Of a DNA stretch of 64,000 nt, positions 1 through 64,000 are shown piece after piece; positions within the stretch are counted from its first letter, which is position 1; the number at the start of each line of letters is the position of its first letter. A program made the position numbers and the translations under genes. The notes under the pieces were generated by a model. It saw nothing but the letters and a program-made list of their open reading frames with translations, had not been told where the DNA came from and did no database searches. The stretch is from Bacillus pumilus (lineage in GTDB: Bacteria; Bacillota; Bacilli; Bacillales; Bacillaceae): contig NZ_CP046128.1 in the NCBI RefSeq assembly GCF_038738535.1, forward strand, positions 1,860,001 to 1,924,000. The letters are read 5' to 3'.

Positions 1-208
1 CTAGTTTTGTTTTACCTGAGCCGGTCGGCCCTTTTAAAAGAACATTTTTGCCGAGTGCTAGTGCAATCATCGCATCTTGTATGATAGACGTATCCTGTGA
101 TTCATAGCCGCCTGTTCCAATAAGCGGACGGAATTCTTCTTCTAGTCCTTTTGCTTTTGCTTCAATCATTGCTTGAATTTCTTCTGGGAGTGATTGTTCG
201 TTAAACAT
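1..208 (-). CDS. yojN: MoxR/CbbQ-type AAA+ ATPase, N-terminal part (YojN)
   Basis: Partial gene running off the left edge; only the first 69 codons are present. The start ATG (206-208) follows a GAGAGG ribosome-binding site. The protein begins MFNEQSLPEEIQ and reaches a Walker A motif, GPTGSGKT, near residue 60, so this is the nucleotide-binding start of an AAA+ ATPase. In the NorQ/CbbQ family such ATPases act as metallochaperones or activators for a partner with a von Willebrand A domain (YojO in B. subtilis), which would lie outside this window. The name rests on synteny with yojM-cwlS next door. Confidence 0.8.
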   Translation of the reverse strand, partial: MFNEQSLPEEIQAMIEAKAKGLEEEFRPLIGTGGYESQDTSIIQDAMIALALGKNVLLKGPTGSGKTKL

Positions 209-253
209 ATATGATTAATTCCTCTCTTCGATCATTTTCCTCACCAAGTATAC

Positions 254-290
254 TAAAAAAACCTTTATGCACTCAATACATAAAGGCTAG
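254..290 (-). terminator. Rho-independent terminator of the SOD gene
   Basis: Inverted repeat CCTTTATG / CATAAAGG (arms 262-269 and 279-286) followed on the minus strand by seven Ts. It lies just after the SOD gene stop and before yojN. Confidence 0.8.
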
Positions 291-297
291 ACATCTG

Positions 298-876
298 TTA
301 TTTTACCATTTCTTTTGTAATCGCTCCGCAAGCGATGCGTTTCCCTGAGTTTCCAGAAGGGTTGCTTAAGTAATCATCTGCTTCTGCATGAATGATAAAG
401 CTCCGTCCATTTTGATCGATTAATTGGTTTGGACCTCCCTTTAACGTCACATCTGGTACATTCACGACAACATCAATTTGTCCATCTGCCCCAACTTCTA
501 AATTAGGCATATCTCCAGCGTGGTGGCCTTTTGGGTTATCAAATCCATGCTCCCGGTGTGTTGGATTAAAGTGAGCCCCTGCCGTTTCAAAATCTGGCGC
601 TTCACATATTCCTGTTTCGTGAATATGGAAGCCATGAGGACCAGGAGGCAGATCTTTCGCTTTCACATGTAAATCCAGCCCATTTTCCGAGGAATCTCTT
701 ACTTCGATGCTGCCTATTTTTTGCCCGTTTTCATTGATGAGTGTCGTGGTAACTGGTGCTTGTTTAGGTGCTGCAACCTCGCTGATTTCTTCTGTCGTTT
801 CTTTTTTCGGCGGTGCATGACATGCTGTTGCGACAAAGACCAGACACATCATGATCACCCACACTGACTTTTTCAT
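298..876 (-). CDS. yojM: Cu/Zn superoxide dismutase-like lipoprotein (YojM)
   Basis: A 192-residue exported protein. The start at 876 is chosen because AAGGGGG precedes it; the frame stays open further upstream but without a binding site. Residues 1-19 form a lipoprotein signal ending in ATAC (lipid-bearing Cys19). The SOD fold carries HGFHIH (His84, His86), GAHFNP (His102), His110, GHHAGD (His118 or 119, Asp122) and IIHAEADD (His163), that is, all copper and zinc ligand positions of the family, plus Cys91 and Cys183 for the structural disulfide. Family members dismutate superoxide; this one would act on the outer face of the membrane. The B. subtilis orthologue is known to lack two copper ligands, so this copy may be more active (see findings). 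Confidence 0.88.
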   Translation of the reverse strand: MKKSVWVIMMCLVFVATACHAPPKKETTEEISEVAAPKQAPVTTTLINENGQKIGSIEVRDSSENGLDLHVKAKDLPPGPHGFHIHETGICEAPDFETAGAHFNPTHREHGFDNPKGHHAGDMPNLEVGADGQIDVVVNVPDVTLKGGPNQLIDQNGRSFIIHAEADDYLSNPSGNSGKRIACGAITKEMVK

Positions 877-927
877 ATGACTGCCCCCTTTTGATATCAG
901 TATGGACAATCTGAACAATAGGCAAAC

Positions 928-954
928 AAAAAAAGCCGAAAATCGGCTTTTTTT
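928..954 (-). terminator. Terminator of cwlS, overlapping its stop codon
   Basis: Perfect 12-bp inverted repeat (928-939 with 943-954, loop AAA) made of an A tract plus GCCGA. It can serve as a U-tract hairpin in either direction. The cwlS stop codon (953-955) lies inside the second arm. Confidence 0.8.
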
Positions 955-2260
955 AGAAGAAACGTTTTGCACCTAAATAGGCTTTTTTCCAATATGGGTT
1001 GCTTAAGTTCGATATCCCAACTCCGCTGTCACTTGCATGAAGGAAATCTCCTCCGCCAAGGTATAGTCCCATATGAGATGGACCCGCTTTGTATGTTGTG
1101 AAATAAACAAAATCGCCAACCTGTGGTGTGCTCACAGGTTTCATCATACTCCAGTAGCCTGCTGTGCTTAATCTGGATACAGAGGAAACTTTATTAATGA
1201 GGTAATAAACAAAGCCGCTACAGTCAAAACCAGATGGTGTATTGCCGCCCCATCTGTAAGGAATGCCTGTCAGCTTTTTCCCTTCTTGGATCATCGTCGT
1301 GATTTTTGCATTCATCGGCACATCATTTTTGTTATTATTGACCGGAGTTGTCGAACCGTTAGACGTAGAACCATTCGACCCAGTTGAGCCTGAAGCTGCA
1401 CCATTAATTTTTAGAACTTGTCCAATTCTAAGCACATCGCTTTTTAAGCTGTTTGCTGTGCGGATGGATTGAACCTGCACTTTAAATTGATTCGCAATTT
1501 TCCATAAGGAATCGCCTGATTTTACAGTATAAGATGTCGCTTTCCCGCTTGAAGGCGGGTTGCTTGGTTTAGCAGGTGCTTTCGGCTGACTTGGTTTTGA
1601 TGCAGCCGTCCCTTTTACTTTCAATACTTGATTCGGATAAATCATATCAGATTTTATCCCATTCAATGTTTTGATTTCACCAATCGACATATTGAGCGAA
1701 TTCGCAATTTTCCAGAGAGAATCCCCTAATTTAACCTTGTATGTACTTGATGAGGATGAACTATTTGAGTTCGTTGTCTTATTGTTTGAGCTGGAATTTG
1801 AAGAGGAGTTTGATGACTGGCCCCCGCTTGTCTTCGTACTTCCAGATACCTTTAGCTTTTGTCCAGGACGAATTAAGTCACTGTTTAAGCTGTTTAGACT
1901 TTTTAAGCTTGCGACTGACATTTTATGATTTTTTGCAATGAGCCATAAAGAATCTCCAAGCTTTACAGTGTAGCTTGATGTCGTTGAAGCATTTGATTTC
2001 GTTGCTTTTGATCCAGTTGACGAGCTGGATTTTTTGTTTTTTGCGCCAGGAATTTTCAAGCTTTGTCCTGCAAAAATCATCGTCGTTTTTAGTTGATTAA
2101 GAGATTGAAGTTCCGAAATACTTGTATTGTACTGTTCGGCAATCTTCCAAAGTGAGTCACCGCTTTTCACTTTGATCGTCTGTGCTTCTGCCGGTGCAGC
2201 AAACACAGCTGAGCCAGCGATCGCTGAAACTGTGAGGCCGGTTACTACTTTTTTCTTCAT
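953..2260 (-). CDS. cwlS: Peptidoglycan D,L-endopeptidase CwlS (LysM x4, NlpC/P60)
   Basis: A 435-residue secreted cell-wall hydrolase. A signal peptide ends near AEA-Q (residue 26). Four LysM cell-wall-binding repeats follow at about 28-71, 97-140, 174-216 and 244-286, joined by Ser/Asn-rich linkers, then an NlpC/P60 domain from about 318 to the end with catalytic Cys347 (DCSGF) and His396 (SHMG) as likely base. The start at 2260 has an AAAGGCGGAG site; an in-frame upstream Met lacks one. In B. subtilis this enzyme cuts D-Glu to diaminopimelate bonds and helps separate daughter cells together with LytE and LytF. Domain layout and neighbours match that orthologue. Confidence 0.93.
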
Positions 2261-2622
2261 AGATGAATCTCCGCCTTTCATATTTCATTCAATAAGACTT
2301 ATGTACTAGTTTTGAGTTTAGCATTTAATGGTTCTGCTTCTCTTGCACTATTTTATCTTTATTTCTATTATATTACTCGACATGTAGACGTTGGGCAATA
2401 ACAAATAGGCTAAAGCAGCCAACTCAAAATGCTAAAACAAAGCCATATCGTTTCTATCGGCAGTTTGCTGTATTTATAAACATTTTTTAAGGAATTTTTA
2501 AGTTGACGTTTAGAAATTTGTCAAAACAAGCACGGTGCTAGTTTCATAGTTCTATTCTACATGACAAATTTTTCTGTATCAAATGACTTTTTACTCAATT
2601 GGCTGTTTTTTCTCCTCAAATG
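2261..2622 (-). promoter_or_regulatory. cwlS upstream region, possible sigma-D promoter
   Basis: A 362-base AT-rich gap with no convincing ORF. On the minus strand 2454-2461 reads GCCGATAG, seven of eight matches to the sigma-D -10 element GCCGATAT, but the matching TAAA -35 is not at the usual spacing. B. subtilis cwlS is known to use motility/stationary-phase sigma factors, so this is a plausible but weak promoter candidate. A 10-bp inverted repeat (TTTAGCATTT at 2317 with AAATGCTAAA near 2428) is also present. I looked for a cyclic-di-AMP riboswitch, which often precedes such hydrolases, and did not see one. Confidence 0.35.
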
Positions 2623-2652
2623 AAAAAAAGCATCCTTCCGAATGAAGAATGC
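2623..2652 (-). terminator. Terminator of cdaS
   Basis: Minus-strand hairpin GCATTCTTC / GAAGGATGC with one G-U pair, followed by seven Ts, just after the cdaS stop codon. Confidence 0.8.
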
Positions 2653-2664
2653 AGCGATTCATTT

Positions 2665-3291
2665 TTATTTCCTTATTTCAGGTTCTTTTACAGTGAGCGG
2701 ATAAAGGACTCCTTCTTTCGCAAACGACATTTTCCCCGTTTCTTCTGATACGACGAGAACAAGTGCATCGGTCATACCGGAGAGTCCGATCGCAGCCCTG
2801 TGTCTTGTCCCGAGAGAAGGACTAACTTTTTTTGAAGTAAGCGGGAGCACATTTGCAGCAGATACGAGTGTATTCTCTTTGACTAAAAGAGCACCATCAT
2901 GAAGTGGATTTCCTGGGTAGAAAATGCTTTCTATTAATGAAGCACTAATTTTCGCATGAAGATTTGTCCCTTTTTGAATAAAATCCTCAACCTCATCACG
3001 CCTTTGAATCACAATAAGTGCCCCGTGTTTTTGTTTTGATAAGTTCTCAATGGCTAACGAAAATTGAGCAAATCCAGGTGTGAATTCTTCCATATACGAT
3101 TGCAAATAAAACGAGGAAGCCTCTGCGTGCATTTCATTAAACTCATCATGTAATGACTCGAGATCACAAAGTAGACATTGCTCGATCTCATCAAGGGAAT
3201 CAATAATGTCACTTGCATCCTTCATGATTTTCATCAAGTGTGTTCTCATGTCCACTTTAAATAGCGCTTCTTCATTCGTACGATTGATCAT
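2665..3291 (-). CDS. cdaS: Sporulation diadenylate cyclase CdaS
   Basis: A 208-residue DisA_N-family enzyme that makes cyclic di-AMP from two ATP. Catalytic motifs are visible: DGALL near residue 144 and GTRHRAA near 172. The N-terminal ~60 residues are helical, matching the regulatory helices of CdaS, and there are no membrane segments, unlike CdaA. The start at 3291 follows AGGAGGAGGG; a 14-codon upstream extension in frame has no site. B. subtilis CdaS (YojJ) is 207 residues, made in the forespore, and supports germination. Position between cwlS and the MATE gene supports the assignment. Confidence 0.9.
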   Translation of the reverse strand: MINRTNEEALFKVDMRTHLMKIMKDASDIIDSLDEIEQCLLCDLESLHDEFNEMHAEASSFYLQSYMEEFTPGFAQFSLAIENLSKQKHGALIVIQRRDEVEDFIQKGTNLHAKISASLIESIFYPGNPLHDGALLVKENTLVSAANVLPLTSKKVSPSLGTRHRAAIGLSGMTDALVLVVSEETGKMSFAKEGVLYPLTVKEPEIRK

Positions 3292-3369
3292 TTGACCTTT
3301 TCCCTCCTCCTTTTTGTTGTCATAAAATAACAAATTATGCGCATTCTATTGATATGGAGGTGACTTAAT

Positions 3370-3495
3370 ATGACCATTCAGAAAGTGATTCAATATGCTT
3401 GCAGCATTTTAGGTGTTGTCAGTCTTTCCTTTATTTATGCCCAAATGTTTAAAAAAACGAAGCCATCTAAGAAAAATAATCCGACGGGGAATTGA
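3370..3495 (+). CDS. Small single-span membrane protein, 41 residues
   Basis: Unrecognised short gene. A strong GGAGGTGA site (3357-3364) sits six bases before the ATG. The product begins MTIQKVIQYACSIL, has one hydrophobic stretch (about residues 7-25) and ends in a Lys/Asn-rich tail (KKTKPSKKNNP). It is divergent from cdaS and 55 bases upstream of the MATE gene on the same strand, so it may be cotranscribed with it. The binding site, membrane segment and basic tail support a real gene, but I cannot name it. Confidence 0.6.
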   Translation: MTIQKVIQYACSILGVVSLSFIYAQMFKKTKPSKKNNPTGN

Positions 3496-3550
3496 TTTTT
3501 TTACATAGCATGATATAATCCTCTCGTTATTTCTGTTCAGAGAGGAACTT

Positions 3551-4915
3551 ATGATGAGAGAAACAAATAGCATTCGAGCTAAGGTGACACTATTTTTAAC
3601 CATTTTGATTCCGATTTTAATCACTCAAGCGGGTCTTTCGCTGATTACGTTTTTAGATACCGTAATGTCTGGAAAAGTGAGTGCAGAAGACCTTGCGGGT
3701 GTTGCGATCGGTTCTAGTATTTGGACACCCGTTTATACAGGACTTGCTGGTATATTAATGGCCGTTACGCCGATTGTCGCTCAGCTGATGGGCGCTGGGC
3801 ATAAAAAAGATGTTCCCAAGGCTGTCTTTCAGGCGATTTATTTATCCTTTCTTTTAAGTATCGGTGTGATTGCGATTGGTACAATCAGCATCCCTTACGT
3901 ATTAGGTGGACTTGGACTTGAGCAATCCGTAGAGGATATTGCGCGGCATTTTCTCAGTTTTCTTGCTTTTGGTATCATCCCGCTGTTTGGTTATTCGGTA
4001 CTCAGGTCATTTATTGATGCATTAGGGAAAACACGTGTGACGATGTTCATCACGTTAACAGCACTTCCTATTAACTTTGCTTTAAACTATGTATTTATTT
4101 TTGGGAATTTTGGCTTTCCAAAGCTTGGCGGTGCGGGAGCTGGCCTTGCATCTGCGATGACGTATTGGGCCATTTTCATCATGAGTATTTGTATTGTCAT
4201 GAAAGCAGAACCATTTGCCTCATTTCGTTTGTTTCAAAAACTGCCTCGAATCAATATCTCCCGTATGGGGCAAATACTGAAAATCGGTCTTCCTATTGGG
4301 TTTGCGATCTTTTTTGAAACGAGTATCTTTGCAGCTGTCACGCTGTTAATGGGTCACTTTGATACTGTGACGATTGCAAGTCACCAGGCTGCGATGAACT
4401 TTGCTTCTATCTTATATATTTTACCGCTCAGTATCTCAATGGCTTTAACAATTGTCGTTGGGTTTGAATCCGGTGCCAAGCGGTATAAAGACGCGCAAAA
4501 CTACAGCTATATCGGAATTGGAACGGCGGTATTATTCTCATTGTGTACGGCGGCACTCATTTTGTTATTTAGACCAGAGATTGCTGGTTTATACACAGCT
4601 GAATCGGCTGTTTTACAGTTGACACAGCACTTTTTGATTTATGCGATCTTTTTCCAGCTGTCAGATGCAATTGCTGCACCCATTCAAGGGGCTCTGCGCG
4701 GCTATAAAGATGTGAACTATACGCTCATTGCCGCATTTGTTTCTTACTGGGTGATCGGTCTTCCTTCCGGCTATTTGATTGGCACCTATACCTCATTTGG
4801 GGCATTTGGCTATTGGATTGGTCTCATTGCAGGACTTGCCGCTGGTGCCGTCGTCCTCTTTATCCGCCTCAGATTGATTGAAAAACGCTTGCTTCAGCAA
4901 GCGCTCAATCACTAA
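3551..4915 (+). CDS. yojI: MATE family multidrug efflux transporter (YojI)
   Basis: A 454-residue integral membrane protein with about twelve hydrophobic segments in two homologous halves, as expected for the NorM-like MATE family, which exports cationic drugs and dyes in exchange for sodium or protons. The typical helix 1 features are present near residues 20-45 (PILITQAG then MSGK). An AGAGAGGAAC site precedes the start. It matches YojI of B. subtilis by position between cdaS and bshB2 and ends at a bidirectional terminator shared with bshB2. Substrate unknown. Confidence 0.88.
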   Translation: MMRETNSIRAKVTLFLTILIPILITQAGLSLITFLDTVMSGKVSAEDLAGVAIGSSIWTPVYTGLAGILMAVTPIVAQLMGAGHKKDVPKAVFQAIYLSFLLSIGVIAIGTISIPYVLGGLGLEQSVEDIARHFLSFLAFGIIPLFGYSVLRSFIDALGKTRVTMFITLTALPINFALNYVFIFGNFGFPKLGGAGAGLASAMTYWAIFIMSICIVMKAEPFASFRLFQKLPRINISRMGQILKIGLPIGFAIFFETSIFAAVTLLMGHFDTVTIASHQAAMNFASILYILPLSISMALTIVVGFESGAKRYKDAQNYSYIGIGTAVLFSLCTAALILLFRPEIAGLYTAESAVLQLTQHFLIYAIFFQLSDAIAAPIQGALRGYKDVNYTLIAAFVSYWVIGLPSGYLIGTYTSFGAFGYWIGLIAGLAAGAVVLFIRLRLIEKRLLQQALNH

Positions 4916-4924
4916 ATACGACAC

Positions 4925-4961
4925 AAAAAAAAGCAGCTGATCGATGTCAGCTGCTTTTTTA
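4925..4961. terminator. Bidirectional terminator between yojI and bshB2
   Basis: Arms GCAGCTGA (4933-4940) and TCAGCTGC (4947-4954), flanked by A tract and T tract so that it can end both convergent transcripts. Confidence 0.85.
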
Positions 4962-4962
4962 T

Positions 4963-5628
4963 TTAGTCATTCCATTGGTACGTCCAGAAAATTTCTTCAT
5001 CGAACCATTTTTGGACGACAGGTTCTTTGTTTTTCAGCTTCTGTTCAAGCTCTCTCAGCATGCCTTCTGTTTGCGTTCTATGCGCTCTCAGTGCATTTAA
5101 TTTGATATCTGCTACATCTGTAATGTCGATCATAATATCTGCATTTCCCAGCACTTCTTCTCTATTTCTTGTAATGGCCATGCAGTATGTGACAGGACGG
5201 TCTTCTTTTTTCTTACGGTAAAGAGCGCGAATAACCGCTTCTCCTGTCGCATCATGATCAGGATGTACACCGTGTCCTGGATAAAACGTGACAATCAGTG
5301 TAGGTTTGACTTCATCAATGATGTTTTCCATCACATCAGCTAAATACTCGTCGTCTTCAAATTCCAATGTTTTATCACGAAGTCCAAGCATACGTAAGTC
5401 TGTGATATTCATTTCTTTGCAGGCATTGATTAATTCCTGTTTTCTTAATTCAGGAAGTGTTTCGCGATTGGCATATGTTGGGCTGCCCATATTTCTGCCC
5501 ATTTCCCCAAGTGTCCCGCATGCATACGTGACTGGGATTCCGCGTTTTCTGCTTTGTGCAATGAGACCTGCAACCCCAAAGGATTCATCATCTGGGTGAG
5601 GCAACATCACTAGTACATGTTCGTTCAT
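4963..5628 (-). CDS. bshB2: Bacillithiol biosynthesis deacetylase BshB2
   Basis: A 221-residue zinc-dependent LmbE-like deacetylase. It removes the acetyl group from GlcNAc-malate, the second step of bacillithiol synthesis, in the cytosol. The metal motif PHPDDE is at residues 10-15 (His11, Asp13, Asp14) and the second His motif HPDHD sits near residue 122. AAAGGGTGA precedes the start. It is the last gene of a run with yojF and a 93-residue protein, the same order as in B. subtilis (yojF-yojG). The paralogue BshB1 is encoded elsewhere and partly overlaps in function. Confidence 0.92.
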   Translation of the reverse strand: MNEHVLVMLPHPDDESFGVAGLIAQSRKRGIPVTYACGTLGEMGRNMGSPTYANRETLPELRKQELINACKEMNITDLRMLGLRDKTLEFEDDEYLADVMENIIDEVKPTLIVTFYPGHGVHPDHDATGEAVIRALYRKKKEDRPVTYCMAITRNREEVLGNADIMIDITDVADIKLNALRAHRTQTEGMLRELEQKLKNKEPVVQKWFDEEIFWTYQWND

Positions 5629-5646
5629 GACTCGTCACCCTTTCTT

Positions 5647-5997
5647 CTACACCTGAAATGGTGTTTCACTAATTTGTAATGAGATCGCTAGTTTTCCGTC
5701 TGGCAAGTGCCCTGCTAACAGCAGGCGGCCATGGTCATCAAACACATAATCCGTTAATCCTTCTGCGTAAATCCAGCCATCTTCTGTTTTCATTCCAACA
5801 CGGTACGGACCTTGTCCTTTTATTTTCGCCTGTGAATAGACGACTTTCGCATTTCGGATATAAGCCACGACCGTCATATTTTGTTCATTTACATGAGCTG
5901 AATAAGAACCAGTTGTCGTTTCAAGATGAACGAAAACTGGACGATTTAAAAACGATTCAAGATGTGTTGTGACATCTTCCGTTTGAATTGGTTTCAT
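5647..5997 (-). CDS. yojF: YojF family protein (DUF1806)
   Basis: A 116-residue soluble protein of unknown biochemical role, conserved next to bshB2 in bacilli. It has alternating beta-strand character and no membrane segment. Its ATG overlaps the stop of the upstream 93-residue gene (ATGA at 5994-5997), with AGGAAGG inside that gene as ribosome site, which suggests translational coupling. Eighteen bases separate it from bshB2. The link to bacillithiol metabolism is inferred only from this conserved neighbourhood. Confidence 0.82.
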   Translation of the reverse strand: MKPIQTEDVTTHLESFLNRPVFVHLETTTGSYSAHVNEQNMTVVAYIRNAKVVYSQAKIKGQGPYRVGMKTEDGWIYAEGLTDYVFDDHGRLLLAGHLPDGKLAISLQISETPFQV

Positions 5998-6275
5998 GAG
6001 TGGTTCCTTCCTTCATTTTGAATTAATTCTCGCAGCTTTTTTGTATGTAAGCTGATCAGCTGCAGCTGATGATCATGCTCAAGCTCACTTTCTAATATTC
6101 TCTCTACAGCGAGCACATATTTTTGATGGAATGATTTTCTCGCCCGCGGATGAGTGCGCGCATCGCTTAAATCATCACATATCGCCTCGAGTAAAGAAGA
6201 CATATCATCGACATCAAGCTGACGATTTTTCCATAAAGATTGATAAGCGGCTGCAAGCTCATTGGCAGATGACAT
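5994..6275 (-). CDS. Conserved hypothetical protein, 93 residues
   Basis: First gene of the run leading to yojF and bshB2. I do not recognise the family. The start MSSANELAAAYQ at 6275 is preferred because AGAGGTGAT precedes it; the frame is open upstream to 6353 but without a site. The product looks fully helical and charged, with a His-rich patch (ELEHDHQLQLISLH), and no membrane segment. The stop overlaps the yojF start by four bases. Function unknown; coupling with yojF suggests a joint role. Confidence 0.65.
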   Translation of the reverse strand: MSSANELAAAYQSLWKNRQLDVDDMSSLLEAICDDLSDARTHPRARKSFHQKYVLAVERILESELEHDHQLQLISLHTKKLRELIQNEGRNHS

Positions 6276-6353
6276 GTAATCACCTCTACAGTTTTGGTAA
6301 CAACTTATTATGACATGATCCGCATTCAAAAAAAAGCAAACTGCTTGTTCCAC

Positions 6354-7259
6354 TTAATGAGAATTCGCTGTTTTTTTCATGCGTAATTGAGAGGTAGTAA
6401 ATAATAAAATCGCCACCCAGATACAAAGAAACGTCACGATTTTAGCTGAAGATAAATGCTCGTGATACACAAATAACCCCAAAAACAGCGTAATCGTCGG
6501 TGCAATGTATTGTAAAATGCCCACTTGATAAAGAGGAATTCTTTTTGCGCCTTCAGAGAATAAAAGAAGTGGCACCGCTGTAAAAACCCCTGCAAAGAAT
6601 AAGAGACCAAGCGATCCGAAGCTGTTAGGATTCATTGTCACCACAGGTTCTTTTAAGAAGAACAATAAGTACACAAGGGCCGCCGGGGCTAAAAGCAGCG
6701 TTTCAATTGTCAATCCAATTGCACTCGTGAAGCTCATTCTTTTTTTAATCAATCCATAAAAACCGAAGCTAAAGGCAAGTAATATCGCAACGACAGGAAA
6801 TGAACCGTACTGAATCGTGGAAAGAATCACCCCAGTGGCGGCAATTAGTATCGCAATGGTTTGTAATTTATTGAGCCGCTCTTTCAAGAAAATGATGCCT
6901 AGTAAAACAGAGACAAGCGGATTAATATAATACCCTAAACTAGCTTCTAGCATGAGATGGTGATTGACTGCCCAAATGTACACATACCAGTTAACCGAAA
7001 TTAAAATAGCAGATAAAAGTAGTGAAAAAAGTGCTTTACCATCCAGCATGAGCCCCTTCACTGTCTGCATCGCCGGCCGGACTTGTTTTAAATACAGTAG
7101 AATACCGCACATAAAAACAAATGACCATAAAATTCTGTGCGCTAAAATTTCGCCTGACGAAATATGCTCCATCAGTTTCCAATATAAAGGGAATAGTCCC
7201 CATAATGTAAAAGATGCTGCCGTATAGAGAACACCTTTTGATTGTTGCTGATCGTTCAA
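6354..7259 (-). CDS. yojE: EamA-family permease, RarD type (YojE)
   Basis: About 301 residues with ten hydrophobic helices in two EamA repeats, matching the RarD subfamily of drug/metabolite transporters (substrate not established). An ATG at 7268 abuts the AAAGGA ribosome site with no spacing, so the TTG three codons later, nine bases from that site, is the better start; the alternative adds three residues. The C-terminal helix ends in a basic tail (RMKKTANSH), placing the end in the cytosol. Syntenic with yojE next to yojF in B. subtilis. Confidence 0.82.
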   Translation of the reverse strand: MNDQQQSKGVLYTAASFTLWGLFPLYWKLMEHISSGEILAHRILWSFVFMCGILLYLKQVRPAMQTVKGLMLDGKALFSLLLSAILISVNWYVYIWAVNHHLMLEASLGYYINPLVSVLLGIIFLKERLNKLQTIAILIAATGVILSTIQYGSFPVVAILLAFSFGFYGLIKKRMSFTSAIGLTIETLLLAPAALVYLLFFLKEPVVTMNPNSFGSLGLLFFAGVFTAVPLLLFSEGAKRIPLYQVGILQYIAPTITLFLGLFVYHEHLSSAKIVTFLCIWVAILLFTTSQLRMKKTANSH

Positions 7260-7297
7260 TCTAACCATTCCTTTCTAAACCTATCGTATATTATAGC

Positions 7298-7325
7298 ACG
7301 CACTCAGGTGAATGGGCATATACTA
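7298..7325 (+). promoter_or_regulatory. Sigma-K promoter of gerT
   Basis: AC (7298-7299), 17 bases, then CATATACTA (7317-7325): a full match to the sigma-K pattern AC-N16/17-CATANNNTA. It lies 30 bases before the gerT start. B. subtilis gerT is known to be a late mother-cell gene, which fits. Confidence 0.7.
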
Positions 7326-7354
7326 ATTCAGGGCATTTAGAAAGGATGATTTGC

Positions 7355-7828
7355 ATGTTTGACTGGAACCGATTATTCCCTTTTCAAAAGCAATTTTCAA
7401 AAGAAGCCTTAAAGAATTCAGACCCTAAAGACGTTGAGCAGTATGTCAATCAAGTGATGGAAAGTGTATTCGGCTCCAATTATCCTGCTCAGTTCCCTTT
7501 TCAGGATCCACTCTCTCAACATCAAAAAACGAGAGAAACAGACGTCAAAAAAGAAAAAGAACCCGAAGTGGAAGTGTTCGAAACCACTGATCACGTGTTC
7601 GTTAAAATTGAGCTTGCTCGGCCGAACACAGAAAAAGTAAAAATCAAACATACAGCCAACCTGCTGTTTATTGATCATTTTCCTGAGGAAGGCACGCAGA
7701 AGAAAGTTGTCCTTCCTGCTGCTGTAAAAAGAAAAGGAACGAAGGCTTCGTATCAGGATGGTATTTTGGAGATTATGTTTTTAAAGCATGATGATCCGGG
7801 GATCTCTGAAATCGATATTCCATTATAA
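7355..7828 (+). CDS. gerT: Spore coat protein GerT (small heat-shock fold)
   Basis: A 157-residue protein with an alpha-crystallin/Hsp20-like domain at about residues 70-157, related to coat protein CotM. The N-terminal half is polar and Gln/Phe-rich. The ATG at 7355 has AAAGGATG at good distance, while the ATG three codons earlier touches that site. In B. subtilis GerT (formerly YozR) is a coat component needed for normal germination; the gene sits next to yojE there as here. The sigma-K promoter match just upstream supports the same timing. Confidence 0.8.
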   Translation: MFDWNRLFPFQKQFSKEALKNSDPKDVEQYVNQVMESVFGSNYPAQFPFQDPLSQHQKTRETDVKKEKEPEVEVFETTDHVFVKIELARPNTEKVKIKHTANLLFIDHFPEEGTQKKVVLPAAVKRKGTKASYQDGILEIMFLKHDDPGISEIDIPL

Positions 7829-7868
7829 AAAGCCTGCTTTCATATAGAAGCAGGCTTACTCTTTTTTC
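7826..7868. terminator. Terminator between gerT and the convergent small gene
   Basis: Ten-bp arms AAGCCTGCTT (7830-7839) and AAGCAGGCTT (7848-7857) followed by a T-rich run on the plus strand; it also lies directly after the minus-strand gene ending at 7869. Confidence 0.8.
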
Positions 7869-8084
7869 TTAATAGTATGGTGGATATCCGCCGCCATAAG
7901 GTGGTGGAGCAGGCGGTGGTGGTGGGTAATATGGACGGGGATAATTAAAAATCGCACTTCCTAAAAATCCGCCAAGCAGTCCGCCGACTAAAGGAGCGCC
8001 AAAACCAAAAAACAAAGGGACTCTGGATTCATATGGCGGAATGCCAGGGGCGCCGCCTCGGAAATACGGAGTATGAGGGTACAT
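7869..8084 (-). CDS. Pro/Gly/Tyr-rich small protein with a glycine-zipper core
   Basis: A 71-residue protein starting MYPHTPYFRGG. The start at 8084 is chosen because AAAGGAGGAG lies seven bases before it; a longer frame to 8138 lacks such a site. The middle (about 22-48) is a hydrophobic Gly-rich segment (GAPLVGGLLGGFLGSA) that could sit in a membrane, and the tail is nearly all Pro, Gly and Tyr. Tails like this are common in Bacillus spore or surface proteins. I do not recognise it with certainty; the nearby gerT makes a spore role plausible. Confidence 0.6.
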   Translation of the reverse strand: MYPHTPYFRGGAPGIPPYESRVPLFFGFGAPLVGGLLGGFLGSAIFNYPRPYYPPPPPAPPPYGGGYPPYY

Positions 8085-8159
8085 GCATTTCTCCTCCTTT
8101 GTCATGTGCCTAACATCAGCATATTCATCAGGAGTCAAAACGTTTGGGCAAACCTGAAA

Positions 8160-8492
8160 CTAGGCTTGCTCCTTTTTTTCATGAGATTCTGTATACTCCC
8201 CTGCCCACCTAGATACCTCATGAAACACATTATTTAGCGCATTTCCTTTTTCAGTTAAACAATAAATGACTTTAACAGGCGTCTCAGGCAGAACAGTTCG
8301 CTCTATAATCCTTTCTTGCTCAAGTTCTTTTAAACGCTCTGCGAGCATTTTTTGACTGATAGATGGGATAATGTCCGTCATGTCTTTAAAGCGCTTTGGA
8401 CCATCAAGCAATACATGAATAATGAGACCATTCCACCTTTTGCCTAGCAGTAAAAAAGCTTGCTGAATGTGTGGACATAATTGAAATTCCAT
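8160..8492 (-). CDS. yodB: HxlR/MarR-DUF24 redox repressor YodB
   Basis: A 110-residue winged-helix repressor of the HxlR (DUF24) family, which senses quinones and diamide. The N-terminus holds the conserved Cys6 (QLCPH), followed by GKRWNGLIIHVL and the recognition region ISQKMLAERLKELE. It is divergent from the nitroreductase gene yodC, its known target in B. subtilis. The ATG at 8490-8492 follows GAAAGG. Unlike B. subtilis YodB, which also has Cys101 and Cys108, this protein has no Cys in its tail; its only other Cys is Cys78 (see findings). Confidence 0.9.
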   Translation of the reverse strand: MEFQLCPHIQQAFLLLGKRWNGLIIHVLLDGPKRFKDMTDIIPSISQKMLAERLKELEQERIIERTVLPETPVKVIYCLTEKGNALNNVFHEVSRWAGEYTESHEKKEQA

Positions 8493-8520
8493 AAATTTCA
8501 GCCTTTCTTTTCATGATTGT

Positions 8521-8596
8521 TTGACAAACTAACGGTATACAATTTAAAATAGCTCTAGTTACAATAAGTAAGTTTCTCACTTTTTTAGTTATTGTA
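8521..8596 (+). promoter_or_regulatory. yodC promoter and probable YodB operator
   Basis: TTGACA (8521-8526), 18 bases, TAAAAT (8545-8550) is a good sigma-A promoter for yodC. Just after the expected start, TTACAATAA (8559-8567) and TTATTGTA (8589-8596) form an inverted repeat. Its placement between two divergent genes suits a repressor site; assignment to YodB is inference. Confidence 0.5.
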
Positions 8597-8631
8597 CCAT
8601 ACTATTTGCAAAAACGGGAGGAAATATCCAT

Positions 8632-9249
8632 ATGGCGACTGATCAAAAAACAATTGACATTTTAAAACAAAGAGCTTCAGTAAAAGAGTATGATACAACT
8701 CATGAAATGACAAAAGAAGAGTTAACAGAGCTTCTTGATATCACAACTAAAGCACCATCTGCGTGGAACCTTCAGCATTGGCATTTCACTGTTTTCCATA
8801 GTGCTGAATCTAAAGCGAAGTTACTTCCAATCGCTTACAACCAAAAGCAAATCTCACAAGCATCAGCTGTTATTGCTGTACTAGGTGATCTTGAAGCCAA
8901 TCAAAATGGTGAAAAAATCTACAGTGAGCTGGCAGAACAAGGCTTCATTACTGAAGACATCAAAGAAACATTGATGACTCAAATCAATGGCGCATACCAA
9001 AGCGAGCAGTATGCACGTGAAGCTGCGTATTCAAATGCTTCATTAGCTGCTATGCAATTAATGATTGCTGCAAAAGCAATGGGCTATGATACATGCGCAA
9101 TGGGTGGTTTCAGTAAAGACGCCTTCATCAAAGAATTCAATGTAAGCGGCCGTTATGAGCCAGTCATGTTGATTTCAGTTGGTAAAGCAGCGAAAGAAGC
9201 TCATAAAAGCAATCGTTTCGACATCGAACAAGTATCTGATTTCCTTTAA
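8632..9249 (+). CDS. yodC: Nitroreductase-family oxidoreductase YodC
   Basis: A 205-residue FMN-dependent nitroreductase-fold enzyme. The FMN phosphate-binding start (RASVKEYD near residue 13) and the APSAWNLQ segment near 43 are visible. Such enzymes reduce quinones and nitro compounds with NAD(P)H, protecting cells from electrophiles. GGGAGGAAAT precedes the ATG. It is divergent from yodB, whose product represses it in B. subtilis, and ends at its own terminator. Confidence 0.9.
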   Translation: MATDQKTIDILKQRASVKEYDTTHEMTKEELTELLDITTKAPSAWNLQHWHFTVFHSAESKAKLLPIAYNQKQISQASAVIAVLGDLEANQNGEKIYSELAEQGFITEDIKETLMTQINGAYQSEQYAREAAYSNASLAAMQLMIAAKAMGYDTCAMGGFSKDAFIKEFNVSGRYEPVMLISVGKAAKEAHKSNRFDIEQVSDFL

Positions 9250-9259
9250 AATTGGCAAG

Positions 9260-9289
9260 GCCTCAGCTTTCATGCTGAGGCTTTTTTTA
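9260..9289 (+). terminator. Terminator of yodC
   Basis: Arms GCCTCAGC (9260-9267) and GCTGAGGC (9274-9281) followed by seven Ts. Confidence 0.85.
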
Positions 9290-9366
9290 TTTGGTTTAAA
9301 TATTATTCCTACATACTTTCTTTTCACTTTACCCCTTTTCACCTTCACCCTTTCTCCTTTTTAAGA

Positions 9367-9381
9367 ATGAAAGCGTTATAT
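9367..9381. promoter_or_regulatory. Possible catabolite-repression (cre) site
   Basis: The bases ATGAAAGCGTTATAT fit the cre pattern WTGNAANCGNWNNCW at all but one position. It lies about 105 bases upstream of the DUF3311-yodF transporter pair, where CcpA control of a carbon-source symporter would be sensible. Single mismatch and lack of other evidence keep confidence low. Confidence 0.3.
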
Positions 9382-9485
9382 TAGTATGATATTCGCCAAA
9401 ATGATTGTTTTTTCTGAAAATGGTCTTGTGATCTAATCTGACAACTGCTATTATTATGAAATTACAAAAAATTCAGGAGGGAATC

Positions 9486-9689
9486 ATGAATAAAAAATTG
9501 ATACTGGCACTACTTATAGCGATTCCATTCATCGGACAGCTCGCACTGCTGCCCTTTGCAAATCGTATTCATCCATTTGTGATAGGGCTTCCTTTTTTCC
9601 ACTTCTGGCTCTTACTATGGATTGTTCTCACACCAATCTGCACATTCATCATTTACCGGATGCAACATTCAAATGGAGGAACTGACTAA
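9486..9689 (+). CDS. DUF3311 small membrane protein, symporter partner
   Basis: A 67-residue protein with two hydrophobic helices (about 5-25 and 34-58), matching DUF3311. Such proteins are encoded directly before sodium:solute symporters (for example yhjC before yhjB). AGGAGGGAATC precedes the start. Its stop overlaps the yodF start (TAATG at 9687-9691), so the two are translationally coupled. It is probably a small subunit of the permease. I am not certain of its B. subtilis name. Confidence 0.75.
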   Translation: MNKKLILALLIAIPFIGQLALLPFANRIHPFVIGLPFFHFWLLLWIVLTPICTFIIYRMQHSNGGTD

Positions 9690-11182
9690 TGCAAGGAAAT
9701 TTAACAGCTTTATTGATTACTGCAAGTATTATTTTCATCGTCGTGGTCATCGGATTTGCCGCTGGCCGGGATAAATCATCGAGACAGTCAGTAGAGGAAT
9801 GGTCTGTCGGCGGGAGAAAATTTGGCGGTCTGCTCGTCTGGTTCCTCGTAGGCGCAGATTTATATACCGCTTATACCTTTTTAGGGCTCACTAGTACAGC
9901 CTATACAGCTGGAAGTGTCGCTTTTTTCGCTATCCCCTATTCAGTTCTAGCGTATTTTATTGCTTATTTCTTCTTACCAAAGCTATGGACGGTTGCGAAA
10001 AATCACAACCTCACAACGCTCGCTGATTATGCACGTGAGCGGTTTGACAGCAAGCTGTTATCCAGTTTGATTGCGATTATTGGAGTACTTATGCTGATTC
10101 CTTATATTTGTCTTCAGCTGAGCGGGATTCAAGATACGTTAACTGTCGCTGGTACTAGTTATATTAATGTGAATGCAGTTGTTATTATTTCATTTATTTT
10201 AGTCGCACTTTATACATTTTTCAGTGGTATTAAAGGTCCTACATATACAGCCATTATTAAGGATATTCTCGTTTGGGTCATCATGCTGTTTATGGTGGTT
10301 TCACTGCCAATCATTCATTTTAACGGCTGGACCCCGATGATGAATACGTTAGCTAAGGAAGCGCCACAGCTTCTGACGATCCCTGACGGCGGTCCTAAAG
10401 GCATTTTATGGTTCATTACCGCTTCAGGCGTTTCTGCCCTTGCTTTGTTTATGTGGGCGCATGCGGCAACAGGGGTTTTTACAGCCAAAAGTGCAGATGC
10501 CATCCGTAAAAACAGTATGTTTTTGCCTCTTTATAACATCGTATTGATTTTGGTCATCTTCCTTGGATTTATTGCCTTTTTAGTCTTACCTGAAGATACA
10601 AATCCAAGATTTGCTCTTCTTCATTTAATTCAAACGTCATATGGTGGTGTGATGCAGGGCCTCGCTTATTCAACAATTGCACTGGCTTCCCTCATTCCAT
10701 GCTCGATCATGGCCATTGGCGCATCGAATTTATTTGCCAATAATTTATACCGTGACTTAATTCATCCGAATGTATCACCAAAAAGATTGACCATCATTAC
10801 ACGTTCAATGGTGTTTATCGTCATCGGACTGGCCCTTTTATTTGGGATGCTCTTCCCAACAGCACTTGTAACGCTTCAGCTCATTGGCGTTTCAGGAATG
10901 GTTCAAATTTTCCCAGCCATTGCGATCAGCTTGTTCTGGAAAAAACAATCGAGAGAAGCAACGATTGCGGGGTTAGTTGTTGGCATCATCGTCACCTTTA
11001 CAGCCAATATCTCACAAGTCACGTTCGGTCTTTATGAAGGTTTTCTCGGTTTACTAGCAAACGTTGTGGTCATCTTGATCTTGAATCCATTCTTCCAAAA
11101 GCATGTCACAGACAATTCTGTCATAAATGATCTTTTTGAAAAAGATAACGAAAAAACAGAAGCGACTGTAAACAACGCGTAA
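9689..11182 (+). CDS. yodF: Sodium:solute symporter YodF
   Basis: A 497-residue SSS-family transporter with about thirteen membrane helices. The early helices (LVGADLYTAYTFLGLT, about 55-70) and the C-terminal charged tail are typical. Relatives carry proline, pantothenate or short carboxylates with sodium; the substrate here is unknown. It follows the yodB-yodC locus as in B. subtilis, except that yodD and yodE, which stand between in B. subtilis, are absent here. It is translationally coupled to the DUF3311 gene upstream and followed by a strong terminator. Confidence 0.83.
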   Translation: MQGNLTALLITASIIFIVVVIGFAAGRDKSSRQSVEEWSVGGRKFGGLLVWFLVGADLYTAYTFLGLTSTAYTAGSVAFFAIPYSVLAYFIAYFFLPKLWTVAKNHNLTTLADYARERFDSKLLSSLIAIIGVLMLIPYICLQLSGIQDTLTVAGTSYINVNAVVIISFILVALYTFFSGIKGPTYTAIIKDILVWVIMLFMVVSLPIIHFNGWTPMMNTLAKEAPQLLTIPDGGPKGILWFITASGVSALALFMWAHAATGVFTAKSADAIRKNSMFLPLYNIVLILVIFLGFIAFLVLPEDTNPRFALLHLIQTSYGGVMQGLAYSTIALASLIPCSIMAIGASNLFANNLYRDLIHPNVSPKRLTIITRSMVFIVIGLALLFGMLFPTALVTLQLIGVSGMVQIFPAIAISLFWKKQSREATIAGLVVGIIVTFTANISQVTFGLYEGFLGLLANVVVILILNPFFQKHVTDNSVINDLFEKDNEKTEATVNNA

Positions 11183-11186
11183 ACAT

Positions 11187-11225
11187 AAAAAGAGCAGTCC
11201 CCCTTATGAGGACTGCTCTTTCTTT
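11187..11225. terminator. Bidirectional terminator between yodF and ctpA
   Basis: Ten-bp perfect arms AGAGCAGTCC (11191-11200) and GGACTGCTCT (11210-11219) flanked by A and T tracts. Confidence 0.85.
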
Positions 11226-12609
11226 ATTTCATTTCTTTTTTCAAAACTTCAATGGCTTTTTTCATTTGTGTATCATTGTTCTTTAGCTTATCTTGGATCT
11301 TTGTCATCAGTAATGTCGTTGTATCTCCTGTCAGAATACCGTCTGTTTTCAGATCGTTGTCTGTTTGGAAGCGTTTGACGATAGACTGGAAAGCTTGATC
11401 GTACTCACCATTTGCTTTTGCTTTGTAGCCAAGCGCTTGGAACATTTTTTGAGCCGCTTTGACTTCATCTCCATTGTCATTCAGCTGATACGATTTTTTC
11501 GGACTTAAGTATGGCAGCTTTGCATAACTTGGGAGCGATGCTTTGACCTGTGGTTCAATTCCTTTTTTGTGAATCCAAGAACCATCCGGCGTCAGCCACT
11601 TGGCAATGGTTAACTTGACGCTAGAACCATCATTATAGCTTTGTGCATTTTGAACAGTTCCTTTACCAAATGTCTTTTCACCAATAATTTTGATACCTGA
11701 AGATTGGTGCAGAGCCGCCGCCATGATTTCAGCAGCGCTGGCTGAGCCGCCATTTACAAGAACAACTGCCGGCTGATGAACTTTACGTTCTTTTTCAGCC
11801 TTGTACTCTTCTTTCTTCCCTTTTTCTTCAACTTGCATGATGACTTTCCCTTTATCGATAAAGTCATTACTCATTTCAATCGCTTCTGTCATAATGCCGC
11901 CTGGATTATCTCTCAGGTCGATGACAAAGCCTTTTGCCCCTTTTTTCTCGAGGTCATCAATGGCTTTATCTAGCTCTTTCGTTGTTGTTTCAGCAAAGGA
12001 CGTAATTTGGATTTCTCCTATTTTGTCTTTTGTGAGTTTTGCATACACCGTTTCAAGCGGAATGGTGTCTCTTGTGATCGTCACATCAACATTGCCCACT
12101 CCTTGGCGGTTAAGGTGCAGCTTGACATCCGTTCCTTTTTTCCCTCTAATAAGAGAAACTGCTTTATTGACCGACATGCCTTTTGTGCTTTTCCCATCCA
12201 CCTTTAAAATACGATCATGAGGTTTCAAACCAGCTTTTTCAGCAGGAGAGCCTTTAATCGGCGCGACAATTAAAATTTGCCCATCCTTCTCTTCTACTTG
12301 TGCACCAATTCCTTCAAATGATGATGAAATGGTGTTGTTAAATCCTTCGGCTTCCTCCTGATCCATATATGTAGAGTATGGATCATCAAGTGATGCAATC
12401 ATTCCTTGAATCGCACCATCTACTAGTTTTTGATCATCCGTTTTTTCGTAATACTCATCTTTTACCTTCGTATACGCCGCCATGAGTTTACTAAACTTCT
12501 CGTCTCCTGAGACACTGACAGCCCCTTGTTTTGTGATCACAAATGTAATCGCAGAGGACAGGGCCGCTGTCACCAGAATGGCGATCACGAACTTAAATTG
12601 TTTTTTCAA
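11224..12609 (-). CDS. ctpA: C-terminal processing protease CtpA (S41 family)
   Basis: A 461-residue membrane-anchored serine protease. One N-terminal membrane helix (about 5-25) is followed by a PDZ domain (about 95-180), the S41 catalytic domain with Ser289 (GGSASAAE) and Lys316 (FGKGT), and a peptidoglycan-binding domain (about 375-435). The start is a TTG at 12609 after AAAGGTGG; the open frame continues upstream over the divergent yodH leader but has no better start. Family members trim proteins at the C-terminus outside the membrane. Same place as ctpA in B. subtilis. Confidence 0.9.
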   Translation of the reverse strand: MKKQFKFVIAILVTAALSSAITFVITKQGAVSVSGDEKFSKLMAAYTKVKDEYYEKTDDQKLVDGAIQGMIASLDDPYSTYMDQEEAEGFNNTISSSFEGIGAQVEEKDGQILIVAPIKGSPAEKAGLKPHDRILKVDGKSTKGMSVNKAVSLIRGKKGTDVKLHLNRQGVGNVDVTITRDTIPLETVYAKLTKDKIGEIQITSFAETTTKELDKAIDDLEKKGAKGFVIDLRDNPGGIMTEAIEMSNDFIDKGKVIMQVEEKGKKEEYKAEKERKVHQPAVVLVNGGSASAAEIMAAALHQSSGIKIIGEKTFGKGTVQNAQSYNDGSSVKLTIAKWLTPDGSWIHKKGIEPQVKASLPSYAKLPYLSPKKSYQLNDNGDEVKAAQKMFQALGYKAKANGEYDQAFQSIVKRFQTDNDLKTDGILTGDTTTLLMTKIQDKLKNNDTQMKKAIEVLKKEMK

Positions 12610-12760
12610 AAAAACACCACCTTTATCTCCTTTCATTATTATCAAGGACGATGCTTCATCCGTCAACCAAAGGATCGAAGTTCTCTTTGAAAAGATAAGC
12701 CATTTGACCTTGCATTGCATAATCTTTAAAGAGGAACTTGATAAGGAAAGAAGGGATTTT

Positions 12761-13459
12761 ATGAGTGATTATGTAGAAATGCTTGCCTATTTTGGCGTAT
12801 CCAGTGCCCATCCTGGCGGAATTGAGTTAACAAAAACGATGCTTGAGCATATAAAATTGACGCCGGATGCACGTATACTGGATGCGGGATGCGGGACAGG
12901 ACAAACGGCGGCATATTTAGGAAATATCGGTTATCAGGTAGAGGCGATTGATACACACCCTTTGATGATTGAAAAGGCCAACTTGCGATTTGAGCGAGGA
13001 GAACTGCCGATCCGCGCATTGCAAGCATCGATTGAACAGCTGCCATTTCCAGATGAAGCGTTCACTCTTCTCATCAGTGAATCTGTTTTAAGCTTCACAA
13101 ACCTTCCTGCTGCACTTGCTGAGATCAAACGAGTGCTTGCCCCTGGAAGTCAAATGATCGCAAATGAAGCTGTGTTAAAAGCACCACTTACACCAGAGGA
13201 GCTCGCCACCGTAAGAGATTTTTACGGGTTCCACTCACTCTTTTCACTTGAAGAATGGAAGGAGCAGCTAAAAGCAGCAGGATTCCATGACTTTCGCATT
13301 CTCTCATTTGATGAACACATGGTACAGGAGGAGCCGACAGAAATGGAATTATCTGAACACATCCCCCCTTCTCTTTACGAAACGCTGCAAACACACTACG
13401 ATCTGATTCAAGCGCACCGGAAGCAGCTAAGCCACATTCTATTTGAATGTACCGTATAA
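12761..13459 (+). CDS. yodH: SAM-dependent methyltransferase YodH
   Basis: A 232-residue class I methyltransferase. SAM-binding motif I DAGCGTGQTA is near residues 41-50, and the motif IV region (FTLLISESVLSF) near 105. ATG at 12761 follows AAGAAGGG; the frame is open further upstream but lies over the ctpA 5-prime end. Substrate unknown. B. subtilis YodH has the same size and place, divergent from ctpA. Confidence 0.83.
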   Translation: MSDYVEMLAYFGVSSAHPGGIELTKTMLEHIKLTPDARILDAGCGTGQTAAYLGNIGYQVEAIDTHPLMIEKANLRFERGELPIRALQASIEQLPFPDEAFTLLISESVLSFTNLPAALAEIKRVLAPGSQMIANEAVLKAPLTPEELATVRDFYGFHSLFSLEEWKEQLKAAGFHDFRILSFDEHMVQEEPTEMELSEHIPPSLYETLQTHYDLIQAHRKQLSHILFECTV

Positions 13460-13490
13460 AATGAGCGAATCTCCTATATGTTTTGTCCAA

Positions 13491-13517
13491 ACTCTATGAG
13501 GTCTCTCGCATAGGATA
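13491..13517 (+). promoter_or_regulatory. Sigma-K promoter of yodI
   Basis: AC (13491-13492), exactly 16 bases, then CATAGGATA (13509-13517): a complete match to the sigma-K consensus, 35 bases before the yodI start. It implies mother-cell expression late in sporulation. Confidence 0.7.
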
Positions 13518-13551
13518 AGAGTGAACAGAGTTTGTCATAAGGAGGAAAAAT

Positions 13552-13803
13552 ATGGAGCGCTATCAAAAGCTTTGTCAGCAGCACATGGGAAAAGTCGCTA
13601 GAATCACAGATCGTAATGGCAGAGTACATGTCGGACGCATTGAGCGGGTGACAAACCGTAAAGTGTATATTCGTCCAGTCGGCGGTTCTCGCGGCGGCTT
13701 TGGCTTTGGTTATTACGGAGGGTATTACGGCTGGGGTGCCGCTTATGGCATCGGGCTTGGTTTCATTACAGGTTTCGCATTAGCAGGATTGTTCTTTTTT
13801 TAA
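13552..13803 (+). CDS. yodI: YodI, small Gly/Tyr-rich spore-associated protein
   Basis: An 83-residue protein. The first 45 residues are basic and look like a small beta-rich domain (GKVARITDRNGRVHVG); the rest is Gly/Tyr/Phe-rich (GFGFGYYGGYYGWG) and ends in a hydrophobic segment. AAGGAGGAAA precedes the ATG. Length and position match B. subtilis YodI. The sigma-K promoter match upstream suggests a role in the outer spore layers. Biochemical function is unknown. Confidence 0.8.
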   Translation: MERYQKLCQQHMGKVARITDRNGRVHVGRIERVTNRKVYIRPVGGSRGGFGFGYYGGYYGWGAAYGIGLGFITGFALAGLFFF

Positions 13804-13816
13804 AAGAAGAATAAAG

Positions 13817-13848
13817 AAGGCCCCCCGAATAGCTGGGAGGCCTTTTTA
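13817..13848. terminator. Terminator between yodI and ldcB
   Basis: Interrupted hairpin AAGGCC...CCC / GGG..GGCCTT followed by a T run, between convergent genes. Confidence 0.75.
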
Positions 13849-13853
13849 TTTGA

Positions 13854-14684
13854 TTAGATTTTCTTCACTTTGTTCATGTACTCTTCAAATGTTAAATCGT
13901 GATCATGCATCGCTTTTGCTGCTTCTTTTCCAACATAGCGCAGATGCCACGGCTCATATTCATATTTTGTAATATCTTCTTTTCCTTTTGGATAACGAAT
14001 GATAAAACCATATTTATAGGCGTTTTTAGCCACCCATTTGCCATCAGGTGTTTCACCAAACTTTTCAGAGATGTCAAAGCCGGCACTTTTTGAGGAAATG
14101 TCCATGGCAAGGCCTGTTTGATGTTCACTTTCGCCTGGTAAAGCTACTGCTTCCTGCGCTTTGTCTTTGCCTTTTAATTTGACTTCACTATCAAAAATGA
14201 CTTTTTGACGGTCATAGGAGCGATAGCCAGATACTGCAGCCAGCTCGAAGTTTTTCTTTTTCGCATCTTTGAATAACTTCTCAAGTGCTTCCGCTGCTTC
14301 TTTACGAATATATCGTTTTTCAATATCCTCTGAAAAAGAGAATTCTACTTTTGGTACAACGAGATCAGAAGGTTTATAGGTTCCTGGTAATGCGTATTCT
14401 TTGTTGACAAGAGCTAGCACGTTTGCAGGATTTTGAATGGTTTTCAACCCACTTACCACCTTGATGTCATTGAAATATTCACTCTTTAATGTCAGCTCTT
14501 GATCCGATGAATCTGCTGTATTGTTTGAGTTTTGCTGGGTAGATGAATTTGTTGCGCTCTTTTGTTCGTTTGTTTTGTTCGATTCAGATGTACCGCTTTT
14601 TTGATCCAGCAACTGGCAGCCCGATAGTGCGGCTGTCAAACCAAGAATCGATGCGATTGAGAGTATTTTATAGCTTTTCTTCAT
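13854..14684 (-). CDS. ldcB: L,D-/D,D-carboxypeptidase lipoprotein (LdcB, YodJ)
   Basis: A 276-residue lipoprotein of the VanY (peptidase M15B) family. The signal ends in the lipobox LSGC near residue 23, followed by a Ser/Asn/Gln-rich spacer to about 60 and the catalytic domain. Zinc and catalytic motifs SEHQTGLAMD (near 185) and EPWHLRY (near 245) are intact. It trims peptidoglycan stem peptides at the outer membrane face. AAAGGAAGG precedes the start. In B. subtilis the gene (yodJ) stands beside deoD as here. Confidence 0.87.
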   Translation of the reverse strand: MKKSYKILSIASILGLTAALSGCQLLDQKSGTSESNKTNEQKSATNSSTQQNSNNTADSSDQELTLKSEYFNDIKVVSGLKTIQNPANVLALVNKEYALPGTYKPSDLVVPKVEFSFSEDIEKRYIRKEAAEALEKLFKDAKKKNFELAAVSGYRSYDRQKVIFDSEVKLKGKDKAQEAVALPGESEHQTGLAMDISSKSAGFDISEKFGETPDGKWVAKNAYKYGFIIRYPKGKEDITKYEYEPWHLRYVGKEAAKAMHDHDLTFEEYMNKVKKI

Positions 14685-14707
14685 GACATACCTTCCTTTT
14701 GCTCTTC

Positions 14708-14747
14708 TAAAAAAAATAAAGATGCGCTACATCGTAGCACACCCTTT
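14708..14747 (-). terminator. Terminator of deoD
   Basis: Minus-strand hairpin GTGCTAC / GTAGCGC with outer A-T pairs and a long T-rich tail, directly after deoD. Confidence 0.7.
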
Positions 14748-14753
14748 ATACTA

Positions 14754-15449
14754 TTATAAAACGGAGTCTAGTGCAATTAAGATCATTTCGTCAAATGTCG
14801 TTTGACGCTCTTCAGCCGTTGTTTCTTCTCCTGTGAGAACATGATCACTCACTGTCAGAATGGATAACGCTTTTCGATCAAATTTTGCTGCAAGCGAATA
14901 AAGAGCTGTTGTCTCCATTTCAATCGCTAGGATACCGTATTGAGCCATGAGTTCAAGTGGTTTTTCATTGTAAAATTGGTCTGCGGTAAATACATTACCG
15001 ACACGTACAGCGACATTTTTTGCTTCTGCTGTATCGTAGGCTTTCTTAAGCAGTCCAAAATCAGCGCAAGGTGCGTAATCAATCGGTCCAAACGCCACAC
15101 GATTCATTTGTGAGTCTGTTGAAGATGTTTGAGCTAAAATGACATCACGCACGTTGACATCCCTTTTGATAGCCCCGCAAGATCCGACGCGGATTAAGTT
15201 TTGAACATCATAGCTTTGAATGAGTTCATTCACATAAATCGAAATAGAAGGTACGCCCATTCCGGTACCTTGTACAGAAACGCGCTTTCCTTTGTAGGTT
15301 CCAGTATAACCATACATTCCGCGCACTTCGTTATAGCATTCGACATCTTCTAAATATGTATCTGCAATATATTTCGCACGAAGCGGGTCGCCTGGCAGCA
15401 ATACCGTTTCTGCAATTTGTCCTTTTTCTGCTCCAATATGTACACTCAT
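14754..15449 (-). CDS. deoD: Purine nucleoside phosphorylase DeoD
   Basis: A 231-residue trimeric/hexameric-type phosphorylase (PNP_UDP_1 family) that splits purine (deoxy)nucleosides, chiefly adenosine in B. subtilis, to base and (deoxy)ribose-1-phosphate for salvage. The N-terminal [24 protein letters not shown], and the SCGA and EMETTALY motifs are characteristic. GGAGG precedes the ATG. It has its own terminator, so it is probably monocistronic. Confidence 0.95.
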
Positions 15450-15561
15450 TTTTTAGCCTCCACTTACGTTTACTATGTGATTTATCCTATTTAGTATAAA
15501 CGATTGAGCCTAAAAAAGAAAATACCAGCTGAAGCTCAAGCTGGCATCGTCAATCATCTAT

Positions 15562-15879
15562 TTAACTCATCGTCATCAGTCGTTCACTGCGTTTCCATCC
15601 TGCCGGAAAAAGCTGATAATAGCACTTTCCCTTCTTCTTATCATCAATCACAACAATATCACCTGTTGTCATAAACCGTGCATTGTAATCATTAGGGACT
15701 GTATCATGTACATTAAATGTCGAGAATGCTTTTTCCAGAACATCCAGGTGTGTTCTGCCGCCAATCTTTGTCCGGTACACAGGCTGATGCCCGCTTGCAG
15801 CGCCATATTCAGGTGTCTGATAAATGGTTAAGTGAAATGCTGAAGGTTTCTTTTGAAAAAATCTCAACGTCAATTGCAT
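15562..15879 (-). CDS. yodL: YodL, MreB-antagonist-like protein
   Basis: A 105-residue YodL-like domain protein, recognised by GGRT and the conserved ARFMTTGDIVVIDD segment near residues 66-79. In B. subtilis YodL is made early in sporulation and, when overproduced, disturbs MreB-dependent cell elongation. GGGAGGGAT precedes the ATG. It sits between deoD and pgpB as in B. subtilis. The same YodL-like domain occurs in other mobile-element proteins, but synteny favours the chromosomal gene. Confidence 0.8.
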   Translation of the reverse strand: MQLTLRFFQKKPSAFHLTIYQTPEYGAASGHQPVYRTKIGGRTHLDVLEKAFSTFNVHDTVPNDYNARFMTTGDIVVIDDKKKGKCYYQLFPAGWKRSERLMTMS

Positions 15880-15933
15880 TCAAATCCCTCCCCTTTTATA
15901 TAAAATTGGCTGGGGTCTGTCAATTTCCTTCTT

Positions 15934-16542
15934 CTATTTTTGTCGAATGACAGACAATTTTTCGTCAATCTTTTTACAAATGAGAAATAAAGCAAGTCCT
16001 ATCGCAAAACCGCCTGCAACATCTGTCAAATAATGAACACCGATATACATTCGGCTGATCCCAATCAAAAGAACACAGAACCCCGTGATCAAGTAGACGA
16101 TTTTTTGTCTTTCTTTCAGCCACGGAATCATTTCAACTAATAGATAAGCTATAAAAGGATAGATTGTGGCTGCATTCATCGAATGTCCGCTCGGAAAGCT
16201 GTAATACGTTTCATTGACAAGATGATCAAAGGCCGGTCGCTCTCTAGCAAACAGCCCCTTTAGTTCATGATTGATGGTTTTTTCTGTGAGATATAATAGA
16301 AAAAGCATCATGATAGAGTAATAGCGCTTATACATGAATAGTACGACACTAAAAATGAGCATGATTGGGACGAGCAGCGCACTAATGCCAAAGTCCGTCA
16401 AAGTCAGCATGACATTATTTAAAAAAGGGAGTCTGATGCTCTCAAACCATAAGATGATCTGGTTGTCCAATTCTTGACCCGCACCAGATACCATGAGCGC
16501 AGCAATGGCGCCAAATAAAATCAAAAGAAATAGGATATACAC
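15934..16542 (-). CDS. pgpB: PAP2-family phosphatase PgpB (YodM)
   Basis: A 202-residue integral membrane phosphatase with about six helices. The three PAP2 signature blocks are present: KGLFARERP (near 92), PSGHS (near 117) and SRMYIGVHYLTDV (near 160). In B. subtilis the protein dephosphorylates phosphatidylglycerophosphate and can act on isoprenoid pyrophosphates. The start is a GTG at 16542 with GGAGGAGAA upstream. It ends upstream of yodL and follows yozD. Confidence 0.87.
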   Translation of the reverse strand: MYILFLLILFGAIAALMVSGAGQELDNQIILWFESIRLPFLNNVMLTLTDFGISALLVPIMLIFSVVLFMYKRYYSIMMLFLLYLTEKTINHELKGLFARERPAFDHLVNETYYSFPSGHSMNAATIYPFIAYLLVEMIPWLKERQKIVYLITGFCVLLIGISRMYIGVHYLTDVAGGFAIGLALFLICKKIDEKLSVIRQK

Positions 16543-16592
16543 GCGAAAGATTCTCCTCCCTCTCTCTTCAGAATCTCTTCAAAGTATAGTGC

Positions 16593-16763
16593 CTACCACG
16601 CCTCTTCTTCAACTATCATTGCTTTTTTCAGCATATATTCAAACGTAATGTCAGCCAGCTCAAACGTTTCCAGCTCAGCAGGTATGTACCCTCTTTTGAC
16701 CAGCTCCATGTAGAAGAATTCCGCAATTTCCTCTGTATCAATCACCAAATCTGCTTCTTTCAT
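16593..16763 (-). CDS. yozD: YozD family small protein, 56 residues
   Basis: A short acidic gene between pgpB and yodN. GGAGGCGGAATGTA precedes the ATG. The product begins MKEADLVIDTEEIAEFF and is rich in Glu/Asp with predicted helices; no membrane segment. B. subtilis has the similarly sized YozD at this site (YozD-like family). Function unknown. It ends 51 bases before the pgpB start on the same strand, so they may form a unit. Confidence 0.75.
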   Translation of the reverse strand: MKEADLVIDTEEIAEFFYMELVKRGYIPAELETFELADITFEYMLKKAMIVEEEAW

Positions 16764-16882
16764 TACATTCCGCCTCCTTTTTTATGATGTATGAACGACG
16801 CCTGTTTTTTATTACAGTTTGTCATAATGGCTCATTCCATACATATAAATGCAGTAAACAAAAAGAAAAGGGGTTTGAGGCA

Positions 16883-17017
16883 ATGAAATGGTTAAGCATA
16901 TTAGATGGAGAAACGTTTGATCAGGTGATGGGCCGTATCTTGAGGGGATGGTTTTATGTGATTGTTTTTTTCTGTGTGCCTTATTTTTTATTCGTGTTAG
17001 GACAAGTCTTTCTTTAA
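16883..17017 (+). CDS. Putative small membrane protein, 44 residues
   Basis: Unrecognised. ATG at 16883 with AAAAGGGG and GAGG upstream. The product starts MKWLSILDGETFDQVMG and has one long hydrophobic helix (about 20-42) that reaches the C-terminus. It is divergent from yozD and its stop overlaps the yodN stop by three bases on the opposite strand (TTAA at 17014-17017), with no terminator between them. The good start region and single clear membrane span support a gene; function unknown. Confidence 0.55.
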   Translation: MKWLSILDGETFDQVMGRILRGWFYVIVFFCVPYFLFVLGQVFL

Positions 17018-17694
17018 CCAAAATGTTCGTGTAAACTTTCCAATATAAAATCCATCATATCCTTGTATTCTGGATCTTCGAAAAATTCGTAGAGAATTTT
17101 ATAGTCATTATATATATCAAGAAGCTCATCCACTATAGATACAGCGAGGAATTCTAGTGATGCTTCGCTTTCTTGTTTCTCTTCTAGTTGTAATAGAGCC
17201 GTTTGAACCATATCTTCTTCCATTTCTTTTGAGGTTTCACCGACGTAATGCACAAAAAGAAGCTGATGAACGAACTGGTCCATCTCATACTTCCTCAGGA
17301 CAAGCGTTAAGTCTTCCTCTTCTGTTTCCAGCCACTCTCCGTCCTTTAGCCTCGTGAGTTCGTAAATGACATCTTCCCAGCCGTCATCAAGGTATCGCCA
17401 TATTTCAGTCCGATGGCCAATAATTTTAAATAGCTCTTTTCCGTAATCTTTTACATATACAACATCGCCAATGAGGAACTCATATTCAATGTCCAGCTTT
17501 TCTGTATCCACAATCACCCCGTCGTACTCATCGTAAAGCTGAAGTGATGTTTCAAAATAAAGCACCTCATTATGATTGACCTCATACAAATAGTGCTGGT
17601 CAATTTGATGGACTTTTGTAATCGTTCCGACTGTGCCGTACATGACAACGACGACAATATCCCCTACTTGATATTTTGGTGCTTTCGCCTTCAT
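17014..17694 (-). CDS. yodN: YodN conserved hypothetical protein
   Basis: A 226-residue soluble acidic protein. The first ~150 residues contain two related beta-rich blocks beginning YQVGDIVVV and FLIGDVVYV, like small KOW/SH3-type barrels; the C-terminal part is helical and Asp/Glu/Tyr-rich. The start at 17694 has AGGGGGAGA; the longer frame has no site. B. subtilis YodN is similar in size and lies between yozD and yozE. Function unknown. Confidence 0.75.
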   Translation of the reverse strand: MKAKAPKYQVGDIVVVVMYGTVGTITKVHQIDQHYLYEVNHNEVLYFETSLQLYDEYDGVIVDTEKLDIEYEFLIGDVVYVKDYGKELFKIIGHRTEIWRYLDDGWEDVIYELTRLKDGEWLETEEEDLTLVLRKYEMDQFVHQLLFVHYVGETSKEMEEDMVQTALLQLEEKQESEASLEFLAVSIVDELLDIYNDYKILYEFFEDPEYKDMMDFILESLHEHFG

Positions 17695-17797
17695 TCTGTC
17701 TCCCCCTTGCCCGACTTTTGGTCTTAACGTATCGTATGCCGGCGCAAGGAATTCTGCATGGGCAACCACACCATGCAAAACGCCATTTTATTTCTCA

Positions 17798-17834
17798 TAA
17801 AAAAACCGCTTCTCCCATCTGGAACAAGCGGTTG
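17798..17834 (-). terminator. Terminator of yozE
   Basis: Arms AACCGCTT (17804-17811) and AAGCGGTT (17826-17833), with seven Ts on the minus strand. Confidence 0.8.
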
Positions 17835-17838
17835 TTTG

Positions 17839-18063
17839 TTATTTTTTTTTGACTTCTACTTCATATTGCTCAAACGCTTCGTCAAATGTTGTCATTGAGC
17901 TCAAATAATCGCCATTTAATTCTAAATAGGCACACAGCTCATGATAATCAATGGACGCTTTCGGGAAGCTGTGATCCTCATAAGCAGCATTTGCAAAATG
18001 GCTGATTTCATCTTTCGGTTTTGGATGTCTGTACTTCATTAAATAATGGTAAAACGACTTCAC
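17839..18063 (-). CDS. yozE: YozE family protein (UPF0346)
   Basis: A 74-residue helical protein with a sterile-alpha-motif-like fold, conserved in Firmicutes. The start is a GTG at 18063, nine bases after GGAGG, giving V/M-KSFYHYLMKYRHPKP, the family N-terminus; a longer ATG frame (18084) has no site. Role unknown. It is the gene between yodN and yokU, as in B. subtilis. Confidence 0.88.
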   Translation of the reverse strand: MKSFYHYLMKYRHPKPKDEISHFANAAYEDHSFPKASIDYHELCAYLELNGDYLSSMTTFDEAFEQYEVEVKKK

Positions 18064-18142
18064 CTGTTTTTCCCTCCGCGACACTCTATTTTGTTGTTAT
18101 ATTATACAGCAATTTGATGACTTGTATAGGCGGAGGTACAAC

Positions 18143-18430
18143 TTATGATGAAAAGTCAAAGTAATTTCGCTTTAATAACCGCTCCATGCTCATTAATTCT
18201 TCGTATGAAATTTTTTCTGGAAGTTTTGTCTGATCCACTAAAATTAATTGATCTTCTATCTCTTTGACCGTCTCATCCTTTTGATATAACATGCCGCAGT
18301 GCGTGCAGGAAATGGACGGTGTTTCGATGATTTCAATTGATTGTGTGCCAGTGATCAGTTCCCAATAGACTGTTGTCTGCTCTGCGTTTGCTTTGTTTTC
18401 CTCACACCAATCACATGTCAGCAAGGTCAT
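18143..18430 (-). CDS. yokU: YokU-type zinc-ribbon protein
   Basis: A 95-residue protein with two CxxC pairs (CDWC at 6-9, CTHC at 42-45), the YgiT-type zinc finger pattern seen at antitoxin N-termini, but without a DNA-binding helix-turn-helix after it. Its ATG overlaps the kamA stop (ATGA, 18427-18430), with GGAGGAGAA inside kamA, so translation is coupled. YokU accompanies kamA in many bacilli, suggesting a role linked to lysine aminomutase, not yet defined. Confidence 0.82.
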   Translation of the reverse strand: MTLLTCDWCEENKANAEQTTVYWELITGTQSIEIIETPSISCTHCGMLYQKDETVKEIEDQLILVDQTKLPEKISYEELMSMERLLKRNYFDFSS

Positions 18431-19827
18431 TTCTCCTCCTTTACAGTTTGATCTTTTTTGAGCTGTGCTTGATATTTTTTCTCTTTTAATTCATCTCGTT
18501 TTTCACGTTTGTTTTTGAGTGTGTCATGCTCAGGATTTGTCTCATATGCTTCTCTTCGTTTCATCCGGCTTAAATTCTCAGGCGTAAACGATTTCGCTTC
18601 ATCCTGAAATAGTGCGGTAACACCAATTGCCGGTTCTTGTTTCTCTTCATAAATTTCATTAAAATACGCATCTGCCTGCCCTGCGACGTAATGCTCTGGT
18701 TCAGGGTAAGAGGTGATCACACCTTCAAAGTTACGAAGGACGACTTTGTCAGGGCTTTGCGATAATAAATAATTTGGCTGTAAGGCGATCTTTCCTCCGC
18801 CTCCTGGTGCATCTACAACAAAGCTTGGCACGGCATACCCGCTCGTATGCCCTCTTAAGCCTTCAATGATTTCAAGACCTTTTGATACTGGTGTTCTAAA
18901 GTGGCCAATCCCCTCAGATAAATCACATTGATAGATATAATAAGGTCTGACCCGTATCTTCACGAGATCGTGCATCAGCTTCTTCATAATCGGCACACTG
19001 TCGTTAATACCTGCAAGGATGACAGCCTGATTACCAACAGGGACGCCGGCATTCACAAGACGTTCGCACGCTTCTTTGGCTTCTTTCGTAATTTCAATGC
19101 TTGTATTGAAATGGGTATTCAGCCAAACCGGATGATATTTTTTCAAAATCTCGCACAGCTCATCTGTAATGCGCTGCGGAAAGACGACCGGCGCGCGGGT
19201 TCCTATCCGAATGATCTCAACGTGCGGAATGTCTCGTAAGTTTTTCAAAATGTATTCAAGCACTTGATCATTGATTAAGAGCCCATCTCCGCCGGAAATT
19301 AACACATCCCGCACCTCAGGTGTTTCTCTAATATATCCAATGGCAGCATCTAACTGCTTTTTTGGCACGCCCATACCGATCTGGCCGGAAAAACGTCTTC
19401 TCGTACAATAGCGGCAGTACATGGAGCACTGATTTGTTACAAGAAAGAGCACACGATCTGGGTACCGATGCGTTAACCCCGGGACAGGTGAGTCCTCATC
19501 TTCATGCAGCGGGTCTTCCAAGTCATATTTTGTTTTATGCAGCTCCTCAGCGATTGGCACAGATTGCATACGTACTGGGCATCTTGGATCGTCTGGATTC
19601 ATCAGTGAGGCATAGTAGGGTGTAATGTTGAGTGGAATGGTTTTGGTGGAAATCTTCACCCCTTCTCTTTCCTCTTCTGTTAAGTTCACGATTTTCTCTA
19701 AATCTTCAAGCGTTTTCACGGTATGCGTCAGCTGCCAAATCCAGTCGTTCCACTTTTCCTCAGGTACATCCTTCCAAAGCTCAATGTCCTTCCAATGACG
19801 CGCCGGTTCATACAGTTTCTGATTCAT
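18427..19827 (-). CDS. kamA: Lysine 2,3-aminomutase KamA
   Basis: A 466-residue radical-SAM, PLP-dependent enzyme that turns L-lysine into L-beta-lysine. The iron-sulfur motif CSMYCRYC (Cys134, Cys138, Cys141) and the PLP-lysine segment DAPGGGGKIAL (near 330-340) are intact. The start at 19827 follows AGGGGGA; upstream in-frame Met codons are too near or lack a site. beta-Lysine can be acetylated to an osmolyte or degraded; the usual partner acetyltransferase (ablB/yodP) is not next to it here. A sigma-54-type promoter lies directly upstream. Confidence 0.93.
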   Translation of the reverse strand: MNQKLYEPARHWKDIELWKDVPEEKWNDWIWQLTHTVKTLEDLEKIVNLTEEEREGVKISTKTIPLNITPYYASLMNPDDPRCPVRMQSVPIAEELHKTKYDLEDPLHEDEDSPVPGLTHRYPDRVLFLVTNQCSMYCRYCTRRRFSGQIGMGVPKKQLDAAIGYIRETPEVRDVLISGGDGLLINDQVLEYILKNLRDIPHVEIIRIGTRAPVVFPQRITDELCEILKKYHPVWLNTHFNTSIEITKEAKEACERLVNAGVPVGNQAVILAGINDSVPIMKKLMHDLVKIRVRPYYIYQCDLSEGIGHFRTPVSKGLEIIEGLRGHTSGYAVPSFVVDAPGGGGKIALQPNYLLSQSPDKVVLRNFEGVITSYPEPEHYVAGQADAYFNEIYEEKQEPAIGVTALFQDEAKSFTPENLSRMKRREAYETNPEHDTLKNKREKRDELKEKKYQAQLKKDQTVKEEK

Positions 19828-19860
19828 ATCCATTCCCCCTATCAGCATTCACCTTATACT

Positions 19861-19878
19861 ATGCAAGTTATGTGCCAA
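19861..19878 (-). promoter_or_regulatory. Sigma-54 (-24/-12) promoter of kamA
   Basis: On the minus strand the sequence reads TTGGCAC, five bases, TTGCA. This matches the sigma-54 consensus at every key position, including GG at -24 and GC at -12 with correct spacing. Transcription would begin near 19850, about 25 bases before the kamA start. Confidence 0.8.
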
Positions 19879-19944
19879 CATGGGAAAATGCCCCTATTCT
19901 TTACAAAAGGAGCTTTACCCGTGATATTCAATGGATGTTGGTGC

Positions 19945-21321
19945 CTATTTTTCGGCATCTGCATATTTCTTCAGTTTATACTGCAGCGTTTGTCGAGGGA
20001 TTTTTAAGGCTGCGGCGGTTTTTTTAATATTGCCATGATGCTGATTTAAAGCTTCTTGAATCAATGTTTGTTCAAATGAAGAAACCTGACTTTTTAAGGA
20101 GGCGTCGGGTGTTTCTTCCTCGATCTTCTGCGTACGTAAATGAGCAGGAAGGTATGAAGGAGTGATGTCTTCCGCTTCCTTTGGCATCATCAATACGGCA
20201 TGCTCAATGGTATGTTTTAATTCTCTGACGTTTCCCGGCCAGTGGTGAGCCATAAACAATTGTTCCGTTTCTTCAGAAAGGCGTTTGACGTTTTTTGAAA
20301 ACTGCTGATGATAGGTTTGAATGAAATGGCGGGAAAGCAGCGGGATGTCTTGCTTTCTCTCACGAAGCGGCGGGATATGAAAAGATGACACATGCAGTCT
20401 ATAAAATAAGTCTTCTCTTAAAATTTGCTTTTTCACCGCTTCAAATGGGTCCATATTGAGTGCAGTAATGAGTCTTACATCCACTTGAATCGCTTTTGCA
20501 TCCCCAATACGGCGCACAACACCATCCTCTAACACACGTAATAATTTCGTCTGCAGCGTGAGCGGCATCGCTTGCAGTTCATCAAGAAAAAGCGTGCCTC
20601 CATCAGCCAATTCAAAGAGCCCCTTGCGATCAATTGCGCCCGTATAGCTCCCTTTGACAGATCCGAATAATAGGCTCTCAAGTAGCGATTCTGGAAGTGC
20701 TGCACAGTTTTGCGGAATGAACACTTGGTTTTTCCGGTCAGATTCATGAACAATGGCTTGAACGAGCACTTCTTTCCCTGTCCCTGTTTCCCCGTAGACA
20801 ACAACTGATGACGGATAAGCAGCTGCTTTTTTTGCCTTTTCAAGCATTTCTTTTAAGAACGGATCATTTGTTAAAAATGAAGCAAAATCATGCATTTGTT
20901 CTGCCCCAGCCACATCGTGTATCCGTTTTTTTTGATCTAAACGATTTGAAAGGGCTGACAGCTTCGATACATCTTTTGCGACTTCGACCGCGCCTATTAA
21001 CTTGCTTTCTTCAATAATGGGCAATGTCGTGTTGACGGTTTCAATTCTTTCTCCGTTTTTATTCAAATAGGTTTGCAGCGAATGATAAATGGGCTTCCCA
21101 GTTCTCAAAACATGCATAAGCGTACTTGTTTTTTCTGTTAAAGAGGGATACACCTCAAGGATGTACTTGCCAATCACCTCTTCTTTTTGTAAACAGTCAA
21201 ACTTAGCGGCATTATGATTGTAAAAGATCGTCATGCCTTGATCATCTACAACATGAATGGCTTCATCAATGGCTTCTAAAATTAATTCAAACCAATCCGC
21301 TCTTTCGACAACTTTCCCCAT
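19945..21321 (-). CDS. Sigma-54-dependent activator (PAS-AAA+-Fis), KamR-like
   Basis: A 458-residue enhancer-binding protein. An N-terminal PAS sensor (about 8-125) precedes the AAA+ domain: Walker A GETGTGKE (near 176), the sigma-54 contact loop as GSYTGA instead of GAFTGA (near 237), Walker B GGTLFLDE, and LFYRL. A Fis-type helix-turn-helix ends the protein (about 415-455). GAGGGGGAAAG precedes the ATG. It lies just upstream of kamA on the same strand with the sigma-54 promoter between them, as in the kam operons of the B. cereus group where the activator is called KamR; in B. subtilis 168 kamA lacks this neighbour. It resembles RocR in layout. Confidence 0.85.
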
Positions 21322-21346
21322 TCTTTCCCCCTCACTTTCAGTGCCA

Positions 21347-21368
21347 AAAAACCGGCGTCTATTGCCGG
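21347..21368 (-). terminator. Hairpin with T tract in the activator gene leader
   Basis: Minus-strand CCGGC / GCCGG with a seven-base loop, followed by six Ts, ending about 25 bases before the activator ATG. It looks like a short intrinsic terminator or attenuator placed between any upstream promoter and the gene. Confidence 0.45.
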
Positions 21369-21463
21369 ATTTTCAGCGGCTTGATCATCTTCATCACACC
21401 TTCTCCTGTCCTTTCATGTTTCGCTTTTTCCTTGCAACTTCCTGCTTTTTTTGTCTATAGCGT

Positions 21464-21494
21464 CAAAAAAGCACCCCTCTTATGAGGAGTGCTT
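21464..21494 (-). terminator. Terminator of the cgeCD operon
   Basis: GCACTCCTC / GAGGGGTGC with one G-U pair and six Ts on the minus strand, overlapping the cgeD stop codon. Confidence 0.8.
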
Positions 21495-22769
21495 TCGCCC
21501 TGATGTTTGATAAAGAGACATATCGAATTCTTGCAGCGATTCCATATACAGCGGCACTATCGGCTTTCCTTCTTGAAATAACGTAAATTGGGAAGGGTAT
21601 AAATTAATTGGCTGATGATAAAAAGCAAATCGCTTCACGACATCAGGATCAATACGGTAAAAGGTATGGTGCATCAGTAAATAGACATCTTGTTTCCATT
21701 TAAACAGCCGCCTGTTTGGCGGACTAAATACTGGAGAAACTTGAATCATGCCGCCATCTTCAAACATCTGAAGCCGTTCATTTGAAATCGTATAGATCTC
21801 CTTAGGGTGAAACTGAAAATATTGCACGTCACGTTTTGCAGCAAATCGCCTTTTTTTCTGTTCTTCAATATAATAGAACGTTTTTCCATGATCTGCCGTG
21901 ACAACTGTATAATTTGGTACTGCCAGCATGTCTTTCATCTCATATTTCATCGCACATAACGATGGCACCCGAATCGCGCGCCTGTTTTTTTCGTTCACCC
22001 AGCACCTTTCAATTTCATGAAGATTGCCGCCTGCGATTTGGTAGTAATCCCCTTCCTTTTCAATCACCGTTCCGTCAATGAGATCATACGGCATACTCGA
22101 AAACAGATGATGAAAGGAATGAGGGGTTTTATACGTTGTATCAAGTACATCTCTTAATGGAAAAAACGCGGCAAATTGATTCAGCCTCATCCAAAAAACA
22201 GAATCTGCATGATGCCAGTGTTTCGGCCCATCATCCCAATATTGCCCGTATTTTTCATGAATTAGCGGAAGCAAACGCCTTCTGTGCATGACCGAACAAT
22301 GATCCACTTGAAAGGACGCATGCTCCAAGATTTGGTCTGCTTCACGGACAAAGCTCATGGTCTCAACTAAATGCTTATCAACATGCACGACCCGCTGCGA
22401 GGAATACACGATATCGATATGAGGCTTCGACTGAAAAATATCCACCATTTTCTGCAAACGATCTTGATGATACACAGTATCATCTGTTAAATAACAAATG
22501 AGCTGACCTGTTATACGGGTTAGCGCTTCATTAATAAGCGTCGCATACCGAACGGTTAACAGCCGTTTTGCAGGATGAACCGTGCGTGAATACAGATGAA
22601 TGCGTTCATCGTCTAAATAGGGCTGGATCTTTTGGAGGGTGCCTTGTTCTGAGCCATCATCCATAATCAGAAGCTCCCAATTTGAATACGTTTGTTCCAC
22701 CATACTCTTTAGCACACGATCAATGAAATCAGGTTTATTGTAGCTTGTTAAAATTACCGATACTTTCAT
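21480..22769 (-). CDS. cgeD: Spore maturation glycosyltransferase CgeD
   Basis: A 429-residue protein with an N-terminal GT-A family 2 glycosyltransferase domain (about 1-210): VSVILTSYNKPDFI at the start, MDDGS near 38 and a TDD nucleotide-sugar motif near 96. The C-terminal ~200 residues are specific to CgeD-like proteins. The start at 22769 is nine bases from AAAGGATAATG. In B. subtilis cgeCDE is a late mother-cell operon that decorates the spore crust with polysaccharide. No cgeE follows here; the operon ends at a terminator. Confidence 0.85.
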   Translation of the reverse strand: MKVSVILTSYNKPDFIDRVLKSMVEQTYSNWELLIMDDGSEQGTLQKIQPYLDDERIHLYSRTVHPAKRLLTVRYATLINEALTRITGQLICYLTDDTVYHQDRLQKMVDIFQSKPHIDIVYSSQRVVHVDKHLVETMSFVREADQILEHASFQVDHCSVMHRRRLLPLIHEKYGQYWDDGPKHWHHADSVFWMRLNQFAAFFPLRDVLDTTYKTPHSFHHLFSSMPYDLIDGTVIEKEGDYYQIAGGNLHEIERCWVNEKNRRAIRVPSLCAMKYEMKDMLAVPNYTVVTADHGKTFYYIEEQKKRRFAAKRDVQYFQFHPKEIYTISNERLQMFEDGGMIQVSPVFSPPNRRLFKWKQDVYLLMHHTFYRIDPDVVKRFAFYHQPINLYPSQFTLFQEGKPIVPLYMESLQEFDMSLYQTSGRKHSS

Positions 22770-22792
22770 GATCATTATCCTTTTTAATTAGA

Positions 22793-23113
22793 TTAAAAAG
22801 CCCCCCAGCTGACAATGTTCACGTAAGGAACATTCACTCTTAGCTGATTTGTCACGTTTTTAAAGACCGCTACTGTATCAAAGAGCTGCACAACAACTAC
22901 GTTTTGAAGGACCTCTCCATTGACTAAATGAACACGTGGCAGCGGAATGCCAAGCTCAAGCCATGGACGAAGTAATTCTTTGATGTCTGACACACTCTCT
23001 TCCTCACTTTCTTCTAAAAGACGAAGAAGAAGTAAAATCAAGATGACTTCAAGTACTCCTTCTGCTTCTAGTAATTCTTCGTTCCAACCATTTAATAATT
23101 GTTCAAATTCCAT
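22793..23113 (-). CDS. cgeC: Spore crust maturation protein CgeC
   Basis: A 106-residue protein, N-terminal half helical and Leu/Glu-rich (VILILLLLRLLEESEEES near 22-40), C-terminal half of beta strands ending VNIVSWGAF. AGAGAGGGAT precedes the ATG. It is first in a two-gene unit with cgeD (23 bases apart) and divergent from cgeA, the same arrangement as B. subtilis cgeCDE/cgeAB. A role in crust assembly is inferred from that. Confidence 0.78.
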   Translation of the reverse strand: MEFEQLLNGWNEELLEAEGVLEVILILLLLRLLEESEEESVSDIKELLRPWLELGIPLPRVHLVNGEVLQNVVVVQLFDTVAVFKNVTNQLRVNVPYVNIVSWGAF

Positions 23114-23147
23114 TCATAATCCCTCTCTCTTCACATTTAATCTTTAC

Positions 23148-23156
23148 TAGAGTATG
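23148..23156 (-). promoter_or_regulatory. Sigma-K -10 element of cgeCD
   Basis: CATACTCTA on the minus strand, a full match to CATANNNTA, about 35 bases before the cgeC start. The base pair 16 bases upstream is GC instead of AC, so the -35 half is weak; a GerE-type activator could compensate. Confidence 0.5.
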
Positions 23157-23253
23157 AGAATCACTTCATTTAGCCTCAGCATTTGAAAACATTTTTAAAA
23201 ATGTGTGAAGTAATTAAATGAAAAAAAGAACAAGGAATCAGCGTTCTGCTTAT

Positions 23254-23280
23254 ACCAAAAAAAGTGAACGGCATATACAT
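23254..23280 (+). promoter_or_regulatory. Possible sigma-K promoter of cgeAB
   Basis: AC (23254-23255), 16 bases, then CATATACAT (23272-23280), matching the CATA core but not the last TA. It lies about 40 bases before the cgeA start. Confidence 0.45.
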
Positions 23281-23320
23281 AGGGGTGAGTTTGAATTGAT
23301 GAAGAAAGGATGGGGAAAAA

Positions 23321-23722
23321 ATGAGCGACAAGCGTGCCGAATTAAAAAAAGAACTATTGAAAGTGTTTTTCAAACCACTTACTCGTGCATTAACAGTTAA
23401 TCTTGAAGAAGGAGGAGTTCAAATGGAAGAAAAATTGAACGATTTATTAAGTGAAGTGGCAGCTGAGGCATCACCTTCAGATTCTGCTACAACACTCGAT
23501 GTATCTCAGCCAGCAAGATGGATTTTTGCAAGACTTGCACCAGGAACCGTCATCAGCATTGTCACTGACTCAGGAGACTTAATCGGGCCAGTTCAATTCG
23601 TAGCATTCAATGCTTTAACGGGTGTTGTATTTGTTACACAAGAAAGCTCAGTCACACCAACAGGCTCTGCAACGACTTTATTAGATGTAGATAAAGTTGA
23701 AAGTGTTACGTTCACATCTTAA
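23321..23722 (+). CDS. cgeA: Spore crust protein CgeA
   Basis: A 133-residue protein, the same length as B. subtilis CgeA, an outermost crust protein on which glycans are placed. The N-terminus is basic and helical ([12 protein letters not shown]), the rest is beta-rich with a Gly/Thr/Ser-rich end. AAAGGATGGGG precedes the ATG. An internal Met at 23423 with AAGGAGGAG upstream could start a shorter 99-residue form, which is unusual (see findings). It leads the cgeAB pair. Confidence 0.82.
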
Positions 23723-23737
23723 TGTGAGAGGGTCATG

Positions 23738-24700
23738 ATGAAGCTTCTTTATATCAGCTCTGGCTACGGCGGAATCTATCACATGTTTGATCAATGGGTA
23801 GAAGAGAGCTTCATTGATTCCCCCTTTTCATGTGTAAAAATTGATCGAGAATCTCTACCCGCTCACATGCACAAAATCCGGACATTTTCTCCGGATTTTG
23901 TTTTGATGATGATCGGTGATCATGTTCCGAGCGAAGTGCTTCATCAATTCAAACAAGAAAAGATCCCGATCGTTTTGTGGATGACAGAAGATCCCTTTTA
24001 TACAGATGTGTCAGCTGCTTGCACACGTGATGCGCGGCTCATATTAACGATTGATGAAGGAGCTTTGCCATTTTACAAACAATTGGGCATAGGTCACACC
24101 CACTACTTTCCCATTCCGGCAAATACACGTGTTTTTCAAAAAAACGAATCGCCTGAAGAGATGTGCAACTATGACATTGCACTCGCCGGCTACCCTTATC
24201 CCAACCGCATCATCGCCATTGATACACTCTTACAACAGAACAAATGGCGGATTCTCGTTGCAGGTAAGGAATGGCATCGTCATTTAAATAAGTCACGAAG
24301 ACATTATCGAAATCTCACACTAGTGACCAATTGGCTGAGCCCTCAGCAAATGGCGGACATCTATCAGCAATCAGCGATTGTTCTTAACCCGCACAGGCCG
24401 GCTCAGTTTGCCTATAATAAAAACAAAGCCATGATTCAAAATGTAAGCCTGAACAACAGAGCGTTTGATATCGCTGCAGCTGGAAGCTTTCAATTGACGG
24501 ATCTACAACCGCCGCAAGCTTTTTCAAGCTTCGTTTTTTATAAAGATGAGGACGATTTGCTGGAACAGGTTGAATATTATGGATCAAATGCCGAGAAAAG
24601 AAAAGCGATCGCACGAAACAATTACGAACAAGTCGTTTCCTGGAATACATTTGAGACATTTCCACACAGGCTTTATGAGATCGTAAAAAGCGCCCTATGA
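23738..24700 (+). CDS. cgeB: Spore maturation glycosyltransferase CgeB
   Basis: A 320-residue CgeB-family glycosyltransferase with a GT-B-like second half (glycosyltransferase 1_2 family). SGYGGIYHMFDQW lies at the start and a nucleotide-sugar binding region with DIAAAGSFQLTD near 248. Of two adjacent ATGs the second (23738) has better spacing from AGAGGG. In B. subtilis CgeB works with CgeA and the Sps proteins to glycosylate the crust. It follows cgeA by 15 bases and ends at a strong terminator. Confidence 0.83.
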   Translation: MKLLYISSGYGGIYHMFDQWVEESFIDSPFSCVKIDRESLPAHMHKIRTFSPDFVLMMIGDHVPSEVLHQFKQEKIPIVLWMTEDPFYTDVSAACTRDARLILTIDEGALPFYKQLGIGHTHYFPIPANTRVFQKNESPEEMCNYDIALAGYPYPNRIIAIDTLLQQNKWRILVAGKEWHRHLNKSRRHYRNLTLVTNWLSPQQMADIYQQSAIVLNPHRPAQFAYNKNKAMIQNVSLNNRAFDIAAAGSFQLTDLQPPQAFSSFVFYKDEDDLLEQVEYYGSNAEKRKAIARNNYEQVVSWNTFETFPHRLYEIVKSAL

Positions 24701-24713
24701 CCGGGCGCTTTTC
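24686..24713 (+). terminator. Terminator of cgeAB, spanning the cgeB stop
   Basis: Perfect ten-bp arms AAAAGCGCCC (24686-24695) and GGGCGCTTTT (24703-24712). The cgeB stop codon is in the loop. Confidence 0.85.
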
Positions 24714-24728
24714 TCGTTGAAATTCATC

Positions 24729-25451
24729 TTATGCATAACCCTCCGCATCTCGGCGAGCCAATAAGACTTTCTCCGCTTTCTCAAGGTCTTCCTCCTGTTT
24801 CACCACGAGTGATTTTTGGCGATCCATGATATACGCTCCAACAGATCCTTCTAAAAAGGAATGAATGCATTCTTTTGCATATGGAACATAAAAAGCATAC
24901 ACTGCTCCATTTAAACGGCCATACGTATATGGCTGCTCATGCTTTGGTATGAAAAAGTAATGATTGTCCTTATATAAAGTTGCTTCATTATTCTCATGCA
25001 GTGTCCATGTTTCATTTGGGTTTTCTAGCGCCTCTGTAAAAGATGCCATGCAGTCATAATTCCCTTCTACTAGAAGCTGCAAGCACTTCTCAATATCTTC
25101 CGGCTCTCTTAAAGGAGACGATGGATGCAAATATAGAACAATATCAAAGGTCTTCCCCTCACGTTCTAAATAAGCAAGCGCATGCTTCACAGCTATGAGT
25201 GACGGTGTTTGTTCCGTTACATGCGTGTCTGGCAGTTCAATCACATGGGCTCCGTAGTGAGATGAAATGATTTGAGTATTGACATCCTCTGTAGAGACGA
25301 TGACTTCATCTAACTCAATCATTTGCAGTAACGGCTGAATGGTCCAATAGATGAGCGGCCGCTCCGCCAATACGCGAATGTGTTCATCGTGCTGATCGCG
25401 CCTACTTCTAAAAGCTGGTATCAAGGCTAAAATACGATTTCCCCTATACAT
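24729..25451 (-). CDS. CMP-sugar synthetase-like cytidylyltransferase (SpsF/NeuA/PseF type)
   Basis: A 240-residue cytidylyltransferase-family protein. It has ILALIPAFRSRRDQ at the start (nucleotide-binding loop), LAERPLIYWTI, DIVLYLHPSSPLREPEDIE (catalytic Asp region) and a DRQKSL segment near the end, as in enzymes that activate nonulosonic acids with CTP. AGAAGGG precedes the ATG at 25451. It lies between cgeB and spsM, convergent with cgeB. The B. subtilis sps operon encodes a related enzyme (SpsF), so this may be the spore-surface sugar activator or a second copy. The exact sugar is unknown. Confidence 0.75.
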   Translation of the reverse strand: MYRGNRILALIPAFRSRRDQHDEHIRVLAERPLIYWTIQPLLQMIELDEVIVSTEDVNTQIISSHYGAHVIELPDTHVTEQTPSLIAVKHALAYLEREGKTFDIVLYLHPSSPLREPEDIEKCLQLLVEGNYDCMASFTEALENPNETWTLHENNEATLYKDNHYFFIPKHEQPYTYGRLNGAVYAFYVPYAKECIHSFLEGSVGAYIMDRQKSLVVKQEEDLEKAEKVLLARRDAEGYA

Positions 25452-25634
25452 GTATTCCCTTCTCCCCTCGCGCAAAGCTCTCTTCATTTTTATCCGAGCT
25501 GATCGCAGTACTGAAGTGTTCAGGTCTCTCGTTTTTCTACTTGTTCTCTTATCTCTCCATATTCTATTAAGACGTCAAGCAGATGGTTATAATTTGTTCA
25601 CCTAATTTATATAGAAAGTGGTTCTTTTCCTCAA

Positions 25635-25660
25635 ACGGATACCGCTCTTTCACATATGAT
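25635..25660 (+). promoter_or_regulatory. Sigma-K promoter of spsM
   Basis: AC (25635-25636), 16 bases, CATATGAT (25653-25660), matching AC-N16-CATANNNT, about 35 bases before the spsM start. B. subtilis spsM is a late mother-cell gene restored when SPbeta excises, which agrees. Confidence 0.65.
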
Positions 25661-25694
25661 GCAAAGTAGAGAAATGAGAGTTGGGGGATTAGAT

Positions 25695-26723
25695 ATGTCC
25701 AAAAAGATAGAAACGAGTTTGAAGGCTTTTTTTCGTGACAAAACGATATTAGTCACAGGCGGTACGGGTTCGATCGGCCGTCAAATTGTGAAAAAATTAA
25801 CATCATGCTCTCCAAAGAAGATTATCGTCTTCAGCAAAGATGACAGCAAACAATACATGATGAAAAATGAGTATGCAGATCATCCAGAAGTTGCATTCGC
25901 TTTAGGAGATGTACGAGATGCAAGCCGCGTGAGACAGCTCGTCAAAGGCGTTGATATCATCTTTCATGCAGCCGCCTTAAAACAAGTACCCACTTGTGAA
26001 GACAATCCGTTTGAAGCCGTGCAAACGAATATTATCGGAGGGCAGCACGTCATTGAAGCCGCAATCGAACATGAAGTCAGTCATGTTGTCAACATATCAA
26101 CTGACAAAGCGGTTTCTCCGACAAATGCCATGGGTGCAACAAAATTAATTTCAGAAAAACTATTTTTCCAAGCAAACGAAAGTATTCCGAATCAAAAAAC
26201 GATGTTTTGCTCTGTGCGTTTTGGCAATGTGCTTGGATCAAGAGGTTCAGTCATTCCCATCATGCTCCAGCAGCTGTTAAATGAAAAACCTTTGACCGTA
26301 ACTGACCCTAATATGACACGTTTTTTTATGTCCATCGAAGAGGCTGTCTCCCTCACACTTCAAGCAGCAATCATGATGAAAGGCGGCGAAACGTTCATTC
26401 TCAAGATGGAGTCATTACAGCTTGCTGATCTCTTAAAAGCGTTTCATGAATATGCCACTCAAATCAATGTCGCACCCCCGGATATTCTCGTTGTTGGGAA
26501 AAGACCTGGAGAAAAGCTTCACGAAGAGCTCACATTTCAGCACGAAGCAGATGCACTATTTGAGCATGAACAATTTTATGCCATTTTACCAAGACCACAA
26601 CTGCACGCTGACTTTCAAAAAGTCGACTTAACCAATTACACATCAAATGAAGCGCCTCTCATTACAAAAGAAAAGCTATTCCACATCATTGAACAATTAC
26701 ATCACACGCATCATAAAAAATAA
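25695..26723 (+). CDS. spsM: Spore polysaccharide nucleotide-sugar dehydratase SpsM (uninterrupted)
   Basis: A 342-residue extended short-chain dehydrogenase of the PseB/FlaA1/CapD type (Polysacc_synt_2). The cofactor motif TGGTGSIG is near residue 24; active-site residues appear as STDKAV and GATK (the usual Tyr-x-x-x-Lys is Met-Gly-Ala-Thr-Lys in this subfamily). Such enzymes act as UDP-GlcNAc 4,6-dehydratases. The start at 25695 follows GGGGGAT. In B. subtilis 168 this gene is split by prophage SPbeta into yodU and ypqP; here it is continuous. It acts with cge and sps products in spore-surface glycan synthesis. Confidence 0.87.
   Translation: MSKKIETSLKAFFRDKTILVTGGTGSIGRQIVKKLTSCSPKKIIVFSKDDSKQYMMKNEYADHPEVAFALGDVRDASRVRQLVKGVDIIFHAAALKQVPTCEDNPFEAVQTNIIGGQHVIEAAIEHEVSHVVNISTDKAVSPTNAMGATKLISEKLFFQANESIPNQKTMFCSVRFGNVLGSRGSVIPIMLQQLLNEKPLTVTDPNMTRFFMSIEEAVSLTLQAAIMMKGGETFILKMESLQLADLLKAFHEYATQINVAPPDILVVGKRPGEKLHEELTFQHEADALFEHEQFYAILPRPQLHADFQKVDLTNYTSNEAPLITKEKLFHIIEQLHHTHHKK
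26100..26115 (+). other. Unoccupied counterpart of the SPbeta attachment core
   Basis: The 16 bases ACTGACAAAGCGGTTT code TDKAV in spsM. The SPbeta core known from B. subtilis codes the same residues with different third positions (11 of 16 bases the same by my alignment). No phage genes or duplicated core flank it. Confidence 0.5.
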
Positions 26724-26769
26724 AAAATCGTCACACGGAAGCAGATGCCTTCCATGTGACGATTTTTAA
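26722..26769. terminator. Strong terminator between spsM and msrB
   Basis: Thirteen-bp arms AAAAATCGTCACA (26723-26735) and TGTGACGATTTTT (26755-26767) with extra pairing inside; usable in both directions. Confidence 0.85.
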
Positions 26770-26774
26770 ATAGA

Positions 26775-27206
26775 TCAATCAAATAGATGTATCAAATCCC
26801 CATAGCCTTCTTTTTCAAGATCATCTTTTGGGATAAACTTCAAAGCGGCTGAGTTAATACAATACCGAAGACCATTTGGTCCTGGACCATCAGGAAAGAC
26901 ATGACCTAGATGAGAATCAGCTGTTTTGCTGCGCACCTCTGTCCGCACCATCCCATGGCTCGTATCCACCTTCTCCGCTACTTCCTCATCTTCAAGCGGC
27001 TTTGTGAAACTCGGCCAGCCGCAATGGGCATCAAACTTATCTAAAGATGAAAAAAGCGGCTTGCCTGAAATGATATCCACATAAATGCCTTCTTCTTTGT
27101 GATCCCAGAATTCATTTTGAAATGGCGGCTCAGTGCCATTATTTTGCGTGACTTCGAACTGCATTCGGTTTAATTCTTTCAGACGCTTTTCTTTTTCGTT
27201 TGTCAT
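26775..27206 (-). CDS. msrB: Methionine-R-sulfoxide reductase MsrB
   Basis: A 143-residue MsrB-family repair enzyme that reduces the R isomer of methionine sulfoxide in proteins, recycled by thioredoxin. GWPSF near 64 and catalytic Cys116 in RYCINSAAL are present. Its ATG overlaps the msrA stop (ATGA, 27203-27206), showing translational coupling. The order msrA-msrB and the size match B. subtilis (yppQ). Confidence 0.94.
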
Positions 27207-27739
27207 GATTTATCACTCCAATGGGACTCAATAAAACCCGCTCTGCCCGAACCGACATGATATCGTTCGTAGTGCATTTTGTTCTTTTTATAATAATGCT
27301 GATGATATTCCTCTGCGGGATAAAAAGGACCAGCATCTAAAATTTCTGTCACAATTGGCTTTTGGAAAGTGCCGCTTTCGTTCAGCTTCTCTTTCGATGC
27401 TTCTGCAAGCTTTCTCTGCTCGTCATGATGAACATAAATACCTGTGCGGTAGGACTCTCCTCTATCACCAAATTGCCCTCCATCATCTGTTGGGTCTATT
27501 TGCTGCCAATACAGTTCTAATAGCTTTTCATACGGGAAAACGTCTGGATCAAACGTGATTTGAACCGCTTCTCTATGTCCCGTTGTATTTGTACATACTT
27601 CCTCATAGGTCGGATTCACTGTATGTCCGCCAGTATACCCTGATTCAACTTTGATAATGCCCGGCTGTTCATCAAAAGGTTTAACCATACACCAGAAGCA
27701 GCCTCCTGCAAATGTGGCTAATTCTTGTTTTTCAGACAT
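27203..27739 (-). CDS. msrA: Methionine-S-sulfoxide reductase MsrA
   Basis: A 178-residue MsrA with the catalytic motif GGCFWC (Cys14) at the N-terminus and the conserved [12 protein letters not shown] and [11 protein letters not shown] segments. It repairs the S isomer of methionine sulfoxide. GAAGGGGG precedes the ATG. First gene of the msrAB unit, divergent from ypoP; in B. subtilis this operon is induced by paraquat stress, though no operator is obvious here. Confidence 0.94.
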
Positions 27740-27805
27740 ATTAGTGCCCCCTTCATTTAAAAAATGGTATCATCATATTATAACATGATGAAAAATAATG
27801 AAAAT

Positions 27806-27851
27806 GATACGACTTGTATACCTAAAATAAAAGAAAGCATTCTGTCGTATC
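27806..27851. promoter_or_regulatory. Inverted repeat between msrA and ypoP
   Basis: Perfect eight-bp arms GATACGAC (27806-27813) and GTCGTATC (27844-27851) in the divergent promoter region. A regulator site, perhaps for the MarR protein encoded next to it, is inferred from position only. Confidence 0.35.
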
Positions 27852-27876
27852 TTAAAATATAATGGGGGTTTAATGA

Positions 27877-28308
27877 TTGGAACAAAGAAAACAAATGATG
27901 TATGAAATGGATTCTTTACTGAGAACCGTATTTAAGCAGATCCGTTATGAGATTAACAGCCTGCTCGAAAACGAATTATCTCGGAATGAATTTCTCATTT
28001 TAAATCTGCTTCGTGAGCAAGGTGCAAAAAAAGTAACGGAATTTGCGTCCATTCTAGGGGTGTCAGCAAGCCATATCACAGCTGTGACCGACACACTCGT
28101 AGAAAAGGGCTGGATTACCCGTATCCGTTCTAAAGAGGATCGCCGCATCATCAAAATCCACTTAACCGATAAGGGTAAGGAAATTACTGAGCATTTTGAG
28201 AAAAAGAAAACAGAATACTTTATGGAGCGATTTGAGTCATTCGACGACGAAGAACTGAAAACAATGATCAAATTATTTAAAAAGCTGGATAAAAGTCAAA
28301 AGGATTAA
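27877..28308 (+). CDS. ypoP: MarR-family regulator YpoP
   Basis: A 143-residue MarR winged-helix protein. The recognition helix region (LGVSASHITAVTDTLVEKG, about 60-78) and wing (RIRSKEDRRIIKIHLTDKG) are typical. The likely start is a TTG at 27877, eight bases after GGGGG; an ATG six codons later has a poorer site. Ligand and targets are unknown. Position next to msrAB matches ypoP of B. subtilis. Confidence 0.82.
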   Translation: MEQRKQMMYEMDSLLRTVFKQIRYEINSLLENELSRNEFLILNLLREQGAKKVTEFASILGVSASHITAVTDTLVEKGWITRIRSKEDRRIIKIHLTDKGKEITEHFEKKKTEYFMERFESFDDEELKTMIKLFKKLDKSQKD

Positions 28309-28362
28309 GCATAGATTTTAGCGCTCTGGACATGCTACGGATAAAAAGAGGTGGAATGAACC

Positions 28363-28623
28363 ATGACAAGCCCTTATCTTTGTCCAAACTGTAAAACAAA
28401 CAGAACTCGCTTTAATCTGATTGAGCAGCTTTCAGAACCTGTGAAGCTGGATCCTGCGACCGGAGCAGTTGTCGAAAGATACGAAGGAGAGCAGCTTTCT
28501 CCTTTTCACGTGAGCTATCAAGGTCCTCAAATAAAAGTCCAGTGCGGCGTTTGTGGTTTAATTGAGGATGAAAAAACGTTCATTAAGCTAGCCGAATATC
28601 ATCAATATTCTTCTCCTTCTTAA
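28363..28623 (+). CDS. Putative zinc-ribbon protein, 86 residues
   Basis: Not recognised by name. Two CxxC pairs (CPNC at 7-10 and CGVC at 61-64) frame a beta-rich middle, so a zinc ribbon is likely. AAGAGGTGG precedes the ATG and the gene lies 54 bases after ypoP on the same strand, ending at a strong terminator, so the two may be one transcript. No catalytic residues are evident. Confidence 0.65.
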   Translation: MTSPYLCPNCKTNRTRFNLIEQLSEPVKLDPATGAVVERYEGEQLSPFHVSYQGPQIKVQCGVCGLIEDEKTFIKLAEYHQYSSPS

Positions 28624-28628
28624 CTTGC

Positions 28629-28658
28629 GGGCCTGACGGAAAACGTCAGGCTTTTTTC
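28629..28658 (+). terminator. Terminator after the zinc-ribbon gene
   Basis: GCCTGACG (28631-28638) / CGTCAGGC (28644-28651) with six Ts. Confidence 0.85.
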
Positions 28659-28743
28659 TATGCTTCTTTTGCCTATACAGATCGCCTTTTTCATGCATAC
28701 GCTACAAAAAACACCATCGCATAAGAAAGTAGGGATTGATGAC

Positions 28744-29409
28744 ATGCAGCAGCTCTCTTATCATGACTTTCCATACCGTCCACTCGCTGCGGGCTTCGAG
28801 CACCCTCAAAGCAGCCTTTCATCCAAAGCCTTTATTCGGCTCTTTCACGCTGCACCAGATCTTAGTGAGCTCGCTGTATATGTGAATCGGAATGAGGTCT
28901 TGAAAAAAATGCCTTACAGTCATTTGACAGCTTATATGGAGTGGGATGAGGGAATTTATGAGATAGAAGTGTTCAAGCTGGCTACAAAAGAAAGAGTTCT
29001 TCATTCTTGCATGATGATTAAACGTAGCGAGATTTACACCCTATGTATCACAGGTGCTCATGCAGGTTTTGCGCTGCTGACAGAGCGGCAAGACCCTGTG
29101 ATTCAACACGAGGACCTGTCAGCCCTTACATTTGTCCATCTGTCTCCAGACCTTCCTTCCATTGATATATATGAACGTGATCAAGGGGTGTTATCAAAGG
29201 AGCTTCATTATGTAAACGGCACTCACATTCATCATTTCTCCCCGAATAAATATCATTTTGAATTGAAAGCTGCTGGCACTCAAAGTATACTGCTTGATAT
29301 CCCCAAAGTTCATCTGCAAGCAAATCGCGCATACCTTATTCTGCTTCATGGCTTTGCTAACGGAGAGCCAGAGCTTATGGCGAAGGTGGTCTTGTCTCAG
29401 CAAATATAA
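28744..29409 (+). CDS. DUF4397 domain protein
   Basis: A 221-residue beta-rich protein with two copies of the DUF4397 pattern: FIRLFHAAPDLSELAVYVN (near 30) and LTFVHLSPDLPSIDIYE (near 130). DUF4397 domains are Ig-like and usually secreted, but no signal peptide is seen here at the start at 28744 (GTAGGG upstream). A longer frame to 28660 begins with hydrophobic residues but has no ribosome site and overlaps the preceding terminator. Function unknown; B. subtilis 168 equivalent not recalled. Confidence 0.62.
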   Translation: MQQLSYHDFPYRPLAAGFEHPQSSLSSKAFIRLFHAAPDLSELAVYVNRNEVLKKMPYSHLTAYMEWDEGIYEIEVFKLATKERVLHSCMMIKRSEIYTLCITGAHAGFALLTERQDPVIQHEDLSALTFVHLSPDLPSIDIYERDQGVLSKELHYVNGTHIHHFSPNKYHFELKAAGTQSILLDIPKVHLQANRAYLILLHGFANGEPELMAKVVLSQQI

Positions 29410-29444
29410 AAAAGAGCCTTTCCTCAATGGAAAAGGCTCTTTAC
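29409..29444. terminator. Terminator between the DUF4397 gene and ypmT
   Basis: Arms near AAAGAGCCTTT (29411-29421) and AAAAGGCTCTTT (29431-29442), between convergent genes. Confidence 0.8.
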
Positions 29445-29638
29445 GAGACATCTTCAGCTTTTTCTTGCTTTTGAAAATCAAAAGCAAGAATCATGATACC
29501 TAGAAATAATGCACAATAGGCAATATTTAAGTAAAACTGATCGATATTTTCTGCTCTTAAATCAGTGGCAGCTGTAATGCCAAAGTACGCAGCAAATAAA
29601 AGCGACAGTAAACTAAAATATTGATAGACTCGCTTCAT
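29441..29638 (-). CDS. ypmT: YpmT small membrane protein
   Basis: A 65-residue protein with two hydrophobic helices (about 4-24 and 36-55). GTCAGGAGTGA precedes the ATG. It is the last gene of the ypmQRST run. B. subtilis YpmT has the same size and position; function unknown. Confidence 0.8.
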   Translation of the reverse strand: MKRVYQYFSLLSLLFAAYFGITAATDLRAENIDQFYLNIAYCALFLGIMILAFDFQKQEKAEDVS

Positions 29639-29660
29639 GATTTCACTCCTGACTCACTTT

Positions 29661-30227
29661 CTATTGCTTTGGATGATAATATGAGAACTCAATTTCATCG
29701 TTCTCTAGATCAATTTTGTTTGCTTTCACATACATATCATTCGTCAGTGGCATTTCTGAAAGGCGTACTTCAACCGTTTTTTGATCCGGTTTCACATGAA
29801 CGAATTCTGGCAGTTCATAGAACTGGCCCATGTAGCTTAAAACAAAACTAATCGGAATGCTCAATTGTCCAATTGAAAGGCCATCCACTTTCAACAGCAC
29901 ATCACCATTATCTTCGACAGTTGGCGTAAAAGAGACGTTTGCATCAATAGTCGAAGAGAAAGCTTTAATTGCGCCTGTTACTTTCACATCTTGATCGATC
30001 GCCACATGAAAATCTGGCATATCACTTGATCCTTGATTTTTCAAGTAATCATTGATAAAGCTGGTGAGCGATTCCTTTGAGCTAGATATATTAAAAGAAT
30101 ACTCGCTTTTTAATTCTTTAGTTGAAGCGGATTGACCGCCTGGCAGCATCATCAAAATACCGCAGGCAAGAACAATCAATAGATTGATTGCAAGTAAAAT
30201 AAAAAATAAGCTTTTCCACTTTTTCAT
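29661..30227 (-). CDS. ypmS: YpmS, DUF2140 membrane-anchored protein
   Basis: A 188-residue protein with one N-terminal membrane helix (about 7-27) and an extracytoplasmic beta-rich domain (DUF2140). AGGGTGA, lying at the end of ypmR, precedes its ATG, with nine bases between the genes. It is conserved next to the lipase-like YpmR, so a shared envelope-lipid task is plausible but not shown. Confidence 0.82.
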   Translation of the reverse strand: MKKWKSLFFILLAINLLIVLACGILMMLPGGQSASTKELKSEYSFNISSSKESLTSFINDYLKNQGSSDMPDFHVAIDQDVKVTGAIKAFSSTIDANVSFTPTVEDNGDVLLKVDGLSIGQLSIPISFVLSYMGQFYELPEFVHVKPDQKTVEVRLSEMPLTNDMYVKANKIDLENDEIEFSYYHPKQ

Positions 30228-30236
30228 ACGTTCACC

Positions 30237-31052
30237 CTATTCCTTCGGCAGTCCTTCTTTTTTCACTTTGGAGAATAAACGATTTGCCATAAGAGAGTAC
30301 CCCTTTTGGTTTGGGTGGAAATCATCATCTGCCAGTAATTTTTCATCAGAATCTTCCTCAAATAAATCTGCTACATTGATCATATCAGCGTTGCCGTCTT
30401 TTTTCAGTTCCTTTTTGGCAGCGGCATTCCAATCTTTGACGACTTCATCAATATCTCGCAGCTCAGACAAACTGAACTTAAAGGGATTGTACATGCTGAC
30501 ATACATGATCTTCGCATGATCATTGTGCTGTCTCAATTGAGCAAGAATGGTTTTAAAGCGCTCCTCAAAAGGACCCTGCTCTTTTTGAAAAGGAGCAAAC
30601 GTCAAATTGAGCACATTTTGATGGACAACATGCATTAAGTCATTGCCGCCGATCGTAAAGAAAATATAGTCAGCGTCTTTCAGTCCGTCTTGCACCTTTT
30701 TTTCTTTTAATCTTTTTAATAAATCTACCGTTCTACTGCCTTTAATGGCATAATTTTTTAATGTGACAGATTGCACGCCGTCCACCGCTTCTAACTTGTC
30801 ACGGGTCATGCCTGCATATCCTTTTTTATGTTGATCTCCGATTCCTTCTGTTAAGGAATCTCCAACCGCTGCGATCGTAATATGTTCTTTTACGTCTTGT
30901 GTGTCTTCTAGTTTATCCTTTATGCCAGCCTCTTGCGCGGAACATGCAGAAAGAACAAAAGCTAGAGACATCACAATCAAAATCAAACGAGCCTTCAAAC
31001 GATGATGTCCCTCCTTTTTCTGATTAAAAAAGTGTATCATGTTTTCGCTCAT
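30237..31052 (-). CDS. ypmR: YpmR, SGNH/GDSL-type lipase lipoprotein
   Basis: A 271-residue exported esterase-family protein. The signal (about 18-36) ends in LSAC, a lipobox. SGNH blocks: GDSLTEG (Ser near 66), GGND (near 134) and the C-terminal DDFHPN catalytic Asp-His. Substrate unknown; relatives cut acyl esters. AAGGATG precedes the start. It stands between ypmQ and ypmS as in B. subtilis. Confidence 0.85.
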   Translation of the reverse strand: MSENMIHFFNQKKEGHHRLKARLILIVMSLAFVLSACSAQEAGIKDKLEDTQDVKEHITIAAVGDSLTEGIGDQHKKGYAGMTRDKLEAVDGVQSVTLKNYAIKGSRTVDLLKRLKEKKVQDGLKDADYIFFTIGGNDLMHVVHQNVLNLTFAPFQKEQGPFEERFKTILAQLRQHNDHAKIMYVSMYNPFKFSLSELRDIDEVVKDWNAAAKKELKKDGNADMINVADLFEEDSDEKLLADDDFHPNQKGYSLMANRLFSKVKKEGLPKE

Positions 31053-31067
31053 TTGAACATCCTTATG

Positions 31068-31658
31068 CTAGCTTCGATTCAGCGTTTTGATGTCCTTGAT
31101 AATTTCATCATAAGGTGTATTTTGTACGCCATCATAATTTTTCATCACTTTCCCTTCTTGATCAACTAGGAAAAACAATGACTGATGAATCACTTGGTCT
31201 TCATCTTCAGGTTTCTTCACAATGGTTTTAAAGCTCTTCATTGCGAATTTTTCGATTGCGGACTGTGAATAGCCAGTGAGAAAATCCCAATTTTTAAAGG
31301 ACAATGGATATGCTTTTGCAAATTCTTTTAGCTTATTCGGTGAGTCTACCTCCGGGTCCACGCTAAAGGAAATGATATGCGCATCCAATTTTTCTTCTTT
31401 TAACCGTTTTTGCAGCTCTGTCATATGAGCAGTCATCGGCGGACAGATCGTTTCACAGCTTGTGAAAATAAAATCTGCAACCCATACTTTCCCCTTCAAA
31501 TCATCCAATGACACCTTTTGACCATCCTGATTTTCATACTCAAACGGCTGTATTTGATAATTTAACGCATCTTTGATTTGTCCATTTGAACATGAGACTA
31601 AAAGAAGCACGCTTATGATAATAAGCGCACCAAGTGAGGCTCCCCTTTTTTTAAGCAT
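31068..31658 (-). CDS. ypmQ: YpmQ, SCO1/SenC-type copper-binding lipoprotein
   Basis: A 196-residue lipoprotein: signal ending LVSC (Cys23), then a thioredoxin-fold SCO domain with the copper/redox motif CETIC (Cys68, Cys72) and the His ligand in VIHQS near 161. SCO proteins help load copper A in cytochrome c oxidase. B. subtilis has another, YpmQ, exactly at this place. The start at 31658 follows GGGGATGG; the longer frame overlaps the degV-like gene end. A signal for export and both Cys support function. Confidence 0.85.
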   Translation of the reverse strand: MLKKRGASLGALIIISVLLLVSCSNGQIKDALNYQIQPFEYENQDGQKVSLDDLKGKVWVADFIFTSCETICPPMTAHMTELQKRLKEEKLDAHIISFSVDPEVDSPNKLKEFAKAYPLSFKNWDFLTGYSQSAIEKFAMKSFKTIVKKPEDEDQVIHQSLFFLVDQEGKVMKNYDGVQNTPYDEIIKDIKTLNRS

Positions 31659-31681
31659 GGTACGTCCATCCCCTTTTTCAA

Positions 31682-32524
31682 TCAATCGGTATAAAAAGTA
31701 AAGCCTATTGCGCCTTTTCCAGTGTGACACGAAATAATCGGTGTTGTGTAGGCGATGTCAACAAGTGCTTCAGGTGTGTGATCAAGCAGCGCTGATTTGA
31801 GCTTTTCAGCGAGTTCTAATGCATCTGCATGCGCTATCCCAATGGCTTGAACTGTTTTTCCTTTCACGGCCTGTACATACTGTTTGGTCAAATAGCGGAC
31901 AAGAGCAGAATAGCTTCTCACATTCGCTTCCGGCGTGTATACCCCATCCGTTAAGCTGGCAATTGGTTTGATATGAAGAAGTGAGCCGATCAGCGCCTTT
32001 CCTCTTCCAATTCTTCCACCTTTCACGAGATTTTCTAATGTATCGATTGTGACAAATAGCTTTGTTTTAAGACGGATTTTATCCATTTCTTTGATGATGT
32101 CTTCACGGCTTGCACCATTTTTTGCAAGCTCTGCTGCTTTGCTGACTTGAAAACCTAACCCATAGGAAATAAAATTTGAATCAATCACCGTGATGTTTCC
32201 GTCTACCATTTTCGAAGCGCTTTCAGCAGTTTGAACAGTACCACTCATCCCACCCGTTAAATGGATACTAATGACTTCGCTTCCATCTGCTGTGAGCTTT
32301 TCATATAATTCGACGAATTGACCGATCGCAGGTTGAGACGTTTTCGGCAATTCCTCAGCGGCCTCCATTTTTTCAATAAATTCATCTGGCTGTATATTCA
32401 CTCGGTCAATATAATCAACCCCAGAAATGGAGATATTGAGCGGAATCACGTGAATGGATAGATCATTGATTTTTTCTTGCGGAAGGTCCACAGTTGAATC
32501 TGTTACAATTTTAATTTGTTTCAC
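31682..32524 (-). CDS. DegV-family fatty-acid-binding protein
   Basis: A 280-residue DegV (FakB-like) protein. IVTDSTVDLP opens it, followed by TSQPAIGQF and HLTGGMSGT (about 90-98), the residues that hold a fatty acid head group in FakB proteins, and GKGAIG near the end. FakB proteins present fatty acids to the kinase FakA. Start is GTG at 32524 after GGATGAG. Its place between ypmP and ypmQ appears to be an insertion relative to B. subtilis 168. Which DegV paralogue it is cannot be told. Confidence 0.8.
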   Translation of the reverse strand: MKQIKIVTDSTVDLPQEKINDLSIHVIPLNISISGVDYIDRVNIQPDEFIEKMEAAEELPKTSQPAIGQFVELYEKLTADGSEVISIHLTGGMSGTVQTAESASKMVDGNITVIDSNFISYGLGFQVSKAAELAKNGASREDIIKEMDKIRLKTKLFVTIDTLENLVKGGRIGRGKALIGSLLHIKPIASLTDGVYTPEANVRSYSALVRYLTKQYVQAVKGKTVQAIGIAHADALELAEKLKSALLDHTPEALVDIAYTTPIISCHTGKGAIGFTFYTD

Positions 32525-32638
32525 TATCGTCTCATCCTTGCTGTCTTAGTCTTTACTTATGATATTACCTTATTTCGTGCATACTTGAAAACAACTGTCA
32601 TGACGTTTTTAAAATTGTCACATTTTCTTCTTTTTATG

Positions 32639-32707
32639 AAAAAAATCTTTGCCAAGCTGAGCAGCTGTCATTTCAAAACGGCCGCTCACTCCACTTGACA
32701 AAGATTT
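32639..32707 (-). terminator. Long terminator after ypmP
   Basis: AAATCTTTGTCAAG / CTTGGCAAAGATTT arms (32643-32656 with 32694-32707), inner TGAGC/GCTCA pairing, then Ts on the minus strand. It ends the ilvA-ypmP transcript. Confidence 0.7.
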
Positions 32708-32711
32708 CTAT

Positions 32712-32963
32712 TTACGCATTGTGTTTCAGTGTAGGCTCCTGATAGATCTGCTCATATGTGCTCCACTTGACGTTACGTTTCACATCCTCTCTGAAAGAGT
32801 ATACAGCTCTCTTTCCTTTAGATACATAGACTTTTTTCAAGAAAGCTTCAAGTCTAAAGGTGAGCATGAAACCATACGTCTCATCTCCCTTTAGTACAGG
32901 GACTTCTGTTACCTTGATCTGAGCTCCATCCATCCGTCTAAAACATATTGTTTTGAGCAGCAC
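32712..32963 (-). CDS. ypmP: YpmP (DUF2535) protein
   Basis: An 83-residue basic protein with no membrane segment, starting at a GTG (32963) after AGAGGATTG. It follows ilvA by 36 bases on the same strand and precedes a terminator, so it is probably cotranscribed with ilvA. Length and neighbour match B. subtilis YpmP; function unknown. Confidence 0.78.
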   Translation of the reverse strand: MLLKTICFRRMDGAQIKVTEVPVLKGDETYGFMLTFRLEAFLKKVYVSKGKRAVYSFREDVKRNVKWSTYEQIYQEPTLKHNA

Positions 32964-32999
32964 AAACGATCAATCCTCTTTTCCAATGTTCTGTTAGGC

Positions 33000-34268
33000 C
33001 TAAATAAATAGGTGGAATAAATCTTGATCTTTATTCACTTCAACATAATGGAAGCCTTTTTTATTCATCCGTTCAATCAGTGCCGCATAGTCATCTCTTT
33101 CATTCAATTCGATGCCAACAAGCGCGGGGCCTTTGCTTCGGTTATTCTTTTTCGTATATTCAAAGCGTGAGATATCATCATTTGGACCTAATACTTCATC
33201 TAAAAATTCCCGAAGCGCTCCTGCTCTTTGCGGAAAATTGACAATGAAATAATGTTGAAGCCCTTCATAGATCATCGACCGTTCTTTGATTTCCTGCATT
33301 CTGCCAATGTCATTATTTCCTCCACTGACAATACAGACAACATTTTTCCCTTTAATCTCCTCGCGATGGGCATCCAGCGCTGCGATCGGCAGTGCGCCTG
33401 CCGGCTCTGCTACAATCGCACATTGATTATACAGCTCTAAAATGGTTGTACATACTTTTCCTTCAGGTACAAGACTGATTTTATCGACAACGGACTGAAG
33501 CGATGTAAACGTCTTTTCGCCAATCCGCTGAACCGCTGCTCCGTCTACAAACTTATCAATTGAATCAAGTGTCACAACCTTGCCCTTTTCATGGGAAGCA
33601 TGGAGTGAAGCTGCGCCAAGTGGTTCGACTGCAATGATTTCGGTTTCTGGGGCGATATTTTTGATATATGTACCAACTCCAGATAACAGACCTCCACCTC
33701 CAACACTTGCAAATAAAAAGTGAGGCTCCACTTCGATATCATTTAATATTTCTACAGCAGTCGTTCCTTGTCCTGCCATCACATCCAAATCATCAAACGG
33801 ATGGATAAACTCGCGCTTCTCTTCATCTCCGCATTTTACTGCTTCATGATATGAATCATCAAACGTATCTCCGGTTAAGATAATTTCAACATATTCTTTT
33901 CCGAAAAGCTCCACTTGAGATACTTTTTGCCTTGGTGTCGTGGCAGGCATAAAGATTTTCCCGTGGATCCCTAAATATTTACAAGAATAGGCAACACCCT
34001 GTGCGTGATTTCCTGCACTTGCACAGACAATGCCGTTTTCTAGTTTATCTTTTGGAAGCTGGCTCATTTTATTAAAAGCGCCTCTTAATTTAAAGGAACG
34101 AACTACTTGAAGATCCTCTCTTTTTAAGTAGACATTACATTCATATCGTTCAGAAAGTCGCTCATTTTTTTGAAGAGGTGTATGAATCACTACATCCTTC
34201 AAATTTTGATGGGCCTTTAAAATGTCTTTCACTTGAATTAGCGTGTTTTCTTTGAGCAACGGTTTCAT
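33000..34268 (-). CDS. ilvA: Threonine dehydratase IlvA (biosynthetic)
   Basis: A 422-residue PLP enzyme that deaminates threonine to 2-oxobutanoate, the first step of isoleucine synthesis. The PLP-lysine motif SFKLRGAFN (near 60) and glycine loop GGGGLLSG (near 190) are visible; one ACT-like regulatory domain (about 335-420) gives isoleucine feedback. ATG at 34268 follows AAAGGAT. Length is that of the short single-ACT form found in B. subtilis. Confidence 0.94.
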   Translation of the reverse strand: MKPLLKENTLIQVKDILKAHQNLKDVVIHTPLQKNERLSERYECNVYLKREDLQVVRSFKLRGAFNKMSQLPKDKLENGIVCASAGNHAQGVAYSCKYLGIHGKIFMPATTPRQKVSQVELFGKEYVEIILTGDTFDDSYHEAVKCGDEEKREFIHPFDDLDVMAGQGTTAVEILNDIEVEPHFLFASVGGGGLLSGVGTYIKNIAPETEIIAVEPLGAASLHASHEKGKVVTLDSIDKFVDGAAVQRIGEKTFTSLQSVVDKISLVPEGKVCTTILELYNQCAIVAEPAGALPIAALDAHREEIKGKNVVCIVSGGNNDIGRMQEIKERSMIYEGLQHYFIVNFPQRAGALREFLDEVLGPNDDISRFEYTKKNNRSKGPALVGIELNERDDYAALIERMNKKGFHYVEVNKDQDLFHLFI

Positions 34269-34449
34269 GTACAAGATCCTTTCTCTTTAACCTTATTTAA
34301 TTTGTCATTATAACATGAATATTCAAAAAATAAACCAATAGATCATGGATCAAGCATAAATTTCATAAACTTTTTCGTTTTTCTGTACATTTGGTTTTAT
34401 TGGGTGTTACAATTGAACCAATTAGAACCACAAAGAAAGGAATCACCCG

Positions 34450-35418
34450 ATGACCACACATTCGTTTACGTCTATATATGGAGAGCATCAATATATCAAG
34501 CGTGCCATTCATCTGGCAAAGCAATTCACAAAACACGAGCAGCCGGTCTTGATAACAGGAGAAATTGGCACAGGCAAAACACTATTTGCCCAGGAAATTG
34601 CAAATGCAGCTGCTCCAAACGCTTCACTGACACATCTATATTGCCCCGTCTTAGATGAAGATACCTTACAGAAAGCCTTCACGGAAAAGACCCGTCAAAT
34701 TCTTTATTTAGACGAAATCGCCGCATTAAGTATTCCTATGCAGCATCAGGTCATTCGTTTTCTAGAAACATCTTTTGCAACAAAAATCATTGCCACTTCG
34801 TCTTTATCAATAGAGGCATTGAGGGTGTCATCTACCTTTTTACCTGAGCTGTTTTATCGTTTAAATGTTTTTCATTTGCCCCTGCCGTCATTAGCAGATC
34901 GAAAAACAGACATTCCTGTGTTAACAACTGCTTTCTTTCAGGAGCTGAGCATGACGCCTGATATTGATCCAAGTGTTTGGGAAACCTTGCAGGAGTATCC
35001 GTTTGAAGGAAACGTACAGGAACTCAAAAATATCGTTCATTATGCTGCAGTCATTCTCGAGGGGCAAACGGTATTTTTACACCACCTGCCGCCTTTTGTG
35101 TTAACACCTCTTTCGCCGGACGTAAAAGGAAAAAAGGAAGAACACCAGCTCACACTAATGGAAAAACAAGAGTTTGTTTTCCTGCTGGAAGCCATTAAGT
35201 CTCTCAATGAGAAAGGTGAAGCAGCCAGCAGACGCATCTTGTCTGAATTAAGCAAACAAGGCGACATTCCGCTGACCCCTCAGCAGGTGAGGAGCCGATT
35301 AGATGATCTTGAGAAAAAAGCTTACGTGACGAAAGGAAAAGGCAGGGCTGGCACGAAGATTACACTTGAAGGTCTTTCATTCCTGAAATCACTTGATGGT
35401 TATATACCGGTTCAATAA
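34450..35418 (+). CDS. yplP: YplP, AAA+ protein of the sigma-54 activator lineage with winged-helix tail
   Basis: A 322-residue protein. Walker A GEIGTGKT (near 38), Walker B ILYLDEI (near 88) and the LFYRLNVFHLPLP segment (near 140) mark an enhancer-binding-type AAA+ domain, but the GAFTGA loop that contacts sigma-54 is absent: the chain goes from YCPVLDEDTLQKAF straight to Walker B. No Fis helix-turn-helix is present; instead the last ~90 residues look like a winged helix (TPQQVRSRLDDLEKKAYV). AAAGGAATCACCCG precedes the ATG. B. subtilis YplP is at the same place and called a sigma-L-related regulator. Confidence 0.8.
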   Translation: MTTHSFTSIYGEHQYIKRAIHLAKQFTKHEQPVLITGEIGTGKTLFAQEIANAAAPNASLTHLYCPVLDEDTLQKAFTEKTRQILYLDEIAALSIPMQHQVIRFLETSFATKIIATSSLSIEALRVSSTFLPELFYRLNVFHLPLPSLADRKTDIPVLTTAFFQELSMTPDIDPSVWETLQEYPFEGNVQELKNIVHYAAVILEGQTVFLHHLPPFVLTPLSPDVKGKKEEHQLTLMEKQEFVFLLEAIKSLNEKGEAASRRILSELSKQGDIPLTPQQVRSRLDDLEKKAYVTKGKGRAGTKITLEGLSFLKSLDGYIPVQ

Positions 35419-35432
35419 AAGGAGGCTATCCA

Positions 35433-36071
35433 TTGTTTACTGTAAAAGAAGAAATTGCAAACGCCATTACACATGGCATTGGCGTTATTTTATCCATACC
35501 AGCCATTGTTTTTCTCGTTTTATTCGCTGTTCAATACGGCACTGTCACAGACATCATCAGCTTTTCGATATTTGGCGCATCCATGCTGCTGCTCTATTTA
35601 AGCTCAACCTTGCTTCATAGCATACGGCACAAAAAAACAAAAGATGTATTTGAAATCCTCGACCACTCGGCTATTTATGTATTGATTGCTGGTACATATA
35701 CGCCCTTTTTACTAGGACCATTAAAAGGCGCACTAGGCTATACTCTTCTTGCGATTGTATGGGCTCTTGCTGCTGGCGGGATTGTCTTTAAAATCTTTTT
35801 CGTTAAACGGTTTATCATTGTGTCCACGCTCGTTTATTTATTAATGGGCTGGATGATTATCATTGCCATCAAACCACTTTACATTGGGTTAACGGGCGCA
35901 GGATTTGGCCTCTTACTGTTAGGCGGTCTATTGTATTCAGTCGGAACCATCTTTTATATTTGGCGGAAAATCCCCTATCATCATGCCATTTGGCACAGCT
36001 TTGTACTCGGCGGCAGTGCATCGATGTTCTTCTGCATTCTCTTCTATTGTGTGAACATTCCTGCTGCATGA
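35433..36071 (+). CDS. yplQ: YplQ, hemolysin III-type membrane protein
   Basis: A 212-residue PAQR/hemolysin III-family protein with seven hydrophobic helices. Family motifs EEIANAITHGIG at the N-terminus, SSTLLHS (near 58), DHSAIYVLIAGTYTP (near 77) and HAIWHSFV near the end carry the conserved Ser/Asp/His metal site. Start is TTG at 35433 after AAGGAGG, 14 bases after yplP. Biological role in bacilli is undefined despite the name. Confidence 0.88.
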   Translation: MFTVKEEIANAITHGIGVILSIPAIVFLVLFAVQYGTVTDIISFSIFGASMLLLYLSSTLLHSIRHKKTKDVFEILDHSAIYVLIAGTYTPFLLGPLKGALGYTLLAIVWALAAGGIVFKIFFVKRFIIVSTLVYLLMGWMIIIAIKPLYIGLTGAGFGLLLLGGLLYSVGTIFYIWRKIPYHHAIWHSFVLGGSASMFFCILFYCVNIPAA

Positions 36072-36107
36072 AAAAAACCAGCATCCACTTTCGGATGCTG
36101 GTTTTTC
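36072..36107. terminator. Terminator between yplQ and ypkP
   Basis: AACCAGCATCC / GGATGCTGGTT arms with A and T tracts on either side. Confidence 0.85.
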
Positions 36108-36730
36108 TATGCGCGCTTTTGGGCGTAATCACTCATCATGACAGGTGCTTTAATATGAATATCAACATTAACAGGGCGCAGCCTTTTCACGACTTTCCCA
36201 GTTAATAGACGATCCGTTCCACTTGTTTCAATCGGTACAAGCGGACAATCACAATCTTCAGCAAGTGCCTCTGCCATGTGACGCTGTGCTTCTGAAAGCA
36301 ATACGCTCTGCCCAGATAAGATTCTTTCCTTTGCTTCTTCTAATAAGGCATCATCAGATTGATTCTGATGAATAACCGCCATCTTCTTCAGCCATTGTTT
36401 TAAAATGGGATATCGAAAAAGATTCGGCTTTGCCATGAAAGCAAATGGCTTCTCAAGGTGACCAATCAATAATGTCGTCGTGACTGGATTCAGTGCCTGT
36501 GTGATATAAATAACGGGTCCATCTGGCAGCTTCTTTTGCTGGTGAATGGTCATGACTGATCCTGACTGATCAATACAGCCCCGGGCAAACCTTTTTGCAT
36601 GCTCATGAATGAGATGCATTCGTTTCGTATAGGAAATGCGCGGATCAGTTAATTCATGAGCATGCAAATGCCTCATACTTTTAAAAATGGATAGGGCAAC
36701 ATAAATCGTTAAAAACCAATAACGAAACAA
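36107..36730 (-). CDS. ypkP: YpkP, degenerate PlsC-like acyltransferase homologue
   Basis: A 207-residue protein with an N-terminal membrane segment and overall PlsC-like layout. The catalytic HX4D motif of lysophosphatidate acyltransferases is not present: the expected position reads ITQALNPVT. The second signature (EGTR) is also changed (SEAQR near 148). It may bind lipids without catalysis or have drifted. Start is TTG at 36730 after AGGAGGAG. It lies upstream of nothing else and downstream of dfrA on the same strand, 20 bases away, suggesting cotranscription with thyB-dfrA. Confidence 0.7.
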   Translation of the reverse strand: MFRYWFLTIYVALSIFKSMRHLHAHELTDPRISYTKRMHLIHEHAKRFARGCIDQSGSVMTIHQQKKLPDGPVIYITQALNPVTTTLLIGHLEKPFAFMAKPNLFRYPILKQWLKKMAVIHQNQSDDALLEEAKERILSGQSVLLSEAQRHMAEALAEDCDCPLVPIETSGTDRLLTGKVVKRLRPVNVDIHIKAPVMMSDYAQKRA

Positions 36731-36749
36731 CCGTACTCCTCCTACTCAT

Positions 36750-37235
36750 TTATCCTTTTTTGTCATAAACGACAAATTCATAATTGTAGGGGTTCTTTTC
36801 GTCACGATGGCCTTTTTCGCGTGATACAACCGTCCATTCGTTTTCATTGTAATCAGGAAAGTAGCGGTCTCCTTCAAACGCATGGTGAATATGCGTGATA
36901 TATAGACGATTCGCATATGGCATCATTTCTTCATACAGCTTAGACCCGCCGATGATAAATAACTCTGTCTCGTTCTCCCCGATTGCCAAAATATCAGCAA
37001 TGGAATGGACAACCTCGCATCCTTCTGTTTCAAAAGAAGAACTTGTCGTCAAAACGATATTACGGCGGTTAGGAAGCGCTCGTCCGATTGATTCAAACGT
37101 TTTTCTGCCCATGACAATCGTATGGCCGCCTGTGACCTTCTTAAAATACGCTAAATCAGCTGGTAAATGCCAAGGCATTTGATTATCTTGACCAATGACT
37201 CTGTCTTTTCCTGTCGCCACAATCATTGAAATCAT
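36750..37235 (-). CDS. dfrA: Dihydrofolate reductase DfrA
   Basis: A 161-residue [20 protein letters not shown] (about 14-29) with catalytic Asp27 region, GRKTFESIG and the IIGG motif near 95. It regenerates tetrahydrofolate with NADPH, needed after thymidylate synthesis. Its ATG overlaps the thyB stop by one base pair set (TCAT at 37232-37235), so translation is coupled. Confidence 0.95.
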
Positions 37236-38026
37236 ACACTGACTTCTCCTTTGATATGCGGATGTGGATCATAGTTCTCAAGTACAAAATCATCGAACGT
37301 GAAATCAAAAATGCTTTTCACATCTCTTGTGATGCGAAGCTGCGGAAGCGTGCGTTCCTCGCGCTCTAGCTGCATTTTCACCTGCGGAAGATGATTCTGA
37401 TAAATATGAGCATCTCCTAGCGTATGAATAAACTCTCCTGGCTCAAGATTTGTAACTTTGGCAATCATCATCGTGAGAAGGGCATATGAAGCAATATTAA
37501 ATGGCACGCCTAAAAAGATATCTGCCGATCTTTGATAAAGCTGGCAGGAAAGCTTCCCGTTTGATACGTAAAATTGAAACAGACAATGACATGGAGGCAG
37601 CGCCATTTGATCAATTTCACCCGGGTTCCAAGCGCTGACGATCAGTCTTCTTGAATTCGGATTATGCTCGATATCGTGGATCAGCTTTGTGATCTGATCC
37701 ACAGTCTCACCGTCCCCACTAGCCCAAGATCGCCACTGCGCTCCGTACACACGGCCCAGTTCGCCATTATCATCTGCCCATTCGTTCCAAATCCGGACGC
37801 CATTTTCCTGAAGATATTTGACATTTGTATCACCTTTTAAAAACCACAGTAACTCATGAATAATTGATTTCAGGTGCAATTTCTTTGTTGTTAAAAGCGG
37901 AAATCCTTCCTGCAAATCAAATCTCATCTGGTAACCGAACGTGCTGATTGTACCTGTTCCCGTTCTGTCACCTTTTTCATCCCCGTGCTGTAATACATGA
38001 CGGCATAACTCTTTGTATTGTTTCAT
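37232..38026 (-). CDS. thyB: Thymidylate synthase ThyB
   Basis: A 264-residue ThyA-type synthase that methylates dUMP with methylene-tetrahydrofolate. Catalytic Cys in [11 protein letters not shown] (near 146), [11 protein letters not shown] and the [17 protein letters not shown] region are intact. The ATG at 38026 has AAAGGATG upstream at correct distance; one three codons earlier abuts the site. Length equals B. subtilis ThyB and E. coli ThyA. First of the thyB-dfrA(-ypkP) unit. Confidence 0.95.
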
Positions 38027-38087
38027 TTTTTTCATCCTTTATTTATGTTCTTGTTGTAGTTTACCTTATTTCTGCTTTTGTTTAAAC

Positions 38088-38128
38088 CAAAAAAACATGC
38101 CTGCATGATGAGCAGACATGTTTTTCTT
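38088..38128 (-). terminator. Terminator of the ypjPQ unit
   Basis: AAAAACATG.CTGC / GCAG.CATGTTTTT hairpin (38091-38104 with 38112-38125) just after ypjQ. Confidence 0.75.
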
Positions 38129-38129
38129 T

Positions 38130-38669
38130 TTATACTTGATTCACTCGATCCTGCTCTTCGTCCTTAATATCTTGGTGTGAGTGAGCAATACGGCTAGCTG
38201 CTGCTGCGGCAAGCGCGGCGACAAGGTCATCAAGGAAGGTATGCACTTCACCTGGACGACCTTCATCTAATTCTCGAATAATACCAAATTTCTCTTTATC
38301 TAAATAACCGAAGTTGGTCAAACCGATTGATCCATATACATTGACAATGGAAAGCGGAATAATTTCATCAATACCATATAGCGGCTCGTCTGTTTCAACT
38401 AAGTGCTGCAATGGTTCTGGCAATAGCTTTTTTTCAGCCAGCTGATCAAGGGCAAGTCCTGTTAAAACCGCATGGACAATTTCCCTTTTATTCAACACTT
38501 TTTCAACATTTTCAATACAGACACTAAGTGGAAGGTTTGGATGATATTTTTCTTGAAGCTTTAGCACAATATGTGCAATATCTTCAATTTTCACTCCACG
38601 TTCGTTTAACATTTGTTTTGTAATCTGCACCATTTCGTTCATTGTATACTTTTTCAATTGGCATGACAT
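38130..38669 (-). CDS. ypjQ: YpjQ, phosphatidylglycerophosphatase A-like protein
   Basis: A 179-residue PgpA-family (alpha-helical) protein. The DEIIPLSIVNVYGSIGLTNFGYLDK segment is split in two here for length; key features are the Asp/Glu cluster near 100-105 and FLDDLVAALAAAAASR near the C-terminus, typical of the Firmicute PgpA branch. It lacks the membrane helices of E. coli PgpA. AAGGAGATG precedes the ATG. It follows ypjP by six bases, forming a pair as in B. subtilis. Confidence 0.82.
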   Translation of the reverse strand: MSCQLKKYTMNEMVQITKQMLNERGVKIEDIAHIVLKLQEKYHPNLPLSVCIENVEKVLNKREIVHAVLTGLALDQLAEKKLLPEPLQHLVETDEPLYGIDEIIPLSIVNVYGSIGLTNFGYLDKEKFGIIRELDEGRPGEVHTFLDDLVAALAAAAASRIAHSHQDIKDEEQDRVNQV

Positions 38670-38675
38670 CTCCTT

Positions 38676-39293
38676 CTAGTGGCTCATCCAGCTCGGCGGG
38701 GTGTTTTTGTCCCAGTAAATATTACCGAGTTCATGATGCGTCTGGAATCCATCTTCTGCTGTATGGTAGTGAAAGTTAAACCAATATCCGCTGTGTGGCG
38801 GCTGATCTCTTCTCACATGAAAACGGAGCAAATCTTCTCCAGTCTTCCGGTTGTAGATGTGGAAGATTTTTTCGCCATTTCCGCTTGAAGGCTGATCAGT
38901 TAACACAACATCTTGAAATTTTTCGTCATCTTTGAAATTTGTTAAAACATCAGTTAACACTTGTTCAATTTTCGGTTGAATCTCTTCTCTGTACTCGTCT
39001 TCAATGACAGGTGTGATTTTACGGCCGAATTTGAGAAAGGATTGATTTTCTGCACTTGATAGAACCTCCTCCTTATATTGCTCAAAGGGGTCTACCTGCT
39101 CTTTGTTGTCCTCTTGCGATAGTTCCCAGCTGCGCAATTCATCTGATGTATCATAAACCGCTGTATAAGGCGTTTTATCAGATGAAGAAAGTTCAGATAG
39201 CTTGTCTGTCATCAAAGCCGACGGAGGAGAGATCAAACCAAAAGTTGCAATTGTAAAGAGCGCAACAAGCGTTTTTCTCATCCACATCTTCAT
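38676..39293 (-). CDS. ypjP: YpjP secreted/anchored protein
   Basis: A 205-residue protein with a signal-like hydrophobic N-terminus (about 7-25) after MKMWMRK, then an acidic soluble domain with a C-terminal YWFNFHYHT patch. GGAAGGAA precedes the ATG. Unknown function; the family is restricted to bacilli. First gene of the ypjPQ unit; same order in B. subtilis. Confidence 0.8.
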   Translation of the reverse strand: MKMWMRKTLVALFTIATFGLISPPSALMTDKLSELSSSDKTPYTAVYDTSDELRSWELSQEDNKEQVDPFEQYKEEVLSSAENQSFLKFGRKITPVIEDEYREEIQPKIEQVLTDVLTNFKDDEKFQDVVLTDQPSSGNGEKIFHIYNRKTGEDLLRFHVRRDQPPHSGYWFNFHYHTAEDGFQTHHELGNIYWDKNTPPSWMSH

Positions 39294-39446
39294 GATATCT
39301 AATTCCTTCCATAAGTTATCATACTGCTATTCTAGCATATAATGAATTTTCAGTCATTCAATTTGGTCACTGATTTGAGACTTTCTTTTTCATAATAAAA
39401 CGTTTACAATGACAGTAATGACGACTAAAATTTGGGAGGAATGGGT

Positions 39447-39521
39447 ATGCTTGAAGGGTTTTTCATCACAGCTTCCTTGCTGACACTGTTTTATTTTATC
39501 TATATGGAGATTACGGATTAA
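39447..39521 (+). CDS. Very small hydrophobic peptide ORF, 24 residues
   Basis: Begins MLEGFFITASLLTLF and is one hydrophobic segment with an acidic end (EITD). GGGAGGAA lies six bases before the ATG and a terminator hairpin overlaps its stop, which together suggest a real mini-gene. Not recognised. The flanking stretch 39294-39446 holds only its leader, with a TTTACA-like promoter element near 39402. Confidence 0.45.
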   Translation: MLEGFFITASLLTLFYFIYMEITD

Positions 39522-39543
39522 AAGCCCTTAAAAGGGCTTTTTC
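39520..39543 (+). terminator. Terminator of the 24-residue ORF
   Basis: AAAGCCCTT (39521-39529) / AAGGGCTTT (39532-39540) followed by Ts. Confidence 0.7.
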
Positions 39544-39552
39544 AGATTGTTG

Positions 39553-39589
39553 ACAAAGGGCTAAAATAATCTTGATTTTAGCCCTTTGT
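39553..39589. repeat. Perfect 15-bp inverted repeat
   Basis: ACAAAGGGCTAAAAT (39553-39567) and its exact reverse complement at 39575-39589, loop of seven. The arms share the AAAGGGCT core with the terminators on both sides of this island. Confidence 0.8.
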
Positions 39590-39597
39590 CTTCTATT

Positions 39598-39717
39598 CAG
39601 CGTGATAGAAAACCTTTGAAGTCTAGGAAGGACGAGCACTGGAATGGAGCGAATTTGACATTCGTGAGTACCGGAGCGCAGGACTGACAACGAATGCAAG
39701 GGTTTGTCTACACGCTG
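39598..39717. repeat. 120-bp structured intergenic repeat-like element
   Basis: No ORF. Ends pair as CAGCGTG (39598-39604) with CACGCTG (39711-39717); next, AGAAAACCTTTG (39607-39618) pairs with 39697-39709 with one bulge. Inside are two related blocks, GAGCACTGGA and GAGTACCGGA, and arms CATTCGT / ACGAATG. The layout resembles dispersed Bacillus intergenic repeats with GAGCACCGGA-type cores, but copy number cannot be judged from this window. Confidence 0.6.
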
Positions 39718-39744
39718 TAAAAGCCCTTAGTGAGGGCTTTTTTC
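39718..39744 (-). terminator. Terminator of ypiP
   Basis: AAAGCCCT / AGGGCTTT hairpin between 39719 and 39740; the ypiP stop (39727-39729) is within it. Confidence 0.65.
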
Positions 39745-40515
39745 TTTCTCAATATAACCATAATGAAATTGGGCTGTTTTTCGTTTTATGACGTGAAATT
39801 GAAAGGATTCCGCTGTAAATCGTGTACTTTTCCAATGATCTTTTAAAACCACTCTTTTTCTTGCCACTCTTAACGCCTCTTGCACGGCTATTTCGTGATC
39901 AAAGTGGTGCTCTGCCGCATGACGCAGCGGCGCTATACTTGTAGATTCTTGAATCGTTTCCTCAAACATCGGATCAAAATAGACAATATCAAATGAACGG
40001 TCAGGACACTGCTTTAGCTGCTCGATACTGTCTCCACTGATCACAGATATCCGTTTCATCGCTTCATCTGCTTCTTCTATCCCTGTTTCCCATGTGTTCA
40101 GTCCTTCTCGCACTAGTAACGCCGTAATGGGATTCTTTTCTATACCGACGACCCTTCCATTCCTGCCTATCGCACAGCTTGCAGTAATAGCATCAGACCC
40201 TAAGCCAAGTGTGCAATCTAAAAGGGAATCTCCCGGCTTTAGCTGGGCTGCTTCGATTAAAGGATCCTTTTCTCCGCGCAAGAGCCGCTTCACCCTGAAC
40301 ATCGCTGAGCTTGGATGAAAAAAGAACTTTTCACCATTGGGCTGATACCATTCGAATCTTTCTTTCCCGACAACAAGTACATCTCCTCGTTTCATCGCAA
40401 GCTGCTTGACGGATTGTTTGCGTCTTTCTACATACTCACCATGTAAATCCTCTGCAAGAGCCTTCGCTGTTTCAATCGTTTGTTCATTTGCTCTAAAGCT
40501 TGTTGTAATGAGCAT
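39727..40515 (-). CDS. ypiP: RsmJ-like methyltransferase YpiP
   Basis: A 262-residue class I SAM-dependent methyltransferase. DCTLGLGSDAI (near 99) is the SAM-binding motif and VYFDPMFEE (near 178) resembles the DPMFP catalytic motif of the 16S rRNA methyltransferase RsmJ. Target in bacilli not known. The start at 40515 has GGAGGAAC upstream. It lies between ypjP and brxA as YpiP does in B. subtilis. Confidence 0.78.
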   Translation of the reverse strand: MLITTSFRANEQTIETAKALAEDLHGEYVERRKQSVKQLAMKRGDVLVVGKERFEWYQPNGEKFFFHPSSAMFRVKRLLRGEKDPLIEAAQLKPGDSLLDCTLGLGSDAITASCAIGRNGRVVGIEKNPITALLVREGLNTWETGIEEADEAMKRISVISGDSIEQLKQCPDRSFDIVYFDPMFEETIQESTSIAPLRHAAEHHFDHEIAVQEALRVARKRVVLKDHWKSTRFTAESFQFHVIKRKTAQFHYGYIEKEKSPH

Positions 40516-40538
40516 ATTGTTCCTCCATCATGATCAAG

Positions 40539-40572
40539 AAAAAATGCCCTGATCTGATCACAGGGCATTTCA
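40539..40572 (-). terminator. Terminator of brxA
   Basis: AAATGCCCTG / CAGGGCATTT arms (40541-40550 and 40561-40570) with an A tract before them, read as Ts on the minus strand. Confidence 0.8.
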
Positions 40573-40581
40573 ACACTTGTA

Positions 40582-41016
40582 TTAGCAATGTTTTTCGAAT
40601 GCAGTTAAGACATTTTTCATGATATCTTCCATTTCATGACCTTCAATTTCGTCACGCGGGATAAAATGAACGAGTTCATTTCCTTTTAAAAGGGCCATAG
40701 AAGGAGATGATGGCTCTTCACCCGTGAAGTATTCTCTCATTTTTGCCGTTGCTTCCCGATCCTGCCCAGCAAATACTGTGACGATTCTGTCTGGAGCTTT
40801 TTCTGCCTTCATCACAGCTTGAGTCGCTGCTGGGCGTGCTAATCCGGCAGCACATCCGCATACAGAATTAATGACAACAAATGTTGTTCCTTCAGCTTCT
40901 TGCATGGTTTGTTCTACTTCTTCTTCCGTCTTAAGTTCTTGAAATCCTGCACTTGTCAGCTCTTGGCGCATTGGCACAACGAGCTGGCGCATATATTCTT
41001 CATATGCCATTGACAT
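40582..41016 (-). CDS. brxA: Bacilliredoxin BrxA (YphP, UPF0403)
   Basis: A 144-residue thioredoxin-fold protein with the active site CGC (Cys53, Cys55) in SVCGCAAGLARP. Bacilliredoxins remove bacillithiol from S-thiolated proteins, so it works with the product of the pathway that includes BshB2 in this window. The start at 41016 follows AGAGGGGGC; a longer frame to 41076 lacks one. Length equals B. subtilis BrxA. It lies downstream of ilvD. Confidence 0.92.
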   Translation of the reverse strand: MSMAYEEYMRQLVVPMRQELTSAGFQELKTEEEVEQTMQEAEGTTFVVINSVCGCAAGLARPAATQAVMKAEKAPDRIVTVFAGQDREATAKMREYFTGEEPSSPSMALLKGNELVHFIPRDEIEGHEMEDIMKNVLTAFEKHC

Positions 41017-41098
41017 AAAAAAGCCCCCTCTAAAAATCCTTATGTTGTGAATAAAGGATACTATAGAGAGAGCCAATTTTCAAATCTTCCATATCAGA

Positions 41099-42775
41099 TT
41101 AAATTTTCATGATTCCGCCTGTATTGGCTGATGTCACAAGTTTTGAATATCTAGCAAGATAGCCAGTTTTCACTTTTGGCTCAAAGCCTTTCCAGTTTGC
41201 TTTTCTTTTTTTCCATTCTTCCTCTGGAACATCGACGCTTAAAATGCGTTGTTCAATATCAACCACGACATGGTCACCATTTTCAACAAAGGCGAGCGGG
41301 CCGCCTTCAGCTGCCTCTGGAGAGACGTGTCCAATGGACAAACCACGAGAAGCGCCGGAAAAACGTCCGTCAGTAATTAAAGCAACCTTTGGCCCAAGTC
41401 CCATGCCGACAATTTGTGAAGTTGGTGCAAGCATTTCTGGCATACCAGGTCCGCCTTTAGGTCCTTCATAGCGAATAATGACAACATGTCCTGCTTCTAC
41501 TTTTCTATTAATGATGCCTTCAAGAGCTTCTTCTTGGGATTCAAATACGATCGCAGGTCCTTCGTGACGTGTGATCCCATCTTGTACCCCGCCCGTTTTA
41601 ATGATGGCTCCATCTGGCGCAAGGTTTCCAAATAAAACGGCTAAGCCGCCCTTTTCAGTAAATGGCTTATCGATTGGATAAATGACGTTATAGTCTTTTA
41701 CCTCATGTCCTGCAATGTTCTCACCAAGCGTTTTCGCTGTGACGGTCATTGTATCTAAATGAAGTGCGCCTTCTTTTTTGGACAATTCATTTAGCGCAGC
41801 TGTGACGCCGCCTGCTTCATGTAAATCCTCAATATAAACATCCGAAGCTGGAGCAAGTTTTGATAAATGAGGCACACGCTCAGCTACTTCATTGATACGT
41901 TCAAGTGAATATTCAACACCTGCTTCATTTGCGATCGCCAGTGTGTGAAGAACGGTATTGGTTGAACCACCAAGTGCCATATCTAATGCAAATGCGTTAT
42001 CAATTGCTTTTTCAGTAACAATATCACGTGGTTTAATATCCTTTTTAATGAGCTCCATCAGTTGTTTTGCTGACTTTTTCGCAAATTCTCTTCGCTCTGG
42101 TGATGTAGCCAAAATCGTTCCATTTCCAGGAAGAGCAATTCCAAGCGCCTCTGCTAAACAGTTCATTGAGTTTGCTGTAAACATACCTGAACAAGAACCG
42201 CAGGTTGGACAGCCAAACTGTTCTAATTCATTTAATTCCTCTTCGTTAATTTTACCTGACTGGTATGCACCAACGCCTTCAAATACAGAAGAAAGAGAAA
42301 TCTTTCTGCCATCACTTGTTCTACCCGCTTCCATCGGTCCACCGCTGACAAAGACAGTCGGAATATTGACACGCATCGCTGCCATCATCATCCCTGGTGT
42401 AATTTTATCGCAGTTAGGAATACAAACCATTCCATCAAACCAGTGAGCAGATACAACGGTTTCTACAGAGTCAGCAATGATTTCACGGCTTGGTAATGAA
42501 TATCTCATCCCGATATGACCCATCGCAATTCCATCATCGACCCCAATCGTATTGAATTCAAATGGGACCCCGCCAGCTTCACGAATGGCTTCTTTCACAA
42601 TTTTCCCGAATTCCTGAAGATGGACATGTCCTGGGACAATATCAATATAGGAATTACATACGGCAATAAATGGCTTGCCGAAGTCCTCATCCTTTACCCC
42701 CGCCGCTCTTAGTAAGCTTCGGTGAGGTGCTCTGTCAATTCCTTGTTTAATCATATTACTGCGTAGTTCTGCCAT
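41099..42775 (-). CDS. ilvD: Dihydroxy-acid dehydratase IlvD
   Basis: A 558-residue iron-sulfur enzyme of the IlvD/Edd family: converts 2,3-dihydroxy acids to 2-keto acids in valine, leucine and isoleucine synthesis. Cluster Cys residues appear in VCIPNCDK (near 120) and [13 protein letters not shown] (near 193); GRFSGASRG near 470 is typical. GGAGG precedes the ATG by twelve bases. A leader ORF and strong promoter lie upstream (see separate entries). Confidence 0.95.
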
Positions 42776-42857
42776 CTGTTTAAAAAGCCTCCTATACTAC
42801 AAGTCTTGTTGACTGCATGATTTTGAGTTGATTTTATTTTACAAATTTTCTGTTTAT
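42776..42857 (-). promoter_or_regulatory. ilvD 5-prime leader with a weak CodY-like box
   Basis: Untranslated stretch between the leader ORF stop and ilvD. AATTTTCTGTTTATT (42844-42858) matches the CodY box at 12 of 15 positions; another loose match lies near 43002. No T-box specifier or antiterminator elements were seen. Confidence 0.3.
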
Positions 42858-42926
42858 TTAGCCACCGATGAATGACTGATGACCCATATGTCTGCTGAAA
42901 CTAGCGCTCAGCAAGGTTCGTGTCAT
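42858..42926 (-). CDS. Leader ORF upstream of ilvD, 22 codons
   Basis: ATG at 42926 with a strong TTGGAGGTC site, TAA at 42858. The peptide starts MTRTLLSASFSRHMG and has two Leu and one Ile, so it is not rich in branched-chain codons. It begins ~27 bases after the predicted ilvD transcription start and ends 82 bases before ilvD. It could be a regulatory upstream ORF or a small protein; I do not recognise it. Confidence 0.5.
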   Translation of the reverse strand: MTRTLLSASFSRHMGHQSFIGG

Positions 42927-42959
42927 AAAATCTGACCTCCAATATTCTATATTGGTACT

Positions 42960-42988
42960 ACTATATAGAGTTTTTTCGCATATTTCAA
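42960..42988 (-). promoter_or_regulatory. Sigma-A promoter of ilvD
   Basis: TTGAAA (42983-42988 on the minus strand), 17 bases, TATAGT (42960-42965). Start expected near 42953. Confidence 0.65.
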
Positions 42989-43036
42989 CAATATTCAAAA
43001 TAATTTTTCTAAAAAAATTTTTCTGTCTATCACTTT

Positions 43037-43070
43037 AAGAAAAACAAGCTGCCTTTCATTGGCAGCTTGC
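43037..43070 (-). terminator. Terminator of the bsaA-ypgQ-ypgR run
   Basis: CAAGCTGCC / GGCAGCTTG nine-bp arms with TTTTT on the minus strand, after ypgR. Confidence 0.85.
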
Positions 43071-43082
43071 TCATATTTCTCA

Positions 43083-44219
43083 TCATTCTGATGCATTTTT
43101 TCTACTTTCTGTCATTTGCTTCCATACAGAGCCTTTCGCTTCTTCTCCGTGCTCAATGCGCTCAATCGCCATTTTCACTTGAAGGCTGACTTCAAATTCA
43201 GGGTCTTGCTCAGCTTCTTTTAATGCGTCAAGTGCTGTTTCGTCACCTTCTTCATAGAGGAACATAGCTGCACGCCAGCGGACAAGTTTACTCGGATCCT
43301 TTAAAGCTTCGATCATTGCTTCCATAGCGCTAGGGTCACCAAGGTCTGAAATACAGTCTCCAGCGGTTCTGCGGACCGTCACAGTTTTGTCTTTAAGTCC
43401 CTTATATAATATAGGCAGTATAGCAGGATCTTCAATCATTCCAGCATTCACAACGGCTTGTCTGCGAATGGATGTTTTTGGGTCCTCCATCGCTTTCATT
43501 AAAACAGGTATATCCTTTTGCTCTGGCTGCATTTGCTCTAAATGGGCAAAACGCTTTTTCCAATCTTCCTCGCGCAGCATGTCTTCTGTTACATCATATG
43601 CCTTTCGGTTCACCTGTCTATCTACGGCTTCTTGCCCTTCTTTGACCGCCTCTGTTAAGCGGGCTAAACGCTCGTCATCATAGGCTGCTTGCAGCTCTTC
43701 TGTGACTTCCTGGCCGATATCAGCAAAGTCACCAAAACGAACGCCATGTTCTTTCCACACACGTTCAAATACGACATTGTCTGAACTGCTTCTGAGCTTT
43801 AAAATGGCTGCTTGGAAGCGTTCAGGCATTCCGAACCGCTCTTCTCTTTCACCGTCCGTTAATTTGACTTGCATCGGAATCCCATTAAACATTTGGACAA
43901 ACACTTTGACTTCGCCAAATGTGTCACCGCCTGACTGCGGTCCTTCCTGAAGGCCTTCTGTTTCTTGACCAAAAGCTTCTCTCACCTGTTGTAAAATGCC
44001 CTGCCAGTCAAACTTTGCATTACGCTCGACCGCTAAGAAATCTGCGACATGATAAACACCTTTTACACCTTCAATGTTCAAAATGCGCTTGATCATCTCT
44101 GGCGCTTCGTCTTTTTGATCCTTTTTGTAGTTGTTGCTTTTACCGCCGGCAAGTGCTTCTGTCAAAATGACCTTCATGGTATTTGGACTTGGCGTCGGTT
44201 CTATCGCTGTTATTTTCAT
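43083..44219 (-). CDS. ypgR: YpgR, Nfu-N plus HEAT-repeat protein (virulence factor C family)
   Basis: A 378-residue protein. The first ~90 residues form an Nfu N-terminal-type domain (EPTPSPNTMKVILTE at the start), a middle domain follows, and the last ~170 residues are HEAT-like repeats with recurring DP..R/VR motifs (IRRQAVVNAG, VRRTAGDCISDLGD, VRWRAAMFLYEEGD). It is the family annotated as conserved virulence factor C (CvfC) in staphylococci. It lacks the Cys pair of true Nfu iron-sulfur scaffolds. GGAGGATG precedes the ATG. Confidence 0.82.
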   Translation of the reverse strand: MKITAIEPTPSPNTMKVILTEALAGGKSNNYKKDQKDEAPEMIKRILNIEGVKGVYHVADFLAVERNAKFDWQGILQQVREAFGQETEGLQEGPQSGGDTFGEVKVFVQMFNGIPMQVKLTDGEREERFGMPERFQAAILKLRSSSDNVVFERVWKEHGVRFGDFADIGQEVTEELQAAYDDERLARLTEAVKEGQEAVDRQVNRKAYDVTEDMLREEDWKKRFAHLEQMQPEQKDIPVLMKAMEDPKTSIRRQAVVNAGMIEDPAILPILYKGLKDKTVTVRRTAGDCISDLGDPSAMEAMIEALKDPSKLVRWRAAMFLYEEGDETALDALKEAEQDPEFEVSLQVKMAIERIEHGEEAKGSVWKQMTESRKNASE

Positions 44220-44249
44220 CTATACATCCTCCTTACACACATAAAGACC

Positions 44250-44861
44250 CTACTCATCTGTAAGGCCGCATTCTTCTTTCCACGTCTTGATAAATAAGCT
44301 CATCAATTCATGCCGCTCCTCAGCAAGCTGCTTTCCTGCAGAGGTGTTCATCAAGTCTTTTAATTTGAGCAATTTTTCTTCCATATGCTTTAGCACGGAG
44401 CCCTGCTGCATGTTCTTTGTATAGTGGGGCTCCCCTTTTGCGCCTGCATAAGTAAACACTCTTGCAATACCGCTTGCTCCTATCGCATCGAGTCTATCTG
44501 CGTCTTGAACAATGGCCCCTTCTAACGTCATAGGCCTATTCTGCTTATGTCGATGACGAAAAGACATCGTGGTAATGATATCCATGATATAACGAATATC
44601 CCGCGTATTAACTTCCCAAGAAAGGAGCTGATGCTCAAGTTGTTGCGGTGAAAGCTTCCATTCACTCGACAGCTTTTCATCAATGACATCATGAACAATC
44701 GCCGCCATTTCAATAATAAAAAGAGAGCCGCCTTCCTGATTAGCAATCTGGCGGGCAAGCTGGCGCACACGATCAATATGAGCCGCATCGTGTCCAGTCG
44801 GTTCATATTTCAGCTGATCTGAAACAAAGGAGGCAGCTGCCTCCAATTGTTTTTTCTGCAT
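44250..44861 (-). CDS. ypgQ: YpgQ HD-domain phosphohydrolase
   Basis: A 203-residue HD-family metal hydrolase. His and Asp ligands appear in GHDAAHIDRVR (near 23), IVHDVIDEK (the HD pair near 58) and QDADRLDAIGASG (near 122). B. subtilis YpgQ has manganese-dependent pyrophosphohydrolase activity on dNTPs in vitro. ATG at 44861 has AAGGTG upstream; a GTG four codons earlier is part of that site. It follows bsaA by 13 bases. Confidence 0.83.
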   Translation of the reverse strand: MQKKQLEAAASFVSDQLKYEPTGHDAAHIDRVRQLARQIANQEGGSLFIIEMAAIVHDVIDEKLSSEWKLSPQQLEHQLLSWEVNTRDIRYIMDIITTMSFRHRHKQNRPMTLEGAIVQDADRLDAIGASGIARVFTYAGAKGEPHYTKNMQQGSVLKHMEEKLLKLKDLMNTSAGKQLAEERHELMSLFIKTWKEECGLTDE

Positions 44862-44874
44862 GACTGTGAGCACC

Positions 44875-45357
44875 TTATTTGTCCAAAAGAGCGATGATGG
44901 AGCTTTCTAATTCTTTTGGTGATGTTTTCGGAGAGAACCGCTCAGTGACTTCTCCGTTTTGATCCACGATAAATTTTGTGAAATTCCATTTCACTGTTTT
45001 CGTTCCAAGTACACCTTTTGCATGACTTGTTAAATGTTTGAAAAGCGGATGCGCATTGTCACCATTGACATCTACTTTCGCAAACATAGGGAAGGTTACG
45101 CCATAATTCAAAGAACAGAATTCCTGAATCGCTTCTTCCCCTTCTGGCTCCTGGTTCATAAATTGGTTGCACGGAAATCCTAAAATTTCAAGGCCCTTTT
45201 CATGATATTGATCATATAGCTCTTGCAATTGTTTGAATTGAGGAGTCAGTCCACATTTACTTGCTGTGTTGACAATAATGAGTACTTTTCCTTTGTAATC
45301 TGCCATTGATTGTTCCTGACCGTTAATGGTCTTGACCTGAATATCATAAATTGACAT
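44875..45357 (-). CDS. bsaA: Glutathione-peroxidase-family thiol peroxidase BsaA
   Basis: A 160-residue GPx-like peroxidase with Cys35 (SKCGLTP) in place of selenocysteine, FPCNQFMNQEP and WNFTKF motifs. Such enzymes reduce hydroperoxides, in bacilli most likely with thioredoxin or bacillithiol. GGAGGCTATGAG precedes the ATG. First gene of bsaA-ypgQ-ypgR. Confidence 0.92.
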   Translation of the reverse strand: MSIYDIQVKTINGQEQSMADYKGKVLIIVNTASKCGLTPQFKQLQELYDQYHEKGLEILGFPCNQFMNQEPEGEEAIQEFCSLNYGVTFPMFAKVDVNGDNAHPLFKHLTSHAKGVLGTKTVKWNFTKFIVDQNGEVTERFSPKTSPKELESSIIALLDK

Positions 45358-45431
45358 CTCATAGCCTCCTAGGATTCACTTTTTCCTATCGTAACATGCT
45401 TCTTTTATAAAATCGCTTTTTATGCCTCCTG

Positions 45432-47114
45432 TTAAAAGAGCCCTGTCACACTGCCGTCTTCTAATAAATCCATCTCGAGCGCCGCAGGTTTTTTAGGTAA
45501 TCCAGGCATTGTCAGAATGCTTCCGGTTAAAGCAACAATAAAGCCTGCTCCTACAGATGGTTTTAACTCACGAATCGTAATGGTAAAGCCCTTAGGTCTC
45601 CCAATTAAAGCTGGATCATCCGAAAGTGAATATTGCGTTTTTGCCATACAAACCGGTAAATGACCCCAGTCGTTTTTCTCGATGGCTGCCAGCTGCTTTC
45701 TTGCTTTTGAAGTGAGTGTGACCCCGTCTGCTCCATAAACCACTTGGGCAACTTTAGATAACTTTTCTTCGATGGAATCATTTTCTTCATACAAATAGGA
45801 AAAGTGGTTCTTCTTCTTTTCAATAAGTGTCGCGAGTTCCTCGGCAAGTGCTGTTCCGCCTTCGCCTCCTTCTTCCCATACATTCACAGCTTTGACTGGA
45901 TGGCCATGTGCGTGGCACCAATCTTCTATCGATTGAATCTCTTCTTTTGTATCAGTGATAAACCTGTTTACTGCGACGATGTATGGAAGACCGAAGGCTT
46001 GCACAGTTTCAATATGCTTTTCTAAATTATGTATACCTTCTAATACGGCATGTGCATTCTCTTCTTTGAGTTCAGTTTTCTTCATTCCGCCATGCATCTT
46101 TAATGCTCTGACAGTCGCCACAATGACAACTGCACCAGGCTTGAAATCACCAGCTCTTGTTTTAATGTGCAGGAACTTTTCTGCTCCAAGATCTGCTCCA
46201 AATCCAGCTTCTGTTACCACATAATCAGCTAATTTCGCCGCCATTTTGGTTGCAATTAAACTATTACATCCATGCGCAATATTGGCAAAAGGACCGCCAT
46301 GTACTAGGGCCGGAGTTCCTTCAATCGTTTGAACAAGATTCGGTTTGAGCGCGTCTTTTAAAAGTAACGTAAGAACACCTTCATATCCAAGTGCTCCAAC
46401 TGTGACTGGCTCGCCATCTTGATTATAGGCAACAACAATAGAAGAAAGACGTTTTTTTAAATCGGTTAAGTCTTCTGCTAAACAAAGGATGGCCATCATT
46501 TCGGAGGCAACTGTGATGTCAAATCCGTCTTCTCTAGGATACCCATTTAACTGACCGCCAAGTCCGACAACGACCTGTCTTAATGCACGATCGTTTAAAT
46601 CAAGCACTCGCTTCCATACAATGCGGCGCGAGTCGATGCCGAGTTCATTTCCGTGATGGATATGGTTATCAATGAACGCAGATAAGGCATTATGTGCAGA
46701 AGTAATGGCATGAAAATCTCCTGTAAAATGAAGATTGATTTCTTCCATTGGCAGCACTTGTGAATATCCTCCACCCGCTGCACCGCCTTTTATGCCCATT
46801 GTAGGACCTAATGAAGGCTCGCGCATCGCAATGATTGCTTTTTTCCCAATTTTTTCGAAGGCTTGACCGAGGCCGACTGTTACGGTGGACTTCCCCTCAC
46901 CTGCTGGCGTTGGATTGATCGATGTGACAAGAATCACATGTCCTTCTTTTTGTTCTTTTAAACGGTCAAAAATAGTCAAAGATATTTTCGCTTTTGTGAA
47001 ACCATAGCATTCTAATTCTTCGTCATGTATTTGTAGCTTTGCTGCGATGTCTTGAATAGGTCTCAGCTTTGCCTTTTGGGCGATGTCAATATCTGATAAA
47101 TGCTTTGTGATCAT
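45432..47114 (-). CDS. fhs: Formate-tetrahydrofolate ligase Fhs
   Basis: A 560-residue enzyme that makes 10-formyl-tetrahydrofolate from formate, ATP and tetrahydrofolate. The P-loop-like [17 protein letters not shown] (near 66), [21 protein letters not shown] region and the C-terminal [17 protein letters not shown] are diagnostic. ATG at 47114 follows AAGGAGG; the frame is open further upstream through the promoter. B. subtilis 168 has no fhs, so this is a lineage difference next to metA. Confidence 0.94.
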
Positions 47115-47188
47115 AAATAAACGGCCTCCTTTTTTTCCAGAAACAGCTTTGTTTTTGCTCTGTTTTTTATTGTAACATAATTGAAACA

Positions 47189-47217
47189 TTGAAATATCGC
47201 CAGAAAGTTCCTATAAT
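47189..47217 (+). promoter_or_regulatory. Sigma-A promoter of metA
   Basis: TTGAAA (47189-47194), 17 bases, TATAAT (47212-47217). The short leader has no S-box or other riboswitch. Confidence 0.7.
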
Positions 47218-47252
47218 GAAATGAAATTAGCTTTGGTTCAGGGGGTGGCGAG

Positions 47253-48161
47253 TTGCCTATTAACATACCAGTTCATCTGCCGGCAAAACAAATACTAGAG
47301 AGCGAAAACATTTTCGTCATGGATGAGACAAGGGCATTCAAGCAAGATATCCGTCCTTTGAATATCGTGATCTTAAATTTAATGCCAAAAAAAATACAAA
47401 CTGAAACGCAGCTGCTAAGAATGCTCGGAAATTCTCCTTTGCAAGTGTACTTTACGTTTTTGATTCCAAGTACGCATACACCGAAGAATACGTCGAGAGA
47501 GCATCTAGATGAATTTTATACGACCTTTGAATCGATTCGCCATAAGAAATTTGATGGAATGATCATCACCGGCGCACCAATTGAGCATTTAGCTTTTGAA
47601 GAAGTATCCTATTGGAAAGAGCTTCAGGACATCTTGGACTGGAGTAAAACCAATGTGACGTCTACCCTTCATATTTGCTGGGGTGCACAGGCAGGCCTAT
47701 ATCACCATTATGGGATTGAAAAAATCAAGCTTCCCGAGAAAAAATTTGGCGTATTTGAGCATCTTGTGAAAGAGAAAAAAGAAAGATTAGTCAGAGGTTT
47801 CGATGAAGTATACTATGTCCCACATTCGAGGCATACAGATATTAATACAGAACAATTAAAAAACACACCGAATTTGAAAGTATTGAGTATCTCTGAAGAA
47901 GCGGGTGTTTGTTTAATTGTTTCAGATGATGATAAACAAGTATTTTTAACTGGACATCCAGAATATGATACGGACACATTGAAGCAGGAATATGAAAGAG
48001 ATTTGTTGAAGCATGATACAGTCCAAAAACCTGTCCACTATTTTATAGAAGATGGTGACACATTAGTCCCAGTGAATCGCTGGAAAGCCCATGCCACTTT
48101 ACTGTTTATGAATTGGCTCAATTATTATGTTTATCAAGAAACACCATACGTTTGGGAATAA
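47253..48161 (+). CDS. metA: Homoserine O-acetyltransferase MetA
   Basis: A 302-residue MetA-family acyltransferase for the first committed step of methionine synthesis. Catalytic Cys142 lies in LHICWGAQ; His and Glu come in TGHPEYD near 235. Residue 111 is Glu (GAPIEHL), which in this family goes with acetyl-CoA rather than succinyl-CoA use. Start is TTG at 47253 after AGGGGGTGG. It is divergent from fhs. Confidence 0.93.
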
Positions 48162-48268
48162 AATAGACTGTGGTCTGATGATAAATGGTCAAAATGTGTT
48201 AAAATACAAATGGCTCTGTCTTCCATTATCAATTTAGTCTCGTTGTTTTTTAAAATTAGTTTAATTCT

Positions 48269-48352
48269 TTCGTAACGAATGATATGCTCTGGCTGTTTAT
48301 ATGTTATCTTTATGTATATGTAGACCTATGAGATTAATAGTTTTCGTACGAA
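48269..48352. repeat. Two short palindromes upstream of ugtP
   Basis: TTCGTAACGAA (48269-48279) and TTCGTACGAA (48343-48352) in an otherwise featureless 228-base gap between metA and ugtP. Could be paired regulator sites; no assignment. Confidence 0.4.
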
Positions 48353-48389
48353 GTTTTGTTGTTGTTGATTACATTTGAGGTGAATATTC

Positions 48390-49541
48390 TTGAATACCAA
48401 TAAAAAAATATTAATCTTGACCGCAAATTATGGAAATGGACATATGCAGGTGGCTAAAACACTGTATGATGAATGCAAATCCCAAGGGTTTGAACATGTT
48501 GTAGTTTCTAATTTGTATCAAGAATCAAATCCCATTGTGTCGGAAGTGACTCAATATTTATACTTGAAGAGCTTTTCCATTGGGAAACAATTTTATCGCT
48601 TGTTTTATTATGGTGTAGATAAAATTTACAATAAACGCAAATTTAACATTTATTTAAAAATGGGAAATAAGCGTCTTGATGAACTCATTCAATTACACAA
48701 TCCGGATATCATTATTATTACATTCCCGATGATTGTTGTTCCAGAATACCGGAACAAAACAGGCAAAGTCATCCCGACATTTAATGTCATGACAGATTTC
48801 TGTCTTCATAAGATTTGGGTACATGAAAACATCGACCGGTACTATGTTGCAACCGATTATGTGAAACAAAAATTAGTGGAAATCGGCACACATCCAAGCG
48901 ATGTCAAAGTGACAGGCATTCCTATTAGACCACAATTTGAAGCAGACGTGCCAAAATCGAAGATTTATAAAAAATATGGATTATCATCAAACAAAAAAGT
49001 TCTTCTGATTATGGCCGGTGCTCATGGTGTACTGAAAAATGTCAAGGAATTATGTGAAGCGCTGCTTCTAGACAGTGAAGTACAAATTGTTGTTGTATGC
49101 GGAAAGAACGAAGCGCTGAAACAATCACTGAGCGATCTTGAACAAGCACATCCAGATCAATTGAAGGCGCTTGGATATGTGGAACAAATTGATGAATTGT
49201 TCAGAGTAACAGATTGTATGATCACAAAACCAGGCGGCATTACTTTAACAGAAGCAACAGCAATCGGTGTTCCGGTCATTCTTTACAAGCCTGTCCCTGG
49301 ACAAGAAAAGGAAAATGCACATTTCTTTGAAGATTATGGTGCGGCCATCGTCATCAACAGACATGAAGACATTTTAGAATCTGTGACCAACTTGCTGCAA
49401 GATGAAGAAAAGTTAGAAGTCATGAAACAAAACATTAAAAAACTGCACTTAAAGCATTCTTCTCAAACCATTTTGGAAGATATCGTTGAGCAATCAGATC
49501 TCATCACGAATAACAAAACGTATGCTCGTGCATTATCATAA
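48390..49541 (+). CDS. ugtP: Processive diacylglycerol beta-glucosyltransferase UgtP
   Basis: A 383-residue GT28-family (MGDG synthase-like) enzyme. It adds glucose from UDP-glucose to diacylglycerol to make the glycolipid anchor of lipoteichoic acid, and in B. subtilis links nutrient status to cell size by inhibiting FtsZ. ANYGNGHMQVAKTL opens the protein and KPGGITLTEATAIGVPVILYKP (here given by its start at residue ~280) is the UDP-binding signature. Start is TTG at 48390 after GAGGTGAA. Confidence 0.93.
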   Translation: MNTNKKILILTANYGNGHMQVAKTLYDECKSQGFEHVVVSNLYQESNPIVSEVTQYLYLKSFSIGKQFYRLFYYGVDKIYNKRKFNIYLKMGNKRLDELIQLHNPDIIIITFPMIVVPEYRNKTGKVIPTFNVMTDFCLHKIWVHENIDRYYVATDYVKQKLVEIGTHPSDVKVTGIPIRPQFEADVPKSKIYKKYGLSSNKKVLLIMAGAHGVLKNVKELCEALLLDSEVQIVVVCGKNEALKQSLSDLEQAHPDQLKALGYVEQIDELFRVTDCMITKPGGITLTEATAIGVPVILYKPVPGQEKENAHFFEDYGAAIVINRHEDILESVTNLLQDEEKLEVMKQNIKKLHLKHSSQTILEDIVEQSDLITNNKTYARALS

Positions 49542-49575
49542 AAAGGTGTCCGTCAATGACGGACACCTTTTTCTT
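49540..49575. terminator. Terminator between ugtP and the AIM24 gene
   Basis: Thirteen-bp arms AAAGGTGTCCGTC / GACGGACACCTTT with a three-base loop. Confidence 0.9.
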
Positions 49576-50276
49576 TATCCTTGATTTCCATTTGTTGTGT
49601 ACACTTCTTCAAACGGCTGCACGACAACAAAACCGCTTCCGCTAAATTTCATTTGAATAGACTCTCCGCTTCCTCTGCCAATAAAGGTTTTGAATGAAAC
49701 ATCTGTCACAAATTCAGTTTTTAAATCCCCTGACCATGCAACTGTCGCGTTCGGATCTGTATATACAGAGTCACCCGGCTGAACAATCAATGTGAGCGGC
49801 TCATAATGACTCGTAATCGCAACAAGGCCTGGTCCTTCTAATTTGACATTAAATAAACCGCCTGCAAGCATGCCCGACACTTTTTTCATCAATTTGATAT
49901 CCCAGCGCACTGACGGTTCAAATGCGAGCAGATCATTCCCATTCACAAAAATGGAATCCCCTTGAGCCAAACGAAGAATTGAGATTTTTTTGCCTTGATC
50001 TGCCACATATAATTTCCCGTCACCTGTTGCCTTCATGAGTGAAGTGCCTTCTCCCGACAGCATTTTTTTGAACATCTTTGAGACGCCATGTTCAAAAACG
50101 CCCTCGCGTTCAAACTTGATTTTGCCTCGGTACGAAACCATGGAACCTGTTTTTGCCCAAATGGTATCAGTCAAATTAATTTCTAAAAGTCTTGATGTTT
50201 CAAGTTCGAAGACCCCTTCTCCTTTATCTTCCTGCTGCGTATTCTGAACAAATTCTTCAAGTGTATAACGATTCAT
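49575..50276 (-). CDS. AIM24 family protein
   Basis: A 233-residue beta-helical AIM24-family protein with internal repeats such as SGMLAGGLFNVKLEGPGLVAI and the C-terminal GSGFVVVQPFEE. GAGGTGC precedes the ATG at 50276; the longer frame has no site. Function in bacteria is unknown. It is absent from the corresponding B. subtilis locus as I recall it, where ugtP is followed by cspD. Confidence 0.75.
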   Translation of the reverse strand: MNRYTLEEFVQNTQQEDKGEGVFELETSRLLEINLTDTIWAKTGSMVSYRGKIKFEREGVFEHGVSKMFKKMLSGEGTSLMKATGDGKLYVADQGKKISILRLAQGDSIFVNGNDLLAFEPSVRWDIKLMKKVSGMLAGGLFNVKLEGPGLVAITSHYEPLTLIVQPGDSVYTDPNATVAWSGDLKTEFVTDVSFKTFIGRGSGESIQMKFSGSGFVVVQPFEEVYTTNGNQG

Positions 50277-50411
50277 GATAGCACCTCTTCCTGTATTTTT
50301 TTTATATACGGACAAGGTGTGCATAAAGTTTCAGAAAATGGGGACGTTTTAGCTATTATTGTTATTCGCCAAAAAAAATCAAATATTCTGCTCAAAATTT
50401 GGCTCTTCCGC

Positions 50412-50535
50412 TTGACGCTTTACTTTTGATGGTGTATAGTGGAACCATCATTTAACAACTGCAAAGTCGTTAGGTGATGAAAATTTTTTTTAGTATGCCA
50501 AAAGGTATGCTACAGTACTAGGAGGAAAAAGCAAT
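50412..50535 (+). promoter_or_regulatory. cspD promoter and long cold-shock leader
   Basis: TTGACG (50412-50417), 17 bases, TATAGT (50435-50440) gives a start near 50447 and an untranslated leader of about 89 bases ending in AGGAGGAAAA. Long structured leaders are typical of cold-shock genes, where they act as thermosensors; no specific fold was computed. Confidence 0.65.
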
Positions 50536-50736
50536 ATGCAAAACGGTAAAGTAAAATGGTTCAATAATGAAAAAGGTTTCGGCTTCATTGAAGTTGAAGG
50601 CGGAGACGATGTATTCGTTCACTTCACAGCTATCGAAGGTGACGGCTACAAGTCTTTAGAAGAAGGACAAGAAGTTTCTTTTGAAATCGTTGAAGGTAAT
50701 CGTGGACCTCAAGCTGCAAACGTAACAAAAATCTAA
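50536..50736 (+). CDS. cspD: Cold-shock protein CspD
   Basis: A 66-residue OB-fold RNA/DNA chaperone with RNP1 KGFGFIEV (13-20) and RNP2 VFVHF (26-30). It differs from B. subtilis CspD at only a few C-terminal residues by recall. AGGAGGAAAAAGCAAT precedes the ATG. It acts in the cytosol to keep RNA unfolded during cold and stationary phase. Confidence 0.93.
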
Positions 50737-50762
50737 TCAACTAAATCAATGATGTAAAGACA

Positions 50763-50795
50763 AAATAAAGAGAGGCCTATGCCTCTCTTATTTGA
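50763..50795. terminator. Bidirectional terminator between cspD and degR
   Basis: AAGAGAGGC (50768-50776) / GCCTCTCTT (50781-50789); the degR stop is in the second arm. Confidence 0.8.
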
Positions 50796-50970
50796 TTTTC
50801 AGCTGAATTTCAATCGCTAAAATATTTTGCTTCAGTCGTTGTTCAATTTCAGAGATATCTTTTTCGAGAAAAGGTCTTCCCTTCTTTGCTACATCTACTA
50901 GTTGCTCTAGATCGCTGTACACCTCTTGAAATGTTCGATGTAATACCGTTTCGAACTCCTGATTATTCAT
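50788..50970 (-). CDS. degR: DegR, DegU-phosphate stabilising protein
   Basis: A 60-residue helical protein beginning MNNQEFETVLHRTFQEVYSD. In B. subtilis DegR (60 residues, next to cspD) slows dephosphorylation of DegU and so raises degradative enzyme production. AAGGGGAAGG precedes the ATG. A perfect sigma-D -10 element lies upstream, matching the known sigma-D control of degR. Confidence 0.83.
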   Translation of the reverse strand: MNNQEFETVLHRTFQEVYSDLEQLVDVAKKGRPFLEKDISEIEQRLKQNILAIEIQLKIK

Positions 50971-51042
50971 ACCGGCCTTCCCCTTTTCCTCTAATATCCG
51001 TCACTTAGTCGAAAAGTAACTCAACCAAAACTTTCTATAGTT

Positions 51043-51050
51043 ATATCGGC
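51043..51050 (-). promoter_or_regulatory. Sigma-D -10 element of degR
   Basis: GCCGATAT on the minus strand, identical to the sigma-D consensus, about 70 bases before the degR start. The expected TAAA fifteen bases upstream is AACA here. Confidence 0.6.
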
Positions 51051-51139
51051 TCATTTTTCAGAATATGTTCTTTTTTTACACATTCTATTCGTTTTTTTTC
51101 ATGAACGGATGTTTGAGCAGGGAAAACCGGTGCGTCCGC

Positions 51140-51322
51140 TTACTTTTTGAGCAGCGTCTGTCCATATTCTTTTATTTTCTCTCCAACGGTGCATTGCTGT
51201 ATACAAAAGGAATGGGCATATTTTTTGCCAAATTCTTTCCGAAAATGCTTCTTAATCAAACAATCTGAACAATACGTGTCTTGAAGATCGGTCAATTCTT
51301 GTACTGCTGTTTTTTTATCCAC
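51140..51322 (-). CDS. ypeQ: YpeQ small zinc-finger protein
   Basis: A 60-residue protein with four Cys in a CSDC (18-21) and CIQQC (40-44) pattern, probably zinc-binding. It follows ypeP with one base between stop and start regions, so the two form a unit. B. subtilis YpeQ has the same size and position. Function unknown. Confidence 0.8.
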   Translation of the reverse strand: MDKKTAVQELTDLQDTYCSDCLIKKHFRKEFGKKYAHSFCIQQCTVGEKIKEYGQTLLKK

Positions 51323-51323
51323 A

Positions 51324-51995
51324 TTATTCAGCTCCGTCTGCTTCTAATTTCAATGTACTTTCGATTGGGACGTCTGCAAGAATCTGTCTTGCAAGCTGAT
51401 CCGCTTCTGCATTTTGTTTCCGATCGATGACTTCATAGGTTGGCGTCAGCTTCAGCTCTTTTAAAGCCGCTTCAATTCGGTCAAGCCATTTGTTATGTAC
51501 ATCATCATAACAAGGCCATTCTCCTTTTAACTGATTCATGACAACAAGTGAATCTCCTCTAATCGTGACAGAATTTCTGCTTGCCCCTAGGTCTTTTAAA
51601 GCTTTTACTGCCTCAAATAAAGCCGCATACTCTGCTTCATTATTGGTGCTCCCTTGGAAAGGCTGATTTTTTCTCAATCGATAAGCGTCTTTTCCCAGCT
51701 TATAGTAGACGACAACTCCAAGACCAGAGTCGCCAGTTTCTTTATGAAAACTTGCATCAAAATAGACTTGAAGCTGATCAGGTTCAAGCTTTAGTTCTTC
51801 ATTTAGCTTTTCAAGCTCTTTTATGGACCACATGGCCCCTTTTTCATCTTCAAATGACAGGAGTGACTGTGGTTCTTTTTTGTCGATATATTTTGCTAAC
51901 CTCAAGGCCTCATTTAGCTCCATCCAATCTTCTTGGAAAAAAGCAATGGACCCAATTGATTTCACTTTCATTGTGTAGTGTGCTCTTAATTTCAT
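51324..51995 (-). CDS. ypeP: YpeP, RNase H-like protein with N-terminal extension
   Basis: A 223-residue protein. The C-terminal two thirds is an RNase HI-type fold with acidic residues Asp80 (YFDAS), Glu120 (NNEAEY), Asp148 (RGDS) and a C-terminal Asp in NAEADQLA; the first ~70 residues are a separate helical domain. AAGGCGATG precedes the ATG. It may process RNA-DNA hybrids; no activity is established. Divergent from ypdP. Confidence 0.8.
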   Translation of the reverse strand: MKLRAHYTMKVKSIGSIAFFQEDWMELNEALRLAKYIDKKEPQSLLSFEDEKGAMWSIKELEKLNEELKLEPDQLQVYFDASFHKETGDSGLGVVVYYKLGKDAYRLRKNQPFQGSTNNEAEYAALFEAVKALKDLGASRNSVTIRGDSLVVMNQLKGEWPCYDDVHNKWLDRIEAALKELKLTPTYEVIDRKQNAEADQLARQILADVPIESTLKLEADGAE

Positions 51996-52089
51996 TGATC
52001 ACATCGCCTTCCCGTGCTTTTAAGGTAAACATACGTTATGCTATAATCAAAAAGTTACATTTTACAATGAGAAAGGAAGTTCATGTCAC

Positions 52090-52779
52090 TTGTTTAATGA
52101 AGGTATTTGGATCTTATTTGCGATCATTAATTTTATCATTGTTCTTCTATTTTATAAAGGATTTGGCAAGATGGGCCTTTTTGTCTGGATTGGCTTTGCG
52201 ACAGTTGCCGCAAATTTACAAGTTGTCAAAACCGTTGAATTATTTGGCTTAACGGCAACACTTGGAAATATTTTATATGGCAGTGTGTTCTTTGCAACGG
52301 ACGTATTAAATGAAAAATATGGACAAAATGAAGCGAGAAAAGCTGTCTGGATTGGCTTTGCCACCCTTTTAACACTAACTGTTGTCATGCAGGAGGCTTT
52401 GCTTTTCCATCCCGCTCCATCTGATATCTCACAATCATCGCTGGAAACGATATTTGGCTTTATGCCAAGGGTTGCACTTGGCAGTCTTGCTGCTTATATC
52501 ATCAGTCAAATGCTAGATGTTTATGTATATTCGTTTATTCGCCGGATATTTCCTTCCGATGGTGCGCTCTGGGTGCGCAACGCCGGAAGTACGATGATTA
52601 GCCAGCTTCTTGATACACTGATTTTCACGACCATTGCCTTTCTTGGCACGTATCCATTTCATGTATGGATTGAAATCTTCATCACGACATATGTCATTAA
52701 ATTTATCGTAGCTGCGATTGCGACACCTTACGCGTATGCAGCGAAAAAAATGGTTCCGCTTGATGAAAGGGTGAAATAA
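52090..52779 (+). CDS. ypdP: Queuosine precursor transporter YpdP (VUT/YhhQ family)
   Basis: A 229-residue integral membrane protein with six helices and the YhhQ-family signature ([20 protein letters not shown], about 58-77). Members import queuine or preQ precursors for tRNA modification. The start is taken as TTG at 52090 with AAAGGAAG twelve bases upstream; nearby ATGs are out of frame. A TATAAT lies at about 52041 but no preQ1 riboswitch is visible. Followed two bases later by the RNase H-like gene. Confidence 0.85.
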
Positions 52780-52780
52780 T

Positions 52781-53176
52781 GTGCCAGCTGAAATATACAT
52801 TGATGGTGCAAGTGCAGGTAATCCAGGTCCCTCTGGCATCGGCATTTTCATTAAATATGATGGAAAGGCTGAATCCTTCTCCATTCCTCTTAGATCAATG
52901 AGCAATCACGAAGCAGAATTTTCCGCTCTGATCGAGGGAATGAAAATATGCGCGGAAAAAGGATTGCGTACCGTTTCATTTCGAACAGATTCACAAGTAG
53001 TTGACCGCGCAGCCAATGCAGGATTTGCTAAAAATCCAGCCTTTCAGCATTTTATCAAAGAGATGATCGAACTTCAAAGCCAGTTTGATTTATTTTTCAT
53101 TAAATGGATTCCGAGTAAGGAAAATCAAATAGCGGATCAGCTCGCTAGAAAAGCGATTCACCTTTCTAAAGGATGA
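52781..53176 (+). CDS. ypdQ: RNase HI-like protein YpdQ
   Basis: A 131-residue RNase HI-fold protein. All four catalytic carboxylates appear present: Asp8 (IDGAS), Glu44 (NHEAEF), Asp70 (RTDSQ) and Asp119 (IADQLA). It lacks the basic protrusion of E. coli RNase HI, like B. subtilis YpdQ, which is reported to be inactive. Start is GTG at 52781 after AAAGGGTG. Second RNase H-type gene within 1.5 kb (with ypeP), an unusual clustering conserved from B. subtilis. Confidence 0.82.
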
Positions 53177-53189
53177 ATCGCTTTTTTTC
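53149..53189 (+). terminator. Terminator of ypdPQ
   Basis: Long hairpin AAAAGCGATTCA..CCTTT / AAAGG..TGAATCGCTTTT with seven Ts, spanning the ypdQ stop. Confidence 0.85.
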
Positions 53190-53199
53190 GGTTATGCTA
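53171..53199 (+). promoter_or_regulatory. Possible sigma-G promoter of sspL
   Basis: GGATG (53171-53175), 17 bases, TATGCTA (53193-53199), close to the forespore pattern GNATR-N17/18-CATNNTA with one mismatch. It overlaps the ypdQ terminator. Confidence 0.4.
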
Positions 53200-53220
53200 A
53201 TGTGTGTGAGGTGATACTGA

Positions 53221-53346
53221 TTGGATAAAGAAAATAAAGGTCGTGTCACAAATGGGACAACCCCACAAGGTGATGCGCAAACAAAAGATAAACAGCCACT
53301 TTCTCAGCTGGAAAATAGAGCGAAGAAAAGCAATACAAAAAGATGA
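53221..53346 (+). CDS. sspL: Small acid-soluble spore protein SspL
   Basis: A 41-residue protein starting at TTG (53221) after GAGGTGATA. Its GRVTNGTTPQGD segment and the C-terminal LENRAKKSNTKR closely match B. subtilis SspL (42 residues), a minor SASP found in the spore core and made in the forespore. Unlike the alpha/beta SASPs it has no demonstrated DNA-binding role. Confidence 0.85.
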   Translation: MDKENKGRVTNGTTPQGDAQTKDKQPLSQLENRAKKSNTKR

Positions 53347-53362
53347 ACCTGAGAGATCGGCT

Positions 53363-54250
53363 TTAGCTGATCTCTATTGTACTTAAACGATTCATCATCG
53401 GTTCGATTCCTTTGATTTGATGGTACCTCAGCATAGCAGCAGCACGTTCTTGATTGATGTTCATTTTCGTCTCATCAATTGGACAGCTGAGCGGGACATC
53501 ACATTTGATCTCTGCCAATAGACGAGAAAGCTTCAGATCTTCTAATCCTGCTTGCATTTTCTTTTGCTGTGCAGCCGTTAGTTCATGGACATTTTCTAAC
53601 AAACCGTCAATCGTTTCATATGTTTGGATAAATTTTAATGCGGTTTTTTCTCCGATTCCTTTGACACCTGGATAATTATCACTTGCATCACCCATGAGCG
53701 CTTTCATATCGATCAGCGCCTTTGGAGAGATTCCCATTTCCTCTTCGAATAAGACTTTTGTATAATGCTTATAATTGCCAATTCCTTTTTGCATCAAGGC
53801 AACAGTGACTTTTTCATTCAAAATTTGCAGCAAATCTTTGTCTCCAGTTAGGACAGTCACCCGTGCTTCTTTTTGGTAGAGCGCAGCAAGAGTACCGATA
53901 CAATCATCTGCTTCAAAGCCCTTTAAACCAATGTTTACAATTCCCAGTTCTTCTGTAGCTTCTTTTGCTAAATCGAATTGCGGAATGAGCTCGACAGGCG
54001 CCTCTCCCCGATTTGCTTTATAATCTTGAAACAATTCGTTTCGGTATGTTTGGCTTCCCATATCCCAGCAGCAAACAATATGCGTTGGCTCAAATGTCTG
54101 TACAGCCGTTAATAAGTGCTTCAAATAGCCATTGACTCCATTTGTCGGCACACCGTGATCATTTATCATAAAATTGCGATGTACAGCCGTTGCATAAAAC
54201 GATCTGAACAAAAGCGCCATTCCATCTACAAGCAGTACGTGTTTATTCAT
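53363..54250 (-). CDS. ypcP: 5-prime to 3-prime exonuclease YpcP
   Basis: A 295-residue FEN-type exonuclease like the N-terminal domain of DNA polymerase I. Metal-binding acidic motifs are visible: VDGMALLFRSF (Asp8), FEADDCIGTLA (near 113), TGDKDLLQIL (near 137) and DASDNYPGVKGIGEKTA (near 186), including the helix-hairpin-helix. It removes RNA primers or 5-prime flaps. GGGAG precedes the ATG. Confidence 0.9.
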   Translation of the reverse strand: MNKHVLLVDGMALLFRSFYATAVHRNFMINDHGVPTNGVNGYLKHLLTAVQTFEPTHIVCCWDMGSQTYRNELFQDYKANRGEAPVELIPQFDLAKEATEELGIVNIGLKGFEADDCIGTLAALYQKEARVTVLTGDKDLLQILNEKVTVALMQKGIGNYKHYTKVLFEEEMGISPKALIDMKALMGDASDNYPGVKGIGEKTALKFIQTYETIDGLLENVHELTAAQQKKMQAGLEDLKLSRLLAEIKCDVPLSCPIDETKMNINQERAAAMLRYHQIKGIEPMMNRLSTIEIS

Positions 54251-54313
54251 TCTTATAAACTCCCTTTTTCAAAACAATACTCCTATTCTATCACAGAACA
54301 CAAAACTCGACAT

Positions 54314-54353
54314 AAAAAAGGCGCCTTCTTCTTTTAGAAAAGAAGAGGCACCC
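54314..54353 (-). terminator. Terminator of the 36-residue gene
   Basis: Minus-strand GGTGCCT / AGGCGCC with an inner CTTCTTTT / AAAAGAAG extension and six Ts. Confidence 0.8.
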
Positions 54354-54356
54354 TGT

Positions 54357-54467
54357 TTACTTTTGACCGTATTGCATTTTTTTCGACTCTGCTTCTGCAT
54401 AGGACGGCATGTCTTTTTGTTTAGGGTCACGCTCATCCTGCTGCTTTGTCTGTTGCTTTTTTTTCAT
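54357..54467 (-). CDS. Small charged protein, 36 residues
   Basis: ATG at 54467 after AAAGGGGAATG; stop followed by a strong terminator. The product starts MKKKQQTKQQDERDPK and is entirely hydrophilic (Lys, Gln, Asp, Glu), ending MQYGQK. Such compositions are seen in minor spore proteins, but I do not recognise it. Binding site and private terminator support a real gene. Confidence 0.6.
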   Translation of the reverse strand: MKKKQQTKQQDERDPKQKDMPSYAEAESKKMQYGQK

Positions 54468-54525
54468 GATCATTCCCCTTTCTCGGTACATTCATTAAGA
54501 TGACCAAAAAAGAGAAAGTTACTCT

Positions 54526-54789
54526 TTACTTCTGTTTCCGCTTGACATACTCCCTGACCATATCATTCGTCACATGCTTACGCAGCGGAACAATACCGCC
54601 TCGTGCAAGCTCATTCATCTTCGACGTAATGGCATTGATGTCATCTGTTGTAAATGGCTCGTTTTGCTCACATTTGAATACAGCAGTCTCTATTGCTTGT
54701 TCTCTTTTCTGTTCAAGCTCAAGAAAGGACTGAATATGAGCATGCTGCTTTTGTGAGTGTGCGGAAATCTCTTCGTGTACGCTCGTCAT
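54526..54789 (-). CDS. ypbS: YpbS (DUF2533) protein
   Basis: An 87-residue helical, coiled-coil-like protein with His/Gln/Glu-rich N-terminus (HSQKQHAHIQSFLELEQKR) and a basic end. The ribosome site is weak (AAAGCAG). B. subtilis YpbS has the same size and lies beside ypbR (dynA) as here; it starts 42 bases after dynA ends. Unknown function. Confidence 0.75.
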   Translation of the reverse strand: MTSVHEEISAHSQKQHAHIQSFLELEQKREQAIETAVFKCEQNEPFTTDDINAITSKMNELARGGIVPLRKHVTNDMVREYVKRKQK

Positions 54790-54830
54790 TTTCTATCAAC
54801 TGCTTTCTTTTTTATTTAGTCTACCATGAA

Positions 54831-57800
54831 TCAAATGGTTTTCAACTGGTTCTTCCATTCGTTTGTTTGTTCATATACTTGTTCAATAATCGCCTGTTCT
54901 TTGGCATCTGTCGTTAGGCTCGTGATAAATGTTTGTTTTTGTTCACTTAGCTGCTCGAGCGCTTCTGTTTCATATCTTTCAGTAAAGGTCTTCACCATTG
55001 TGTCGTACCTGCTCAGTAATTCTTCTTTTTCTTTATCTGCCCATTTCGTGGTTAACTGATGAAGAATATCTCGAATCGCTTCAATGAACGCAGCCTTTCC
55101 ATTCTGTTCAAAGAAAACTTTCGCTGATTTTTGCTTCTTTAAGAGCGGTTCGAATGGTGTCAGTTCAGCTTCGACTTCAATTTGTTTCAGCTCAGCATTT
55201 TTCTCTTCTGGCGGCGAGAGTGTGAGAGAAAAGTAGGGGTCTTCTGCACTTGCCGCCTGCAATCCTTTCTCCCACTCCTCTTGGAAATATTGATGAATAA
55301 ACGATTCCATTCGGATATCAAGCGCCTTTAACTCCTGTACAAATTCAAATTCATAATCCTTCAGTGCCTGTTCAAGCGCTTTTTTCAACTGCTGCCTGAA
55401 GTCTCCTTGAGATCTTCCAGGGTAAAAGGCTGTCTTTAACAGATCATTCGCAAATAGTGATAGGCGCTGCACAATATGATAGAGCTGTTCATGTAAGTCC
55501 TTTTTCACACTTTCTGTCACTAGCTTAGATTGTTTGATATGGCTCATTTGATCAAGAATCGCTTCATAGGATGTGTCTATCTTTTTCTTTTCCGCTTGCT
55601 TCTCATCTTCTGACTGATGCAGTGTCGCATGCAGCTTGTCGACTGTGCTACATAACCTGCCGGCTTCAAAATACAAAAGCTCGATCGCATCTTTCGTTAA
55701 TTCTTCCTCAATAAAATAGTCGAGCTGTTTTCTAAGCTTTGCATATTGATTATAGGCTGTCTCTCCCTTTCCTTCGATTTCTTCCTTACTGGACACATGA
55801 TGAAGGTTTGGGTTTCGGATGCCTTCTTTTGTGAGCTCATTTTTCACATAGTCAAAGACGGTGTCAAGCTCTGCTTGATCCTTTGCGAGGTCAGCTGCAT
55901 TGATAATAAAGAACATTTTATCCATGCTAAATGAATCTTTTACAAGCCCAAGCTTACGTAAAAATGACCGATCTGCCTTCGAGAAAGAGTGCTGGTAGTA
56001 AGTTAAATAAAGAAGAGCATCTGCGTCCTTCATATATTGAAAGGCAATCTCTGTATGGCGCTTATTCATACTGCTGGCGCCTGGCGTATCAACAATAGTC
56101 AGCCCTTTATCTGTTAAAGGTGTACTCAAATACACCGTCACTTCCTTCACCACACAAGAAACAGCTTCTTCTGCCACATATGGCCTCAGTTCTTGAAGAG
56201 TGACATGAAGCGGCGTTTGCTTCGTAATGTGATGAAGGAAACGTGTATGCGCTTGTAAAAAATGTTCAACAATGATGCGGTGATCTTGTTCAAGCTGTCT
56301 TTTTTTCAGCGTTCGTTCAAGCTTGGATGTAAACGTCTCTCCCTTTTCTTCTGAGATTGAAAATCCGAGGATCTGATTGAGCTCCTCTAATATATCCTGT
56401 TCTGTTTTGAACACCACTTTTACACTTTCATGCGGGTGATCTTCCGTCGGTCGCGTCAGCTTATTAATCGTTGCCGTTGTTGGCGTGGGAGAGGATGGCA
56501 GTACCTTTTTCCCAACAAGGGCATTTGCAAAGGAAGATTTCCCCGAACTAAAAGCCCCAAATAAAGCGAGTGTGAATTCTTTCGCTTGCAGCCGTTTTGT
56601 TCGTTTTTCAAAGGACTTTCTTTGAGATTTGAGAGCGTCTAATGGCAATAAAATCTGAGAAAGCTGTTCAAACTGGTCAATTGACTGTGCCGTCGTGACA
56701 TGCTGTGACTGACGCATTTGATGTTGCTCTATCTGCTTGTGCGGTTTTTCTTGCTCGCTCTCTTCGGGATGAATGGTCGCGTGATCCTGCTTTAGCTGGT
56801 GATGCTGCATTCGCTGCTTTTTCGCATAAAACCAATCTTCTTCGATCTGTTCATCCGTTCCATTTTGCCATATATCCCATACATGTTGAATATCTCGTTT
56901 CATTTGTTCATTTTTTTCGATGCACTGCTCGAGCGTTTGGAGTTCTTTTGCAGCCTGAGCCCATTTTTCTTGATGTTTTGCTTTATCTTTCATAACCTGG
57001 GCTTTCAGCGACTCAGACATTTGTTCAATCAGTGTCATCGCTTTCTGTTTTGCCTGTCTTCTCAAGGCTTCGCCAGCATCTTTTGCATATTGCAGTACGT
57101 ATTCATTGGAGAACGTCGCACCATGATGAATCACACTTTCAAGGAGTGCTTCTTGCACAGGTGTTTCAAATGCCATCACTTGATTTAATAACTCTTCACC
57201 AAGCTGATGCTTCTTGACTTCTTTTTTAAGCAGCTCAGCAATATGCCAGTCCACTTCAGCTTTCATCCTCGCTTTGACATCTGTTAAGAAGTCGGTTGCC
57301 CGTTTTTCTTTTTCTTGCTCAGTTTTATTTTTAGCAAAAAGCAGTCCCACTTTAAAGCCAGGTGCTTTTGATTCAATATAGTCGCTTGCGAGTTCCCTCA
57401 TTTTAAATGGAGTGAGGTTGGCATTCTTTAAAATGCTCTCGACTTCAGAAGATACTTCATCTTCTAACTGTTTGGCTCCATTTTCAATGAAGTAGTTTTT
57501 CGCTTCAAACTCCTTTACTTCTTTTCTTTTTTCTTGAAGCTGTGAATCAAGCTCTTCACCTTGCAGCTCTTCTTTTAACGAGTCAATGTGTTCTTTTAAA
57601 ACATGCTCAATTTTCTGCTCCGTATAAGCCCGAAGTGATGCTTTCGGCAACGTCTGTAATTCTTGTAGTTTTTCGATTAAACGAATCATTTCATTTCTTG
57701 GGTGCGTCTCATCGGTTACAGATGTAAAGTATAGATGATCTTCTTCAATGCCCTCTTTAAGGAGCATGTCTACCACTTGATTTTTGTAGTCTTCAAATGC

Positions 57801-58430
57801 TGTCTCATGCTCATCATGCCGGTCCACTTGATTCACGATGAAATAAAGATTTGGCACTTTTTCTTTAATGGAACGAATGAAACGAATGTTTTCTTCAGAA
57901 TGAACATGGTTGTAGTGAACGACATAAAAAAGAGCATCTGCTTGATGAAGAATAGAGGCAGCAGACAAAAAGTGGGCATGATCCGTTGAATCAATTCCTG
58001 GCGTATCAATCAGTGCCACCTTTTCTTCCAGTCCTCTATAGTCACCGCTAATTTCCACCATCTCAATCTGTTCTCCATCCTTACAAAAACGCTGTACTGC
58101 TTCTTTATCATAAGAACCGCTCATTTTTACAAAACGGTCATCAGAGGTGTGAAGCTGCACTTCACTTTCCCCTTTCCTCACGACGACCAAGTTTGCACTT
58201 GTTGGGATTGGGCTCGTTGGCAAAATGTGATCATGAAGCAGATGATTCACAAGTGATGACTTTCCAGCAGAATAGTGGCCGGTAAATGCGATATACACTT
58301 CTTCTTCTGCTTCCTTTTTGATAATCGATGCAAGTTTGGCTGCGCGCTCATGATCATCCCTTTTGAGAAAGCTTTGATATAAAGCTCCTGTAGTTTGAAC
58401 GAGCGAATCTCGAATAGACAAGTCTTTCAT
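54831..58430 (-). CDS. dynA: Bacterial dynamin DynA (two fused GTPase modules)
   Basis: A 1199-residue tandem dynamin. G1 motifs are GHYSAGKSS near residue 50 and GAFSSGKSS near 625; the second half also has DTPGASSMN (G3) and the first LIDTPGIDST, with NQVDRHD as G4. Long helical stalk regions follow each GTPase domain, with Glu/Lys/Gln-rich coiled coils. In B. subtilis DynA (1193 residues) fuses and protects membranes under phage and antibiotic attack. AAAGGGG precedes the ATG. The gene is intact with no frameshift. Confidence 0.93.
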   Translation of the reverse strand: MKDLSIRDSLVQTTGALYQSFLKRDDHERAAKLASIIKKEAEEEVYIAFTGHYSAGKSSLVNHLLHDHILPTSPIPTSANLVVVRKGESEVQLHTSDDRFVKMSGSYDKEAVQRFCKDGEQIEMVEISGDYRGLEEKVALIDTPGIDSTDHAHFLSAASILHQADALFYVVHYNHVHSEENIRFIRSIKEKVPNLYFIVNQVDRHDEHETAFEDYKNQVVDMLLKEGIEEDHLYFTSVTDETHPRNEMIRLIEKLQELQTLPKASLRAYTEQKIEHVLKEHIDSLKEELQGEELDSQLQEKRKEVKEFEAKNYFIENGAKQLEDEVSSEVESILKNANLTPFKMRELASDYIESKAPGFKVGLLFAKNKTEQEKEKRATDFLTDVKARMKAEVDWHIAELLKKEVKKHQLGEELLNQVMAFETPVQEALLESVIHHGATFSNEYVLQYAKDAGEALRRQAKQKAMTLIEQMSESLKAQVMKDKAKHQEKWAQAAKELQTLEQCIEKNEQMKRDIQHVWDIWQNGTDEQIEEDWFYAKKQRMQHHQLKQDHATIHPEESEQEKPHKQIEQHQMRQSQHVTTAQSIDQFEQLSQILLPLDALKSQRKSFEKRTKRLQAKEFTLALFGAFSSGKSSFANALVGKKVLPSSPTPTTATINKLTRPTEDHPHESVKVVFKTEQDILEELNQILGFSISEEKGETFTSKLERTLKKRQLEQDHRIIVEHFLQAHTRFLHHITKQTPLHVTLQELRPYVAEEAVSCVVKEVTVYLSTPLTDKGLTIVDTPGASSMNKRHTEIAFQYMKDADALLYLTYYQHSFSKADRSFLRKLGLVKDSFSMDKMFFIINAADLAKDQAELDTVFDYVKNELTKEGIRNPNLHHVSSKEEIEGKGETAYNQYAKLRKQLDYFIEEELTKDAIELLYFEAGRLCSTVDKLHATLHQSEDEKQAEKKKIDTSYEAILDQMSHIKQSKLVTESVKKDLHEQLYHIVQRLSLFANDLLKTAFYPGRSQGDFRQQLKKALEQALKDYEFEFVQELKALDIRMESFIHQYFQEEWEKGLQAASAEDPYFSLTLSPPEEKNAELKQIEVEAELTPFEPLLKKQKSAKVFFEQNGKAAFIEAIRDILHQLTTKWADKEKEELLSRYDTMVKTFTERYETEALEQLSEQKQTFITSLTTDAKEQAIIEQVYEQTNEWKNQLKTI

Positions 58431-58523
58431 GACGATAAACCCCTTTGTTTTTAGAAAAGTCAGTTATGTATGTGATACCATTTTACACAAAATAAAGAGA
58501 TTTTTCTTCTGATCTGAGGAAAT

Positions 58524-58581
58524 AAAAAAAATCTGCTGCCCGATCAGTCGCAATTGACTGAGATCAGGAAGCAGATTTTTT
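58524..58581 (-). terminator. Large terminator at the end of the Fur-controlled small gene
   Basis: AAAATCTGCT.CC / GG.AGCAGATTTT outer stem, GATCAGTC / GACTGAGATC inner stem, T tract on the minus strand. The stop codon of the small gene lies in it. Confidence 0.8.
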
Positions 58582-58656
58582 GGAGACACCTTTTAATACG
58601 AAGCCAATTAATAGGCTGTATACACACACCGTACCGAGTAAGAAAATCATTGTCAT
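58564..58656 (-). CDS. fbpC: Fur-regulated small basic protein, FbpC-like
   Basis: A 30-residue protein starting MTMIFLLGTVCVYSLLIG: one hydrophobic helix and a basic tail (KGVSKKSAS). GGACGGTGATC precedes the ATG. Two Fur boxes cover its promoter. B. subtilis encodes FbpC, a basic Fur-regulated peptide of about this length, in the iron-sparing response with the sRNA FsrA; I recall it near ypbR/ypbQ but cannot check. The name is therefore tentative; the iron control is well supported. Confidence 0.6.
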   Translation of the reverse strand: MTMIFLLGTVCVYSLLIGFVLKGVSKKSAS

Positions 58657-58681
58657 GTGATCACCGTCCATCCTTCATGAT

Positions 58682-58733
58682 TGAGAATGTTTATCATTAA
58701 TGAAAGTGTAGCACAATTGATAATGATTTTCAA
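58682..58733 (-). promoter_or_regulatory. Promoter with two Fur boxes
   Basis: On the minus strand TTGAAA (58728-58733), 17 bases, TACACT (58705-58710). TGATAATGATTTTCA (58718-58732) matches the 15-bp Fur core TGATAATNATTATCA with one mismatch, and TGAGAATGTTTATCA (58682-58696) with two. One covers the -35 and spacer, the other the region just after the start. Confidence 0.8.
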
Positions 58734-58735
58734 TA

Positions 58736-59245
58736 TTAATTTAGCAAATACTGATTTAACGCTTTCTCCTCTGTTTGAATTCTTACAGCCATCATCCATG
58801 CATTTAAACACGTAAACAAAATGGCAGTGACATACGCCTCAAACAATAGCGGGATCAGCAAAAGTTCAATCGCCACGACTACATAGTTAGGGTGTTTCAA
58901 CCAACGATACGGCCCTTTTTTTACAATCATTGCGTTTGGCACGACTAAAATCTTTGTATTCCAGTACGTCCCAAGGGAGCATAATGCCCAGTATCGAATG
59001 ACCTGTGTAGCCATCAGGAAAAGGAGCAGCACAAGAAAATACCGGGACGGCCCCTTATGTAAAAGCCCTATCTCAACTATGAGTGAGAGAAAAAAGGCCG
59101 TATGCATAGCGACCATATAGGGATAATGACTAGCACCAAATTCAATGGCACCTATCGCTTTTACTTTTCTTTCATTTCTTTTGGCCACAATCATTTCAAT
59201 GAGCCGCTGACAAACGAAGAAACCGATAACAAGCCAAATGATCAT
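58736..59245 (-). CDS. bpsB: Alkylpyrone O-methyltransferase BpsB (ICMT-like, YpbQ)
   Basis: A 169-residue membrane protein of the isoprenylcysteine carboxyl methyltransferase family with about five helices. The SAM-binding end GPYRWLKHPNYV (near 117-128) is intact. In B. subtilis BpsB methylates alkylpyrones made by BpsA. The start at 59245 follows GGGAGGATG and overlaps the bpsA stop, so the pair is coupled. Confidence 0.87.
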   Translation of the reverse strand: MIIWLVIGFFVCQRLIEMIVAKRNERKVKAIGAIEFGASHYPYMVAMHTAFFLSLIVEIGLLHKGPSRYFLVLLLFLMATQVIRYWALCSLGTYWNTKILVVPNAMIVKKGPYRWLKHPNYVVVAIELLLIPLLFEAYVTAILFTCLNAWMMAVRIQTEEKALNQYLLN

Positions 59246-60342
59246 GACAAGACATCCTCCCATTTCATAAGCAGCAGTTCTGAGGAAAAGCCTGGACCAA
59301 GCGCCCCGCAAAGGCCAATATCCCCCGCTTCAATTGATTGATGTTCAAGGAAATGCTTGATGACATACAAAACTGTGGCAGAGGACATATTTCCGTGTTG
59401 TTTGAGTACTTCTTTTGAAGAAAATAGCTGATCCTCTCGTAAAGATAGACTTTCAACATAGGCATCAATCACTTTTTTTCCTCCAGGATGGGCAAGAAAA
59501 ACGGATAAGTCTTTAGTTGAACATCCAAGCTCCTCTAAAAATTGATCCACCTGCTCTTTTAACCAGCCTGAAATCATAGACGGAATGTCACGGGAGAAAA
59601 TAACCCGAAAGCCGTCACTTGTAAATTCCCAGCCCATCACATCCTCAGAATCCTTCATCGTGACGGATTGTGTACTTAGTACTTTAGGGACTGTTTTTAA
59701 ATGGGCATATTCTAGTGCAGCCGTTTCTCCAGCTAAAAGAGCCGCAGCCGTCCCGTCTCCAAATAAGGAGGTGCCGATTAAATTGCTTTTTGATTGATCT
59801 TGCGGCTGAAAGGTTAAACTGCACAGCTCACAGGCAACGACGAGCACCTTTGCTTCTGGATATGCCCTTATGTATTCATAAGCCCGAGACAGCCCTGCCG
59901 CACCACCCCCGCACCCTAGCCCCCAGATCGGTATTCGTTTCGTATAAGGAGAAAAAGGAAGTACGTTCATCAGCTTTGCATCAAGACTTGGGGTCGATAA
60001 GCCGGTACTTGAAATAAAAAACAGTGCATCGATCTCTTCAACCGGGATCGGCTTTTTCAGAAACGCCTTCTCTTGAAGACAATGTAAGATTGCTTCTTTT
60101 GCATGAGCCAGTGCCTTCTCCAAATAGATATTGTTTTTCTCTTCAAAAGAGTGGTGCGTCTGATACCATTCAATGGGCTGTACAAATTGCCTGCTCTGAA
60201 TTTCTCCATTTTGAAAAGCTCTCAGCAGCCGATCAATATCTTTAAACGATCGTTTAAATTGAGACCTAGCAAATTCAGCAGCTGTTTTCTGATCCACGTG
60301 ATGCTTCGGGTGACTCGTTCCAATTGAAAGAATGTACGTCAT
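59242..60342 (-). CDS. bpsA: Type III polyketide synthase BpsA (BcsA)
   Basis: A 366-residue chalcone-synthase-like enzyme. The catalytic triad is seen: Cys144 (GLGCGGGAAG), His in LAHPGGKK (near 290) and Asn in HGNMSSATV (near 325). It extends long-chain acyl-CoA with malonyl-CoA to make alkylpyrones. ATG at 60342 sits eight bases after AGAGGTGA; the GTG three codons earlier lies in that site. It forms an operon with bpsB. Confidence 0.92.
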   Translation of the reverse strand: MTYILSIGTSHPKHHVDQKTAAEFARSQFKRSFKDIDRLLRAFQNGEIQSRQFVQPIEWYQTHHSFEEKNNIYLEKALAHAKEAILHCLQEKAFLKKPIPVEEIDALFFISSTGLSTPSLDAKLMNVLPFSPYTKRIPIWGLGCGGGAAGLSRAYEYIRAYPEAKVLVVACELCSLTFQPQDQSKSNLIGTSLFGDGTAAALLAGETAALEYAHLKTVPKVLSTQSVTMKDSEDVMGWEFTSDGFRVIFSRDIPSMISGWLKEQVDQFLEELGCSTKDLSVFLAHPGGKKVIDAYVESLSLREDQLFSSKEVLKQHGNMSSATVLYVIKHFLEHQSIEAGDIGLCGALGPGFSSELLLMKWEDVLS

Positions 60343-60415
60343 CGGCTTCACCTCTTTTTTCGGTTAATATCCCCTATCGAAAAAAGGATATACATGCCAA
60401 ATCGTCACAATTCAG

Positions 60416-60490
60416 TCAAAACATTTTCCTCCGTCTAACTTTTTGTCTTGACGACAATTGATAAATATTGGATAATATAGTTGAAAACAT
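60416..60490 (-). CDS. Possible 24-codon ORF antisense to the candidate sRNA
   Basis: ATG at 60490 preceded by AAGGAGG eleven bases away; the peptide begins MFSTILSNIYQLSSRQK and ends in a basic RRRKMF. It is the alternative reading of the same bases as the small RNA entry; the U-tract direction favours the RNA on the plus strand. Confidence 0.25.
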   Translation of the reverse strand: MFSTILSNIYQLSSRQKVRRRKMF

Positions 60491-60548
60491 GATGTAGTTT
60501 TCCTCCTTCACAGGTTCGTTCCAAGCCAAGCGAACCTGCTTTTTTTAT
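60483..60548 (+). ncRNA. Candidate small regulatory RNA, about 66 nt
   Basis: TTGACG (60448-60453), 17 bases, GATAAT (60471-60476) is a plausible promoter with start near 60483. The transcript would carry an unpaired TTTTCCTCCTT, complementary to ribosome-binding sites, then a perfect hairpin CAGGTTCG / CGAACCTG (60510-60537 region) and seven Ts. The T tract is only on the plus strand, and no plus-strand gene lies upstream, so the terminator needs its own transcript. Both neighbours (bpsA, pbuX) are on the minus strand. Confidence 0.55.
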
Positions 60549-60578
60549 GCAAAAAAAACACCTCTTAATGAGAGGTGT

Positions 60579-60581
<3 letters not shown>
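60549..60581 (-). terminator. Terminator of xpt-pbuX
   Basis: AAACACCTCT / AGAGGTGTTT arms with a long A tract (Ts on the minus strand); includes the pbuX stop codon. Confidence 0.85.
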
Positions 60582-62680
<2,099 letters not shown>

Positions 62681-62797
62681 TTATAGTGTTCAAATTATAA
62701 CAAGATTTCAGACGCTTGGAAAGCACTTTTCCAGAAAAATACCGAACTTAAATAATAGATCAGATCAAAATGTTCGTTTTTAGAATATTCAAGCATC

Positions 62798-62833
62798 AAA
62801 AAAGCACCCTTCTGAGCAAAGGGTGCCTTTTAT
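62798..62833 (-). terminator. Terminator of ypwA
   Basis: GCACCCTT (62804-62811) / AAGGGTGC (62819-62826) with an A tract on the left. Confidence 0.85.
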
Positions 62834-64000
62834 TTAAGATAAATACAATTTCGTATATTTATCTGTTAAATAATCGATTAAATATTGCACATTTAATTCC
62901 TCACCAGTCGCATCTTGAATGATTTCAGATGGTTTTTTGCGTTTTCCATGCTGGTGGACATGTTCTGTGAGCCATTCTTTTATCGGTGCAAAAGACCCAT
63001 TTTGAATCAGCTCATCAAAATTCGGTAAATCTTTGATCATTTGGTGCTTTAGTTGCGCCGCATACATATAACCAAGCGCATATGAAGGGAAATATCCAAA
63101 GCTTCCATCAGACCAGTGAACATCCTGCAAAATGCCGAGTGCATCATTAGGAGGCGTAATGCCAAGATACGCTTTATATTTTTCATTCCACAGTGTAGGC
63201 AGGTCTTCAACTGCTACTTCTTCATTAAAAATCGCTTTTTCAATTTCATAGCGGATGATAATGTGAAGCGGATACGTCAGTTCATCTGCCTCAATTCGAA
63301 TGTAAGTCGGCTTCGATTCATTCACTGCATGCACAAAGTCTTCTAAAGAGACATCTTTAAATTGCTCAGGAGACGCTTCTTGCAGCTTATGATAATACGT
63401 TTTCCAGAAATCTTCATGTCTGCCGATAAAATTCTCAAAGAAAAGAGACTGTGATTCATGGATCCCCATTGATGTGCCATCACATAATAGCGTTCCGCTC
63501 AGTGCCTCATCAATGTTTTGCTCGTAGATGGCATGACCACACTCATGAATCGTGCCAAAGATCGCCATCCGAAAATCATGCTCATCATAACGGGTCGTCA
63601 CACGAACGTCCCCTCTGCTCAATGTCACAGCAAACGGATGAACCGTTGTATCCAGACGTCCTGCGTCAAAGTCATACCCCAATTCTTTTAAGAAGAAGAG
63701 ACTCAGTTCCTTTTGTTTGTCGATCGGAAAACTTTTCGATAAAAATGAAGTATCCGGCTTATGAGGAGAGGCTTCGATTTTTTTCACGAGAGGAACAATG
63801 GCATCACGAAGTGCACCAAACTTTTGATCGAGCTGTTCAACTGTCATATCTGGCTCATAGTTATTGAGCAGCACATCGTATGGCGTTTGTTTCACGCCCC
63901 AATATTGAATAAAGCGCTTGTTAAAATCAATGAGCTGTTTTAAGTATGGTGCAAAGAGTGAAAAGTCTGATTTCTCCCTTGCTTCTACCCAGACATGCTC
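62834..64000 (-). CDS. ypwA: Metal-dependent carboxypeptidase YpwA (M32), C-terminal part
   Basis: 388 codons of the C-terminal part; the frame is open to the right edge and continues past it, so any start within the window (for example GTG at 63895) is internal. The zinc motif HECGH, with a downstream Glu in GTSMGIHESQS, marks peptidase family M32 (thermostable carboxypeptidase 1). The B. subtilis protein has about 501 residues, so roughly 113 are missing here. It removes C-terminal residues from peptides in the cytosol. Confidence 0.9.
   Translation of the reverse strand, partial: EHVWVEAREKSDFSLFAPYLKQLIDFNKRFIQYWGVKQTPYDVLLNNYEPDMTVEQLDQKFGALRDAIVPLVKKIEASPHKPDTSFLSKSFPIDKQKELSLFFLKELGYDFDAGRLDTTVHPFAVTLSRGDVRVTTRYDEHDFRMAIFGTIHECGHAIYEQNIDEALSGTLLCDGTSMGIHESQSLFFENFIGRHEDFWKTYYHKLQEASPEQFKDVSLEDFVHAVNESKPTYIRIEADELTYPLHIIIRYEIEKAIFNEEVAVEDLPTLWNEKYKAYLGITPPNDALGILQDVHWSDGSFGYFPSYALGYMYAAQLKHQMIKDLPNFDELIQNGSFAPIKEWLTEHVHQHGKRKKPSEIIQDATGEELNVQYLIDYLTDKYTKLYLS

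Follow-up and report, generated by a model that had tools for sequence, protein, structure and literature searches.

The intergenic region between two minus-strand genes of Bacillus pumilus, a bpsA-like type III polyketide synthase gene upstream (59242-60351; Pfam PF00195/PF02797) and a pbuX-like xanthine (purine) permease gene downstream (60579-61898; PF00860), raises the question of whether a small RNA (sRNA) is encoded there on the plus strand and, if so, which RNA it is and how it might act. All coordinates given here refer to the window, the whole stretch of 64,000 nucleotides that was analysed. An earlier note on this DNA had placed between these genes an independent, terminator-ended sRNA with an anti-Shine-Dalgarno stretch. 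Both the location and the proposal itself are supported, the latter through an Rfam match and conservation across the genus. Judged from sequence, the feature is a genuine sRNA gene, the B. pumilus-group copy of the already catalogued Bacillus RNA ncr982; it belongs to a known family rather than being a new candidate sRNA.

Using cmscan, we found a match to RF02454 (ncr982) at 60480-60554 on the plus strand, with a score of 74.3 bits against a gathering cut-off of 50 (E = 8e-10 over 64 kb), spanning model positions 1-79 of 79 and hence the full length of the family. No other Rfam family reached its own cut-off at this locus, including the FsrA and RoxS families. Our own covariance model, built from 23 ncr982 copies, scores the window copy at 81 bits, and the alignment shows that this copy contains the UUUUCCUCCU core followed by a terminator hairpin, as in the ncr982 family. 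We regard the gene as real because of the Rfam match together with genus-wide conservation, which are the decisive evidence.

In B. subtilis, ncr982 was reported as an 81-nt RNA (1917500-1917580) located between fosB and lexA, and it was enriched 47.7-fold (RPKM ratio 47.7) by co-precipitation with tagged Hfq (PMC3574147, Table 1 for the RNA). The RF02454 match in genome G003, read as B. subtilis, lies at 1917502-1917581, at the reported peak to within 2 nt, which makes the window gene homologous to an RNA that has been detected experimentally. A transcript of about 70-80 nt has been shown for ncr982 in B. subtilis only (PMC3574147). We found no functional study of ncr982 in the literature searched, and neither lexA nor fosB comes up in the main texts of RNA-seq papers on B. 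licheniformis and B. amyloliquefaciens. Compared with the RNA of B. subtilis 168, the window copy has a full-length match above the curated cut-off and agrees in its core and in how its parts are ordered, but it sits in the bpsA-pbuX interval instead of next to lexA. Since position is not part of the Rfam definition, this non-lexA site leaves its membership of the family intact. It also departs from the family in a loop that is shorter by about 4 nt and in a 5' hairpin (GAAAAC..GUUUUC) that only the pumilus group has.

Promoter-like pairs by themselves are no more frequent than chance in this region (4 found versus 3.8 expected). The plus-strand pair that had been pointed out earlier, a sigma-A-type promoter (TTGACG-17-GATAAT, 60448-60476), is conserved across genomes: TTGA(C/T) and GATAAT with 17-nt spacing occur in 31 of the 32 loci searched and in all 31 aligned genomes, although the alignment script selected on this spacing and the remaining locus (L027) is the one that did not fit. 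About 17 nt 5' of the -35 box lies a further conserved element, TTTTCCT/GTTTCCT (60424-60430, plus strand), which may be a regulator site. A TTTCCT-like element is found in the same register in genomes with lexA or bpsA as neighbour, at nearly all of the loci L001-L028 and L185-L192, and extends into the inverted repeat GTTTCCTNNAGGAAAC in many of the lexA-type genomes.

Transcription is expected to start around 60479-60483, and the expected transcript of about 67 nt (60480-60546, plus strand) is covered by both RF02454 and our own model. Its antisense region, CATGATGTAGTTTTCCTCCTT (60488-60508, plus strand), is complementary to a Shine-Dalgarno sequence plus start codon and includes the TTCCTC and TCCT core, which is near-invariant in the alignment (TTCCTC.T). 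It is followed by a Rho-independent terminator (60511-60546, plus strand) with a 10-bp stem, an 8-nt loop and T7, in which the hairpin CAGGTTCGTTCCAAGCCAAGCGAACCTG precedes the T-run. Compensatory double changes support two of nine stem pairs (UA to CG in seven sequences, GC to AU in one), and none of 200 shuffled sequences folds as well as the window copy (z = -3.9). The minus-strand reading of the hairpin has no T-run, and the terminator is one-directional, as the earlier note had it; pbuX terminates at a separate site (60580-60556, minus strand). The C/U-rich stretch described there as single-stranded, TTTTCCTCCTT, is present and conserved, but in the window copy the 5' GAAAAC..GUUUUC fold is predicted to pair its TTTTC, leaving mainly CTCCTTCAC free. 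In clades other than the pumilus group the stretch is predicted to be mostly unpaired; the unpaired probability of the core is about 0.7-0.97 outside the pumilus group versus about 0.3-0.6 within it.

The same conservation bears on whether the locus could instead be a small open reading frame, either of 24 codons on the minus strand (Shine-Dalgarno sequence AAGGAGGAAAAC, then TACATC-ATG) or on the plus strand. In the pumilus group, the minus-strand reading does have a good Shine-Dalgarno sequence and ATG; in B. subtilis it shrinks to 4 codons (ATG TTT ACA CCA TAA), and its start codon is gone in most licheniformis-type copies. The plus-strand reading in the window is ATG ATG TAG. The conserved unit comprises promoter, core and terminator, and genome comparison revealed no conserved ORF at the ncr982 locus on either strand. 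A coding origin for the locus is thus highly improbable, and the minus-strand frame, whose conservation had been named as the alternative that would speak against an sRNA, is ruled out by sequence comparison.

The RF02454 search detected ncr982 in 28 of 61 genomes, all of one genus. With our own model, each of the 44 genomes of this genus gave a hit; homologues were accepted in 43 of them, 17 being pumilus-type genomes. The covariance search suggested earlier across the pumilus group recovered the RNA there and well beyond. The hit in G026 was rejected, being weak and having neither the promoter nor lexA as neighbour, and weak secondary hits of the model (L193-L199, L201), which also have no promoter, were treated as chance. 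In other genera of the family, the model found ncr982 in 0 of 36 genomes at E 0.001. Nine genomes carry divergent copies, one with a score under the Rfam cut-off and the other eight undetected in the Rfam search, in which a core of about TTCCTCTTT or TCCCTCTG replaces TTCCTCCT; these were confirmed by their lexA-adjacent position and promoter. Between clades, whose labels (pumilus-, subtilis-, licheniformis- and velezensis-type) we assigned from gene content and sequence, the core changes from TCCTCCT to TCCTCTTT.

The neighbours of ncr982 divide cleanly into two sites, with 26 genomes having lexA beside it and the 17 pumilus-type genomes all having bpsA there. In the window genome (G000) there is no copy of ncr982 beside lexA. 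At the 3' side of lexA in this genome (L184, L200), another gene occupies the place where most other Bacillus genomes have ncr982. Downstream of the RNA, pbuX is present in the fetched stretch in 9 of the 17 pumilus-type loci. It was not found in that stretch in the other eight, at least some of which have unrelated genes adjoining ncr982 (L014, L017, L021). Beyond pbuX in the window, a purine riboswitch (RF00167, 68.5 bits; 62598-62697, minus strand) lies upstream of xpt-pbuX; as the listed start of the xpt ORF (62614) overlaps it, translation of xpt probably begins at a more internal ATG.

The earlier note had likened the RNA to RoxS and FsrA. As an analogy this holds, since ncr982 would likewise be an independent sRNA that ends in a terminator and directs a CU-rich stretch at Shine-Dalgarno sites, and all three RNAs have been found with Hfq in B. 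subtilis (PMC3574147). Homology does not extend to them, given the absence of such an Rfam match, and ncr982 differs in having one CU stretch. DucS of B. altitudinis, which comes from the same species group, is an intergenic sRNA as well (PMC10504365). It was rejected as the identity of the window RNA on account of its size (about 200-225 nt), its other locus and its circular form (PMC10504365).

That ncr982 exists, how it is built, that its promoter is conserved and to which family it belongs are shown here or in the literature, whereas its regulatory action and targets are inferred; Shine-Dalgarno antisense in trans is the most likely mechanism. The B. pumilus-group RNA, made from the sigma-A promoter as a product of about 67 nt ending at the Rho-independent terminator, would use its conserved CU-rich stretch, aided by the adjacent CAUGAUGU, to pair with the Shine-Dalgarno regions of several mRNAs, sometimes including the start codon, and would thereby block ribosome binding. 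We consider this action probable. Read as its complement, the conserved core gives a Shine-Dalgarno sequence with A residues after it, and the adjacent CATGATGT gives a start codon with context. However, any CCUCC resembles an anti-Shine-Dalgarno sequence, so that complementarity alone is weak evidence, and the predicted pairing of half of the anti-Shine-Dalgarno stretch inside the window-genome sRNA counts against the mechanism. So does the role of Hfq in Bacillus sRNA action, which is generally regarded as minor (PMC4634765).

Such resemblance would also suit an RNA that acts mainly as a sponge or decoy, or as a binder of proteins (Hfq, CsrA, an RNase or the ribosome), with a CU stretch that pairs with G-rich RNAs or imitates the 16S anti-Shine-Dalgarno sequence. 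The 47.7-fold Hfq co-precipitation in B. subtilis (PMC3574147), the likeness of the core to the CCUCC of 16S rRNA, and the occurrence in B. subtilis of RosA, a G-rich sponge of CU-rich sRNAs (PMC8216469), are all in keeping with this. We consider such a function doubtful, as the change of the core between clades is not well explained by a decoy of an invariant partner.

In favour of mRNA pairing, a genome has only about 20-35 exact complements of the core placed 1-9 nt ahead of an ATG, one of them being the copy opposite ncr982 itself, and ycdA is among them in both pumilus- and subtilis-type genomes. Target ranking was restricted to genes with an exact 10-nt complement in the ribosome binding site (RBS), followed by an ATG within 9 nt, and gene names were assigned from reading of proteins and positions. 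Among the 43 genes retrieved for the window genome and B. subtilis (G000, G003), an exact site is common only to rplP, a gene nearly identical between the two, and ycdA, whose lipoprotein product is 52% identical. A search of the window genome for the 21-nt complement with up to three mismatches found only the ncr982 gene itself. One site in the window belongs to a small 83-aa glycine/tyrosine-rich protein, probably membrane-anchored (13539-13803, plus strand), with an RBS, AAGGAGGAAAAATATG, that complements the core exactly. The RBS of a cold-shock gene (about 50520) also has AGGAGGAAAA; a marginal match to the cspA thermoregulator over this gene (50378-50794, plus strand; 80 bits against a cut-off of 78) is probably driven by the coding sequence. 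The RBS of recA in B. subtilis has the motif (L095), but recA was rejected as a target of the lexA-side sRNA, being low in rank and not among the exact window-genome matches.

The ycdA duplex is the best among the matched RBSs of the window genome, at -33.3 kcal/mol with 23 pairs and one bulge, and pairing from Shine-Dalgarno sequence to start codon amounts to about -24 to -33 kcal/mol across pumilus-type genomes and -17 to -25 kcal/mol in subtilis-type genomes, all energies that ignore accessibility. As a special case of Shine-Dalgarno antisense, the ycdA mRNA could be a dedicated ancestral target, with ncr982 as a near-perfect antisense of its Shine-Dalgarno sequence and start codon; in four genomes our sRNA model also gives weak matches (E 0.24-0.42) on the strand complementary to the start of ycdA. 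This special case appears rather unlikely, although less so than a decoy: ycdA is mid-ranked in B. subtilis (about 9th of 21 matched RBSs), the ycdA RBS of licheniformis- and velezensis-type genomes has no such motif and that of G032 has drifted, and extended pairing is not retained within the pumilus group itself, where the spacer of ycdA varies although ncr982 stays the same. The target prediction proposed earlier with the CU core yields a lead in pumilus-type genomes that is mid-ranked in B. subtilis and absent in the other clades. Given the rank in B. subtilis, the loss of the motif and energies that ignore accessibility, we name ycdA a lineage-limited target candidate, a lead rather than an established target.

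Beyond what Rfam holds, our analysis adds the layout over two sites, the copies with divergent cores, the element upstream of the promoter, and ycdA as a single target lead open to testing. A bolder history can be drawn from these, in which a genus-wide sRNA gene and its promoter changed chromosomal site as an intact unit, its seed shifted between clades, and in the pumilus lineage it became a near-complete antisense of the ycdA RBS and start codon. We consider this history improbable as a whole; if true, ncr982 of the pumilus lineage would be a dedicated repressor of the ycdA lipoprotein. The two-site layout offers a clean basis for dating the relocation of ncr982, and the comparison supplies a species list and clade-to-clade seed variants for the family. 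To our knowledge, targets have been identified for few sRNA families of Gram-positive bacteria. Nearly all species of the genus have ncr982, which ranks among the RNAs most strongly enriched with Hfq in B. subtilis, and ycdA provides a directly testable target candidate for it.
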